Shown: positions 1 through 64,000 of the stretch, piece by piece
How the letters are laid out: every line of letters begins with the position of its first letter
Position numbering within the stretch: position 1 is the stretch's first letter
From: Sipunculus nudus
Taxonomy: Eukaryota > Annelida > Sipuncula > Golfingiida > Sipunculidae
Direction: 5' to 3'
Length of the DNA stretch: 64,000 nt
Assembly (NCBI GenBank): GCA_026874595.1
Contig: CM049319.1
Location: 15,403,601 to 15,467,600 of the forward strand
Made by a program: the position numbers and the translations under genes
Notes under the pieces: model-generated
What the model was told of the DNA's origin: nothing
The model's input: only the letters and a program-made list of their open reading frames with translations
Databases searched by the model: none

Positions 1-555
1 AAAATGATTCTCAAACACATGGATAAAACAAACAATCACCTTATTTTCAAAATTTTGTAGGTTGGCCACACATGTTGAACTGAAGCTTTCCATTCTCAAC
101 AGGATCTTTAAGTTTGGCAAAAGGTCAACCACATACACGCCTCCATTTTGGTTAATACGTTCAATTTCATCTGTGACCAGACTTAAAATCCATTCCAGAG
201 TGATGTGCTCAGGGTTTTCCTGTGAATATATGGGAATAAACATACTCCTTTGTATATATTATGAATATCCATTTTGTAACATATGTATGACAATCATTGA
301 AAAGCTGAACTCCTATTATCAACCTGAGGTCTCTGCATTTTTTCATTTAATCAGTTGCCATAATGGATCACAAAGTTTTGCACATAATTTGGACTTTGTG
401 ATAAGAAATGTATGCTTTCTTTAAAATCATGAAAGGATACTCTTACTAGGTGCTAAAAAATGTGTATCTTTTAAAAAATAAAATTATTTTTAATTGTTAC
501 AAAATCATGTTCAATTATGAAAAAAGTTGAACAAGAACTCCGCAAACGTGCATAA
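1..555. other. AT-rich non-coding sequence
   Basis: I see no gene, RNA or recognised repeat here. A 120-residue open frame (62-424, plus) has no recognisable domain and no plausible splice context, so I treat it as chance. Confidence 0.5.
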
Positions 556-559
556 TAGG

Positions 560-1040
560 CCCGTTTTATGTCTTGTGACCTCTGACCTCATTAAATATGA
601 GTGAATTTTGCTAAGAATTAAATTCAGGGGAGAAACTATATAGATTAATATTTATACTGAGTTTCCTGAAAATACATAAGAATTTTATTAAGAACCCAAG
701 GTGCCACCAAAGTCTGATGACCTCAGAACCATTAAATATGCGTGGATTCTGCTGAATACAGAACCGAGGCTAGGTATTTTACTGATTAATTTTTCTTTTG
801 AGTTTTATCAATATCCATCATATTCCCCATTAGTTACTGTGGCGACAGTCAACAAAATAGCCTACTGACCTCTGACTTGATTAAATATGCGCAAATTTTG
901 CCCATAATCAAACTGGAGCAAGATAATCTATTAGTAGGTAGTTATGGCGAGTTTCTTGTAAATCCATCAAAGCCCAGGTAAGTCGTCGCAGTGACACTTA
1001 AAGTTAGGACGGACAGCGGGTATACCATAATACCTTATAT
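560..1040. repeat. Family E tandem-module repeat, copy 1
   Basis: Three modules of about 140-150 bp, each starting with a version of TGACCTCTGACCT followed by CATTAAATATG (near 576, 719 and 866), then 'aatccatcaa...taagtc.ccacagtg' segments. The copy ends in a short GGACGGACAG stretch and GGTATACCATAAT. The same layout recurs at 2770-3400 and 10435-10790. The tandem core plus an ACGG-type tail resembles bivalve pearl-like elements. The outer boundaries are not sharply defined. The module structure is seen directly; the class is inferred. Confidence 0.7.
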
Positions 1041-1069
1041 ACATCTTGTATAGACAGGCATATAAAAAT

Positions 1070-1957
1070 ATGTATATTACCAGAGAGAACACTGTACCTG
1101 GTTTAAAATAAGGTACTTTATTGGAACTATAATGAATGATTTAGGTTTGACTGATTTAGAAATATGGGTTTTTGCCAACTCTGCTACTTTAAATTACAAC
1201 CAGTGGTCAGAGGATGCACAGTGACTCCATTTAAGTACTGCTGTTGTAACAAACATATTTTTACCCCTAAAAAGTGTTGAAATGGAACATACTAATTGAT
1301 CATTAGAAGCCCCCTTTAGTCGGGCAGTTTTATGATGGCGTCAGCTTTAATGGGCTATAACTAAAGGCAGGAAGATGTGTTTATTTCGGATAAAAAAGTG
1401 TTGTCAGAGATAACATGTAATGAGAAATGCTGGCCATAAATTTATTTGACAGGAATCAACAGATTTGTCACAATTTCTTGGCATATTCTCAGTATGTGAC
1501 AGATAAAACGATTAACAGAAATGTGAAGATAGAATTTTGTTAATTATACAAATTATAATTTTGAATAATCTACCTTATGACGACAATCAAAATGTAAAGT
1601 ATTTATGGTACTACTTTTCTAATATGTATGGTATCTAGTGTTGACTGATAAGACTTTTCACTTAGCTCTATCATGAACAAAAAACCCATACTTTTCTTTT
1701 AATGAATGCTGTTTATTTTCTGCAAATAAACTTACTAGTGTTAAGAACCATTTGTAATTATCATGTTTGATGACTGAAAAGGCAAATGGCTGATCGATTA
1801 TAATAATCAATTGTGAGATTTTTTCATTAACTATCACTCTATTTGTTGTAACTGGTCTTAAATTATCTATGTAACAGTACATACTACATGGAGATTAAAA
1901 TGTAATTAAAGAATGATAATTCTTGAATTTATACAATAAAGAGAAAAGAATATTCAC
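1070..1957. other. Putative intron downstream of the kinase-like exon
   Basis: AT-rich sequence on the 3' side (minus strand) of the exon at 1958-2118. No following exon is convincing within the first 1.9 kb of the window. The minus-strand frame at 1658-1882 has no recognisable family signature. Confidence 0.4.
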
Positions 1958-2118
1958 CCTGACAAAATCTTGTACTTCTTTGCTTGTCTGCAGGGAGACT
2001 ATATTCTGAACTTTTTTGGGAAGTTCCCTCAGGATCAGGTTCTCTGCACGTATGAAGGAAAATCCATACGAATTCGTCAAATCATCAACGATGCGGCCCT
2101 TTTTAGACCCTGGCCCAC
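1958..2118 (-). CDS. Internal exon of an adenylate-kinase-like (NMP kinase family) protein
   Basis: On the minus strand a pyrimidine-rich acceptor (TTTTTCTGTTGCAG, AG at 2120-2119) is followed by a 161-nt open exon and a GTGAAT donor (2957-type position: GT at 1957-1956). The exon starts with the last two bases of a split codon (phase 1 intron), then has 53 codons and ends on a codon boundary. The peptide begins GPGSKKGR; with the split codon probably Gly this reads GGPGSKKGR, close to the GGPGSGKGT P-loop of adenylate and UMP/CMP kinases. It continues with YGFSFIRAENLILRE, which matches the layout of the family's 'YGF.H.S.GDLLR.E' segment after the P-loop. The Walker lysine is kept, but the preceding Gly is Lys and the following Thr is Arg, so catalysis may be weak or lost. 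That pattern suits a degenerate domain of a multi-domain adenylate kinase (AK5-like proteins are one possibility). No neighbouring exon of the gene could be identified. The family assignment rests on recognition by eye. Confidence 0.72.
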
Positions 2119-2120
2119 CT

Positions 2121-2769
2121 GCAACAGAAAAATAAGAAATTTAATTACAATATTTGAGGTCATTATATCAGACACTATCCTGAAATCAGGTCAATATAGT
2201 CATTATAAGATCACACACTGCAATCCTCGGATGACAGGTCACTGGGTAATTATGCATCCAGGAAAATATAAAATGGAAATTTAGTACTGCTTTGCTCACC
2301 AGATGGGAGCACACAGGCACACCTCCCTGGGAATCATTCACTCATGGCATATACTGTACAGCATAATTTTATTACAGAAACATTGACTATGAACTGTACA
2401 GGAATCAAAATTAGAGAATGTTATGAGTGTATTTTCAGTTCACTCTGAAATCTAAATTTGATTCTTTCACAGCAGCAGCATGAATAAAGTATATTTTCAG
2501 CATGAATCCAACATGTTTAAGTGGTTACAGTATTAAAATTAAGCCACAATAAGCAAATTACCTACAGCATGATTCCAGTATAATTGTTGTCCAACAGTAT
2601 ATGATATAATGATAAAAATTTGCTATTTTCTATTGAGAGTGTCACTGTGCTCCTTGAAAATTTAAATGATTATTTGATGCTTCCCAGTCAACAGATGGCA
2701 GCCCTTACACCCTTAGTGTATCACAGGTTTTGTACAGAAAACATCAGGATATGACAAGAGCACAGCCAA
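2121..2769. other. Putative intron upstream of the kinase-like exon
   Basis: AT-rich sequence with no coding signal. The exon that should precede 2118 on the minus strand must end one base into a codon. I could not find such an exon here or with confidence elsewhere in the window. Confidence 0.4.
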
Positions 2770-3400
2770 TGGATAATATGCTTGTTGCATATTTTGTGAC
2801 CTCTGACCTCATTAGATATGTATGAATTTAATGAGAATGTAATTCAGATGAAAAACTGTATTGGTTAATACTCATCTTAAGTTATATGAAAATCCATCAA
2901 ATTTTTGGTAAGTCAGGGTAGTACCATGGAAGTGTTGTGACCTCTGACCTCATTAAATATGCATACATTTTGCTGAGAATTTGAGGTGTGAAACTCTATT
3001 GGTAAATTTGTATAATCTATTTAATGAAAACCCATAGGTTTTTTTAGTAAGTCACCATGGTGCCTCTAAAATTTGGTTACCTCTGACATTAATTAAGGAT
3101 GGCAAGATATATTATTGATTAACATTTCTATTGAGCTTTATCAAATTCATTATATTCCTCTTAAGTTATCGCAGCGACATCACAAAGTAGCCTAGTAACC
3201 TCTGACCTTATTAAATATGCACAGATATTGCCCTTAATCAAATTCAGGTGAGATAATCTATTGGTAAATAGTTATGGAGAGTTTCTCGTAAATCCATCAA
3301 AGCCCCTGTAAGTTATCACAGTGACACTAAAAGTTAATTGACAGATGGAGGAACAGACAGATAAATGATGGGTATACCATAATGTCCTGTCATAAACGAG
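2770..3400. repeat. Family E tandem-module repeat, copy 2
   Basis: Four modules marked by TGACCTCTGACCT or a variant at 2797, 2938, about 3079 and 3195. The first two are exact. As in copy 1 it ends with 'gttatcacagtgacactaaaagtt', a short ACAG/ACGG-like stretch and GGTATACCATAAT. It lies about 650 bp from the kinase-like exon. Confidence 0.7.
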
Positions 3401-3471
3401 TGTTTAAAAATGCTTGATGGCTGATTGCAGTCAGAAAAGATAGTAAAATAGTAATAACATAAGGAAGAAGA

Positions 3472-6081
3472 ACAAGGGACCTATGGGTCACGACGCTCAG
3501 CTGTTATATATAATAAAAAAATATGATTTAGAAATGAGGCACATGCTGGTTTTGTGTGGTAATAAGTATAAGCTGTATTATGAGTTGTTGTTGTTAAGCT
3601 TATGTATGATTTTGATAGTACCTTTGGAGACAGAGAAGAGAATTGATTTCATTTATTTTATTAACAAATGGAGTACTATTGTCACACAGATTTTGACTTG
3701 GCCATATAACTTATAAGCAGAACATATTATATAAGAGTTTAACTATTTATTAAAAAAAATTTTAAATATTGTCCCAGATATAATTTTTATTAAAAATAAT
3801 AAGAGAATCGTATGATTTTTAAAATGAAATATAACTGAAATGATTATTAAAATAATATTGAAGAATATATTCATGAATGCATTCATGAATACATTTGGAA
3901 AGTATTTGCACTGGTATTCATATACTTTCATTTTTTCCTGAATTCCCATTCTTTATGCAAGAAATTTTATAATGGAGTACATATTCATTATCATATTTAA
4001 ATACAATTGCAAAGTATTCCCACCATGTCTGGTATTTATTCAGTTTTCACCAAACAATGGTGTTGAGAATCCAGAATGTACAAAATTCACACATTTAAAT
4101 AATGATCATAAGTATCTGGTTTTATGGCTTTTATTTATATTTAAAAAAAATAAATGTGATATGTTTATTTTGGACTAATTTCACATCAATGTACACACTA
4201 GACACAGTAGGAATCTAGATTAATATTATCAACTGCATCTTTGTCTATCATTAATTTCCTTCATATGATCCCTAATGATTAGTAATGAATAATATGATTT
4301 ACTTTTTTATTATTAAAATTGAACTGAAAAATGCCATAGGTGACTGCATGGTGTTATTTGGAATACGTGACATTCTATCCATCAATACAAGATTCTTATA
4401 TCATCAGTAACTGCAAGTTATTTCCCTATTAATATAAACTAACAAATTCCTTTTCTATTTTTCTTTAATTTGTTATTAAAAACCAATAAAAATTGATTAA
4501 TTTATTGTTATGTTGTTGGTTAAAACTACTTGATGAGTTGGGTTGGACACCTGGATCAACTGTGGCTGGCCACAAGCTGCCTTGCTGCCCCGGTATCTGC
4601 CTCGCCTCAAGCGTGCATAATTTGCTGAAAGTTCAACAAGGTCAACATACAGGTGACTCAAGAGTGGCTGGAGAGAGCCAAGGTCTGACATGGTCTCATA
4701 AAAACATTAATAAAAGCTACAATTTTTGGCCAATTTCTTTCAGCTTTCTAAACTAAAAAGCTGAAATCCTTGTGTGTGCATGATATGACAAATATATAAA
4801 CAGAGCTCACATTAAACAAAAGTGAAATGGTCAAAGTTGGGCAAAATTTAAGGTACTAATTTTATATTTATACTAATAACTTATAAAATTTTAAAAATTC
4901 AGAACTAATTTTTGGTATTCAATTGAATCTTGATTAAATAATCTTACATCCCTGACAAAAAATCTCTAGCTTCAGCAAGCCCCTTGTTAAGGGAGTAAAT
5001 ATATTTCTTGATTTTTTACAAAGTGCATTATGTTTGGGCCCATAACTTAAAACAATTACGCAATACTGACATCATTTCTGGCATGTGCACAGAGAATGTA
5101 TTGAAAAACATGTATATTATATATGATTAAAGTCAGATCAGTGGTTTTGATATTAGGCAGTATTGAAGTGTAATAACGGGTTTTTAATTGAAAAATGAAT
5201 AATTTCATTAATATCTCAAAAGTATTAAGTCCTAGTGACCAAATTCTGGGCATGGTAGGGAATTTTAGAGACATCTAATTGTATGCCAAATTTTAGGAAC
5301 TGAGAGCTTAAGCTGGGGAGCTGAGCTCTTGCAAACTGCATAACACTAGCCTGATGTAAACAATATGTTACATGGTGCTTGAAAACTTGAATAAAATCTA
5401 CAGTTTTTGATCAACTGGTTTCAAATTTTTGGTGTTAACAGACAAAATGCTAACGAAAAACATGCTGAGAAAATTAAATCCACAGTACTTACAGGAAAAA
5501 AATGTGCCATGGTCAAAGTTAGGCAAAATTTAAGGTACCAATTTTTTGTTTTTGCTAATATTTTAAAAAAATTAAAAGATTTTGATCTAATTTTGGGTAT
5601 ACAATTTAATTTTGATTAATTAAAGTTATATTACTTGAAAAAAAGTCCATAGCTTTAACAAGTTTTGTGTTAAGTGATCAAATATCTTTCCTGATTTTTT
5701 ACAAAATGCATTATGTTCTGGCCCATAACTTTCTTAAATTATATAATACAGACATAATTTCAAACATGTACATAGGAACTATATAGAGGAATATTTATGG
5801 TAAATATGAGGAAAAACAGATGAGTGGTTTTGATATTAAAGTGTGAAAATAGGTTTTTAATAAAAAATTGAGGTTTTTCCTTAATTTCTCAAAGGAACAA
5901 AGTCGCAAAGACCCAGTTTTCGGCTTGGTAGGAGATCTTGGGGACAGCTAACATTATGCCAAATTTTGGATTCCTAAGTCTTACAGTTTCAAAACGTGCC
6001 ACATCTACGGACGGACGGACGGACGACGGACAATGGACCACGACTATAGCTCAGATGACTTATAGTCAGCTGAGCTAAAAA
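3472..6081 (+). mobile_element. Family B pearl-like (HINE-type) element, copy 1
   Basis: Head: ACAAGGGACCTATGGGTCAC then GCTCAGCTG. Tail (6003-6081): a run of GACG units, then a hairpin (AGCTCAG...CTGAGCT with inner TGACT/AGTCA) and a short A run. The body holds two diverged tandem modules about 680 bp apart, each with 'catggtcaaagttgggcaaaatttaaggta' (near 4827 and 5509) followed by 'ttacaaagtgcattatgtt.gggcccataac'. The head and tail share the inverted 10-mer GCTCAGCTGA/TCAGCTGAGC. The architecture fits pearl-type elements of bivalves: tandem core plus ACGG microsatellite beside one end. No protein-coding capacity. It aligns end to end with 11487-14571. Confidence 0.75.
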
Positions 6082-6164
6082 CTGAAGGGTCCTGTTCCTG
6101 TGTCATGTCTATTAACTAAAGATAATTCAATGAAACTTTAGTGACAACAGGCCAGAAAAAAATC

Positions 6165-6330
6165 CCTCTGCACACAGGCTGTTTGATTTGTTCATATCAA
6201 CATGTTTATAACATGTGGGGGACCCACCAAAATAATCAAATCACATTAAAAAAGAGCATCTGGTGGCAAGTCAGAGGAATGAGAGTTTTCAAAAGTGCAT
6301 TTTTGCAAGAAATGACCTTTTTCACTTCCG
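6165..6330. repeat. Dispersed repeat family G, copy 1
   Basis: Segments 'tttgttcatatcaacatg', 'catgtggggga', 'catctggtggcaagtcag' and 'gagttttcaaaagtgcatttttgca' are matched in the same order at 56125-56290. The class is unknown. The match was found by eye and the boundaries are approximate. Confidence 0.55.
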
Positions 6331-8809
6331 CAAATATGCAACCAACCACTTTAGATCATGTAGTTTTTCTGTTTGTCAACACTGGCAGTCTGGCATATGT
6401 ACCATGTTCACGAACAGCCTGCAGATAATCAAACTCATAAATCCATCCCAGAGGTATTATTAGAACTGTTCTTAATATTAATTGCATACAATTCATTAAT
6501 ATGTTGCTTTAAGTTGTATAAGCACTAGTTTCTGTAAAATACACACTTGCATAATCCTTACTAATGTGGCTGACATAAACAGACCAAGGATTTTATCATT
6601 GCTCACAGAATGCACGTTTACTACTTCCTATTTTTAGAAATTAATTTCCAGTGACATTTAAGAATCTAAAAGGAATTAAAAAAATAACATCCCATTATTA
6701 AATGAAGGTTATTTGAATCTTAATGGGCAATTTGTCAAGAATCTGCACATTCAGGCTTAAAATGGTAGAAATCAACACTAATGATGCTGAGATATGTCAG
6801 CTAAATTAATGACATTCATTCACGAGTCACATAAAGAATTAATAATTAAGGTTACTGATAAAACAAACACAATCAATATGTCAAACTCTAAGGTCATCCG
6901 TCTAATGGGCTACTATTAGTTTAAAAGAGCTGCACCCTGAATGGTAAAAGCATTTATTATTTATTTTTAATATAAGTGCATGAACTTGCACAGGTTAAAA
7001 AAATTCCAATCATCTTTTAAAAGGAGATTGTTTTAAAGGCAAAAATCTATTGATTCCAAAAATATAAAATATTAATGGTGTAGTTTAGCTGGATTTATTT
7101 TTTTTTCCACAGGCAATTAATTGTATTTTAGACATTGTTATTATTTTTTTCTGATAGCTCTTGATTTTATGTACACAAAAATAAGGGCTTTACATGGAGG
7201 AATAAGATATCATGAACAGGATCAAATTTAGTATACAACAGTCTCTGGGTATTGTTTATACCATGACATCAATGACTTCATGAATAATGTGACTACCAAC
7301 AATCAAATATTGTAGCAAATAAAACACATCACCACAACCACTGCACTACACAATTAAATTTTTTCAATATATGACTCTTATTTTTTTATATGCGAATAAC
7401 TCTTCTAAAATATTGTGTAATTATAATATTTGCAATACAAAACCCCCTAAACTACACCTTTGGCCATAAACTTGAAAATGTTATGAAAAACGTCTGCCCA
7501 AAACATAGAGCTATGCCTTGTAGCTACAGACTGTTAACAGACAGAAAGACAGACATACGCACTGATCTAACAACATAATAGTCTCTCTGAATATGTACTC
7601 TTATATTATAATTACATCACAACAGAGAGCAAGGTTTTAAGTGTGTGAAACAGGAATTCTGAATTAAAGATACCATATACATCTTAACCAGTAAACAGTT
7701 TAATAAATTTGTCTTGATGTTATAAGGAGTTCACTGTATGAATATATGTAAAATACCCACTTAAAGAAATATTTCAAAGTTGGGCTTGAGAAAATCCAGG
7801 ATAAAAAGTCACTCAAGGGGAAAGGCAAAAAGGTTATGAAAAGTAACATAGATTAAAAGGGGATAATTTGCATGTTTGGGTAGGAAAAACAGTCGCAGGG
7901 AGAAACATCACAATTAAGGATAAGAAAGACTTTATATGATAAATGTGCGAGACTTAACAATAAATTCATTATTTTATATTATAAAATAAACTGAATATAA
8001 AGCAACTTACAAATGGGAAAGACTGTTTTCCCCCAATGGTTTTCTTCTAAAATGTACCAAATTCTGTTTATTTGGGGTTATTAAATGTGCTTTTGAGTCA
8101 CTGCCAATGAAGAAATAGACTTGATTGAGTACCATCAGCTTTCCTGCAAAGAACCTGGAGAATAATACAAGAATGGGACAGAATTAAACAGTCTTTTGCA
8201 TTTTGCTTGGCATGGAGGCTTGAGCCTCGCAGAACAGACAGTGCCACAATGTGATTATATTGTAAGTAATAAATAATAATCTGGTAATCTGGTTATTCTG
8301 GCTTTCAATTCCTGGAACTTTTGTTAAAGCAGGACAACAAGTGACATATTTCTGTTGTGCTCTGGAATTGTATTATATATTAAAGCTGGAGAACATGTGG
8401 CTAAATGGTTTTAGTAAGCGTATTTATATAGCTGGTGTGTCAATTAATTGATTATATTGACAAATTTGTAGTTTTCTTTCATGACTGATAAGATTAGTTG
8501 CATTTTTGCTTTTTTCATCACAAAAAATTATGTTTATACCTCAAAGCAAGTCATATTACCCAGAAAACAATATTCCAACCCTCTCAGAGCAATGAGAATG
8601 ATGGGACGGGACACAGAGAAGCAAACATAATTAAAACTGTGCCTTGTACAGAGATCAAATGTCAACAATATGGCTGTTACCATCATCTGTAGGCATGATG
8701 CACAAGTCAAACTGAATTTACAGAGTTAAAATTTCAATTAATTTATCACTAGTCTTTTTCTTTTGATTATCATGCATGATTTTCTAACTGTTCCTAAAAT
8801 GAGTACATG
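6331..8809. other. AT-rich non-coding sequence
   Basis: No gene or recognisable repeat seen in about 2.5 kb. The short frames at 7390-7578 and 8498-8692 show no conserved features. Confidence 0.45.
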
Positions 8810-8990
8810 CAGTAAAACCTCAAATAATGACCACCTCTGTTTAGGGAACACCTGAAAATAACATCCACTTGTTCATGGTCCAGATCAGTTTTGCTTTTTT
8901 ATCTAAGACCTCACTCAGATGACCACCTTGAAAATGTGTCCTTTTTATTGAGGTCCCATTGGTGGTCGTAATTTCAGGGTTTTTTACAGT
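8810..8990. mobile_element. Short MITE-like element with terminal inverted repeats
   Basis: The left end CAGTAAAACCTC...AATGACCACC is mirrored at the right end by GGTGGTCGTAATTTCAGGGT then TTTTTACAG. The CAGTAAAACC start resembles the ends of pogo/Tigger-type non-autonomous elements. A TA target duplication is not evident. A related GACCACC-type sequence is at 22807-23400. Confidence 0.6.
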
Positions 8991-10434
8991 GTGAAATAAA
9001 AACAAAAGGGAATGCTACTGGTTTTTACACCTGGTGGGGGAATTTGGTACTATTGAAACCTGTGGATTAGTAGACACAGAAGAATTTTGATTAATTTGTG
9101 CTGGATAGGAATAACATATTGACAGTGGTATTCATTCCCAGAGGTTTACTTAAGATTTCAGTCTGATTCCAGGACCTGGCACTTGTAAGAAGAAGCTAGA
9201 TATATATTATATACACAAGAAAAGAGCAAATGGATTTTCAGACAGCACATTAAATATCATCAGAAACAATTTTCTATAAAGCATTCGAAAATGTAATATA
9301 CCATTCCCAGACTCCTGAGAAAACCAATTTCATAACCACTTAGAAGACAGGGCCTTCAGTAATGGACGACCAATTTTTTTACTTGCTGTACACACTCTGA
9401 ACATCAATTTACACTGAATTTTCCTCAGTAGACACAGACTGTTATTTAGCGAGCTTTTACGTAGATATGTATGACATTTGAAAAGAGTATGGTAATGGCA
9501 GTAATTAACCCGCAAGGGTGATTTACAGCGACTGTTCAATATGAGTCAAAATGTCAGCACGTAGCCATGGCAACTCACATATATAAATCTCAAAGGTTTA
9601 TATGTTGTAGCTTTCAGCCATCCATATTATCAGAAATTTAAGGTATACGGTTTATCAAGGATGAGTAGTGACAAATGTGGTTCTTTTAAACAGTAATATA
9701 TACATATTAAACTCATAAATTTTTCTGCTCTTTACAGGTGCACTCCAGGGTTGAGTCATATGAATATGTGTCTAATTCTGCATTTAAATTTAACTGAAAA
9801 TCCATTTAAATGCAGAGCTAATTGCTGTTAAATTTGCAAATTTCAAAATACATTTAATAAGATAGAAATTTTTATTGTATTTGCATTTGCATTAGACGAA
9901 TGAACATTTTTAATTTATATTTAAATGCACCACTCACATCAGAACTCAAGCCAGTTCCCTAACTACAGCAACTGATCATAAACGAAGACCTTTTCACATT
10001 AATTTTTCTTTTTTTCTTGGTTATATATTTTTTTAATATCCTAACCACCTGTGTTTTAGTCAACTAGAGATTTCTTTAAGATTTGTATTACATCATTCCT
10101 GTGTATAAAGATACCACCTATAAGGGTTCTGTGTGATTTAGGTTTCATAGACCTAGCAGGGTCAGTTTACATTAGAGTTGATAGTGATAGTAAAGCTCAG
10201 AGTCATCTTTATGCTATTCAAACTTTTTCCCCACTATACAGCATTTCATTGATTTTTATTTAAGTTTAAATCCTAACCCGGTTAGAGGATCTGTATACCA
10301 AACATGCCATATTAATTAGAAGTAAATCTGTTTTTTTTAATGCTTTTGTGATAGTGTCACATAAAATGTAGATGTAAACACTGAATAAAATTTTTTTAAA
10401 AATATCAAAACATTGACCAAATATGACCAAAATA
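8991..10434. other. AT-rich non-coding sequence
   Basis: No gene seen. The region 9750-9930 is rich in 'catttaaat' type inverted words around 'tccatttaaatgcag', which could be a small foldback, but I cannot define an element. Confidence 0.4.
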
Positions 10435-10790
10435 AGAGGAAATGATTTGGTAAATATGTATAAGGAGTTTCATGAAAATCCACAGGATTTTTGTTAAGTC
10501 ACCACAGTGCCTCTAAAGTGCAATGACCTCTGACCTCATTAAATATGCGTGAATTTCTCTGGAAAAAGAACTTAGGCAATATTTTATTGATAAACATTTC
10601 TGATGAGTTTTATCTTTCATATTCTTTGTATATATGTGTGGATTTTGCCCATAATCAAACTCGGGAGAGATTATCTGTTGGTTAGCAGTTTAATGGTGAG
10701 TTTAGTGAAAATCCCTTTAAGCCATGCTAAGTAATCACAGTGACACTAAAAGTTGATGGGAGGACGGACATCATATGACGGGCATATAAA
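10435..10790. repeat. Family E tandem-module repeat, copy 3 (short)
   Basis: One exact TGACCTCTGACCT at 10524-10536 followed by CATTAAATATGCG. It then has the 'ttttgcccataatcaaactc' and 'taatcacagtgacactaaaagtt' segments and a short GGACGGACATC tail, in the same order as the copies at 560 and 2770. It has fewer modules than those copies. Confidence 0.65.
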
Positions 10791-11486
10791 AATTAAAATG
10801 TAATGTTGTGTAAATTACACATACATATACATCCTTTTTATTTGCAACTGAGACTGCATAAAAGGAATCGTCTTGTGCATACTCCAGCCCAAACCTTAAC
10901 TGCCTCAGCGTAAAAGTGAATTTTAGCTACAGTATTACAAAGGTACTTAACGTGAGGTTAAAAAATGTGAGGTTCTACTGTGTCCTGAAGATGAGAGGAT
11001 GTTGAAGGCTGGTTCCTAGAAAAGAGATGATTACTTGTTGCAAGACAAGTTGTTATACATCCTCTGACTTTGATCTGGTTGTTAAAATCCTGTACAACGG
11101 AAATGATGTCACAAGAAATCACAGAATCCTGCTCATAGTACAAGGCTAACAGAAATAGCACCAAGACTGGAACAAGGCAGCAATGTTAGATGTTTTTGCA
11201 CTTTGTACGTGGCTTGACATTAAATGTCTTCATAGTTCAAGTAAAATCTATAGCTTTCGGCTAACTGACATGAATTTTTACTTATATCCTCCAAAAATAT
11301 GTGATCACAGTCACAAACAAAAACATGTATGTTCCACATGTTGATCATTTTACTAAATATATTTAAATAAATGTTTGTTAGGAATATTTCTCTGTAGTTT
11401 ATGCAGAGATAAAAATACAGGTAATTTTAGATAGAGGTATTACAATATAATTTTGTTTCTCCCAGAAAGAATATGGCTAACTGAAT
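10791..11486. other. AT-rich non-coding sequence
   Basis: Nothing recognised. The minus frame at 10958-11164 has no family signature. Confidence 0.4.
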
Positions 11487-14400
11487 ACAAGGGACCCATG
11501 GGTCACAGTGCTCAGCTGTTATATATGATCACAAATTATGATTTGGAAGAGGAGGTAGGCAAAGGCTGGTTTTGTGAGGTAATATAAGCTGTATTATGAG
11601 TTGATGGTGTTTAACTCAAGTTATGTTAGATTTTGATAATATCCTTGGAGACAGGGAAGAGGACTGATGTCACTAATTTATTTACAGTTGGAAATGGTGT
11701 GCTATTATCACACAGGTTTTGACTTGGCCATAAATCTTTACCTACATTGTAGCAGAATTATTTGAAAAGTTAAACTATTTATTAAAAATTAATAACAAAT
11801 ATTGTGTCTAGTATAATTTAAATTTAAAATAATAACAGTATCATCTGTTTTTATTATTAAAGATTTTTTAATAATATTATTGAAATATATGATTATTAAT
11901 ATAATTTTATAGAATATATTCATAAATGCATTTGTATTCAAATACTTTTATTTTGACCTGTATTCCTATCCTTATACATGAAATTATGGAGTACATATTC
12001 ATATTTGCATTCAAATACATTTGCAAAGTACTGCACCATGTCTGGTATTTATTCAGTTTCAGCCAAACAAAGTTCTTGAGAATCCAGAATAAACAAATAT
12101 CACAAATTTAAATAATGATGGTAAGTACCTGGTTTTATTAATTTTATTTATATTCAAAAAATAAAACTATAATATTCACTTTGGACTACCTTCACATCAA
12201 TCTATGCACTAGACATAGCAAGAGTCTTATGACAATTATTAACATTACAGAAATCATAATGAGAACTTGTCTAGATCTGATTTTTTATCATATTCAATTT
12301 TCTTTATTAATAAAAATGTATCAGAAAAAATTTGAAGTATCTCAGCTATGATACCATTATATGTGTAAAAAATAACCCAAAGATAAGAACACCCTATAAA
12401 TTATACAAGGAGAAAACTAGAGATGGGCAAGTTTAATTTTATTAACTGAAATATATGAACCAGTAATATAAATTTTGATTATTTACATAGTCTTGTGACA
12501 GCTGTTACAACCACGTGCCTGAATGTCATAAGTGAAACATATTGACATAGATCTTTAATCAGTACCTGTCTGAGTAAAATTTAAAAATACTGACATTTTA
12601 ACTTTTTTTAAATTTTGAAATAAATATAAATTGACAAGCTGGAACACTTGGAAAAGACCTGGGAATTAAGATTTATATTATCAACTGCATCTTTGTCAAT
12701 CATTAATTTCCTTCATATAATCCCTTATAGTATAGAACAATATAATTTAATTATTTTTTTTCAATATTAAAATTGAAAAGAAAAATACCATAGGTGACTC
12801 AATGGTGTTACTTGGAATACATTTTCATAAATCTATACAAAATCAATAAAACATCAGTAACTGCAAGGTTATTCCCTGTTACTCATCAACTGTCAAATTC
12901 CTTTTCTACTGATTATTTTTAAAGTTGTTATTATAGACCTATAAAAATTTATTTATTCATTGTTTATTGTTATGCTGTTGGTCTAAACAACTAACAGATG
13001 AGCTGGGTTGGAAACCTGGATCAGCTGTGGCCAGCAATAAGCTGCCCAGCTGCAAGTATATGCCCCATGTCAAGCATGCATAATTGGCCTGAAAGGTCAA
13101 GTAGAGGACATACAGGTGACTGAAGAGGGGCTGGGTACAGCCTGGGTCTGATATGGTCTCATAAAAAATTTAATAAAAGCTACAGTTTTTGGCTAATTTC
13201 TTTCAACTTTCAAAACTAACAAGTTGAAATCCTTATTTTTGCATGCTATGAAAATTATATCAACAGTGCTTACAGGAAACAAACGTGCAATGATCAAAAT
13301 AAGGCAAAATTTAGGGTACTTATTTTATATTTATACTAATTACTTATAAAATTTGAAAAATTCAGAACTAAATCTGGGTACCAGTATACAATTGAATCTT
13401 GATTAAATAATGTTTTATCCATGACAAAAAAAAAAGAAATCTCTAGCTTCAGCAATTTTTATGTTATGGGAGTAAATATATTTCTTATTTACAAAGTGCA
13501 TTATGTTCGGGCCCATAACTTAAAACAATTTCGCAATACTCACATCAATTCTGACATGTGCATAGAGTATAAATAGAAGAACAAGTATATTTTAAATGAT
13601 CAAAGTCAGATAAGTGGTTTTGATATGAGGCAGTCTTGAAGTGAAACAATGGGTTTTTAATTGAAAATTCAAGTTTTTTCTTAATATCTCATAGGAATGA
13701 AGCTCTAGTGGTATGGTAGGGGGGTTTGGGGGACATCTAAACTGTATGCCAAATTTTGGGAGCTGAGAGCTGGCCTGGGAAGCTGGGGAGCTGTGCTCTG
13801 GCGAACTGCATAACACTTGCTTGATCTAAACAATACTTTACATGGTACTTGAAAACTTGAATAAAATCTACAGTTTTTGATCAACTGGTTTCGAATTTCA
13901 GATGTTTGGAGATGAAATGCTTATGGTAACATGCTGTGAAAATTAAATCCACAGCATTTACAGGGGAAAAAATGTGCCATGGTCAAATCTGGTAAAATTT
14001 AAGGTACTGATTTTATATTTATGCTAATAACTTATAAAATTTAAAAAATTCAGATCTAATTTTGGGTTACAATTGAATCTTGATTAAATATAGTTATATA
14101 CTTGAAAGAAAGTCTCTAGCTTCAGCAATTCTCAAGTTAAGGGAGTAAACATATTTCCTGAATTTTTACAAAGTGCATTATGTTTGGGCCCATTACTTCA
14201 AGAATTTAAAAAATATTGAAGTAATTTCTTGTATGTACATAGGAAATATATAGAGGAATTAATATATTAATAATGGTCAATATCAGGTCAGGGGTTTTGA
14301 TATTAGGCAGTCTTAAAGTGTAACAATGGGTTTTAAATGGAAAACAGAGGTTTTTCCTTAATAATTCAAAGGAACGAAGTCCTAGTGACCCAATTTTCGG

Positions 14401-14571
14401 TATGGTAGGAGATCTTGGGGACATCTAAAGGAATGTCGAAATTCAGATTTGTAGGTCCAACGGTTTCAAAACGTGCCAGTTTAAAGAATGGACAGATGGA
14501 CGGACGGACAGACAGCCGACTGACACAGGACCACGACTATAGCTCAAATGACTTACAGTCAGCTGAGCTAA
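11487..14571 (+). mobile_element. Family B pearl-like (HINE-type) element, copy 2
   Basis: Head ACAAGGGACCCATGGGTCAC (perfect GACCCATGGGTC palindrome) then GCTCAGCTG. The tail at 14490-14571 has GGACGGACGGACAGACAG, then 'ctatagctcaaatgacttacagtcagctgagcta'. Body modules at about 13290 and 13978 match those of the copy at 3472-6081 throughout, including shared segments such as 'tatcaactgcatctttgtc'. It is roughly 470 bp longer, mainly because of extra sequence at about 12223-12665. No coding capacity. Confidence 0.75.
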
Positions 14572-14584
14572 TAAGTTAAGATTC

Positions 14585-14700
14585 AGGCCTTGGTTAAAGG
14601 TTTATTTTGGACCCACTTGGCCAAGTTGGGCAAGTGGAAGCCCACTTTTGGTTTCCCTACCATTATTTTCAGGAAAAGTTACTTTTCAAGCCTTGGTTCA
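14585..14700 (-). mobile_element. Fragment of the 'ttgggcaagtgg' foldback family
   Basis: Contains AAAGGTTTATTTTGGACCCA followed by CTTGGCCAAGTTGGGCAAGT and 'ttttcaagccttgg'. In reverse orientation this matches 44780-44855 inside the foldback element at 44706-44979. It lies directly after the end of the B element. Only part of the family is present. Confidence 0.5.
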
Positions 14701-15507
14701 TGTATACCCCATGCAAAAGATCACCCTGTTCAAGACAGAAACCAAGAGTATTTCTGTGACAGGAACATTTCATGTGTTACAAAAGATCTGCATAAACGTA
14801 TCACAGGTTTACAAATATTTTTGCGTCCAAATCATGGTTTATCTAGTGGCCCATGGGCCGTGATGCTCAGTTGAATTCAAGGAATGTTGAACAATGAGCA
14901 AAATGACTGCCAGAGCGCAAACAAACCATGAATTTGTGAAGAGTCCTTAGAAATGGGTTTCAGTGGGCTTTTGGACAGATGACAATTTCATTTGAAGGTC
15001 TCATAAATAGAAAAAGAAATGCGTAAAAATTTTAAAAAAATAAAGGTAGTGCCACCAGTCTGCAGGAACTGATGAAACACTCCATGATCAATATATATCC
15101 AATGAATCATGGCTATCAATGCATTAGTTATTCAGATACTGGAGCTTTTGTTTGTATCAAACTTTTAATTATTCTTGGGGGGTATTTACGAGCCCTATAG
15201 ATCAGAGAATATTGGTAACAGAGACCTAATTTCAGGTTTCCAAGGAGATTTTTCATTAGTCTCCATGGAGGTCAAGTTAGAAGATTCTAGGTTCAGCAGT
15301 TACGGTTTGTGCCATGTTAACAGATGACCACTTCATTTGAAGGTCTCATAAATAGAGAAAAAATGCCTAAAAAATAAAAAAAATACAGGTGGCACCACCA
15401 GTTCACAGGAACTGATGAAACACTCCATGATCAATATGCATGCTAAGGATCATGGTCATCAGTGCATTAGTTATTCAGATACTGGAGTTTTTGTATCACA
15501 TTTTTAA

Positions 15508-16767
15508 CTAGAAAACATATGCCAAGCGAAAATGTGTATCCACCAAAGTCAGAGTGGTACAGGTGGAGTGAGGGATGGATTGAGTGGTATGTCACACCAC
15601 TCCTGAATATAGTCCACTAAAACTCTAAGAAAAGGGCATTAATTTAAACAACAAAAACACCTGGCGCCACCTGTTTGGTTTATGAGAAAACTCTCCAAGA
15701 CGGATTGACAAACCAAATTTCAGACCAATACCTTGAACCATTACTAAGATATGAGCAATTTTCACCCAAAGCGAATGTACAGATGGACACCACAGGAAAA
15801 CAATTGCAGATGGTGCCTCCAGTCTTGAGTACAAGATGGAGGAGTCAAAGATCTATGGGTATGCACCATTTCAGGCCAATACGACCAATCACTCCTGAGA
15901 AAAGAGCAGTAATTAATTCTACGGAAACAGGAAGGTAAGTGGCGCCATCTATCTGGTTTAAGAGAAAATTTTCCAAGATGGATGGTCATGCCAAATTTCA
16001 GACCAATACCTTGAACCACTTCGGAGATATGAGCAATTTTCACCTAAAGCACACGTACGGATGGACACCACCAGAAAATGATTGCAGATGGCACCACCAG
16101 TCTTGAGTACAAAATGGAGGAGTCCATGATCTATGGATAGGCACCATTTCAGGCCAATAGGACAAATCACTTCTTAGAAAAGCATTAATTTATTCTACAA
16201 AAATGGGAAGGTAGGTGGCACCACCTGTCTGGTTTACGAGAAAACTTTCCAAGATGGATGTACATGCCAAATTTCAGACCAATACTTTAAACCACTCCTG
16301 AGAAATGAGCACTTTTTACCAAAAGCAAATATATGGATGGACGCCAAGTGAAAATTATTGCAGATGGGGCCACCAGTCATGTTTACGAGACAGAGGTGTC
16401 GAGGATCTATGAACATAAATTCAACCCAATACATTGAAGAACCACTAAGAAGAACAAATGGCAAATGCACAAATGGATGCTACGCAAAAAGTATTGTAGG
16501 TGGCACCACCAGTCGCGAATACAAGATGGAGAGATCCAAGATCTATGAAAATGCAAACTTTCAGCCCAATACATTGAGCCATTCCTAAGATATCGGCTGT
16601 TATCTAAAAGACACCCAGATTCAGCCTGCATACAAAGGATTGCACGTGGTGCCACCTGTCTTTGTTATGCATAACTATATAGGTGAGGGAACAACTATGC
16701 CGGGTTACGGAAAGATCGGTCCAAGGGTCTCACAGGAGTTCTCCAGAAACGAACACAGTTTATGTAG
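15508..16767 (-). mobile_element. Family C-like element nested in the family A element
   Basis: Begins CTAGAAAACATATG... GTGTATCCACC and 'gtcagagtgg.ac.ggtg.agtgagg.atggattgagt', matching the CTAG end of the intact C element at 45617. The body has modules of about 130-280 bp, each with GGTGGCGCCACC variants (15662, 15942, 16213, 16500, 16648), a '..aaatttcagaccaatac.ttgaacca' segment and 'gagatatgagca'. The expected GGATAC end is not visible on the right. Host sequence 'cacatttttaa' is present on both sides (15497-15507 and 16768-16778). The right end is therefore rearranged, or the boundary lies between two host modules. Confidence 0.6.
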
Positions 16768-17076
16768 CACATTTTTAATTATTTTGGGGTACTTTCTAGC
16801 CCCATAGCTCAGAGGATATGGGTAACAGAGACCTAATTTCAGATTTCCACTGAGACTTTTCATGGACCTTCCTTGATGTCAAGTAAGAAGATTCCAGGTC
16901 AAGCTGTTACGATTTGTACCCTGTTAACAGATGACAGCTTCTTTAAAAGTCTCAAAAATAAAGAAACAAATTCGTAAAAATTGGAAAAAATACAAGTGGC
17001 GCCACCAGTTTGCAAGAACTGATGGAACACTCTATGATCAATATGCCTGCAAAGAATCATGGTGTTCAATGCATTA

Positions 17077-19293
17077 CTGTAAATCTTGTTTTTATGGCCG
17101 CACGTCTATTTATAGCCGCATCCTGAGTTTGCAAGATCTCTTAAAGGAGCTCCCACTAAGGTCCAAATACCCAAAACCCCCCTTAAAGGCCGCACCCTGA
17201 CTCCGTCTCTGGCCTGAGGGTAAGAAAATTAGCTGCACTAACAAAATAAATCAAGACATAGCTGCTTTAATGAAGACTAGAATAAAAAGTATTATTTACA
17301 GAGGTTAAATATGTTGCCAGATTACGTATATTAAATAAATTTAACGTTCGAGATAGCGACAAAATATCTGTATGTTACTAGCAACTTTTGCACATGGATG
17401 GGCAGGCATTTATCAGAAAAGAAAGATTCCCCAAACAATTGTTTTGTTTGAATATTGGTTACACAAAACGATTCTTGTATGCATCAAAACGCTTCTTTGC
17501 ATTTACTTACAATTGTTAAAGACCATAGTATGAACACTGAATCGAGGTTTATATGTACATTTATTGAAGCAAAAAGCCTGAATACTATCCACTATTACGC
17601 ACCATCATGCAGTAGCGTTCAGGGGGCGACATGATGGCTAAGACTGCTGTAACTGTCAGATTTTCAACCTGCACGAACTTAATCTTGGCTCGTGGTATAC
17701 ATATAAAAATTTAAATGTAGAACCTTGAAATGTTTACCTTTCGTGCGATATATAACTTGTTATAGAAATCTTGGTAATTGTCACCAAATAATACGTTTAA
17801 AACACCCCTGCTGTAACACAGCGGCCCACTTCGTTGGGCATGGTCAAGTAACATTGAAATAAATGCCTACTTTAAACTCATTTGCAGCATTATTTAGCAA
17901 CGATAATTTGTTTAGAAAGTAAAATGAATAAAAAGCTGACATCGTAAAGAGTCTCACAATGGCTGACGATTGCTTTAAAATAAAGTTTGAGTGCCGCCAT
18001 GTGCTTAAACGCCCTGGTGTTCTGCTAAGAATATTTTGAACGGCTGTACGCGGTGGGTGGTAAATAGAACAGCCACCTATTCTGTCCCAGTGTGCCTTGC
18101 GCGAACGCTACCATGACAAGATGGCTCCCCACACGGAATCTTCCTTGAGGAAAAAAAAACTTGCTTACCTCGACTGGCCATTTTAATTTCACTTTAAAAT
18201 CACTCATTTTCACGCGTCATGTTTGCTATACGTGCGTATCTCGACAAGGTAACTTCAGTTATTTTGATATTTAGTTAAATGATGTTTCACATGCACCAGC
18301 AAATTGTGACATGGAGCGATGTGAACGTACGATGTGACAATGATAATACCGAAGTAACCGGTATGAAAATGATTCGAATCTTCCAAGTAATTCAAGAAAT
18401 GGAATTTTCATCATAGATTAAGATTTCAAAATATTACTTTTAGAATTAAAATATACAGTAACTTTAAATGGATCTATCCAAAATATATTGGAAAATCAGT
18501 AGCAAACAAGAATACGGCACGGCATGTAAAATCTGTATATTCACCAAATTCCATCGGCCGTGGTGACATGTTCTACCATTTATATCTACAAGTGGGTTTC
18601 CCCTCGAACATTATTTCCAATCATATAATATATTCGTGATTGTATAAAAAAAAAAGATTAAACAGAAGTAAATGACCGGGCTATACGCATTCAAGGATGA
18701 AGGTTTTCCAGAAACATGACATGGGGCGAAAAGATGTGCCATTCAATATTGAGGTACATGTATCAGACATTATAAAAATAGTCAGTAAGTAACCTGCTAA
18801 ATTTGAACTTTTATAAAGATTTTACAGTGTTCTAAATTACATATTTTGATTTTCTTAATTCTTTTTATAAACAACATAGATTCCAAAGCAATCCGGCTCC
18901 GTCAAAGTTATGACCGGTAATACCGATTTTTTCCAACAGACGTCACCACTAGTCCTCACCATGAATAATCTCATTCATTTTAATCTCATAATAAGTGTTG
19001 TTATTGTTCAATGTTAATTGTTATTGTTCAATTGAGTGCAAATAATAATTATTTTTTTATGAACATTTAGACTTTACAATTTTATACAATAATTCTGTGA
19101 CTACAAAGAGTATTTCCTCTGTGGTGTGCTTTAGTTCCTATTATCGCCCAAAGGAGCGCCATTTCCAGGAGAGAATTCTTCTCACAGTTCATTTCTGATA
19201 AACCATGGCCGCATCCCGAGTTCAGAAAAAAAGTCAAGATTTTCGATTTTGAATTAGTTTTTAAGGCCGCGGCGATAAAAACAGGATTAACAG
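17077..19293. mobile_element. 2.2-kb element with 25-bp terminal inverted repeats and TA target duplication
   Basis: Interrupts a family A module between 'caatgcatta' and 'tagttattcag'; uninterrupted copies of the module read 'gcattagttattcag'. The flanks therefore carry a duplicated TA (17075-17076 and 19294-19295). The left end reads CTGTAAATCTTGTTTTTATG then GCCGC. The right end, reversed, reads CTGTTAATCCTGTTTTTATC then GCCGC: 22 of 25 positions match. Just inside both ends is a repeated GGCCGCATCCTGAGTT-type word (about 17098, 17188 and 19208). TA duplication and TIRs are typical of Tc1/mariner-like DNA transposons. No transposase frame is visible, so this copy is non-autonomous or carries captured sequence. 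The interior is less AT-rich and has more CpG than its surroundings. Confidence 0.75.
18169..18207 (-). CDS. Candidate first coding exon (MSDFKVKLKWPVE) inside the TIR element
   Basis: On the minus strand an ATG in good context (GAAAATGA, 18207-18205) opens 13 codons that end exactly at a strong donor, GAG|GTAAGC (GT at 18168-18167). An upstream ATG with a short frame overlaps it. No following exon was identified and I do not recognise the peptide. It could be the 5' exon of the element's own gene, a captured host exon, or chance. A chance ATG plus donor in this much sequence is quite possible. Confidence 0.3.
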
Positions 19294-20215
19294 TAGTTAT
19301 TCAGACACTGGAGGTTTTGTATCAAATTTTTAATTATTCTGGGGGGTACTAGCCCCATAGCTCCAAGAATATGGGTAACAGAGACTTAATTTTCATGGTT
19401 TCACAGAGACTTTTCATGGACCACCCTTGATGTCAAGTTAGAAGAATCCAGGTCCAGAGGTTACGATTTGTGCCCTGTTAACAGATGACAACCTTTTTGA
19501 AGATCTCAAAAATAAAGAAAAAAATTCGTAAAAATTTGAAAAAATACAGGTGGCGCCACCAGTTTGCAGGAATTGATGGAACACTCCATGATCAATATTC
19601 ATGCAAAGAATCATGGTGATCTATGCAGTAGTTATTCAGATACTTGAGCTTTTTTATCAAATTTTGCATTATTCTGGGGGGTACTTCAGAGCCCCATAGC
19701 TCTAAGGATATGGGTAACAGAGACCTAATTTCAGGTTTTCAAAGGAGATTTTTCATGGACCTCCCAGGATGTATAGTTTGAAGATTCCAGGTCCAGTGGT
19801 TACGATTTGTGCCCTGTTAACAGATGACCGTTTCTTTTCAGGTCTAAAAAAAAAGAGAAAAAAATTCGTAAAAATTGGAAAAAATACAGGTGGCGCCACC
19901 AGTCTGCAGGAAGTGATGGAACATCCCATGATCAATATTCATGCAAAGAAACATGGGGATCAATGCAATAGTTATTCAGATACTTGAGCTTTGTATCAGA
20001 TTTTGCATTATTCTGGGGGGTACTTTGGAGCCCTATAGCTCCAAGGATATGGGTAACAGAGACCTAATTTCAGGTTTCCAAGGAGATTTTTCATGGACCT
20101 CCCTGGATGTCCAGTGAGAAGATTTCAGGTCCAGTGGTTACGATTTGTGCCCTGTTAACGGACGGCCAGATGGACGCCGGACAAAGGGTGATCGCTATAG
20201 CTCAGATGACTTTCA

Positions 20216-21282
20216 GTTTATAACCTGCAATTTTGGGGTCACAGAAACCTTATATATGCTAGGGGATTTCCAGAATCTTACTGGGAAGAATGAGAATTCC
20301 AGTTCTTTCTGGGAAAAAAGAGAATTCCATTTTTTATCCTGGGAAAAAAGTGAACAACACCAGAAACAACCCAGGAATGATTAATCTGTAAAAGTTTTTA
20401 CCCCACAAATAGAGTTTCATGTAAAAAAAAAACCAACATTTAACCCCCACAATTTTATGAATCCACAGTTTACCTTTTATAATTGCTTCCAAAGTGGGAC
20501 TACTTAGATCAGTTTTACAGACCCTTTTATCATAAAAAATAATCAATATTTTATCTATAATCTCAATCTGATTAACTATATTAAAATTTTTTCCTGATAA
20601 GCAGATCTATTATAGGAAACAGGGTTCCTGTTTTCTAGTCAGTCTACAGCAGGTATGTATTATAGGACAACACCTGAAGCATCAAGGCCCTGGAAAAGAG
20701 TTTGCCAAATACAGAAGCCGGCACATCACAGGGTATACACAAGGTATACCTACAATAACGTTCACAAGATATCCCTCATTACGACCAGCAGGCAGGAAAT
20801 AATACTTGTGAAGCATACCATGACATCCCCTAATATAGCTGATGCCACGGAGTTCCACGTCTATAAATAAACATTTCTGCCATGTTTAGACTAATCATAT
20901 ATCACTCTGTATACAATCAGAATATCTATTTCAGTCATAAATGAAAGAATAAGATAACAAGGCGTGGCTAGAGAGGACAGGCCCACGCCATATTAAGTTA
21001 CCATAAGTCCCATTATACCTGATATACTTTAGGTAGCCCGCAGGAATCCCTTTTTTGGTCCTGACTTTTTACAAGGAATCTTTAATATTTTTTGTATAAA
21101 CAGACTGTATACCTTGAAGGAGGGGAAATGGCAGTTAGCAGGAATTTTGCTATATTTAATCTACTTTAAGAGCCTTAAAATATGTATATTCAGATACAAA
21201 GAAACATAAAAGAACACGGATAGTGAGTTGAATGAAAAACATTGATTAAAAGATTACTTGGACTACTTCCGGACTGACAGGG

Positions 21283-21284
<2 letters not shown>
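20216..21284. other. Non-coding sequence
   Basis: Contains a small local triplication at 20265-20355: 'ctgggaa.aa...gaga attcca' words repeated three times. Otherwise no gene or clear repeat is recognised. Confidence 0.4.
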
Positions 21285-21321
<37 letters not shown>

Positions 21322-21360
21322 AAGAGAAAGAGAAAAGAAGAGAGAGAGAGAAAGAGAGAA
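21285..21360. repeat. (GA)n microsatellite
   Basis: Pure GA dinucleotide run that degrades into GAAA and GAAAAG interruptions. Confidence 0.95.
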
Positions 21361-21559
21361 CTGTTTCCTGTTTAAAAGATCAATCTTCTTAAAATCATAT
21401 AATACAGTATAAACTATAATATAAAATAATAGAATATATATAATCTTTCATTCATTTCTCAAATAAGCTTTAGTATACTTGAAATTTAGATTTTACCACA
21501 CAATGCTGTAAATTTAAAAAGACCTAATTTTTAAACAGTCGGTCATCTTAGCCCGTAAC

Positions 21560-21682
21560 AATACACTATACTATACTATATTACACTATATTACACTATA
21601 CTTACACTATACTATACTTTACTACACTACACTATAAAATAATAAAATTTATAATATAATATAATATAATATAATATAATAA
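21560..21682. repeat. (TATAC/TATTACAC)n and (ATAAT)n simple repeats
   Basis: Pentanucleotide-like ACTAT units with TTACACTA variants to about 21635, followed by ATAAT units to 21682. Directly precedes the 3' end of a minus-strand SINE. Confidence 0.9.
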
Positions 21683-21724
21683 TTAATGAAGTGGTTACAT
21701 TTTTGTTATAGCATATCATATGAT

Positions 21725-21985
21725 ACTTAGTTAGGACAGGTGGACGGGCTGTTGATTGAACTGTGTCCTGAATATGGATAAAAGAAACCATACAAAAGAG
21801 TGATATGTTATTATTGTGCATTATGGATTTCAGGTTTTACATGAACTGAGCTAGGAATAATCTAGAAGTCATTATCTGTCTTTAAGACATGAGATCAAAT
21901 CAACTGAGAGCACACTATTTTTTCTTTGAGAAACTGATGAGGTTTCAATCAGGGCACTTCCTCCCCTCAGTCAACACTCCAGCCC
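21725..21985 (-). mobile_element. Decayed tRNA-derived SINE, family F
   Basis: Read on the minus strand it has a degenerate promoter B box (CCTGATTGAAACC near 21945). It then has the family's central segment 'gacttctagattattcctagctcag...aaacctgaaatccataatg' and the 3' segment 'ggacacagttcaatcaacagcccgtccacctgtcc'. The same order occurs at 39812-40100 and 55760-56040. The A box is not recognisable. Confidence 0.65.
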
Positions 21986-22806
21986 TTTTATTTAGAAAAT
22001 CAGTCAGGTACACTTTATAATACTGTTCTTAATAAAGTCTGCAACAAACTTTCTGTAACAAACCCTTTCTCCAAAGTAAAACACACACACACCACACTCC
22101 CCTCACCATTAACACACACACAGACACAAAATACAGTACATTTATTTCATTAAGATCTTTTAATATATGAATTCATTCATTTATGATTAGTTGTGCAATA
22201 AACTATGGAACAACAAATAATGAACATTACTCCTTTTTGCTTTTTCATTAAGGGATGTCGAATATTGACCTTCATGTGTTACTAAAGTAAATTCACATAT
22301 GCTCAAACACCCTTGTGTACCCTTATGTACTTATGACATTTCTACCCCTGCTTCTTTGGAGCTTATTTCTAACTCTGCACAAACTGACTTCTAATCTACA
22401 TGAGCAATCAATGACAGAATTATTAATTATCAGCACTGTCAATTATTACCATAAAGACAGTGCTAAAGGAGATTATGGCCTTATTTTGACTCTGGCCTTC
22501 AAGTGAGCTACCTCATTGCGAACTTGACAAACCTGATCTACATTGTATTGATCAGACCTACATCACACAGGGCATCTGTACATTAGTAATAGTTGTAAGA
22601 ACACACACACCTGAGACTGCCGTTATAATTAGTCTGCCCTCAGCTCTCAAGAAGATCGAATTGATGTTATTGTCGTAACCATAGAGTCAGGTAAAGGAGT
22701 TATTTATTCTGCATAATTACCGTATTTATCCTTATTGATTTTTACAACTCAATACCGCCTGAGTGATCTTCACATCATGTATATTTTGATATATATGGGT
22801 CAATAG
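21986..22806. other. Non-coding sequence with a CA-rich stretch
   Basis: A CA-rich simple repeat lies at 22078-22130. The rest has no gene or recognised repeat. Confidence 0.5.
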
Positions 22807-23400
22807 AGTGGAACACTACCTTGAGACCACCCCACAATTAAGACCACCCCACAATTATGATCACTTTCTTGGTCCCCAGTATTCTTTAGTTTAATTACAA
22901 TTATAAGTGACTTAAAAGATAGCTATTACAATTATAAATGACAAATTGTGAACACCCCTGAATTCAGAATTAAGGGTACATCTCCTGGCCCTAATCCTAT
23001 TTTATAGCACTGCAAATGCAATCACAGAACTGAAATAACATTTATCATAAATCAGGGACTGTGCAATATCACTCCTGCCAAAAAAATTCAATCAAAAGGT
23101 AATCAAAAGTCCTGATTACAAAGCTGTTCCACACTGCAAACCTTCCTTGGTGGCAACTTAACTTTCGGTACTGTAAGTGATGGTCTCTTAAATAGCAATG
23201 TTAATAGTCCAAGGGTAATGTCTTTATTACAACAGCCTAACAGCAGGATTTGAGCTCCCTATTGTTCAATTTGTATTGGTCCAATTGCTAATTTTTATTA
23301 ATCTAAATTCAAATACAAAAATCAAATATAACCACCCCATTATTATGACCACTTTATTCAGTCCCCCTAGTGGTGCATGGCCATGGTAGGTTTTACTGTA
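22807..23400. repeat. Decayed MITE-like repeat with GACCACCCCA motifs
   Basis: The left end (AGTGGAACACTACC then 'gagaccaccccacaatt') and the right end ('accaccccattattatgaccacttt', finishing GGTTTTACTG before TA) carry directly repeated 'gaccacccca..attatga.cactt' words. The CAGTAAAACC end (reversed) matches the small element at 8810. Boundaries and class are uncertain. Confidence 0.5.
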
Positions 23401-25712
23401 TTTCACAAAAGGCAAACTAATATGTAACTTCTGTAGCCTGATTCGAGGCAGCAAAACTACTGAATCAGTAAAGGCGCAATAAAAAAATTCCAACACAAAA
23501 CAAGACATTACTCTGCTGTGAAACTGGTGGACAAACTATGCTGGCCATGTTTGATACACAGAATTTACTGATATTATAGCTATATGTCATGTATATTTGG
23601 CTGCAGCAATGCAGGTAGCTAACAGATTAACTCTTTTAAAACATTCCTCACATAGCTTCCCAAATTTTTTATGGTTATGTCTATAGGTTCTTTCTCCTAA
23701 AGTTTACTGAGGAAAGACAAGTGTAATATATTACCAGTAAATGAAAATAAATGTTTTAGCTAGCTGCCTTACTTGTACAATGATTGGCAAATTAACTGCC
23801 ATTCAATATTTCTGACCAATGTTGTTTCACTTTATAAGCCTGAGAGACATCTAACTATAATTGAGGATTTGAGCATAGTCCAATAAAAATGTTTTTCCAC
23901 TCTAAACTCTAATCTCCACAGATAAAATCTCACCTGGATGCTGTCTCTGAAGTACTTTCACGTCAAAATCCATGCCCATACCTCCCCCAGTTTCTTGAGA
24001 ATGCTATTTTGTGTACCCATTAAAACTCAGATGTCACAGGTAGTATCTCAAAATCATGGGTATACCACTTTTTATTAAATATATACCGTCAACATGTTAT
24101 TGCAGTGAAATCTGACAATAATGATGTAATTTAACTTTGTATTTCAATTTATTGACAAGCCACATGTTAACAAATGGATACAGGTACCTTTGCCAGTGTG
24201 ACAAATCGATATTACGCTAAGTGCTAATTCAAAACTGCAACCAGATCATATAGGTTGTATCACCTAAGCATGGTTCTGTATCAACCCATGCTTGAGAGAA
24301 ATTTATTAAATGCTGAATGTCTCCTTCAAATGAAAACTGAAATTTCAACATATCAGTCCAGTGACATCTGACAAAATCGATATGGTTTAACTTGGTATTT
24401 TTTTTTATTAATGCATGTTATCAACTGCCCAAGCAATACACGGCAAGATGCCTGGTCCAGGTGTATGGGTTATATCAGTCTACCACCTGCCTGTATCAGC
24501 CCATTTCAGTGCTGATAACAAAATGGGCTTTGGAATGAAATGGACAGTGAAACTGTTTCCTTAATATTCAGCCAAAAACTTCCAGACATAGTGATACCTT
24601 TCACAAAAATGTTATCAAATAAATTCAATATATTTCATGCAGAGAATATTGCCAGGAAACATCCCTGCATTAAACCTTGACAGTTACAGTTATCCCAGGC
24701 ATAAAGCATACACATAATCATTATAAAACTAGTAAATGTGAAGGCAAATGTTAGATTGGAAGTTATATCAAGGTATTACTATGTATGCCAGTCTTTTAGA
24801 TAACCTGAGTGTTTTTTATTCTGCAAGCTTAGAAATGTCAAGGTTAAATATTCTAAAACTCATGCAGCTAGTCACGTTCATCAGAATACCCTGTAAACTA
24901 TTGCAGCTGGAGCGAAATAGTATTGATTATTTGTGAAATATGTGATGCATTTGTCAATTAAATGACATAAACTTCCTACGCAGCCATCCCTGAATAACAT
25001 GCATCCTTCTCCATATTTAATGTCAACAAGGACACTTAGCGCTTGAACACCATTACAAGTTGCTCAAACAAAACATTTACATTTATGATCAATTCTAGTT
25101 GTTTTAAATTCATATTAGAAGCAGTTAAGTATATATAACTTGGTACAGAAATCCATTTTACTGTATAAATTTATTGTTGTCTTCGTTCTTTTTTTATTTT
25201 AATATTGTTAAAAAAATTAGTATTAAAAAGTGCACCATGAGTGTAGTGTTTCCATAAAAATAAATTTCTCTTTTAAAAAGGAAAGTAAAATGATAAAAAA
25301 AACATAATCAATTTGACACCATTAATCAGAAATAAAATCAGCTGAAAGAGTCCTTGACATTTCAGAGAATTTCTCAACTGATTTTAGCAGGTGAATATTT
25401 AAAAGACCCAGCCAACAGCACCCCTTACATCTGCCAATCCTAATAATTTTTTCGGATGCAAAGAATCAGCGTGAGAAGTTAGTATAGGCAAGGCTGGCTT
25501 TAAGGCCATTTCCATTTTGATCCCTTTGACTTTGTCACAACAGAGTTTGGCCATATAGTGTGGGGGCATATGTCACCGAGTAATTTTTCCCAGTAAAAAG
25601 TGGAAACCCTACATTTTTGTGATCCTTAGATCTTATCCTTTACAAAAAAATATGGTGCCAATTTTTCTATTGTGGTTTTGTCATTTTTTTGGGTCAAATT
25701 TGATTTTAGAGC
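23401..25712. other. Non-coding sequence
   Basis: No gene recognised. Two similar segments near 24280-24330 and 24440-24510 ('tatcagtc...cctgtatcagccca...gcttgag/cagtgctg') may be a decayed duplication. I cannot assign them. Confidence 0.4.
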
Positions 25713-25713
25713 A

Positions 25714-26020
25714 AAACAAGGGACCCATGGGTCACGGCACTCAGCTGAAGTTTGAAATTTTTTCAAAGGCAAAATATGCAAAATATTCTTTTGTAATGTT
25801 TATCATATATATAAGCATATGAGAAGCTAATAGGATAGGGGCCCTCCTACTTAGTTATCGTAAAGTTCTAACTATATGATTGATATATGATATGACAACT
25901 AATACTCTGAAAAAGACTGTCATGAAGTAAAACAGTAAACATTTTGAGATACTGTGATGCATATGAATAATTTACAGATGGACAGGCTACTGGACAGAAT
26001 GGACTGATACCTTTATTTCA
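25714..26020 (+). mobile_element. Partial pearl-like element (head only)
   Basis: A perfect shared head, ACAAGGGACCCATGGGTCAC then GCACTCAGCTG, is followed by unrelated AT-rich sequence. A weak GGACAG-type stretch near 25980-26005 could be a decayed tail. No tandem modules are visible. Confidence 0.45.
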
Positions 26021-26129
26021 ATTTCAAGGGAATAATGCATTTAAGTTAATATTAAGGCCTATATTTTTAACGTATCCACTTTTTCCATTAATAGTTTTTG
26101 TCGGATTCATTTTTTTTTATTTAAAAATA

Positions 26130-27326
26130 AACAAGTGACCCAGGGGTCATGACGCTCAGCTGACCAGGAAGACTTGACAAAAGTAATTTTATCATCTGAA
26201 TGTCAAATTTGAATAAAATACTTTTTCCAAACTTTACCTTTTGTATAAAATCATCCAATATTCATTGGGGTACTATGGAGCTCTGTAGCATGAAGGATAT
26301 GGGTAACAGACACGTATTTTCAAGGTTTACAAGATGACTTTTCAGGGGTCTCCCAGCATGTCAAAAAATAAAATTCTAGGTCCAGTTATTATGATTTGTG
26401 CCCTGTTAACAGATGACCAAATGTTTATTCTGGGGGGTATTTCAAAGCCGCATAGGATGAAGGATATGGGTAACAGAGATGTAATTTCAGGTGCACAAGG
26501 AGACTTTTCAGGGGCCTCCCAGCATATCAGGAAAGGAGATTCTAGGTCAAGTCATTATAATTTGTGCTCTGTTAACAGATGACCAAATCTTTATTCTGGC
26601 GAGTACTTCGGAGCCCCATAGCATGAAGGATATGGGTAACAGAGACCTAATTTCAGGTTTCCAAGATGTTTCATGGACCTCCCTGCATGTCAAGAAAGAA
26701 GATTCTAGGTCCAGTCATTATGTTTGTGCCCTGTTAATATATGACCAAATCTTTATTCTGGGGGGTACTTCAGAGCCCCATAGCTCACAGAATATGGGTA
26801 ACAGGGACCTTATTTCGGGTTTCCATGTAGACCTTTTATGGGCTTCCCTGGTATGAGGACAGAAGATTCTTGGTCCAGTCATTATGATTTGTGCCCTGTT
26901 TACAGATGACCAAATGTTTAAAGATCACAAAAGTAGAGTAAAAAAACGTAAAAAAATTTAAAAAATATAGGTGGCGCCACCAATCTCCAGAAATTGATGA
27001 AACACTCCATGATCAATATCCATGCAAAGAATCATGGTGATTAATGCATTAGTTGTTCAGATACTTGAGCTTTTGTATTAAATTTTGCATTATTCTGGGG
27101 GGTACTTGAGAACCCCATAGCTCGGAGAATATAGGTCACAGTGACCTAATTTCAGGTTTACAAGGAGAATTTCCATAGACCTCCCAGGATGTCAAGTAAG
27201 AAGATTCCAGGTCTAGCGGTTACGATTTGTGCCCTGTTAACAGACAGACGCCTGGATGGCCGGACGGACGACGGACAAAAGGTGATCCCTATAGCTCAGA
27301 TGACTTACAGTCAGCTGAGCTAAAAA
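26130..27326 (+). mobile_element. Family A pearl-like element, copy A1 (complete)
   Basis: Head ACAAGTGACCCAGGGGTCAT then GACGCTCAGCTG. Four shortened modules of about 135 bp follow, each with 'ggggta.tt..gagc..catag', 'atgggtaacagagac' and 'gtgccctgttaacagatgacca'. One full module carries GGTGGCGCCACC at about 26971. A GGACGGACGACGGAC microsatellite leads into the hairpin tail 'gctcagatgacttacagtcagctgagc' ending at 27326. It has both ends and no coding capacity. Confidence 0.75.
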
Positions 27327-28291
27327 TTGAAAAAATACAGGTGGCGCCACCAGAATGCAGAAACTGATGAAACATTTCATGATCAATATCCATGCAAAGA
27401 ATCATGGTGATCAATATAATAATTGTTCAGATACTTAAACTTTTGTATCAAATTTTCCATTATTCCGGGGGGTACTTCGGAGCCCCATAGCTCAGAGGTT
27501 ATGGGTAACAGAGACCTAATTTCAAGTGTTTAAGCAGACTTTTCATGGGCCTCTCAGCATGTCAAGAGAGAAGGTTCTAGGTCCAGTTGTTACGATTTGT
27601 GCCATGTTAACAGATGACCACATCTTATGAGGTCTCAAAAATAGAGAAAAAAATTTGTAAAAATAAAAAAAATACACGTGGCGCCACCAGACTGCAGAAA
27701 CTGATGAAACATTCCATGATCAATATCCATGCAAAGAATCATGGTGATCAATGCACTGGCTGTTCAGATACTGGAGCTTTTGAATCAAATTTTCCATTAT
27801 TCTGGGGGGTATTTCGGAGCCCCATAGCTCAGAGGTTATGGGTAACAGAGACTTAATTTCAGGTTTCCAAAGAGACTTTTCATGGGCCTCTCGGAATTTC
27901 AAGACAGAAGATTCTAGGTCCAGTCATTACAATTTGTGCCCTGTTAACAGATGACCACATCTCAAGAGGTCTCAAAAATAAAGAAAAAAATTTGTAAAAA
28001 TCGAAAAAATATAGGTGGCGCCACCAGACTGCAGAAACTGATGAAACATTCCATGATCAATATCCATGCACAGAATCATGGTGATCAATGCAATAGTTGT
28101 TCAGATACTGGAGCTTTTGTATCAAATTTTCCATTTTTCTGGGGGGTACTTCGGAGCCCCATAGCTCAGAGGTTATGGGTAACAGAGACCTAATTTCAGG
28201 TTTCCAAGGAGATTTTTCATGGTACTCCCTGGTTGTCAAGTTAGAAGATTCCAGGTCCAGTGGTTACGATTTGTGCCTGGTTAACGGACAG

Positions 28292-28326
<35 letters not shown>

Positions 28327-28406
28327 GACAGACAGACAGACAGACAGACGGACGACGGACAAAGAGTGATCGCTATAGCTCAGATGACTTTCAGTCAGCT
28401 GAGCTA
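27327..28406 (+). mobile_element. Family A pearl-like element, copy A2 (head missing, fused to A1)
   Basis: Starts immediately after the A1 tail, in the middle of a module ('ttgaaaaaatacaggtggcgccacc'). Three modules follow with a period near 336 bp (palindromes at about 27341, 27678 and 28015). The copy ends with a long (GACA/GACG)n run at about 28288-28360 and the usual hairpin tail. The missing head suggests unequal exchange between two A elements. Confidence 0.7.
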
Positions 28407-29019
28407 AAAATCTGAAAGTATAAGTTAAAATATCAGAGTTCTAATTTGCAATCATTATTTATCCAGAGTGTAGCTCATATAAGGGTCATATTATGCATAC
28501 ACATATATTTAATTATTTTTAAATCACAAATGTTTAAACTGAATTTAAAACAAAATAATGCCACAACTTGGCATCTTCAAGATTATTCCTTGAATCACAA
28601 TTAAAATATTTTGTACATTAGAGTTTTCAGTACATGCTAAATTTTATTCACCGAAATAAAAAGATTCAGTACATTTGATAAAATATAAACATCTTTTCAA
28701 ATAAAGTATACACACAATTGGTTGAATGAGAGACAAACAATATCATGGTGCTAATAACTATCTCAGCTATAATTTATTATTGGAATTAATAGTCAATTTC
28801 ACACTTGGTGAAGTTTTTTACTCTTCTGAAGTAAGGAATTCCTTATCTGATGAACATCCACACTTTCATAACAATACACCACTTTGTGGACACAGTTAAA
28901 TGTGCACTTTAATCATTGTAACCCTGGTGGTACAATACAAAATCTAAAATGTAGCATAGCCTAGAATAAAAAAAATAAAATACAGAAAATTATAACATTC
29001 ATCTAGTTTATGCACAATC
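28407..29019. other. AT-rich non-coding sequence
   Basis: No gene or recognised repeat. Confidence 0.4.
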
Positions 29020-31016
29020 TGGGGAATGGGGAGGGGGGGGGGGGGAGTACAGGGTGGAGAAGAAGCTTGCTAGTAGTGGCCAAGCTGAGCAAAGGAAAGC
29101 TGCCTGGAGTTGTTTCTTAAGACAAGTGAAGGCTGTACTACTAGGTGGGCTTGATATAACAACACTTGACATGGTGTATGAAAACTTGAATATAAGTTAT
29201 TCTTATCAATCAATTCTTTTGAAATTTCAGATTTTAAAAGATTAAATCCTTATGTATATATGCTGTGAAAATAAAATCAACAGTGCTTCTGAGCTAAAAA
29301 GTGCCTTTGCCAAATTTGGACAAAATTTATTGTATTGATTAAGGTATTGATTTTTTATTTAAGCTAATAACTTAAACAAGGGCTCAATGACTGGGGGGGG
29401 GGGGGGGGGGAGTTACAACACCTTTGGATATAAATACAGAATATGGAATTAAATTCAGTGGTGCTTACTGGTGGGACTTCCAGCACCTCTGCATATACGT
29501 AAAGGATAAAATTTAATTTACATGAAATTATTTTTAAATATTTAAAAACAGGCAGAGAGATGGAAAACAAAGAACAAATATTGCATTAGATCCTATTTTT
29601 CGTTTTGTTAAGTCATTTTTTTTTAGTTTATAAATTTTACTATATATTCACAGTATATCATATATATCTGAATATTTAAATTGATTCACAAATCTAAATT
29701 GCATCGACATTTATACTTATTTAGTCAGGTAACATCACATTATGCACAAAGATATATTCTTTTTTTTATATATAAATATATTTTTAAATTTGCAAAGCAA
29801 TAAATATATGAAAATAACACTCCAGATTTCACAATTTTAAATTGCACCTTTATTTATCCATGATTTGTTTCATATATTATCAAATTATGCCTTCTGATGG
29901 GTTAATATTCTGTTTAATTATTTAAAAGGAAATAATTTCTTTAAAATGCTACATCAGAACAACGTGGCATCTCTTGGATTACTTCTTGAACTGATATTTC
30001 AAGAAAAGTTGTGCACATTGGATCAAAAACAGCTTTACATTTAAAGAAATACAGCTGACAATAACAAACCATGTATTACAATATAATTGGTTGTGTGGGT
30101 TGGGGGGGGGGGGGGGACTGGGGGGGGGGGGGGGTATTAGGGTAGGGCCCATGAGAATAAATGTATATTTATTACAACAGGGGTGTTCTGCCAGTGCTGC
30201 ATCACTAATAAGGTTACCTAGGAAAGGCTGTAGTGAGCAAGATTGGGGTCTTGGATATACAATAGCAAATAAATTAGAGCATATGAAAACTTCAATAATT
30301 AGAATAAATTTTTAAGCTTTTACTTCCAAATTTCAGAATTCAACAGATTAAATCCACATGTATCCTGGCTGTGAAAAATAAATAAAAATACTTACGAGAA
30401 AAAAACCTGCCATGGTCAAATTTGGGCGAAATTTAAGGTACCAATTTTATATTTTTGCTATTTTTTTTTAAATTTAAAAGATTTTGATCTTATTATGGAT
30501 ATACAATCAAATTTTGATTAATTAAAGTTATATTACTGAATAAAAGTCCCTAGCTTTAACATTTTTTTGTGTTAAGTGACCAAATATTTTTCCTGATTTT
30601 TTACAAAGTGCAATATGTTTTGGCCCATAACTTTTTTAAATTATATAATACAGACCTAATTTCTGGCATGTACATAGGAACTATATAGAGTAATATTTAT
30701 GGTAAATATGAGGAAAACCAGGTGAGTGGTTTTAATATTAGGCAGTCCTGAAGTGTGAAAATGGGTTTTTATTAAAAAATTGAGGTTTTTCCTTAATTTT
30801 TCAAAGGAACGAAGTCGCAAAAACCAAGTTTTTGGCTTGGTAGGAGATCTTGGGGATATCTAACATTATGCCGAATTTAGGATTCCTAGGTCTTACGGTT
30901 TCAAAACGTGCCACATCTACGGACAGACAGACGGCAAGACAGACGGACGGACCGACGGACGACGGACAATGGACCACGACTATAGTTCAGATGACTTATA
31001 GTCAGCTGAGCTAAAA
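29020..31016 (+). mobile_element. Family B pearl-like element, copy 3, with long G tracts
   Basis: Tail at 30920-31016: ACGGAC-type run, 'gaccacgactatagttcagatgacttatagtcagctgagctaaaaac'. The main module, with 'catggtcaaatttgggcgaaatttaaggtacc' (about 30412), matches the copies at 3472 and 53768. A partial earlier module lies at 29230-29350. G runs occur at 29032-29045, about 29393-29411 and 30102-30134. The last is two runs of about 15 G separated by ACT. The usual head is not seen, so the left boundary is approximate. Confidence 0.65.
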
Positions 31017-32359
31017 ACAAGCTATGTGTATAAAGCATGTTACACTATATGAGTTTATTAAATATACTTGGTATGTGAATAGGTACATTTAATATAAACA
31101 AAAAAATTAATTTTAGACAATGCTAAACTGTTTAGAGAACTAAGTTTGTTTGTTCACTATGTAACTACCTTCCAAAAAAAAAAACCTTTCTTATCCTCTT
31201 GCCCTGCTTACTTTGTTTCAGTCAAAGTTTATAATTTAACGTTTTAAATAGCATTTTAATACAAGCTGAAAGACATGTCAAAACTGAATAAAAAAATTGG
31301 CACCATGTTTTTAAGGCTTCATAGAAAGGTGAAGAACAAAAATGCATGGGGTGTCACATTTTTACAAACAAAATTTACTCAGGACAATTTCGCTAAATAT
31401 GCCCCTACACTAATATATAGATGCTATGCAACCAAACTGACCCTCTTTTTACTGATGGGACTCCCGATCTTCGTGGGATAATGCTCTTATACCACCCACC
31501 AGTGTGTCATGTACCACTGCATTTAATTCTGTCAATAACTCCCATTACTGCACAATGGGAGTTGCACGTATATAGACACAATTGGTGTGGATATTATGCT
31601 TCTCCAATATTAACTCTCCATACCTCATATGAATCAGAACTAATTTTGTCCGCTATACTGTCACTAATGGTTGCCATGCCACCTTACCTGTCACACATTA
31701 CCTTTGACCTCAACAGGAAAATCAATCGTTCTATGGACTATGAGACAACATATACAGGATGGGTGGGAATTTAAAATTTTTTGTGGGGAGGGAGGGGGGC
31801 AGTTAGCTGAGACAAAAGTGCTCAAAAGTGAGGATTCATGCTCATTGGCAAAAACATAAATTTTATCTAAAACGTGTGACCTGTTGGTCATGTTACTCAG
31901 CTGTCAATGAAATTATAGGCTAAACTGAGAGGAAGTGATTAAATTGAACCATTTTTGTGTGTGTGTGTGTGTGTGTGGTCCTACAGTGAAGCAAATAAAG
32001 CCAATGCTGCCAGAACTGCTTGACTTCCAGAGTGCTTAATGACCCAGACAGTCTTATATTTGGCTTTTCATAAACTCAGCATGTAGTAGTAATGTAGTAG
32101 TAATAAAATTGTACCATATTTGAGGACAAAATCTGAAAAACTTCAACAGTTATGGGGTGCACAAAATTTTACATTTCGGCAGATTTGATCTTGAAGAAGA
32201 AGGTCAAGGTCATCAAATTTTGAACTCCTTTGAGATTTTGGTAGAAACTATTTGCGTTTCATATTTTGGGAAAAAAATATGCAGCCCTTCAAAAGTTCAC
32301 AAGATATCCTACAAATGCAGATGACGACAGACAATGGTTCTGAAAACAACACCTCTCCC
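31017..32359. other. Non-coding sequence with a (GT)n run
   Basis: A GT dinucleotide run lies at 31955-31977. The words GTGACCTGTTGGTCA and CTCAGCTG at 31876-31902 look like a diverged pearl-type head with no matching tail nearby. A 117-residue plus frame at 31421-31774 has no recognisable domain. Confidence 0.45.
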
Positions 32360-32600
32360 TGCAAATCCGCGGAAAAGTGTGGAAAAGTGTGGAAAAAAGC
32401 GGCAGAAATCCGCGGAAAAGTGCGGAATCTACGGCAGAAATCCGCGGAAAAGTGCGGAATCTACGGCAAAAATCCGAAGATTTAAGATTTGATGTTTTTT
32501 CTAAAGAATTTTATAAATCTTCGGAAAAATGCCGCAGTCCCAATACTCGGAAAACCGCGGAAATCCGTGGATATTTTGCGGTTTCTTCGGAAAATCTACA
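32360..32600. repeat. CpG-rich 32-bp tandem repeat
   Basis: Two near-identical 32-bp units (32401-32432 and 32433-32464) contain ATCCGCGGAAAAGTGCGGAA. They are flanked by shorter partial units (TCCGCGGAAAAGTG, GTGGAAAAGTG) and then degenerate CGCGGAAATCCGTGG words to about 32600. Frames through it give repeats such as SAEKCG, which I regard as by-products. The CpG density stands out from the AT-rich surroundings. Confidence 0.8.
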
Positions 32601-33599
32601 GCCGGGAGGGAGGAGACATAAATATAGGAGAGGAGGGCTTAAATGCTGGAAAGTATGAGAAATCATAGACCATTTTTATAGGAAAATATGGGAAATATAG
32701 AGAGTCAGTAAACCCTCTGTAAAATATTTTGTTTTTAAGTCATGCTTGTCACTACTTCTTAGCTACTAATGTGGAAAAACATCAAGGTGTTCACCTTTTC
32801 AATGGATTTGTTTAAAAAAATTAAAAATGCCTTTCTGTGCACGTCTGCCTGTCTCAGGCAAGCAGAAGGGTGTTATTATGACTTCTGTTGTTGAAAGCTT
32901 AGAAAACCTATATAAGAGTATTCTTTGATCCTATAATTTATCTTCCAACTTTAATTAGCCAATTTTGTCATTCTCTTCAGGGTTTCTCTGGGTTCTTTGA
33001 TGTTTCTAATCCAGCAGTGAGACTGATTTTGTCACCGCCAGGGAGCTACATTCGCTGTATGATAATTAAATTCTTCTTTCTTCACGTTTTATGTGAGGGA
33101 CATCAAAGTTGATGGCAGGAACAAGGCTGAGTGATTACTTTCTACTCATTACAATTGTCATCTCAAAACCAAACAGACTGACTTACAAGTACTTGTCACT
33201 GGAAGCTTGATACAAAAAACTTTTTTTCTTAAAATCTTTTTAGTGGAGGCAATCAGCAGTTTTTAATGCTAAGTATGTACATCTGCAGAATTATTATTTA
33301 AGTTTTGTACAAGGTGACAGGGCAGCAGCAGATGCTTCTTCACATTTTAAAACCTGATGTCAACCAGGCCCAGTGACTAGCACACCTGTGGTCTTGAGTA
33401 TGTGACAATCATTCCTGTTGGATCATTACACCAAAAAGGCCTACAGGCCTAATGGGAACCTGTGCAATGGGATATACATCAGGTATAATGCTTCCATGCT
33501 GGACCATTACTTTTAATACATGTGTGACATGTATATATGTAGAATGCAAGTACTAAACATATTAAAATTGAGTATATAAGTACCAATTACACAAACAAC
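32601..33599. other. Non-coding sequence
   Basis: No gene or recognised repeat seen. Confidence 0.4.
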
Positions 33600-34060
33600 A
33601 CTTCTAAAATACTGGCAAGGATGTACAAAACACAAAATAATTGTAGGTGGTGCCAACAAACCACTCTTGGGCTATGTGCAAAGATGCATGAAACACAAAA
33701 CAATTGTAGGTGGTGCACAATGTCTTGTATACAACTAAAATATTAGAGATGTATAGACATGCATTTTTTCAGGCTGATATGTCAAATCACTCCTGAGAAT
33801 TAAGCAGGGACACACTGTGCAAAATTTATTGTAGGTGGCACTACCAGTCTTGTATACCATGAAGCTATCCAAGATATATATACATATGCCCAATTTCAGG
33901 CTTATATATCCAATCTCTCCTGAGAAATAAGCAGGGGCATACACTACAAAAATCATTGTAGGCAGCAACATCAGTCTTCTTCGGTATGAGAAGGCCAATA
34001 AAGATGCATGGACAGGCCAAAATTTCAGGCTGATACATGAAACTTCTCTTGAGTCAGGTG
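33600..34060. mobile_element. Decayed family C-like modules
   Basis: Three to four modules of about 130-150 bp have 'attgtaggtgg.gc.a' (a diverged form of the GGTGGCGCCACC position), 'caggctgatat.tcaaatc.ctcctgaga.ttaagcaggg' and 'tatgaagctatccaagat'. These match the body of the element at 15508-16767. No ends were identified. Confidence 0.55.
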
Positions 34061-35172
34061 CACTAGGCTGACCAAGCTCAGCTGAGGCAGGCAGTTGCCC
34101 CAAGTCAAGCGAAGCTCATTGCTAGCTTCAGCTAGAGCACTGAGTGAACTGCAGACTTGTAACTGGCTGCATCGGGTGGATTCTTGACCTGTTGCAAAAT
34201 CTGATACAGTTGGCAATCTGCCAAAGCTATGAATAGGTCCAAAATGGAACTTGGGCTGTTGCGAAATCTGAAATAGCTGGCCATCTGCCAAGCTTTTTGT
34301 AGATATACACAAAATGTTGGCATGTCGACAAATCTAGTTACACATACTGAACGATTTTGGCTACAATGTTTTTTTTTCAAGCTGCATATTCATAAGATTT
34401 TTTTTATTAGAATGTTTAGAATAATAACAGATGTCTATTGAAAGCAAAATCAGAATACAGATTTATTTTATTCATGGATTTATTATACACATAAGCTGAT
34501 TATGGAATCAATTATTTATGTACAGCTTTGCTTATATACCCAAAGATCTCATTTTGTTAATACAATAAATCTCCTAGCTTTGTTTACCAAAGGATCTCAT
34601 AGTCCTTTCTGTCAAAGGTCCAATAATTCTGCTAAAAATCATTTAAGTGATCTTGAACAAAGGCCACCTAAGTATTATTTTTGTGCAATGATAAAGAAGT
34701 TGAACCAACAGTTTAGAAGGAGAAAACTATTTACCCCTTAATTTGAAATAGGCTTACTAATGGAATGTTTACTGCAGGAATGTTTAATCCATGAAAGTTT
34801 AACCTCACGAAAAGTATCTCACGTCAAAACCACAAAAGTTTAGACCCATGAATAATTTTGCATCCACACTATTTTTTCACTTTAAAATGTTCCTTGTTGT
34901 GTCCTCAAAATGAATAAAAAAAGGGGACAAATCAATTGTTAGCAGAAGAAAGTTCTAGAAATTATTCCACATAGAAAATTAAGAATGTTTCAAATGGTCA
35001 TGTTTACCTCCAAATTGGCCTACAAAAATGTACAAAGAAAATTCACAGGTAATCAAACAATGATTACAAGCAAAATTATGTTCATGTGAAGTGCTTATGA
35101 TTTCAGATAATTCAGACACTGACCATGGTAACACCTTGATATTAGATCAATCAACAGGTAAAATTATTATTA
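34061..35172. other. Non-coding sequence with a short direct duplication
   Basis: Two similar segments of about 75 bp at 34187-34232 and 34257-34300 ('ctgttgc.aaatctgA.A.agttgg...atctgcc') form a small tandem duplication. The three overlapping minus-strand frames here have no family signature. The rest is unassigned. Confidence 0.45.
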
Positions 35173-35174
35173 AA

Positions 35175-35964
35175 CTAGGTATTTCTTGGCACCGCAGGTG
35201 CCATAGTATCCCCAGATAATTAACCCCCCCCCCCCTCCCCCAAGCCCTTGATAAGATGCATCTTAAGTTATTGCTTTAACATCATTTTAACAAGAAAATG
35301 ACACAAGGTGGTGCCACCTGTCTTCTGCAAAAGACAAAGCTATCCAAGATCTTCGGTCAATTTAATTTTTGGATCATTCAATGTAATCCTTACTGAGATA
35401 TTAAAGATTTTGTGTGAATTTCACCAAATATGGGAATATTCAAGGTCAAGGCCATCTCATAGGAAAGGTCATGACCCCAATTTAAATAAACATCATCCCA
35501 TAACCAATATCTATGTATATGCATAATATAAAAGAAATCTGTCCATTAGTGTTTGACTTATAATGCTCACAGTACTGTCAAGTGGCAATTTTGGGGGTAT
35601 TAATAGGCACGAAAACATGTAAAGAATAATAGGTGGCGCCACCAGTTTCTGGAACATGATAACCCTACTCATGATTTCCATCAACTTGATTTTGGGATCA
35701 ATCCATGTAAGATTTCTTGAGATATTTAAGAATTTGTGTGATTTTCCCCAAAATTGGACCTATTCAAGGTCAAGGACACTCTCCTAGTAAAGGTCATGAC
35801 CTCCTTTTAAATAGGCATCGTCCTCTCACCCATATCTATACATATACCAAGTTTGGTAAAGATCCATGAAATATATTTTGACTTATCTCACCAACAAGAA
35901 TTATTTGCGGCGGTGGCGGGACTGTGATGAAAACATAGTATCCCCCAACTTTGTCTGGGGATAC
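35175..35964 (-). mobile_element. Family D Helentron-like non-autonomous element
   Basis: On the plus strand it starts at CTAG (35175-35178), next to the perfect hairpin GGCACCGCAGGTGCC (35187-35201), then GTATCCCC. It ends with GTATCCCC...GGGGATAC (35938-35964), an 8-bp stem. AA lies outside both ends, as expected for insertion at a TT site read on the minus strand. The body has two modules with GGTGGTGCCACC (about 35309) and GGTGGCGCCACC (about 35632), each followed by 'gagatatttaa..atttgtgtga.tt', 'caaggtcaagg.ca.ctc' and 'aaaggtcatgacc'. A C-rich run is at 35223-35243. It has the same end design as family C but a different body. No coding capacity. Confidence 0.7.
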
Positions 35965-38900
35965 AAAAATAGTTCCATTTTCACAAAATAATGTACCATG
36001 AAAACTAACACTTTAAGCGAACAACTGCAGAAGAAACTACTTAAAGCATACAAACAAAAAAGAATGTTCAATGGATAAACATTGCAGATTATTTTTGTTT
36101 TAATGGAAGACTTTTAAGAGTTTCAAAAATGTCACATTGGTATTTTGATCAAGATGTGTGATCCTTTAAGGTTGAAGAGTCTTTTTGATGGGCTTGCATG
36201 TAAGGTTATTATGTGACAATTCTCAAGTCCCCTTCCATTTCCTGGCAGACATTTTAATCAACGCACTTAAGTGGATGCTCTCTAGGGCCGCACCATAACT
36301 GCCAGTCTGTCCAGAGATGAGATTGTGTCAACGCTTCTGATAACTGCCAAGAGTAATAAAGATACCAAACTTGTTTACTCAGCATGTCAGGTTGGGAAAG
36401 TGCGTTAAGTGGTTTTGGCGAGTTATTTTTACGCTACACCTTACCACACCAGTGCACCATGGATCAACTGAAAATGACCCAAAAAATTGGTTCAGTCTTT
36501 CGCAATCACCATAGCATCTCTTGAAACATTATCAGTTGCCACTACAAGACACACAATATTCTTTAAAAAAACTTTTTAATGGAAAATGAAAAACATATTC
36601 TCTTTAACATATAAAAGGACAACAATTCTATATTCTTAGTGAAGGAATTTTTACAGAGACATCATTCAAAGATTTATGAAATGGAAAGAAATATGACAGT
36701 AAGAAAAATATTGTAGAATGAAAGGCAGCTAATGCATTTTCTTTAAATATATCCTTTTTCTGTCCCTGCATAAATTTTCCACAAAAACTGTTCATAACTT
36801 TTCCAGTAGAGTTCCTTACAAACAAAGTAAGTACTTAACTGTTAACAAGACACTTTTTTTCTAAGACCTGAAAAAAATATTTCCTTTAATACATAAAATG
36901 AGCAAACTTTTCAAAGTATGACAATAAGAAAAATATTGTTTAATGTAAGCCAGCCACTAGAATTCCTTTGAATGTAACCTTTTTCTGTGCTCCATAAAGT
37001 TTTTAACAAACAAATCACTCAAGTAACTATAAAAAAACAGAACAAAAGTATAATAAGTTGTAAACAGAAAAAACTACATCTGCTTTCAACAAATTCATTT
37101 TTTTTTGTATTTTTAGGGATATCATCTGAGTGATTCCATGATATGGGACAGCTCTCAATTATTGAATTCCTTGTACAAATGCAGATATAAATCATAATAA
37201 GAGAGTGGGGAGTAGAGCCAAAATTACCACTGCAAAGCTGAAACATCCAAAATCAGGATAAAAAAAGAGAAAGACCATTGATCTTAAACACTACTGGGAT
37301 CTGAAACCAAACACTGTTGCTGCGTTGAGCTCCTACACTTTCCACTTGACCTGACCAGGTAATATTTGTTTTTTTTTATCTAATGCTGTTGTAAAGTGAT
37401 GATGTAGAAGGCTATAATTTATCTTTCTTAGGTGGATTAAATACTGCCAGCAGGTTTTTTTTCAGAGATCTGTTGTAAAAGTTTTAATATTCTTGCTGCA
37501 AGACCAGCTATCATATGGCCAAAGATGACTATATAAATTTATGGTCTCCATGGATGAAGGAAATAAAGAGTTAATTAGACATATATTTTAGTCATATTAT
37601 ATTACATTGTACTTTCTCCGATGTACAGTCTGCTCTTGTTTTTTTAAAGCCAATTTATTGGCCTAGCTCGCCTTTCACCAATAATTCACAATTCCAGATT
37701 TCCCTTCTGCATATTTATCAATGATCTGCCACCCTCGCCTGTAAATAATAACAGACAACATATCCATGAGAGATGATATTTTGTTAAAGATGACATTTTG
37801 TGAGAAGAATTAGTTTTCTTGAACGACAAATACCCTCTCAGGCTTGAAGCTAAAAATGTGAACAAGAAGACAGAAACAGACATCATTCGTCAAGGAACAT
37901 AGACAAATCACAAGTTCTCCAATTCCTGTATTATCAACTGCATAATTGACAATGCACCTGTAGACGATAATGGAGTCTTGACATGCTGTTTAGAGGTCTC
38001 TTTCTGGGTGTGTGGGCATAAAATCCCTGGTAAAACACCTGGGAGGTAATCCAATGTCTGACACTCTATTATGAGATATCTTCCAATTATATCACGCTCA
38101 GGGTTCATGCACTCTTCCGACAAAGGTTGTTTCTATCATAAACAAACCTCTTCCAGTTATGGATTGTGGGATAGCTAGGGCAACATATCTCAACTGTCAA
38201 ACTTCAAAATAAATATTTGCCAAAATTCATGAAAGCCTTATCTTAACATTGGGGATGCACACTCACCAATCATTTTGTTCAGATCTTACTGCAAAAACAT
38301 TCATGTTCATGTAATTCACTTTGAAACAATTCTAATCAAACATATTTCAATGGACTACATCATTACATTTTATACACAAGCAGAGCCACTGGTGTATTTA
38401 GAAGCCCCAGTGCATTGTGGGGAAAAGCATTTCCTTACCCACAATTCCTAGTCACACTCCTGTGCGTAGGATTTTGTGCATTTTGGGTTCTATGATGTCC
38501 CAGATGTCTAAGGGGAAATTGTATTCTTAAAAGATATTTTTTACACCTATGTGCTGGAACTGATACAAGGCCACCTCTGAAAAAAAGCTTACCATTTTGG
38601 ATAGCTACCTTTTCATTATAGATTTTCATTATAAAAGTGATATGATTATGATTGCCATTTGCCAAGTGATCCTTTAATCCAATACAATGTAGATGCTACT
38701 ATACATTTCCTTTGACCAACGTGGCATGTAATGATGGAATGGCGGCTAAGCCGGCTATATTTGCAGGTTGGATCATCCAGTCGCACAAGTATATAATAAC
38801 TACAATGTAAACCTAGGCTGGTTCCCTGCCTCTATTTTTCTCCTTATTGTAATGTACTAATGATGCAAATTTTAGACTGACAAACTTTGCATCTATACCA

Positions 38901-39811
38901 GATTATCAACATTTCCTGGAGAGATGGTTTGCTTTAGATTGATGGGAAACTTTTGGCTGAAAAGGAAAAAATCTAAAAATGTTGACTACAGAGAATCTAG
39001 CCCCGTTAGGGCATTCTAAGTGCCCATTTTTGTCTGAAGTGAGCCTCTGAACAGTTAAAGGTTAAAGACCGTCGTGTCCAGTTAGACATTCTGATTATAG
39101 CTTATCATGAGGAATGGACTGGAAAGGTTTCACTCTGTTAGTTCAGCAGTGCCACATGTTAAGCTGTGTCTGGAGACTGCGACCTGTCACAATCCTAGAA
39201 TAACTGGAAAGGTACATGATCTGTAATACTTTCCTCCACCCACTCATGCTTAATGCAATGTTTTGTCATTTTTTGTCCCTTTAAAAATAGTTTTTGAAAG
39301 TGAGCATAGTGATGCACCCAAGTGCTGACATATATGTGTGTAATTTGATACTTTTAGGGAGGGTATGAATGAATAGTTGAAATATCATTGCCAGTTATTG
39401 TTATTGTAAGGAATTGCAGGGGCATTTCACAAAATATTTTTTTCAAAGATATTTTGTGCACAGTCAAACATACACATGTACAGGTGTCAATACATTTAAG
39501 CTGATAATCGCTTCAGAGGTAAAAAACACTGAACCCGTCCCGCTTTGTTGGAGCTTCCAATTACCACGACCTGTGTACCAGGAAGTCTGCCTCACATCAG
39601 GGGCTTCCAGGAAATATTAATAACTGTCACGTCAACAGTAATTAGGTGATTATTGTAGCTTATGTGGTTCTATCATAAAATAACCTGACAAGTCATTTCT
39701 GACGCTTGCAGCAATGTGTGTTCAATATCGTTAATCATTATTCATTAGCAGCAGTCGGACACATTGATATGTACTGAAGCCCAGTTGTTTTTAATTTTTT
39801 TTAACGGATAG
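35965..39811. other. Long stretch of non-coding sequence
   Basis: About 3.8 kb without a gene or clear repeat. Two similar AT-rich segments near 36580-36790 and 36880-37010 ('tttcttt.aa.ata', 'atgacagtaagaaaaatattgt', 'cctttttctgt.cc...cataaa') look like an old tandem duplication of about 290 bp. Confidence 0.45.
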
Positions 39812-40100
39812 GTGCATGGCCTGTTGGTTGCACTGCCAATTGGATGAGGAGGAAGGTATCCATATGATAAGAATGACATGTAATTATGAAGCCTTCTGGA
39901 TTTCAGGTTTGATATGCTCAGGGTTAGGAATAATCCAGAAGTCATAAAGACATTGGACAATATGGAGCAAATCTCTGAGATTTTTTAATGAGAATACACA
40001 ATTGTGCCATTAAGGCCCCTTCTGGGTTTGAACCAGGGACCTTCAGCTCCGAAGCCCAATGCCTTAACCACTAGGTTATGTCCTACCCCTCCCAGTTTTT
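39812..40100 (-). mobile_element. tRNA-derived SINE, family F (best preserved copy)
   Basis: Minus-strand 5' end near 40098. The A box is TAACCTAGTGGTTAAGG and the B box GGTTCAAACCC (40027-40037), spaced as in a tRNA gene. Then come GGGGCCTTAATGG, the central segment 'tctggattattcctaaccctgagcatatcaaacctgaaatcc' and the 3' segment 'ggcagtgcaaccaacaggccatgcacctatcc'. The word CCCAGTTGTTTTT (about 39780) and CCCAGTTTTTGG (about 40097) may be remains of a target duplication. The same family is at 21725, 47600, 55553, 55760 and 63668. Confidence 0.75.
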
Positions 40101-42746
40101 GGTGTAATGGAGAAAGAACAAATCCAAAGATTTCTGTTTGCAAGTGGACCCCAGGATATATGTGTCTCAACAAATTGGTATCCTAACATAAAAAGCACAT
40201 TTTGGGTAAAACAGACTTCTTTGTCTATAATTGTATAAGTCATACCCTCTATACTTGAATAGTCCACTATGAAATGAAGGTGAAATACGTCTGTTCCAAT
40301 AATAAATGACAGAGCAGTGTTTACACCCAGGCAGCAGAGATTGATTTAAACATTTTGAACCCAGTTATTTATTTGACAATTATCTAAAAATCTCATCATG
40401 AAGTGAAAGTACTGGGTGGATTCCATAGGCTTATGTTTTATTATATTTATGGTACTATTATATCATAAAAAATCAGATCAAAGTGTGTCACAAAGTGTTC
40501 TTGACTTTGTCACTTCAGCCAACATGACTTTATAGGTTAGACTACTGTCACATATTTAAGGAACTGTATATATCAGAGAATTGTCAGACATGGTGATGGT
40601 TTCCTGCTAAATGATTGCACAAGTACCTGATTCATTCACTGATAGATAATTTTCCAATATTACTCTTTAAAAAATGTTCCAAATGATGGCACATGACTGA
40701 ACTGACCATTAAACAAAAATATACAAAGGGCTATGTACCATCAACAATACAATTTTATCTCTGAAAATGTAACTGATAAATATTTTCATCGCAAAAAAGA
40801 GAAAGACACAAGGGGGTAGAAATTGACTATAACAATTAATTTTTCCATCAGATAGATGTTTCAAAAGATGGACACTAGATGGTGCTGAATATCATTTAAG
40901 GTATCTTTTACCATAATTACACATGGGATTTATGGTACCTCTTATAATGAGAAAGAATAGAAGTTGAGCAAGTGCATTCATGAACTGAAAAAAAAGAGGT
41001 TTCTAAGCTAACCTTATCTTATCTGCCTGAACTAATACTGAGATTACAGATCACAAAGGGTTTGTTGAAAAGGTTGAAAACAAAATGTCAATGATACATG
41101 AGTAATTACTGTCATTCACATGACACTGGGAAATTGCTTGCCTTTGGAAAAATCAGAGATGGCGGTTTACATCATCAAGGGATTCTACAAATCAATAACA
41201 CTTCCCACAAGTTTCTTTTCCCTCATAGTCATGACATTCCCCTGGGATATGTTATTTGACTCCATTATTTTCGTCAGTGTTGGATGTAGCTACCAACCAC
41301 AGCTCGCTATCTGGATATACTGTGTTAATTACAATCAGAATTGGATAATAACGGTGGGAATTTTCAAGTATCCAATTATTTTTTTCTTCTTTATTTCTTA
41401 CGCTCCCTAGGCAGCAGTTATATGCTGCAGTTGTGTCAGATCTCCTTTACTTTCACTGCTGCTTTGTATAGCTAGATTCTATACACGACCAGGCCTGGTA
41501 CAAGACAAACATTTGTAATCAGACCAATGAGGGCATGGCATCAATTGTGCATCCAACTCCTAGTTTCAAACCCACAACACTAAACTCTCATTGTTTTAAT
41601 GCACAATCCAACAGCACACTCTCAAACTTGGCCCTGTACCCGCCCTGGTGTAGAAACTCTGAAAAACTTGCTGTATAAAGCAGCAGTTAAATTGAAGGAT
41701 ATTTAGAAAGACTGCAGAGTATATCTGCTGCATAAAGAGTTTATTCTAACATAAAGCCAACAAAGGCTCTATTTCAAAAGTGTATTTACCATATAAATGA
41801 ATGTTTATGATATAATTACTATGTAAATTTCAATGTAAGGCATAATTTCACTCAATTATCAACTTAGAGTAGAGGTTCAATTTACACAGGGTGTATATGT
41901 GTTACTTTATTGTTTAATCCTTACTGATATGAGCATTTTTATTATTCTTCAACTAACAAAGATCAGTCTGTCTTAGTCTATTTTTCATATAAAATATATC
42001 TGGATTCAGTCAATTATACTTTAAGCTATCCTATTAAAAGGCAAACAAATGGAGAGAGATAGTCTAAGAATTAGTCAATTATACTTCAGCTATCTTATCA
42101 AAAGACAGATGGATGGACAGACAGAGAGACAGGAAGAGGAACAGATGTATAACCTCCTGATGGCTTCATTGACGGAGGAAATTCATAAAAGCTGCATGAG
42201 GTATTCAAGAAATGGAAGAACCTATGAATATTCATGAGTTTAGAAACGTGGAGTGACAGTATTGCAGGTGTGTGCAATCAATCTCATACTTAGTCACCTG
42301 CTTTGTTATTTATTAAACACGAAGGAAAATCAGAACGTAATTAAGCAGGTGCCATTGGTGTCAGATTGTTGAAAATTTCATAGCTGTGGACGTGCTCATC
42401 CAAGTGACTGCAGCAGCCCTCAATTGTTCAGCGATGTCCAAAAGAGCATGCTGTAATGCAATATTCAGAGCGACTCCAGGCTTACTTACAGCTATAGAGC
42501 ATGCCATAATATATACTATATACTAGCCTGGTTAGACTGATCTCTATAACTTCACACCCTGTCATATACATAATCACATGACTATACTGTCATTACTGAG
42601 TTTACTTTTCATTTTTTTTAAATATTTTTTGGTTGAGGTAACCACCTCCATTTTATTATGCTAAATTATCTTATTCTTAACCTATTAATCCATGTACATA
42701 TGCAGAGTTCTAGTTCAGTTAGGGGTGGAGTGAAAGGAAAGTAGCC
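40101..42746. other. Non-coding sequence
   Basis: No gene recognised. A short GACAGATGGATGGACAGACA run at about 42104-42123 is a simple repeat. The 96-residue plus frame at 41120-41410 has no family signature. Confidence 0.4.
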
Positions 42747-42985
42747 CTTGCTTCCTGTCATTTTATTTTATATTCTGGTGTCACCCATGCCCAGTGTATA
42801 CTGCACCTGGAGGTCGTACATAGTCATCCATATTGTTGGGCACATATGAGTCATGGGTGTGTATTCCAACCCACTGCACTTGCTTCCTGTTAATTTGTTT
42901 ATATCCTGGTGTCGCCCAGGCCAAGTGTCTACTGCACCTGGAGGTTGTGTATAATCATCCACAATGTTAGGTAACAACACAAAGG
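42747..42985. repeat. Two-copy tandem duplication, about 141-bp period
   Basis: The segment from 'cttgcttcctgt' through 'tctggtgtc.ccca', 'tactgcacctggaggt' and 'atagtcatcca..ttgtt' at 42747 is repeated from 42888. The two copies give different reading frames, so coding is unlikely. Confidence 0.75.
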
Positions 42986-43102
42986 AACAACAAAAATTAT
43001 GCCATCATCTTTGGGAGATACTCAGCTATGGGGCACAACCTTCCCAATAAGGCTGTATGAAACTCACCCTGGGAGAGGACTGACTGTGAATATATCTCAC
43101 AA

Positions 43103-43172
43103 CCCCTCCACTGAGATTTAAACTCCCAGCTTTCTGTCCTGTATTCTACTGCTGGACCAATGAAGCAGAAAA
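43103..43172 (-). mobile_element. tRNA-like SINE head
   Basis: On the minus strand GGTCCAGCAGTAGAATAC resembles an A box and GGGAGTTTAAATCTC a B box, with tRNA-like spacing. There is no complete cloverleaf, so it is probably the 5' part of a tRNA-derived SINE. The body is not defined. Confidence 0.45.
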
Positions 43173-44109
43173 TAAATGTTCAAATAAATAAAGCTTGAAA
43201 ACTATGAGCCATATCAGAGTACACAGTAATATGCATGAAAACTGCTCATCAAAATGTGAGCAAATGTGTATTCTTAAAAGTAAGAACTGTCATAAGAGCT
43301 ATTTTCATGCAGTGCACATTTATGCATAACAGAGGGATTATTTAATTCTTAATGAATGTGCACAAAGCAATAGCCCAATACACACAAATATTCAGAAGAC
43401 TGAAGTGGGTTTGGAGGTTATTAATCAGCACATACAAAGGACACTAATAAACAATGTTCCCAAAACCAACCTGAGAAACTCACTATATGGGCATCTAACT
43501 CTAAATACCAGGGTCTAATGGAGAGAAGGATTTATTAAGTTTATATACTACATATTTGATAAATAATATTAAGTAAAAGCCAGACATTAAGTTCATTGTC
43601 CAAGAAAAGCGTGATTCCACCCTACACTTTGCTGATAAATGTATGTCTTTTTGCCACCAAACTCTCTAAGCAAATTGACCCTTACACTGTCTTTGTAGTC
43701 AACACTGTCCTTGGGAGTACTTTTGTGTCACATAAGATGGCTAATCTACATAATTTTTTTCTCTTAGTTTCTCAAAACTGCTCATGGGGGCTGCCATTTT
43801 TGTTTACACTAAAACCTGGATGTCACCGGTCACATGTCAAATGTACTGATGTACTGCTATGGTTCCTTTTACTCACTGCTGTCCGTTCAACCAGAAGTTG
43901 CCCTGTATAATTTAATGATTATTTTATCAAAAATTTGTACCTTCACACAATCAGCCATTGATGTTAAAGAACATCTATTGGGAACTTTACGGTAAATTGA
44001 GGCCTTATATAACCTCATGGATCTTTTTAGTTCTCAAACTCGTGACTATGTGATGTTATGTCACCCATGAGCTGCTAAACCCACATATCAATATCGCTCA
44101 AGGTTAAAT
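43173..44109. other. Non-coding sequence
   Basis: No supported gene. On the minus strand an ATG in strong context (AAAAATGG, 43797-43795) opens MAAPMSSFEKLREKNYVD and stops with no good donor, so I do not call it. Confidence 0.4.
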
Positions 44110-45020
44110 ATTACAATATATATGACATCAAAACAATTTTCTGAAGGTTATATATTAAGATTACTTATGTCATCAGAAACAAATGTCTGAAGGTTACATT
44201 TATGAATATTTATTACACTACAACCAAATCTTTCAAGGTTACATTTAAGAATATCTATGACATCAAACAAATCTCTCACAATGACATTTAGAATATTCAT
44301 GACATCAAACTAATTTACATTTTAGAATATTTATGACATTCAAAACCAATCTTAAGGTTACATTTTTGAATATTAATGATATCAAACCAATCTCTCACAG
44401 TTACATTTTAGAATATTTATGACATCAAACCAATCTCTCACAGTTATATTTTAGAATATTTATGACATCAAACCAATCTCTCATGGTTACATTTTACCAT
44501 ATTTATGACATCAAACCAATCTCCCACAATGATATTGTAGATCATTTATATCATCAAAAACAAATGTCTCAAGGTTATATTTTAGAATATTTATATGATC
44601 GGACACCAATCTCTTAAGGTTATATTTTAAAATATTTAAGATATCAAAACCAATCTCTCAAGGTCATACTTTAGGTTATTTATCACATCAAAATCAACGT
44701 GTCAACATAGCTTGACATTAATGGTTAACCGCTTGCCAAGGGCAAGTGAAAATTCCAGAAAATAGTGGAATGGCAACTAGAAGTCTCTTCCTACTTGCCC
44801 AACTAGGCAAGTGGGTCCAACATAAACCTTTACCCAGTAAAGGCTTGAAAAGGGATCTTTGTATTCTTGTATACAATCAATTATATTTGTTGGGCATGTA
44901 AAAATTCATGAAGGACAAGTAAAAGCTTAATACTTGCCTGACTGGGCAAGTACTTCAAAAAAGTTAATGTTGAGCCCTGCTCAAGCTTACATGTTTTAGA
45001 ATATTTATGACATAAATAAA
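44110..45020. repeat. About 43-bp AT-rich minisatellite
   Basis: At least a dozen units carry 'gacatcaaaccaatctctca', then 'ggttacattttagaatattta'. The units near 44385-44520 are the most alike; outer units are diverged and of variable length. The array is interrupted in the middle of a unit by the foldback element at 44706-44979, and a last partial unit follows at about 44990-45012. Confidence 0.85.
44706..44979. mobile_element. Foldback / hAT-like MITE inserted in the minisatellite
   Basis: The left end CATAGCTTGACATTAA is mirrored by the right end TTAATGTTGAGCCCTG. Just inside, each end has a small palindrome (CTTGCCAAGGGCAAG; CTTGCCTGACTGGGCAAGT), and a third copy lies centrally (ACTTGCCCAACTAGGCAAGT). 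The flanking minisatellite unit is split with a short imperfect repeat of 'tcaa' on both sides, compatible with a decayed target duplication. A related fragment is at 14585-14700. No coding capacity. The superfamily assignment is tentative. Confidence 0.6.
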
Positions 45021-45614
45021 CCAACCAGCAATTGTTGTGCATGTTGTTTGCGTTCAACATTCTACAAAGCCACGAAACAGTGTGATCTATATTCCTGTAA
45101 TAAATAAATGAATGTCTAGTAGCCAATACTGCAAAAATTCCATTTCTGGCATCAACTGATTTTGTATAGTAGAAACAGCATGAAACAAAACAAATGTTAT
45201 CTACAGTCATAAATGTCATCTATATTTAATAAGTATGAAACAACCCTGGCAATTCCTGGCAGTTGCTGTCACTTTTTACCCAAGCAACAATATATTGTCA
45301 GGTTCTGAATTATTTATAAGACCAAAAGTTTTCCATGCCTAAATGAAACATGATATTTCAGGCTGATTTATCTCTATTATTTTTCTTTCTTCTTTACATT
45401 TTTTTTCCTCTCTTCATTACTCTAAAGGTTTTAACTAATTTATCTAAGAAAATTTTTAATTCTATTGATGGCTCATTTTCTAATAATGGCTCAGCCCTTG
45501 GCCTATGAATGCATGGTACCCTCTGTTAGGAGATCATCAAAGTGACTCTATGACAAGTATTAATGTTACTTTACCTAGACACAGTTTATTTTACTGGTTG
45601 GCATCATTTTCTTA
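45021..45614. other. Non-coding sequence
   Basis: No gene or recognised repeat seen. Confidence 0.4.
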
Positions 45615-45616
45615 AA

Positions 45617-46725
45617 CTAGAATACGGGTAGTCGACAAGTGACTATGTGTATCCGCCGAAATCAGAGTGGGACGGGTGAAGTGAGGCATGGATTGAGTAA
45701 CAAGGGGAAATAGAGTGAGGTGTGTTGCATATTAGCATGGATGTCTTCAGCCGTAGGTTGGGCCACCTACCACAAAATCCAGAAAGCTATCAAAGTTGTA
45801 ATGCAAAAAGTCAAACCACTGCCGAGATATGGGTAATTTTATCCCACGGCAGACAAACAGACGGACCCTGTGCAAAAATGGTTGCAGGTTGCGCAACCAG
45901 TTTTGAGTATGATAAGGAGCTATGTGAGATCTATACACATGCAAACTTTTGGCCCAATCGGTCAAACGGTTCCTGAGATATAAGCCTGGATGTCTACAGT
46001 GTAAACAAATGTAGGTGGCGCCACCTGCAAAAAAAATCCAGAAAGTAATTCAAGATGAATAAATCTGCAAAATTTTAGGCAGATAAGTCAAACCAGTGCA
46101 GAGATATTCATGAGTGATTTTATCCCACAGCAGACAAACAGACAGACGCTGTGCAGAAATGGTTGCAGGTGGTGCCACCAGTTTTGCATATGATAAAGAG
46201 CTATGTGAGATCTATAAACATGCAAAATTTTGGCCAAATCGGTCAAACGGTTTCTGAGATATGAGCTTGGATGTCTGCAGCATAAATGTGAATGTAGGTG
46301 GCGCCACCTGTCATAAAATCAAGAAAGCTGTCCAGGATGTATACACACGCAAAATTTCAGGTGGATAAGTCCAACCAATGCAGAGATACGAGTGATTTTA
46401 TCCCAAGGCAGATGAACAGATGGACACTGTGCAAAAATGGTTGCAGGTGGCGCCACCATTTTTTATGTTTGTTATAAAGCTATCCAGAGCTACATTTGTG
46501 CAAATTTTTTTTCCGGATCAGTCAAACGGTTCCTGAGATATGTGGGTTAATGTGTCATAACAGACGCACGGATGGACGCAGAGCGCAGAGGAAAGGTCAG
46601 AGGTCAAAACAAAATCGGGGCGCAGCAGTTCACATGTGACCCGAACATAATCCCGGGTTTCGTAAAATTCGCGGCGGCGTGCAGCTGAAAACATAGTATC
46701 CGCAAAACTCTGTTTTGGCGGATAC
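45617..46725 (-). mobile_element. Family C Helentron-like non-autonomous element, copy C1
   Basis: On the plus strand it starts at CTAG (45617-45620), next to the hairpin GTAGTCGACAAGTGACTA, then GTGTATCCGCC. It ends at the palindrome GTATCCGCAAAAC...GTTTTGGCGGATAC (46696-46725). AA lies outside each end (45615-45616; 46726-46727). The body has modules of about 145 bp, each with GGTGGCGCCACC or a variant (about 46016, 46168, 46297, 46446), '.caaattttggcc.aatcggtcaaacggttcctgagatat' and 'cagacaaacagacggac..tgtgcaaaaatggttgcagg'. An AGGTCAGAGGTCA motif lies at 46594-46606. It is the reverse-orientation sibling of 61240-62693. No coding capacity. Confidence 0.8.
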
Positions 46726-47599
46726 AATAATGGTACGTCGCATGACCTACAGAGAGCACTGTCAATCAAAAAAAGATGGAAACGGCAATATGACCTGTAT
46801 TACTTTACCCTGGCATTGTTTATTTTACTTGTGAACATCTTTTCCTTGTTGTATTGTTCCAAGTATGACCTGCAGATGGCGCTGACTGTTGACAAAGGAT
46901 GCATATGGCCTAATGACATGAATCTGTCTCTACCCAGGCATGGATTTACATTATCAGGGCTCAAAATTAGTGCCAGACTACTGTTTATGCTTGCAATTTT
47001 AACAGTGGTTTAGCAAACTTAAGTTAGTGCTGGCCTTCCTTGGCAGGGAAATTTCCTTTTACAACATCTGATCCAGATCACATCTTCGCAGGTATTGTAC
47101 AAATAGATTTGTTCATGTTAAAACATGAATGAGCTCTACAAAATAGTCATATATTTCAAAAATAAAAAACAATTTTTCAAACAAATGACTAAAAATGTGG
47201 GTTTTTTTTTCAATCAATACAAGCAACATGGGGTACAGTATAAATCTTGTGGGTCTCGTAAAATGGTTCTATGCCTGACATCCCACTGTCCAGTAGAACA
47301 TTTATTAATTTTGATCACTGATTGTACAATTTCCATTATATAAGGATTGATTTCTGGATGTTTTACATCCAGGAGCACTCTCTGTTCAGAGAAGATAGAT
47401 ACAGGACTATATCCTATGCATTATACCTATAATTTGGCATATATAATATTCAACTAAAAGCATGATTTCATCATATGTTAAGGCTATGGCCAACATGTCG
47501 TCTGTTGAGAAAATATGGATAAAGTGTGAAATTTCAGTGATTGTATTTTGTGTTGCTGGCCACAGCCATGGAGCAGGGTGGGTGAAATACTGGAGTAAA
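46726..47599. other. Non-coding sequence
   Basis: No gene recognised. 'tcagggctcaaaattagtgcc' (46957-46977) and 'agttagtgctggcc' (47021-47034) are an imperfect inverted pair resembling the ends of the foldback family at 44706. This is too weak to call an element. Confidence 0.4.
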
Positions 47600-47865
47600 T
47601 CAGCCGTAATTTCAGAAATGGCTTCTGTGCATTCCACTGGACATTCAATTCAAACCCCACCAGGTCTAAAAGGCTAAATGATTAAATCTCAATAAAACCT
47701 CGCTCTTATATCTTAAAAACAGGTAAGGATTTCTGCATTATTCATTACCTTATACATATAAATACCTGGAATCCAGGATTCAAAATAAAAAAAACTGTTC
47801 TTATCATAAGGAGACCTTCATCCTCATTCAACAGACAGTGCCACCAACAGGCCTTGGATCTATTC
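47600..47865 (+). mobile_element. Decayed SINE, family F
   Basis: A degenerate B-box-like word, ATTCAATTCAAACCCCACC (47644-47662), is followed about 180 bp later by the family 3' segment 'cctcattcaacagacagtgccaccaacaggcc' (47821-47852). The order and spacing match the copy at 55760. The head overlaps a minus-strand open frame that I regard as chance. Confidence 0.5.
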
Positions 47866-50800
47866 TTCCATTGAAAGGCCATGCTGTAGACAGTCTTGTC
47901 ATTTAAATACCAAGTCTATATTTATTAAACATTAATGAAAAATATGATATATAAAATTATACTGCCACAGCTGACTGATGACATTGGTATTACACAGACC
48001 AGGATCAAAGTAACTTTAGATTCTGACCTTTTATCTTTGCATGGTACATTTATCTTCTATCTTTCACCGCTTGGAACATCACACTAATCCATAAATTTGC
48101 TGCCATTAATCTTTAATGGTTGCCATAGTTACAGTCTGCATAAAAAAATATGTCTTCTGGGGGAAAAGGTTTATATAATCTAAAGAAAACAATGGCTTTT
48201 ATGCCAAAGACTCTCTCTTCAAAGCCACATTAATATTAAGTGGCAAATATAGCTATTTGGGCCAAACAGGGCATCATGTTTATTTTAAGAAACATTAATA
48301 GAGAATATCTGGAATTTCACACATGTAATAAATAAAACATACTGATGTCCATCATTCACACTTTTTAATGTGACTGATCAGCAACAGATGGCACAGCTGG
48401 AAGAATGAAGATGAGGAAAATAGTATGATTGAGGATTCAAAAGTACACAAGTGTCCCCAGGCTCAATACTGAAGTGCAGTTCTACAATTCCCTGCATAAT
48501 TACAACTCAGGTCACTGGGTGCATTTTAAATAAACAGAACACATCATAATAAAAACCTGGTAATGTTGTTAATAATCTCATGCCAACCAAATTTTCTTAA
48601 ATCTTTCTTTATTTTGTTCGAGCTCAGTTTAAAGAAGCCAGCATATTTTTCTCTTTAAAAGCCAAGGATTAATAGTTAACATATTGTTAACCTCATAATA
48701 GTTACCCTCATCATCTATTGGTCTCTCACTGAGACTTCTTTGTCAAACCCTCATTATCCTGAAGGGTACTGCAGTCATGCAACTGTCTTTGAATGTACAA
48801 ATGTATATTTCTATGTATGTATGTCAAGGCCTGGAACTGTAAAAAATATATCAGCACATTTCCCTCAACACATATAGATTTCCACAAATCTCGATCTGTC
48901 TTCCTTGTATATACCAGTAATGGAGATCTTACATCTGGATTCCAGAATTCATAGAGCAAATTTTGTATTAAACTGTAGTTCCCTCTTCATTCCCTAGGGG
49001 GCAGCAGTATCAGGGTCTGCAGTCTCTGATTAACAAGGCATTTTCAAGGTTGCCAGTCATTACAGAATCTCACATGATTTGACAGACTGCATACTACAAG
49101 AATGTGTTTGTAGACCGGACCCTTAGCTTTGGGAAACTTGGAAACACAGCTTAAACCACCAGACTCAGTCCTCACCATACTTTGTTAGATGCTGCTTTAT
49201 GCCAGGCCTTGGGTCACATAAATATAGTCTGGCGGAGACGATTACAAAGCATGGCCTGGGGAATATAAACAAACCATACAGATACTCTCAGGGGGGTCAA
49301 CATCAGACGTGTTTAACATATCTAGTGCCTCATGGCCATATTTGAAAATTCCTCCTCCAAAATAGGGCACTTTTGTTGAGTCGGTAGGAGGGTGTAAAGG
49401 ATTATATTTACCCCAGTAAACACTGTGCTTTAGCAGGGCTAACAAGCCCCAATGGACACCTGCATGCAAATTTCATAACCTCATGAATGCAAATAGTGAT
49501 AACCTTTCGGCTCACGAAATACAAGAAATTCAATCAGTTCTGAGTGAGACCAAGTACGGAACTGTTGATTCAACCACCAAGAGCACGCTTGAACTTCCAG
49601 TGCTACCCAGCTTGCTGTCACCAGCTCGTAAAGATTTTATGTTTTACGAGTCAGTGTGATTAAGAGCTGACTGCTGTGGGAAAAAGTTTACCAAGTGCCT
49701 CGTAAAGGATACTCAAGCAACTAGAGGGCAATTTGGCAGATTATTTAGATTAATGTGGTAATTTTACGTTATATTTTTTTCTGATTTTGACAAACGTGGA
49801 AATATTTAATCAAATAAATCTTGTATAGACCTCATTTTTAGAACTGTTTTATTTATTATCTTTTAAACTGCGATAGTTTAATTTTACAAATAATTAGACC
49901 TCATGTGACACTGAATAAGGTTTTCTTAAACTATGTTCAGATTATTTTTTTTAAATTTATTATATCTTTAGAATAAGGAGATATACATGTCATTATACAA
50001 AAATACATGCATGTCTTAAGCTGAAATTTTTATTTTACTTAAGTCATCATGAGGTTACTATCTGTCACCAAAAGTTGAAAATAACATAAAAATCTTATGC
50101 TTGGCATTAACTTTGATAAATTAAATCCTTCAATTAATGTCCTTCAAGCAAAAATCATATAATAATTTTATAAAGGAAAGTGTCTCAAAAGGAGGCCCAT
50201 TAAGTTTTTTTTTTTCAAATCTGAGTTATCTGTGGCCTTCTTCCCAATGTTTTGATGATAGAGAGGTATCAGTGACTGGCAGATGCCAGCAGGTACATCA
50301 GGGTCAGCTATTTGGGCTGCCTGCTGAACCAGATAAGGCTGTCAGAAGAAGAACTGCAGACTATAGCCAACCTCTGAGTATACCCACATGACTTTTACAT
50401 CTTATTTATCAGATGAAGAGCTGCATCCTTTGAGCCTGCCTATAAGGTTTTTACATCTTTAGTCAGGAGGGAGAGGACCTGTCTGTAGGACCCAGGCAAT
50501 TTCTGCAGTGAAGTCTTGGAACAAATTTTTCCATCATTATGGTGGGACAATTATTCCTAGCTCTGTAAATGAGTAAAAATTTTACCATTTATATTATAAC
50601 TGATATACCTTACTTCTTTGTGGCCATGCCATGGAAATGCCAATATTTGGATTTGATTTGTCAGGAATGATGCCATGTGTCCTAAGGGGGTCATGTCAAA
50701 ATTTTTCCATTAATCCTGAGGTATTTGACATTATTTGTAAAATTTTTAAAAGGGTCTATTGCAGCTCCATCTATTAAAAACCATGTCAGTATATACAGCA

Positions 50801-51484
50801 GGTAAACTCAGCCCATGGAAAACCTTTCCCATGCAGCTAAACCTGACATTCAATGATCCTTTTTTATTTTCACATTGACAATTCAATCATTTTGATTATA
50901 ATCAGCTACAAGAAATAAATAATTTTGCTCTGTATTTGTATTTGTGAATGAAATAATATGATTTTTTATGCAAATTCAGCTCTGCAAGTCCTAAATTATT
51001 TTGAATAGTGTTGCTGATGTAACTTCACTACAAAATTTGATTTTATTAACTTTTTGTCCTTAATTAATATTTTTCATGTCAAAAGAATATCCATAAACTT
51101 ATAGGAAACTAGAATCCTATATCATGCATTTGCAACAAATTATAAGAGTTCAAAGGTATATTCGTTCATACATCTTTTCTTTATTAATTTTTTCACATTT
51201 GCACTTGGTAATAGTCTTACCAGGGTAGTTTTATAGTGTCTCTGGTCAGCACAAATTGAGACTTCCAGTATTCATATTTATCTAACAGGTTCCAGTCAAA
51301 CACAAGGTGTTGTTTCACGTCTTAATTTGTTTTTGTTTGTACTAAGCTTCTACAACTTCAGTTGTTTGACCATGGACCTACTTCCCCTTTTGACAACCTG
51401 AAAGTTCCTTGATTACACAAACATTATTCCATTAATGACCAGTTATGACTACATGTTAAATGTTGACTGAACACTGGCCCTGAT
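47866..51484. other. Long stretch of non-coding sequence
   Basis: About 3.6 kb without a supported gene. The part from 49086 to 49700 is less AT-rich, with a 75-residue minus frame (49242-49469) containing PYFGGGIFKYGHEALDM. I cannot tie it to a family or to splice sites. A short palindrome CTCGTAAA...TTTACGAG lies at 49625-49650. Confidence 0.4.
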
Positions 51485-51760
51485 AACAAATAAAACACTA
51501 TATACAAACACAGGCAGCTTTAAGCTAGCATTCCATATATGCATATGGAATACGTAAGTGTATGCAGTATGTATGTGTAATGCAGCCAGAAAAAGCTCGA
51601 CTGTGATTCATAGTGATTAATATGTGCAGCATATGCATACCCATATACCTATACAAATACGTACTGCATGTATATGGAATCACTCCAACAGAATGCTACG
51701 TGTGTGATTCCCAGTCACATATGCAGATTTACTGCATACACATTTATGGAAGACCACCTT
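51485..51760. repeat. Possible foldback repeat rich in TGCATA/CATATG words
   Basis: Inverted words occur towards both sides: 'attccatatatgcatatgga' with 'gtgtatgcagta' on the left; 'gtatatggaat' and 'tttactgcatacac' on the right. They suggest a foldback structure, but the ends and any target duplication cannot be placed. Confidence 0.35.
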
Positions 51761-53767
51761 AACACTTGCTCTATGTTGCTGTATTTATCCTAGCTATTAG
51801 GATGCCCATTCTATGGATGTTTATTAATTTGATTTTTTGACTTATCAAATCAAAACTAAGATACATGATCATAAACCGGTTTTCTTGTCACCAAGCAATT
51901 ACCTTGGTGATAATATTCAATCACACATGCACTTGATTTAACCAAAAAAATTTAAATTGCATTTTTTTGCACCTATTCACATTTGAACTCATGAGCCCTG
52001 GATGTTTTGCAACCAAATGATTTTGTCACTTCCTGATCTAATTTAACTATGCTGACCTCAATGGTCTTTTTTTATTACTCAGATCACCTTTGAGGACATC
52101 ACATCCAAGCAATCAGCCTGCTGAGCTACAATTTAATTAAGCCTAGTCCAGGATCATTCCCAAGAAAACCTGTACTGAAACAAGCTATCCTGACAATCAA
52201 TCTGTATCACTTTAAAGGGTAACCTTTCCAGGATATTGACCCTGAACAACTGTGTTTTATAATGAAATGGAAGAAAATTTGTTTAATTAACCCTTGGGGA
52301 TCTCAAACCCAACAAGCAATTTGTCTTTTACTTATGAGGACACTGCTAGCTTCCAACACCAAAGCAATCATTTTTTTAATACATGTCAATACAGGCCTGT
52401 TCATCCACTTAGACACTGCACAGCTCCCAGCATTTCAGGGTATCCAAATTCTCTTTTGTTTTCTTTCTTGAATGTTATTGCAGTGAACTGTAGTTATGGT
52501 GACTATGTTGTCTGTATTGTGTGTATGACAGTATATTTTAATATGCAGTCAACCATGTTTGTGCAGTTAAACATGAAGAATGTGCACTTGTAATTCTGAA
52601 TATGTGCAATTCTAAAATTCCAAGTTTTTTTCTAATTATTGACTGGAAATAACTTTCAGGTCCAAAAGTATACAACAATAAATTTTTTTGATCACTTACA
52701 TCTGATTATGAGTTTTAGTAGGAGTTTGAAAAATTTTGTTTTATTTCAAAAATAAAATATATAATATATCATATTTTCTTTTATAATTCAGTTATAATAT
52801 TTCAGTATCTATCATCTGCTTTATAGTCGATTCCTTTATAAGCCTCACTTTTGCTGACTGGAAAACAATTAATTTCAAGTTTGTGCAATTATAAAATTTG
52901 ATTTAAATATTCCCTAGTTGTACATATAAACCAGTATGTACTGAGGCTACAGTGAACTAAAGAGGGATTTCCACTCCATAAAGGCACACGAGCCATCAAG
53001 AAGTGGTTATGCTCAGACAATATAACAAACAGACCAATTTCTATTTTTGGAGTTGGACAATCAAATTACCTGACTTTTTTTTTTATTTCAAGCATCTTTC
53101 TCTAATTCCCAATTTTCTCCTGACTAGTTATTGGAAAGTCTCTCCAGGATTTCAGTGACTTTGAGGATGGCTGGTTACCCTGGTAACACTGTCTTCAGGA
53201 AGGTAGTTATTTCTTGATAATTAATCTACGTCTTTTGTTTTAGTCACATCTATGACATAGCCTCTTTGAGATATCAGTCAGTATTAATTGGTATATCAAG
53301 ACATTTCATCAGTAATTATGCAGCCAGAAAAATTTTATAAAAAAATAAAAAAGGTGCACTTCTGTTGCTTGCATGATGGCTTTAATCAAATTTTAGTTAC
53401 CAGTGCTCTTTTGTAAAATTCTGCACTAGTAAAAAACTATTCCAAAGGAAAAAATGTGCAACACTAAGATAGTAAGAAGAATGACCAAGAAAATTAGAGG
53501 ATGGAACATTTGTTTATCAATTCTGACTCAATTCAGCTGCTTCTTTGGACTCCCAATTAATTTCATTTTTATATATATCCAATATCAGTTCATACAATTT
53601 CCCATTCAACTCCAACTCCTCTAGCTCTGGACTCCTATTCCAATTCATATCATTCCCATGAATCCAATTCCAGTTCATTAAATAATATGTTCTATTCCAA
53701 TTAAGCCATGACCTAATTAAAGTCTCAGTTGAATGGTCAGCTCATTGTGATTGATAGTAATTATAAA
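51761..53767. other. Non-coding sequence
   Basis: No gene recognised. 53520-53710 is enriched in 'ccaattccaattc'-like words of low complexity. Confidence 0.4.
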
Positions 53768-55525
53768 ACAAGGGACCCATGGGTCATTGCGCTCAGCTTA
53801 TTGTGACAGTTATAACTGCATCACCACAGATTTTTTGAAGTTGCAATAAAAATACTATCCTCAGTGCTAAGGAACTATGGCTCAATGACTAGGGGGGGGG
53901 GGGGGGGGAGAGAGTTATAACACCTTTGGATATAAATTCAAAATATGGAATTAAAGTCAATGGTGTTTACAGGGACAACTGTGATTTACAGCACCTCTGC
54001 ATATACTTAAGGATAAATTTTAATTTACATGAAATTATGTTTAAATATTTAAAAACAGGCAGAGATGGAAAACAAAGCAAAAAACTTTAAAATTCCATTC
54101 TTCTAAGACAGGAAAATAATGAACAAATATTTGCATTAGATCCTATTTTTTCTTTTGTTAAGTCATTTTTTTTACGTTTATAAATTTTACTATATATTCA
54201 CAGTATATCATATATATCTGAATATTTAAATTGATTCATAAATCTAAATTGCATCAATATTTATACTTAATTTAGTCAGGTAACATCACATTATGCACAC
54301 AGATATATTTCTTTTTTTTTTTTTAAATATATTTTTAAATTTGCAAAGAAATAAATATATGAAAATAACACTCCAGAATTCACAATTTTAAATTGCAGCT
54401 TTATCTATCCATGATTTGTTTCATATATTATCAAATTATGCCTACTGATGGGTTAAATTATATTTTGTTTAATCATTTAAAAGGAAATAATTTCTTAAAA
54501 TGCTACATCTACATCAGAACAACGTGGCATCTCTTGGATTACTTCTTGAATTAATGTTTCAAGAAAAGTTGTGCACATTGGACCAAAAACAGCTTTACAT
54601 TTAAAGAAATACAGTTGACAATAACAAACCATGTATTGCAATTTAACTGGTGATGGTGGTGGTGGGGGGACTTTTTTTTTGGGGGGGGGGGGGGGTGATA
54701 GGGCCCATGAGAATAAGTTTATGTTTATTACAGCTGGGGTGTTCTGCCAGTGCTGCATCACTAATAAGGCTACCTAGGCAAGGCTTTAGTGAGCAAGAGT
54801 GGGGACTTGGATATACAAAATGCAAATACATTAGAGCATCTGAAAACTTCAAGCTTTTACTTTCAAATTTCAGAATTCAGTAGCTTAAATCCACATGTAT
54901 TCCAGCTGTGAAAATAAACTGAATATACTTACCAGAAAAAAATGTGACATGGTCAAATTTGGGCAAAATTTAAGGTACCAATTTTATATTTTTGATAATA
55001 TTTTAAAAATTTAAAAGATTTTGATCTAATTTTGGGTAAACAATTAAATTTTGTTTAAAGTTATATTACTGAAAAAAAGTCCTTAGCTTTAACATTTTTT
55101 TTTGTTAAGTGACCAAATATTTTTCCTGATTTTTTACAAAGTGCAATGTGTTTGGGCCCATTACTTTTTAAATTATAAAATACAGACCTAATGTCTGGCA
55201 TGTACATAGGAACTACATAGAGGAATATTTATGGTAAATATGAGGAAAACAGATGAGTGGTTTTGATATTAGGCAGTCCTGAAGTGTGAAAATAGGTTTT
55301 TGATAAAAAAATTGAGGTTTTTCCTTAATTTCTTAAGGAATGAAGTCGCAAAGACCCAGTTATTGTCTTGGTAGGAGATCTTGGGGACATCTAACATTAT
55401 GCTGAATTTTGGATTCTTAGGTCTTATGGTTTCAAAACCTGCCACATCTACGGACAGAGAGACGGAGGGATGATGGACAATGGACCATGATTATAGCTCA
55501 GATGACTTATAGTCAGCTCAGCTAA
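53768..55525 (+). mobile_element. Family B pearl-like element, copy 4 (both ends present)
   Basis: Head ACAAGGGACCCATGGGTCAT then GCGCTCAGCTT. Tail (55448-55525): a short GACAGAGAGACGGAGGGATG run instead of the usual ACGG array, then 'gatgacttatagtcagctcagcta'. The body follows the copy at 29020-31016 closely, including G runs at about 53892-53909 and 54664-54695 and the module at about 54948. Substitutions in the tail weaken the hairpin, which suggests an old copy. No coding capacity. Confidence 0.75.
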
Positions 55526-55552
55526 CAATGATATATTATCGTTAAAACTTTA

Positions 55553-55735
55553 AACAGGAACAATCCTGATGTCATTATCTGTCATTTCAACCTGAAAACA
55601 TAATCTCTGAGGTTCAACTGAGGTCTCACCATTTAGCCACCAAGGCCCCAGTGGGGGTGGAGATCGCACCAAAGGTCTTCAGCCTTGAATTCAGACTGCT
55701 TAACCAGTATATGCCACCTCCTACATTGTGCTCCT
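55553..55735 (-). mobile_element. SINE family F, 5' part, head-to-head with the next copy
   Basis: On the minus strand from about 55728: A-box-like TGGCATATACTGGTTAAG, B box GGTGCGATCTCC, then GGGGCCTTGGTGG and 'ctcagagatta'. The copy is truncated before the 3' segment. Confidence 0.6.
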
Positions 55736-55759
55736 ATTAAGAAAACATTCAGGGCACAA

Positions 55760-56040
55760 GCTCAGGGAAAGATGTGGCTTAGTAGTAAGGTATAAGCCTT
55801 TAAAGCAGAAGTTGCCTTGTTCAAACCCCACCATAGTCTGCCTGAAAAGCAGAACGGAGAAATCTTGACAGAACCTCAGAGATTCGCTGCATCTCAACAA
55901 CATTTTATGTCTTCTCGATCATTCCTAGCCATGTGCATGTTAAACCCGAAAGCCATAAAACCTGATTATTTCATGACCCTCATTCAATAGACAGTGTCAC
56001 CAACAAGCCAATTATTGGGCCAATCCTTAAAGGGGCCTAA
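55760..56040 (+). mobile_element. SINE family F, nearly full length
   Basis: A box TGGCTTAGTAGTAAGG and B box TTGTTCAAACCCC (about 55828-55840). Then 'cctcagagattcg', the central segment 'gatcattcctagccatgtgcatgttaaaccc' and the 3' segment 'attcaatagacagtgtcaccaacaagcca'. It diverges head-to-head from the truncated copy at 55553-55735. Confidence 0.65.
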
Positions 56041-56124
56041 TCTTATATCTGATGTCTGTTCATTAAAAATAATCCCTTGAACCTTCTATAAATATAAGCC
56101 AGAAAACACCTGCTCTACCACCCA

Positions 56125-56290
56125 AAGGCTTTTGGTTTTGTTTATATCTATGTGTTTATATGATGTGGGGGCATGCCACAATAATACAAAAACATTCAAT
56201 AAGGACACCTGGTGACAGGTCAAACAAGCCAGAGTTTTGCAAAGGGTGTTTTGCATCTAGTGCAAGTGAATAGTTGACTTTAAACAAATA
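56125..56290. repeat. Dispersed repeat family G, copy 2
   Basis: 'ttgtttatatctatgtgtttatatgatgtgggggca', 'cacctggtgacaggtcaaa' and 'gagttttgcaaagggtgttttgca' match 6165-6330 in order. The class is unknown. It follows a SINE of family F, but no SINE was found beside the first copy. Confidence 0.55.
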
Positions 56291-58478
56291 CATGTAATGT
56301 TATGCTGCATGCCCAGTTGAAAGGATCAGGGTTATTTCCTGTAAATCTCTCTTCATGGGAATCACCCTGTTTACATCACATGCAACACAGATGTTTATTG
56401 CAATTTGTTTTACAAACTGTTAATTAAATATAACCTATCATGGCTGTGAATATCATCACCTAATCTCTGATTAATCATTTAGAGTATTGTGATAAACAAT
56501 GCAGCCACACCCATCATGATCCAGTGAGATTGAACCATCCCATATAATCCAATAAGACAACATGCACAGGTACCATTTAGAGAGAGTATTGATTCACAAA
56601 CCCTACAATACCCAACCACAACAAAGCCAGCTAGAACATTCAATGAAAGCCAAGCTCTTGCTGCACCTAAGCGACCTGTGATGCTGCATGTATTGTGACT
56701 CTGGCAGCAGGAAAATCAGCTCAGATGAAGAGTCTATGATAGAGTGTCAGGCTTACACAAGTGCTTTAATTAGAAACAGCCATCAGAGTACCAGAGTACA
56801 CCATTAGGTGTAGTTCATAAGCGAGTGGGAGTGACCTTGACTCCTAAATTGAACAGCCAAACTTTTAATTCCACATGAGCTTATTTACACCTGGAAGGTA
56901 ACAATTAAATAAGGACTTATCAACCCTGATAACTGAACAAATGTCTATGGGATAATTTGGTGTTCTGTAAACAGGAAACTTACTCTTAATGACACTGGGA
57001 TTGTGTGATTGCACTTAAAAACACAAGGTTAATGTTTGAGCTTATTAAAGCCTGTAATCTTACAATGTTTCTAACACAAGAAGGCTTACAAAATTGGAGG
57101 ACAATCCAGCACTTTTTGGCATTTTGAAGGACAAAATCATTAGCATGAGACAAGTGCTACATATAATGACAATAATCACTGTCGATGGTATCTCTTCTTA
57201 AACAACTTTGACAAAAGAGACAGGAATGTTATGTTAACTCCATTTATACAGCCATTTTCCTCTGTCTGACTCCATTTATTACGGTGTTCATTAGACATCC
57301 ATCCAATCAACAGCTGCCAAAAGTTATTCTTTTGGAATGCAACAAGTAAGTTTGAGCGCTACATGGATGGTAGAAATATTGCAACAAATATGCTATTGAT
57401 ATGTTAAACAGATTTAATTGAATTTCTTGAATTGTAAGGATTTTGGGTAATTTTAATTTTGTAAAATAAGCCATTTTCACATTACAAGAATGTCAAACAC
57501 CATTTCCCCGATACGGAAATCAAGATACAATATTTGAAACACTTCATACTTGTATGACACCAGAAAAACAACATATTTAGTACCATAATAAGGTATCTGA
57601 TTCACTTCTACCTATTTTATATCCATTGCATACTTTACATACTGTATTGGTGCGAATACTGCATTAACAAATTAAGATTTGAAGCTACCTCTATATGAGC
57701 TGTCAGTGATGTGGATCGAAAAATGAAAGGATATGGGTGCAATATGAAGCGAACTTAAATTTGGATGCAATAAAATGGTATTCAATCAGCATTCAGTAAA
57801 TACAGATCTTGTGTGAACATGGCTTTAGATTCACATTTTAAATGCACATTCCTGAGTTAGTTGGAACTTGTAATACCTCAAAATATGGGCTGGCAGGACA
57901 GCAAGAGTATAATTGTTATGTCCTATCAACTGGCAACATTATAGATTATTCCTGCCCTACCCAGTATACAGGAGACATAAAATCCATAGGAATTTATATT
58001 TCATCACCTCATTCTACATGGACAACTAGTTGTGAACTACATCTCCATTCAAATGACAGACAAGTGAATTCAATTCAACATAACACTGCATGTGCCGCCA
58101 CTCTGGATTTTAACAAACGTACCTTCAGAGCAAACCCTCTCTAACTAAATAAAATTAAACTTGTCGGGATAAAATTAAAAGAAATCAGAGTGTAAAAAAT
58201 AAACTCCTTTCAGAGTTGTCTTTCCCATTGACTGTTGTGCTTTGGTGCTAAGGCTGAGTAGTTTTGCAGTGTTCACGCTGCACATGCATGATGCCCATAG
58301 AAACTTGACCACTCACTGAACAGGATTCAAATGGTTCAGTTGACAGGCTAATTAAAAACACACTGGGTAGTCGTGTAATTTTAGTTTTTTCTATGTTAAA
58401 CAATATAAATTGTAAACTCACCAATTTGGAAATCAATAAAGTAGTAAAACTAAAACCCTGCTTGATTGCTGGAAACCT
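56291..58478. other. Non-coding sequence
   Basis: No supported gene. The 100-residue plus frame at 57842-58144 has several Cys but no recognisable domain or splice context. 57590-57830 ends with 'gatcttgtgtgaacatggcttta', a type of sequence often seen at MITE ends, but no mirrored partner was confirmed. Confidence 0.4.
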
Positions 58479-58861
58479 CTTCCTGGGAGCCAGGTCCCTG
58501 ACTCACTTGAGCAGAGACCGTGCTTTAGCATAGTTACTAAGTGTGCCATTTCATGAATTATTTCCACCACAACTGACCCTATCAGGAGGCTGGTGTATGG
58601 CCCTTCTTTGAGCCAGGGAAACTATTATAAAAACCCTTGGACATAATGGCTTTAAAACCTTGTGCGTTTTCCTGCATGTGTTCTTGTTAACAAGTCGTGA
58701 ACAATTCTAAATTTGGTGTACTGTTTTGATTTGCTGTTTAACAGTTATGCTTTTAGCCTCATCACATGCATGCCTATTCAAAATTCATAATACACCAGTC
58801 CAAGAGGCCTGCTATAGCAAGGTCTCTGCAGAACAAAGCTACATAACTGGCTCCCAGGAAG
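58479..58861. mobile_element. 383-bp element with 15-bp perfect inverted ends
   Basis: CTTCCTGGGAGCCAG at 58479-58493 is mirrored exactly by CTGGCTCCCAGGAAG at 58847-58861. Further inside, GCAGAGACCGTGCTTTAGCA (from 58504) is mirrored imperfectly by 58811-58832, so the inverted arms extend to about 55 bp. No clear target duplication. Probably a decayed MITE or foldback. Confidence 0.6.
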
Positions 58862-59690
58862 ATTGACAGAAATGTCGGGACATGAACTCATTGCATTAGT
58901 GTCCACAATTTTCAGACCTGTAATCACTGTTGACTGTCACAGACATGTTGCTATAAAAAACAGACACCATCTTCCCCCAAATATAATCCACAATTACCTT
59001 CAAAAAAGCTCAACGAAAAAACCTTGGTGTGTATTATATAGATGGAGGCATTATTTTCCAACATTTTTCCTGCTGCATTGACCATGATCATTTGGAAGGC
59101 AGTAAGACCACTAAAATATCAGCCGGTCGTGAGTGATAATAAAGGACTTTTGAGTAAATGAACAGTATTGGTTTAATTATCCATCAGATAACATTAAGTT
59201 TGACCTCTTTTATTGCTTTCATTCTGAAATACCTAATATATACCTTTAATATGGCTTGCAACCCCAAAGAACAAATGGTATACCAACTAAAATAAACATG
59301 ACGGTGCTGCTTGTTGATACCATTTGAATTTTGATACCATTGTTAAGTGGATGGCGCTTAAAGCGCAAGCATTGGGGACTGCAAGGGCCATGGGATAGTC
59401 ATGAACCATGACACACTGATTATTTCAAAACAACTTGATCCAAGTGAGGAATAATGGTCTAATGTGATTGCTTCCGTAGCTTTTAATTAGCCTACTGCTG
59501 ACAGGGTCATGATAAGATTGATCAGTTATGAGATCACAGGAGTGCCAAGCTCCAGCTCCCACCCTTTCTCCCAACAGGATCCTGGAGGCTTATGTAGCAC
59601 AAATGCAGTGTGCCCCTGCCTTGACATAGGTGCTGGTGATGCAGGGTGTCAAGGCTTCTAAGTGCACCTTGCCACTTTAGAGTTACATAA
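58862..59690. other. Non-coding sequence
   Basis: No gene or recognised repeat. The 72-residue plus frame at 58863-59081 has no family signature. Confidence 0.4.
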
Positions 59691-59820
59691 ATAATATAAA
59701 TAAATATAATAAATTAATAGTTTATTCAAGTATATAAAGGCCTCCGGCCCATAGAACCATATAAACAACATAACATCACTTTACATGATAATTTGTGGTG
59801 CTTAACCTTAGCGATGCACA
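59691..59820 (-). repeat. AT-rich tail next to a GGGCCGGAGGCC word
   Basis: AATAAATAT-type simple repeat (59691-59725), then 'gtttattcaagtatataaaggcctccggccca'. On the minus strand this reads as a GGGCCGGAGGCC palindrome followed by AATAAA and an AT-rich end, which could be the 3' end of a retroelement. Not confirmed. Confidence 0.35.
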
Positions 59821-60120
59821 TGCATTAAAAATCAACTGAAATAAATTGGTACAGAAAGGTAATAAAAAAAAAAAATTTTTTAAATATTCCAACAGTTTGT
59901 TAAGAGTTACATAAAACAGTTCCATTCAGGCCTGATAGATCACCTTTCTTAACACTTAACAACTAAAGGAGAATGAAATATTTGCTCGGATTTACACTGT
60001 TAAGATCTGATAGCTGTGGTAGATAGAATAAACTCTGGTAAGTTGGTATGACTGTCCTTTAATAAGTTCATCGCCATGGAACCAGAACATTTTCCAATGA
60101 CTTTCAGAAATACAATATAC

Positions 60121-60437
60121 TGACTGACTGAAAGTGAAGTTGGCACTCGAGCCAGTCAAAGGTCTAAAGAAAATCCGGCCCGCACTGGACCCCTCAGCAA
60201 CAACAAAGTCTGACAGATTGAGTCGTTGTTTACAGTTAGATATCTAAGGAGAAAATAGAAGATACTGATTGAGTTGAAGATCATAGTGAAAGAGGTGCAG
60301 GGAGCCGGAGAACCCTAAGAGTACCACCGACCATGGACAGGCCACTACAACCCACTCTCATGGCATCACCTGGGATCAAAACCCAGGTCACCAGCGGAGA
60401 AGGCTGAGCGTTTTACCGCTCAGCTGTCCAGTCCCCA
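60121..60437 (-). mobile_element. tRNA-derived SINE with perfect 13-bp target duplication
   Basis: Minus-strand 5' end at about 60437: GGGGACTGGACAGCTGAGCG includes the A box, followed by a B box GGTTTTGATCCC (about 60371-60382). The 3' end (60121) has short CAGT/TCAG repeats. The 13-bp sequence AAATACAATATAC is present on both sides (60108-60120 and 60438-60450), as left by LINE-mediated insertion. The head differs from family F, so this is a second SINE family. The intact duplication suggests a relatively recent insertion. Confidence 0.8.
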
Positions 60438-60450
60438 AAATACAATATAC

Positions 60451-60743
60451 GTCATCCAGGGCCTATGTGATCAAACGTCTCGCAAGAGTGTTTGTGAGCA
60501 AAAACCTTTCGCAAACCTATCGCAGAGTGATTTTGGATGTGATCAAAACTTTCGCAAACTGACTAAAAGGCACAGGCTCTCGTAATTTGCGAATTTCAAA
60601 AACCTCTCGCAGCGGTCTGCGTAGCCACTTATGGCCCTGTACATGCACGGCAGAGTACCGAGACACGGTCAATGCTTCATGTTTTAATACCAACACAAGC
60701 ATTCAATGTTTAACATTCGTATACTCTTTGCATATAATCCAAG

Positions 60744-60744
<1 letters not shown>
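60451..60744. other. CpG-rich patch with repeated TTTCGCAAAC words
   Basis: CTCGCAAG, TTTCGCAAAC (twice), ATCGCAGAG, TTTGCGAATTTC and CTCTCGCAGCGG occur within about 150 bp, with GATCAAAA words between them. The CpG content is unusual for this window. Both strands have short open frames, but neither is convincing. Confidence 0.5.

Positions 60745-60785
<41 letters not shown>
60745..60785. repeat. (GT)n/(TA)n microsatellite
   Basis: A short GT run passes into a TA dinucleotide run immediately before the tandem duplication that starts at 60784. Confidence 0.9.
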
Positions 60786-60787
<2 letters not shown>

Positions 60788-61170
60788 CTTAATATGCATA
60801 TATATGTATGTATGTATATTTATATATCAATAATGTTAAATATAATTATTCTATATTGTTATGAAATAAATATTCCTTCTCTTACAAAATCGGCATACTT
60901 TGTGCATATACAATTTTAAATATCTAAATAGAGAATCTTAAAATACATAGTAAGGAATACATATTTTAAGAAAAATATTTAATTCTTAGTGCTTAGAAAT
61001 ATATTTGTGTAATTGTAAGTGAAAATTAATTAATCTGAAGTCTCAGAACTAAGTTTCCAATTCAATGACATCAATTGATGTATAGAATGTATATAATATT
61101 TATATCATACATAAATTAAATATCATATATATATTATTATATTATATATAAACAGTATTCCATGAACTGA
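60784..61170. repeat. Tandem duplication, copy 1 (uninterrupted, 387 bp)
   Basis: Starts ATTCCTTAATATGCATATAT and ends CAGTATTCCATGAACTGA. It is nearly identical to copy 2 (61171-63020) once the inserted element is removed. It contains the empty insertion site AATTATTCTATATTG (about 60845-60860). Confidence 0.9.
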
Positions 61171-63020
61171 ATTCCTTAATATGCATATATATATGTATGT
61201 ATGTATATTTATATATCAATAATGTTAAATATAATTATTGTATCCGCCAAAACAGAGTTTTGTGGATACTATGTTTTCAGCTGCACACCGCCGCCGCGTA
61301 GGTTTCCGGAGAACTCCTCCGTAACCGCTGGGCAGAATTTTACGAAACCCAGGATTATGTTCGGGTCACATGTGAACTGCTGCGCCCCAATTTTGTTTTG
61401 ACCTCTGACCTTTCCTCTGCTCTCTGCGACCGTTTGTGCGTCTGTTTCCACACATAAACCCACATATCTCGGGAACCGTTTGACTGATCCGGAAAAAAAA
61501 TTTGCACAAATGTAGCTCTGGATAGCTTTATAACAAACATAAAAAATGGTGGCGCCACCTGCAACCATTTTTGCACAGTGTCCATCTGTTCATCTGCCTT
61601 GGGATAAAATCACTCGTATCTCTGCATTGGTTGGACTTATCCACCTGAAATTTTGCGTGTGTATACATCCTGGACAGCTTTTCTGATTTTGTGACAGGTG
61701 GCGCCACCTACATTCACGTTTACGCTGCAGACATCCATGCTCATATCTCGGGAACCATTTGACCGATCAGGAAAATTTTTTTGCACAAATGTAGCCCTTG
61801 AAGAGCTTTATAACATACACAAAAAATGGTGGCGCCACCTGCAACCATGTTTGCACAGTGTCCATCTGTTTGTCTGCCTTGGGTTAAAATCACTCATATC
61901 TCTGCAGTGACTTGACTAATTCACCTGAAATTCGGCATGCGTATACATCCTGGATAGTTTTTCTGATTTTATGACAGGTGGCGCCACCTACATTCATGTT
62001 TACGCTGCAGACATCCAAGCTCATATCTCTGGAACCGTTTGACCAATCAGGAAAATTTTTTTGCACAAATGTAGCCCTTGGAGAGCTTTATAACATACGC
62101 AAAACTGGTGGCGCCACCTGCAGCCATTTTTGCACAGCTCCTGTCTGTTTGTCTGCCATGGGATAAAATCACTCATATCTCGGCAGTGGTTTGACATATC
62201 TGGCTAAAATTTTGCAGGTTTATACATCCCCGACAGCTCTCTTGATTTTATGACAGGTGGAGCCACCTGCATTCTAGTTTATGCAGCAGACATCCAAGCT
62301 CATATCTTGGGAACCGTTTGACCGATTGGGCAAAAGTTTTGCATGTGTATAGTTCTCACATAGCTCTTTATCATACGCAAAACTGGTGCCGTCACCTGCA
62401 ACCATTTTTGCTCAGCGTCCATCTGATTGTCTGCCACGGGCTAAAATCACTCATATACATGTAGTGGTTTGACTTATCTGCCTTAAATTTTGCATATGTA
62501 TACAACTGGGACGGCTTTCTGGATTTTGTGGTAGGGGGGGCAGCCTTCATACACAATTTGGCTGCAGACATCCATGCTTATATGCAACACTTCACTCTAT
62601 TTCCCCTTGCCACTTAATCCATGCCTCACTTCACCCGTTCCACTCTGATTTAGGCGGATACACGTAGTCGCTTGTCGACTACCCGTATTCTAGTTCTATA
62701 TTGTTATGAAATAAATATTCCTTCTCTTACAAAATCGGCATACTTTGTGCATATACAATTTTAAATATCTAAATAGAGAATCTTAAAATACATAGTAAGT
62801 AAGGAATACATATTTTAAGAAAAATATTTAATTCTTAGTGCTTAGAAATATATTTGTGTAATTGTAAATGAAAATTAATTAATCTGAAGTCTCAGAACTG
62901 AGTTTCCAATTCAATGACATCAATTGATGTATAGAACGTATAAAATAATATATATCATACATAAATTAAATATCATATATATATTATTATATTATATATA
63001 AACAGTATTCCATGAACTGA
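61171..63020. repeat. Tandem duplication, copy 2 (interrupted by a family C element)
   Basis: 61171-61239 and 62696-63020 together reproduce copy 1 with only a few substitutions and small indels (an extra GTAA near 62799, and AT-repeat length changes). The element at 61240-62693 splits it. The low divergence shows that the duplication is recent. Confidence 0.9.
61240..62693 (+). mobile_element. Family C Helentron-like non-autonomous element, copy C2
   Basis: Starts GTATCCGCCAAAAC in a palindrome (61240-61269). It ends GGCGGATACAC, the hairpin GTAGTCGCTTGTCGACTAC (7-bp perfect stem), then CCGTATTCTAG (CTAG at 62690-62693). A 3' hairpin followed by CTRR is a hallmark of Helitron/Helentron elements. 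The inverted GTATCCGCC/GGCGGATAC pair corresponds to their subterminal inverted repeats. Six to seven modules of about 145 bp carry GGTGGCGCCACC (about 61548, 61698, 61830, 61979, 62107) and CATATCTCGGGAACCGTTTG. The flanking duplicate gives the empty site: insertion is at TT. No coding capacity. Confidence 0.85.
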
Positions 63021-63667
63021 ATTAGCTGATTAAAAGATTATCTCTTGTGCTTGCATCGGTGCTATCAGTTCTGTTTGTGTTTCTCTGCATGATTGGTTCA
63101 CACTTGTGTCAAATCAGAAAATTACTTAGCTTGCTAAATTATCAAATTTATATTACATGAATCTATACCACTTCAGATAAATGCGAATTATGAACGTTAA
63201 TTCTTACATTTTATTTTTTATGAATAAGATTTTTGCAATATCTAAAACAATCATATAATATAAATACCTTGGAAATATTTTGAACATATATTTCTCTATT
63301 TTCACTGCAATTATATATAAAATTTTACCGAAATCTCAACAACCAGTCCAGAACATATGTATATGTGATAATGTATAATATTATAACAATAACAAGTGCA
63401 CGATCAAACAAAATACTGAAGCATGTGCGCATATAAATTGTGTCAATTTAGAATAATGCATTATACAAGTATCATACAGAGTAAATACCACATATATAGC
63501 GTATTTCTCTCAATGAGTCATGATGATTATAACAGTTATTAAAGTGTAAATATACAAGTTTAACTATATTTTGAAAAAAATTGTGATGTGTACAAATAAC
63601 ATCAGCGATTAGTTCTAAAGTCTCAACTTAGCGACAGGTATGATTTCTGGATTTTCTATCCCGTGTG
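63021..63667. other. AT-rich non-coding sequence
   Basis: No gene or recognised repeat. Confidence 0.4.
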
Positions 63668-63775
63668 CCTTTGAAACCTGAAATCTTGTCTGAAATAATT
63701 CTACCGGTATATCATTTTTGTTACCTTAATCTTCTTTCAATAAACAGCACAGCCACAAGCCATGGGCCTTAAACA
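63668..63775 (+). mobile_element. SINE family F remnant (3' half)
   Basis: 'tgaaacctgaaatc' and, about 65 bp later, 'cttctttcaataaacagcacagccacaagccatgggcc' match the central and 3' segments of family F in order. There is no tRNA-like head. Confidence 0.45.
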
Positions 63776-64000
63776 TTATTTATTGATTTATCAACTGCTG
63801 CCTGCACATTTCAGCCAAGAGATCCTCAACATCAAGAATTCATTTTTTTTCACACTCCACATCCTCTAGGAGCAACTTTATCTTTTTTGATTTAGGCCAT
63901 ACACACAAAATATAATATCCTACAGACTCTGAGACAAAAAATATGGGGTGAACAGGCAAATTTTTTTCCTTTTCTTTGCAAAATATGTGAAATTCTGCCC
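63776..64000. other. AT-rich non-coding sequence at the window edge
   Basis: Nothing recognised. Confidence 0.4.

Follow-up and report, generated by a model that had tools for sequence, protein, structure and literature searches.

The window analysed here, a stretch of 64,000 bp from the genome of Sipunculus nudus, carries near its right end two adjacent copies of a 387-bp block, the second of which is interrupted by 1454 bp of other DNA. The arrangement raises a question: what is the inserted segment, and what did it recognize in the host sequence? To answer it, we took the block itself as the starting point. A first-pass annotation had described it as a tandem pair consisting of an empty site and a filled site, and the sequence reads as described; the alignment of one copy to the other agrees. 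The relevant features are as follows.

60784–61170, forward strand: copy 1 of the tandem 387-bp block, the empty pre-insertion site (sequence, BLAST and eight of nine paralogs)
60846–60850, forward strand: the unused target TTATT in copy 1 (read in the sequence)
61171–61239, forward strand: copy 2 of the block, the portion left of the insertion (alignment to copy 1)
61235–61239, forward strand: the target TTATT, an instance of TNATT, immediately left of the insertion and host sequence (copy 1 and eight of nine paralogs)
62696–63020, forward strand: copy 2 of the block, the portion right of the insertion (97.0% identical to copy 1)

At the critical place, copy 1 reads AATTATTCTATATTG; copy 2 reads AATTATT, then GTATCC...CTAG (61240–62693, 1454 bp), and then TTCTATATTG. 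The net gain at the filled site is 1456 bp, i.e. the 1454-bp element and an extra TT. Thus, both ends of the element can be read from the pair, as had been claimed, up to the shared TT. By BLAST, the two copies are 97.0% identical over 330 columns to the right of the insertion and 95.9% identical over 73 columns to its left. When polarised against six outgroup copies, the substitutions between them (four in about 387 bp) are all private to copy 1, with none in copy 2; indels account for a further 13 columns.

The description of the block as a 387-bp tandem duplicate holds for this locus and needs one correction: the block is a piece of a larger dispersed repeat, not unique DNA. A genome search with copy 1 returned 52 matches among the 40 scored of 245 candidates, and several of these were full-length or almost so, at 83–94% identity. 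We retrieved nine other copies of this host repeat with 300-bp flanks. Similarity extended through both flanks in eight of them and through the left flank only in the ninth (L077). The block was single in all nine, such that the tandem is confined to the window among the ten loci; three of the nine had an additional stretch of some 100 bp within the block. Without the element, the host DNA around the insertion (60484–63320) accordingly amounts to about 1 kb or more of dispersed repeat. In eight of the nine paralogs the TTATT is uninterrupted, while one letter of it is changed in L077. Because eight paralogs have an intact empty site, copy 1 represents a genuine pre-insertion sequence rather than the scar of a loss. 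Copies 1 and 2 also have in common five derived substitutions that are absent from the six outgroup copies, and hence both units descend from this locus.

Having fixed the ends of the inserted segment, we examined its anatomy.

61240–62693, forward strand: the inserted element, GTATCC...CTAG, 1454 bp, very probably a non-autonomous element of the Helitron2/Helentron type (HINE) (sequence and family copies)
61240–61269, forward strand: predicted 5' hairpin, the outer nine letters of which are the 5' inverted repeat (ATIR/subTIR) GTATCCGCC (DNA fold)
61463–62583, forward strand: internal tandem repeat with a period of 280 bp, 4.0 copies (repeat analysis)
62653–62661, forward strand: 3' inverted repeat GGCGGATAC (intact in 35 of 38 family copies)
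62664–62682, forward strand: predicted 3' hairpin GTAGTCG-CTTGT-CGACTAC, just inside the 3' end (fold)
62690–62695, forward strand: the right end, CTAG followed by TT, in which TAGTT echoes the TNRTT pattern of the target (38 of 38 copies)

A nine-letter inverted repeat thus marks both ends (GTATCCGCC and GGCGGATAC), its 3' member occupying element positions 1414–1422 and ending two letters before the 3' hairpin and 32 bp before the end of CTAG. The 5' hairpin folds as DNA at -7.6 kcal/mol with a z-score of -5.3 (61238–61275); the 3' hairpin has a z-score of -3.4 when a short stretch is folded (62658–62695) and of -1.9 in a longer one (62645–62695). The sequence that follows the 3' hairpin is CCGTATTCTAG. 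From the end of this hairpin to the end of CTAG is a distance of 11 nt, and CTAG fits the 3' CTRR of canonical Helitron1 elements. The element contains no substantial open reading frame, the longest listed being 99 aa.

HINEs have been described as having subterminal inverted repeats, a 3' palindrome, central repeats and TT flanks (PMC4067079, PMC7492417), and two hairpins with asymmetric inverted repeats have been given as the anatomy of Helitron2 (PMC3627910). The element in the window has asymmetric subterminal inverted repeats, with the 3' one upstream of the 3' hairpin, a 5' hairpin built on the 5' repeat, a 3' hairpin near the end, central tandem repeats and no coding capacity. We therefore identify 61240–62693, with a probability of roughly 90%, as a non-autonomous rolling-circle transposon of the Helitron2/Helentron group (a HINE) that was copied into one of the two tandem units formed by a piece of a dispersed host repeat. 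The element type is already known, and the family is a further case of the HINE kind.

The first-pass annotation had also ordered the events, placing the insertion after the duplication or while the duplication segregated, and concluding that the element had moved recently. This is plausible at best, since the substitution intervals overlap and an exchange between alleles fits too. The element, outside a patch described below, has nine unique substitutions in 1263 sites (0.71%, 95% interval 0.33–1.35), and the two host block copies together have four in 781 sites (0.51%, 95% interval 0.14–1.31); the overlap of these intervals leaves the order of duplication and insertion undecided. Divergence of the window copy from the family majority amounts to 2.82% of sites, more than for any other of the 39 copies aligned. 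However, 24 of the 41 differences fall in one patch of 191 bp, and for this reason we dropped an earlier inference, drawn from the 41 substitutions, that the element is older than the duplication. Outside the patch, 17 of 1263 sites (1.35%) deviate from the majority, a value close to the family median of 1.44%, which was measured over the full length. By this comparison, the element in the window does not look specially young.

The patch itself (61485–61675, element positions 246–436) derives from another subfamily and lies within 200 bp that match, with 100% identity, the window's other copy of the family:

45617–46725, reverse strand: second element of the family, 1109 bp, flanked by TTATT to the left and TT to the right (BLAST and sequence)

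Internal repeats appear to have been exchanged between copies of the family.

Duplication first, an exchange between alleles and an insertion soon after the duplication would all fit the substitutions. A specific alternative for the tandem is that it arose when an allele carrying the element recombined unequally with one lacking it, or that the assembly joined two alleles at this place. We consider this a real contender, albeit one that we would bet against. The breakpoints of the duplication share a 3-letter microhomology, ATT, and the copies are little diverged (four substitutions in 387 bp plus the indels), which orders neither event. The five derived substitutions common to copies 1 and 2 were weighed against it, but they are equally compatible with exchange.

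Is the target seen here particular to this locus? A rough first-look count gave 10,181 candidates for the family in the genome, and the 40 that were scored comprised the window copy and 39 others at 94–96% identity. Retrieval of these 39 copies with their flanks, a check of the kind that the first-pass annotation had recommended, bore out the ends: 38 of the 39 have recognisable ends (L047 being the sole exception), with CTAG in 38, an exact GTATCC in 35, and TT on both sides in 38 of 38. In all of these 38 the element's own right end is TAGTT, and TNATT stands at the left (TAATT in 31, TTATT in 5, TCATT in 2); these copies were picked by their likeness to the window copy, and the query included the right-hand TT. 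We thus drew a less selected sample, defined by an exact 5' hairpin with G or C at positions -7 and -6, in which the letters of the target were not criteria. Among the 100 matches listed of 466, TNATT stood at the left in 82; T was found at -5 in 96, at -2 in 99 and at -1 in 99, and position -3 was A in 86, G in 9 and T in 5. The 18 that deviate from TNATT do so mostly at -3. On the right side, among 100 matches listed of 138, T occupied +1 in 100 and +2 in 96 (counted by eye). For comparison, TNATT occurs at 1.1% of positions in the window. The earlier proposal of a TT target is confirmed as far as the TT goes and can be sharpened: from these alignments, the target of this family appears to be TNATT, a sharper rule than is usually described for animals, and it looks strict. 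A literature search of partial coverage turned up no case of a TNATT or TNAT target in animal Helitrons.

To learn what the host had before insertion, we joined the left and right flanks of 19 of these 38 copies and searched the genome with them. Each of the 40 scored places contained an element-free match across the junction (59 matches in total, of which 18 were short); five loci account for all 40 (L010, L013, L018, L019 and L023). At these, we read 12 empty copies, relative to which the filled site gains, besides the element, exactly a single TT. TNATT was host sequence in 11 of the 12; the remaining one, L098, reads AACT. Two further loci, found through the exceptional copies considered below, had TNATT in 10 of 10 empty copies (nine of nine at L104, one of one at L106). 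The host origin of TNATT is thus documented at eight independent loci with readable empty sites, this locus included.

The TT was present in the host at these eight loci, where a duplication of TT and a shared core give the same sequence. Copies lacking one of the right-hand Ts could in principle distinguish the two. Genome-wide, among copies with an exact 3' hairpin, 49 have a letter other than T at +2 and 34 have one at +1. Of these 83 listed exceptions we retrieved 20, of which 13 had a 5' match and 7 did not; one match (L107) was judged spurious, leaving 12 in use. Where the left end was credible, TT stood on the left in seven of seven exceptions at +2 (TNATT in six of the seven) and in four of five at +1 (TNATT in two of the five). 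The joined flanks of the 12 were searched in turn, and the 40 scored places belong to two of them, L104 and L106. In both, the host had TNATT and the right-hand change is a later mutation, and so these exceptions exclude little against duplication.

In the anatomy, TNRTT is common to the target and to both junctions, which can account for the doubling of the TT with no duplication required; we infer on this basis that one TT is the host's and the other the element's. Of the two possibilities originally raised for the TT, a duplication or an insertion between two Ts, the duplication is therefore needless, as the element's own end is TAGTT. An exchange anywhere within RTT would yield the same product, rendering nicks at A/TT, AT/T and ATT/ equivalent in sequence (a slash marks the position of a nick, insertion or junction).

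This equivalence bears on a second alternative, in which a canonical Helitron (Helitron1) entered the host between an A and a T, i.e. TTGTATCC...CTAG in TNA/TT. At the loci read, this parse is formally equivalent to the others; the 3' hairpin 11 nt from a 3' CTAG fits it, as does the A at -3 in 38 of 38 copies and in 86 of the 100 listed from the less selected sample, and the proto-Helentron of Phytophthora has been described with a 5' TT, a 3' CTAG and insertion between A and T (PMC4067079). However, the 5' TC is absent, and a 5' hairpin with asymmetric inverted repeats marks Helitron2 and not Helitron1 in the account given in PMC3627910. We therefore regard this assignment as unlikely; the question touches the label of the family and the position of the nick more than the mechanism. 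It is highly improbable that the element is instead a DNA transposon with terminal inverted repeats (a MITE) that duplicates a 2-bp TT target: such a transposon would account for TT on both sides of all 38 copies with ends and for filled sites that exceed empty ones by exactly one TT, but the inverted repeats do not lie at both termini (the 3' one stops 32 bp short of the CTAG end), the TT is fixed and belongs to a longer TNATT on the left only, and the seven exceptions at +2 all keep their left TT where matching sides would be expected, with the caveat that this test excludes little.

Returning to the rolling-circle reading, the mechanism might be as follows. A Rep/helicase encoded elsewhere in the genome would nick single-stranded DNA at TNRTT motifs, namely at the host's TNATT, which stays to the left of the insertion, and at the TAGTT of the element's right end. 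One strand would be copied, its left end being joined to the TNATT of the target and its right end to downstream host DNA. The data that bear on this scheme are the ends, the terminal structures, the target motif, the eight true empty sites, the large size of the family and the Helentron-type reading frames described below; the nicking chemistry, the enzyme that supplies it and the rolling-circle route are what we infer from them.

A more general proposal, which we offer tentatively and hold somewhat less probable than its negation, is that one HUH-nuclease core, TNRTT, serves all three sites of strand exchange (the target TNATT, the left junction TNATT/GTATCC and the right junction TAGTT/host). 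The doubled TT of Helentrons and DINEs would then consist of a host copy and an element copy, and a single TNATT rule would extend from animal HINEs to fungal Helitron2 elements and, by analogy only, to a circovirus Rep. The nick context reported for the latter, TATNATT/N with a base pair between -4 and +1 (PMC9973303), has the same spacing as the TNATT target. In our copies, Watson-Crick pairing of -4 with the base after TT was not seen (11 of 38 vs. 15.4 expected); as the pairing is not reflected here, the likeness to circoviruses remains an analogy.

These results may be compared with those on known systems. As in the HINE/DINE-1 elements of Metaseiulus, Drosophila and Crassostrea gigas (Cg_HINE), the present family has subterminal inverted repeats, a 5' repeat or palindrome, a 3' palindrome, central tandem repeats and TT-flanked insertions without an evident duplication, and its copies outnumber Rep-encoding elements (PMC4067079, PMC7492417). 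In contrast, the sites described for those elements are T-rich or TT, some with a varying number of Ts, whereas here we find TNATT and a near-constant TT; the 3' CTAG also departs from their description. FoHeli1 and FoHeli2, Helitron2 elements of Fusarium oxysporum, likewise have two hairpins, asymmetric inverted repeats and TNATT in the target (PMC5148889). The same source places their insertion between 'TNAT' and 'T' in the legend of its Fig. 2, or 'A' in its text. Unlike the present element, they are fungal and autonomous, are about 6 and 5 kb long, start with TCAG and end with ATTTT. The proto-Helentron-Pi of Phytophthora infestans shares the 5' TT, the 3' CTAG and the A/T insertion, but it is about 14 kb long, codes for protein and is described with a typical Helitron structure (PMC4067079). 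Helraiser, a bat Helitron1, has a CTAG 3' end joined to T and a hairpin near that end; it differs in its 5' TC and its AT dinucleotide target (PMC4778049). Some Chlamydomonas Helitron2 elements have been reported with target duplications of 7–19 bp, so not all members of the Helitron2 group insert without a duplication.

In the account of the DINE-1/Helentron study, no target-site modification was evident, and how host and element share the flanking Ts was left unclear (PMC4067079). For one very large family, the eight empty-site loci settle what the host contributes: the target is TNATT, matched by TAGTT in the element. A vague preference for T-rich DNA thereby becomes a nickase motif that is testable with short oligonucleotides, and with the TNATT rule, the insertion points of this family can be placed to the exact base.

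A source for the enzyme was sought in the same genome, where Helitron_like_N has 143 matches. One reading frame of 2229 aa encodes OTU, Rep, PIF1 and endonuclease domains and another, of 2420 aa, encodes Rep, PIF1 and endonuclease domains; from this domain content both are classed as Helentron-type. In a third, of 1658 aa, the domains are limited to Rep and PIF1. BLAST and a fuzzy search for ends located no family ends in seven 10-kb Rep loci, and among the 7 elements read of 23 pattern matches that depart from the window copy directly after the 5' hairpin, none was autonomous with family ends. The candidates L056–L062 all proved to be the same non-autonomous family. Another candidate, L063 (C13:32882138), the one match to a further pattern of family-like ends beside foreign sequence, is a 753-bp relative whose ends are closely similar and whose interior is largely different. 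The oyster HINE study likewise reported its elements without an identified autonomous partner (PMC7492417). Two of the Helentron-type loci, L051 (C13) and L055 (C8), are 97.7% identical over 11 kb. Both have a motif of about 69 bp (estimated from BLAST offsets) repeated near the coding start and repeat-rich tails, and their termini were not reached when the pair was extended to about 17 kb.

If the rolling-circle route is true, a circle joint of the form CTAGTTGTATCC is expected, and it must be distinguished from adjacent insertions. Five pairs of head-to-tail neighbours of the family were found in the genome, with no direct sign of circles among them. L067 is the only exact joint (CTAG-TT-GTATCC): an element with an AGA loop lies to the left of one with a GAA loop, with TAATT outside. 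We rejected it as a rolling-circle dimer, as the joint unites two subfamilies. It is better read as a second insertion that re-used the TAATT target; TNATT stays intact at the left of an insertion, and the target can therefore be hit again. Three other pairs, L064, L066 and L068 (C3:4747186, C9:22281802 and C10:42913531), have the same nine-letter spacing, TTYATNATT, and differ in their outer flanks; they also share the left-hand variant ACAAGTAG before the 3' stem. Between the C9 and C10 pairs, the left members are 99.0% alike and the right members 96.9%, and the spacers differ at two of nine letters. Possibly these pairs are a composite that moved as one, or else a product of chance. Finally, at C1:107118223 and C1:107119826, two 3' ends of the family, separated by 1603 bp, are each followed by TTCCC on the right; a local duplication of an element together with its flank may be the cause.
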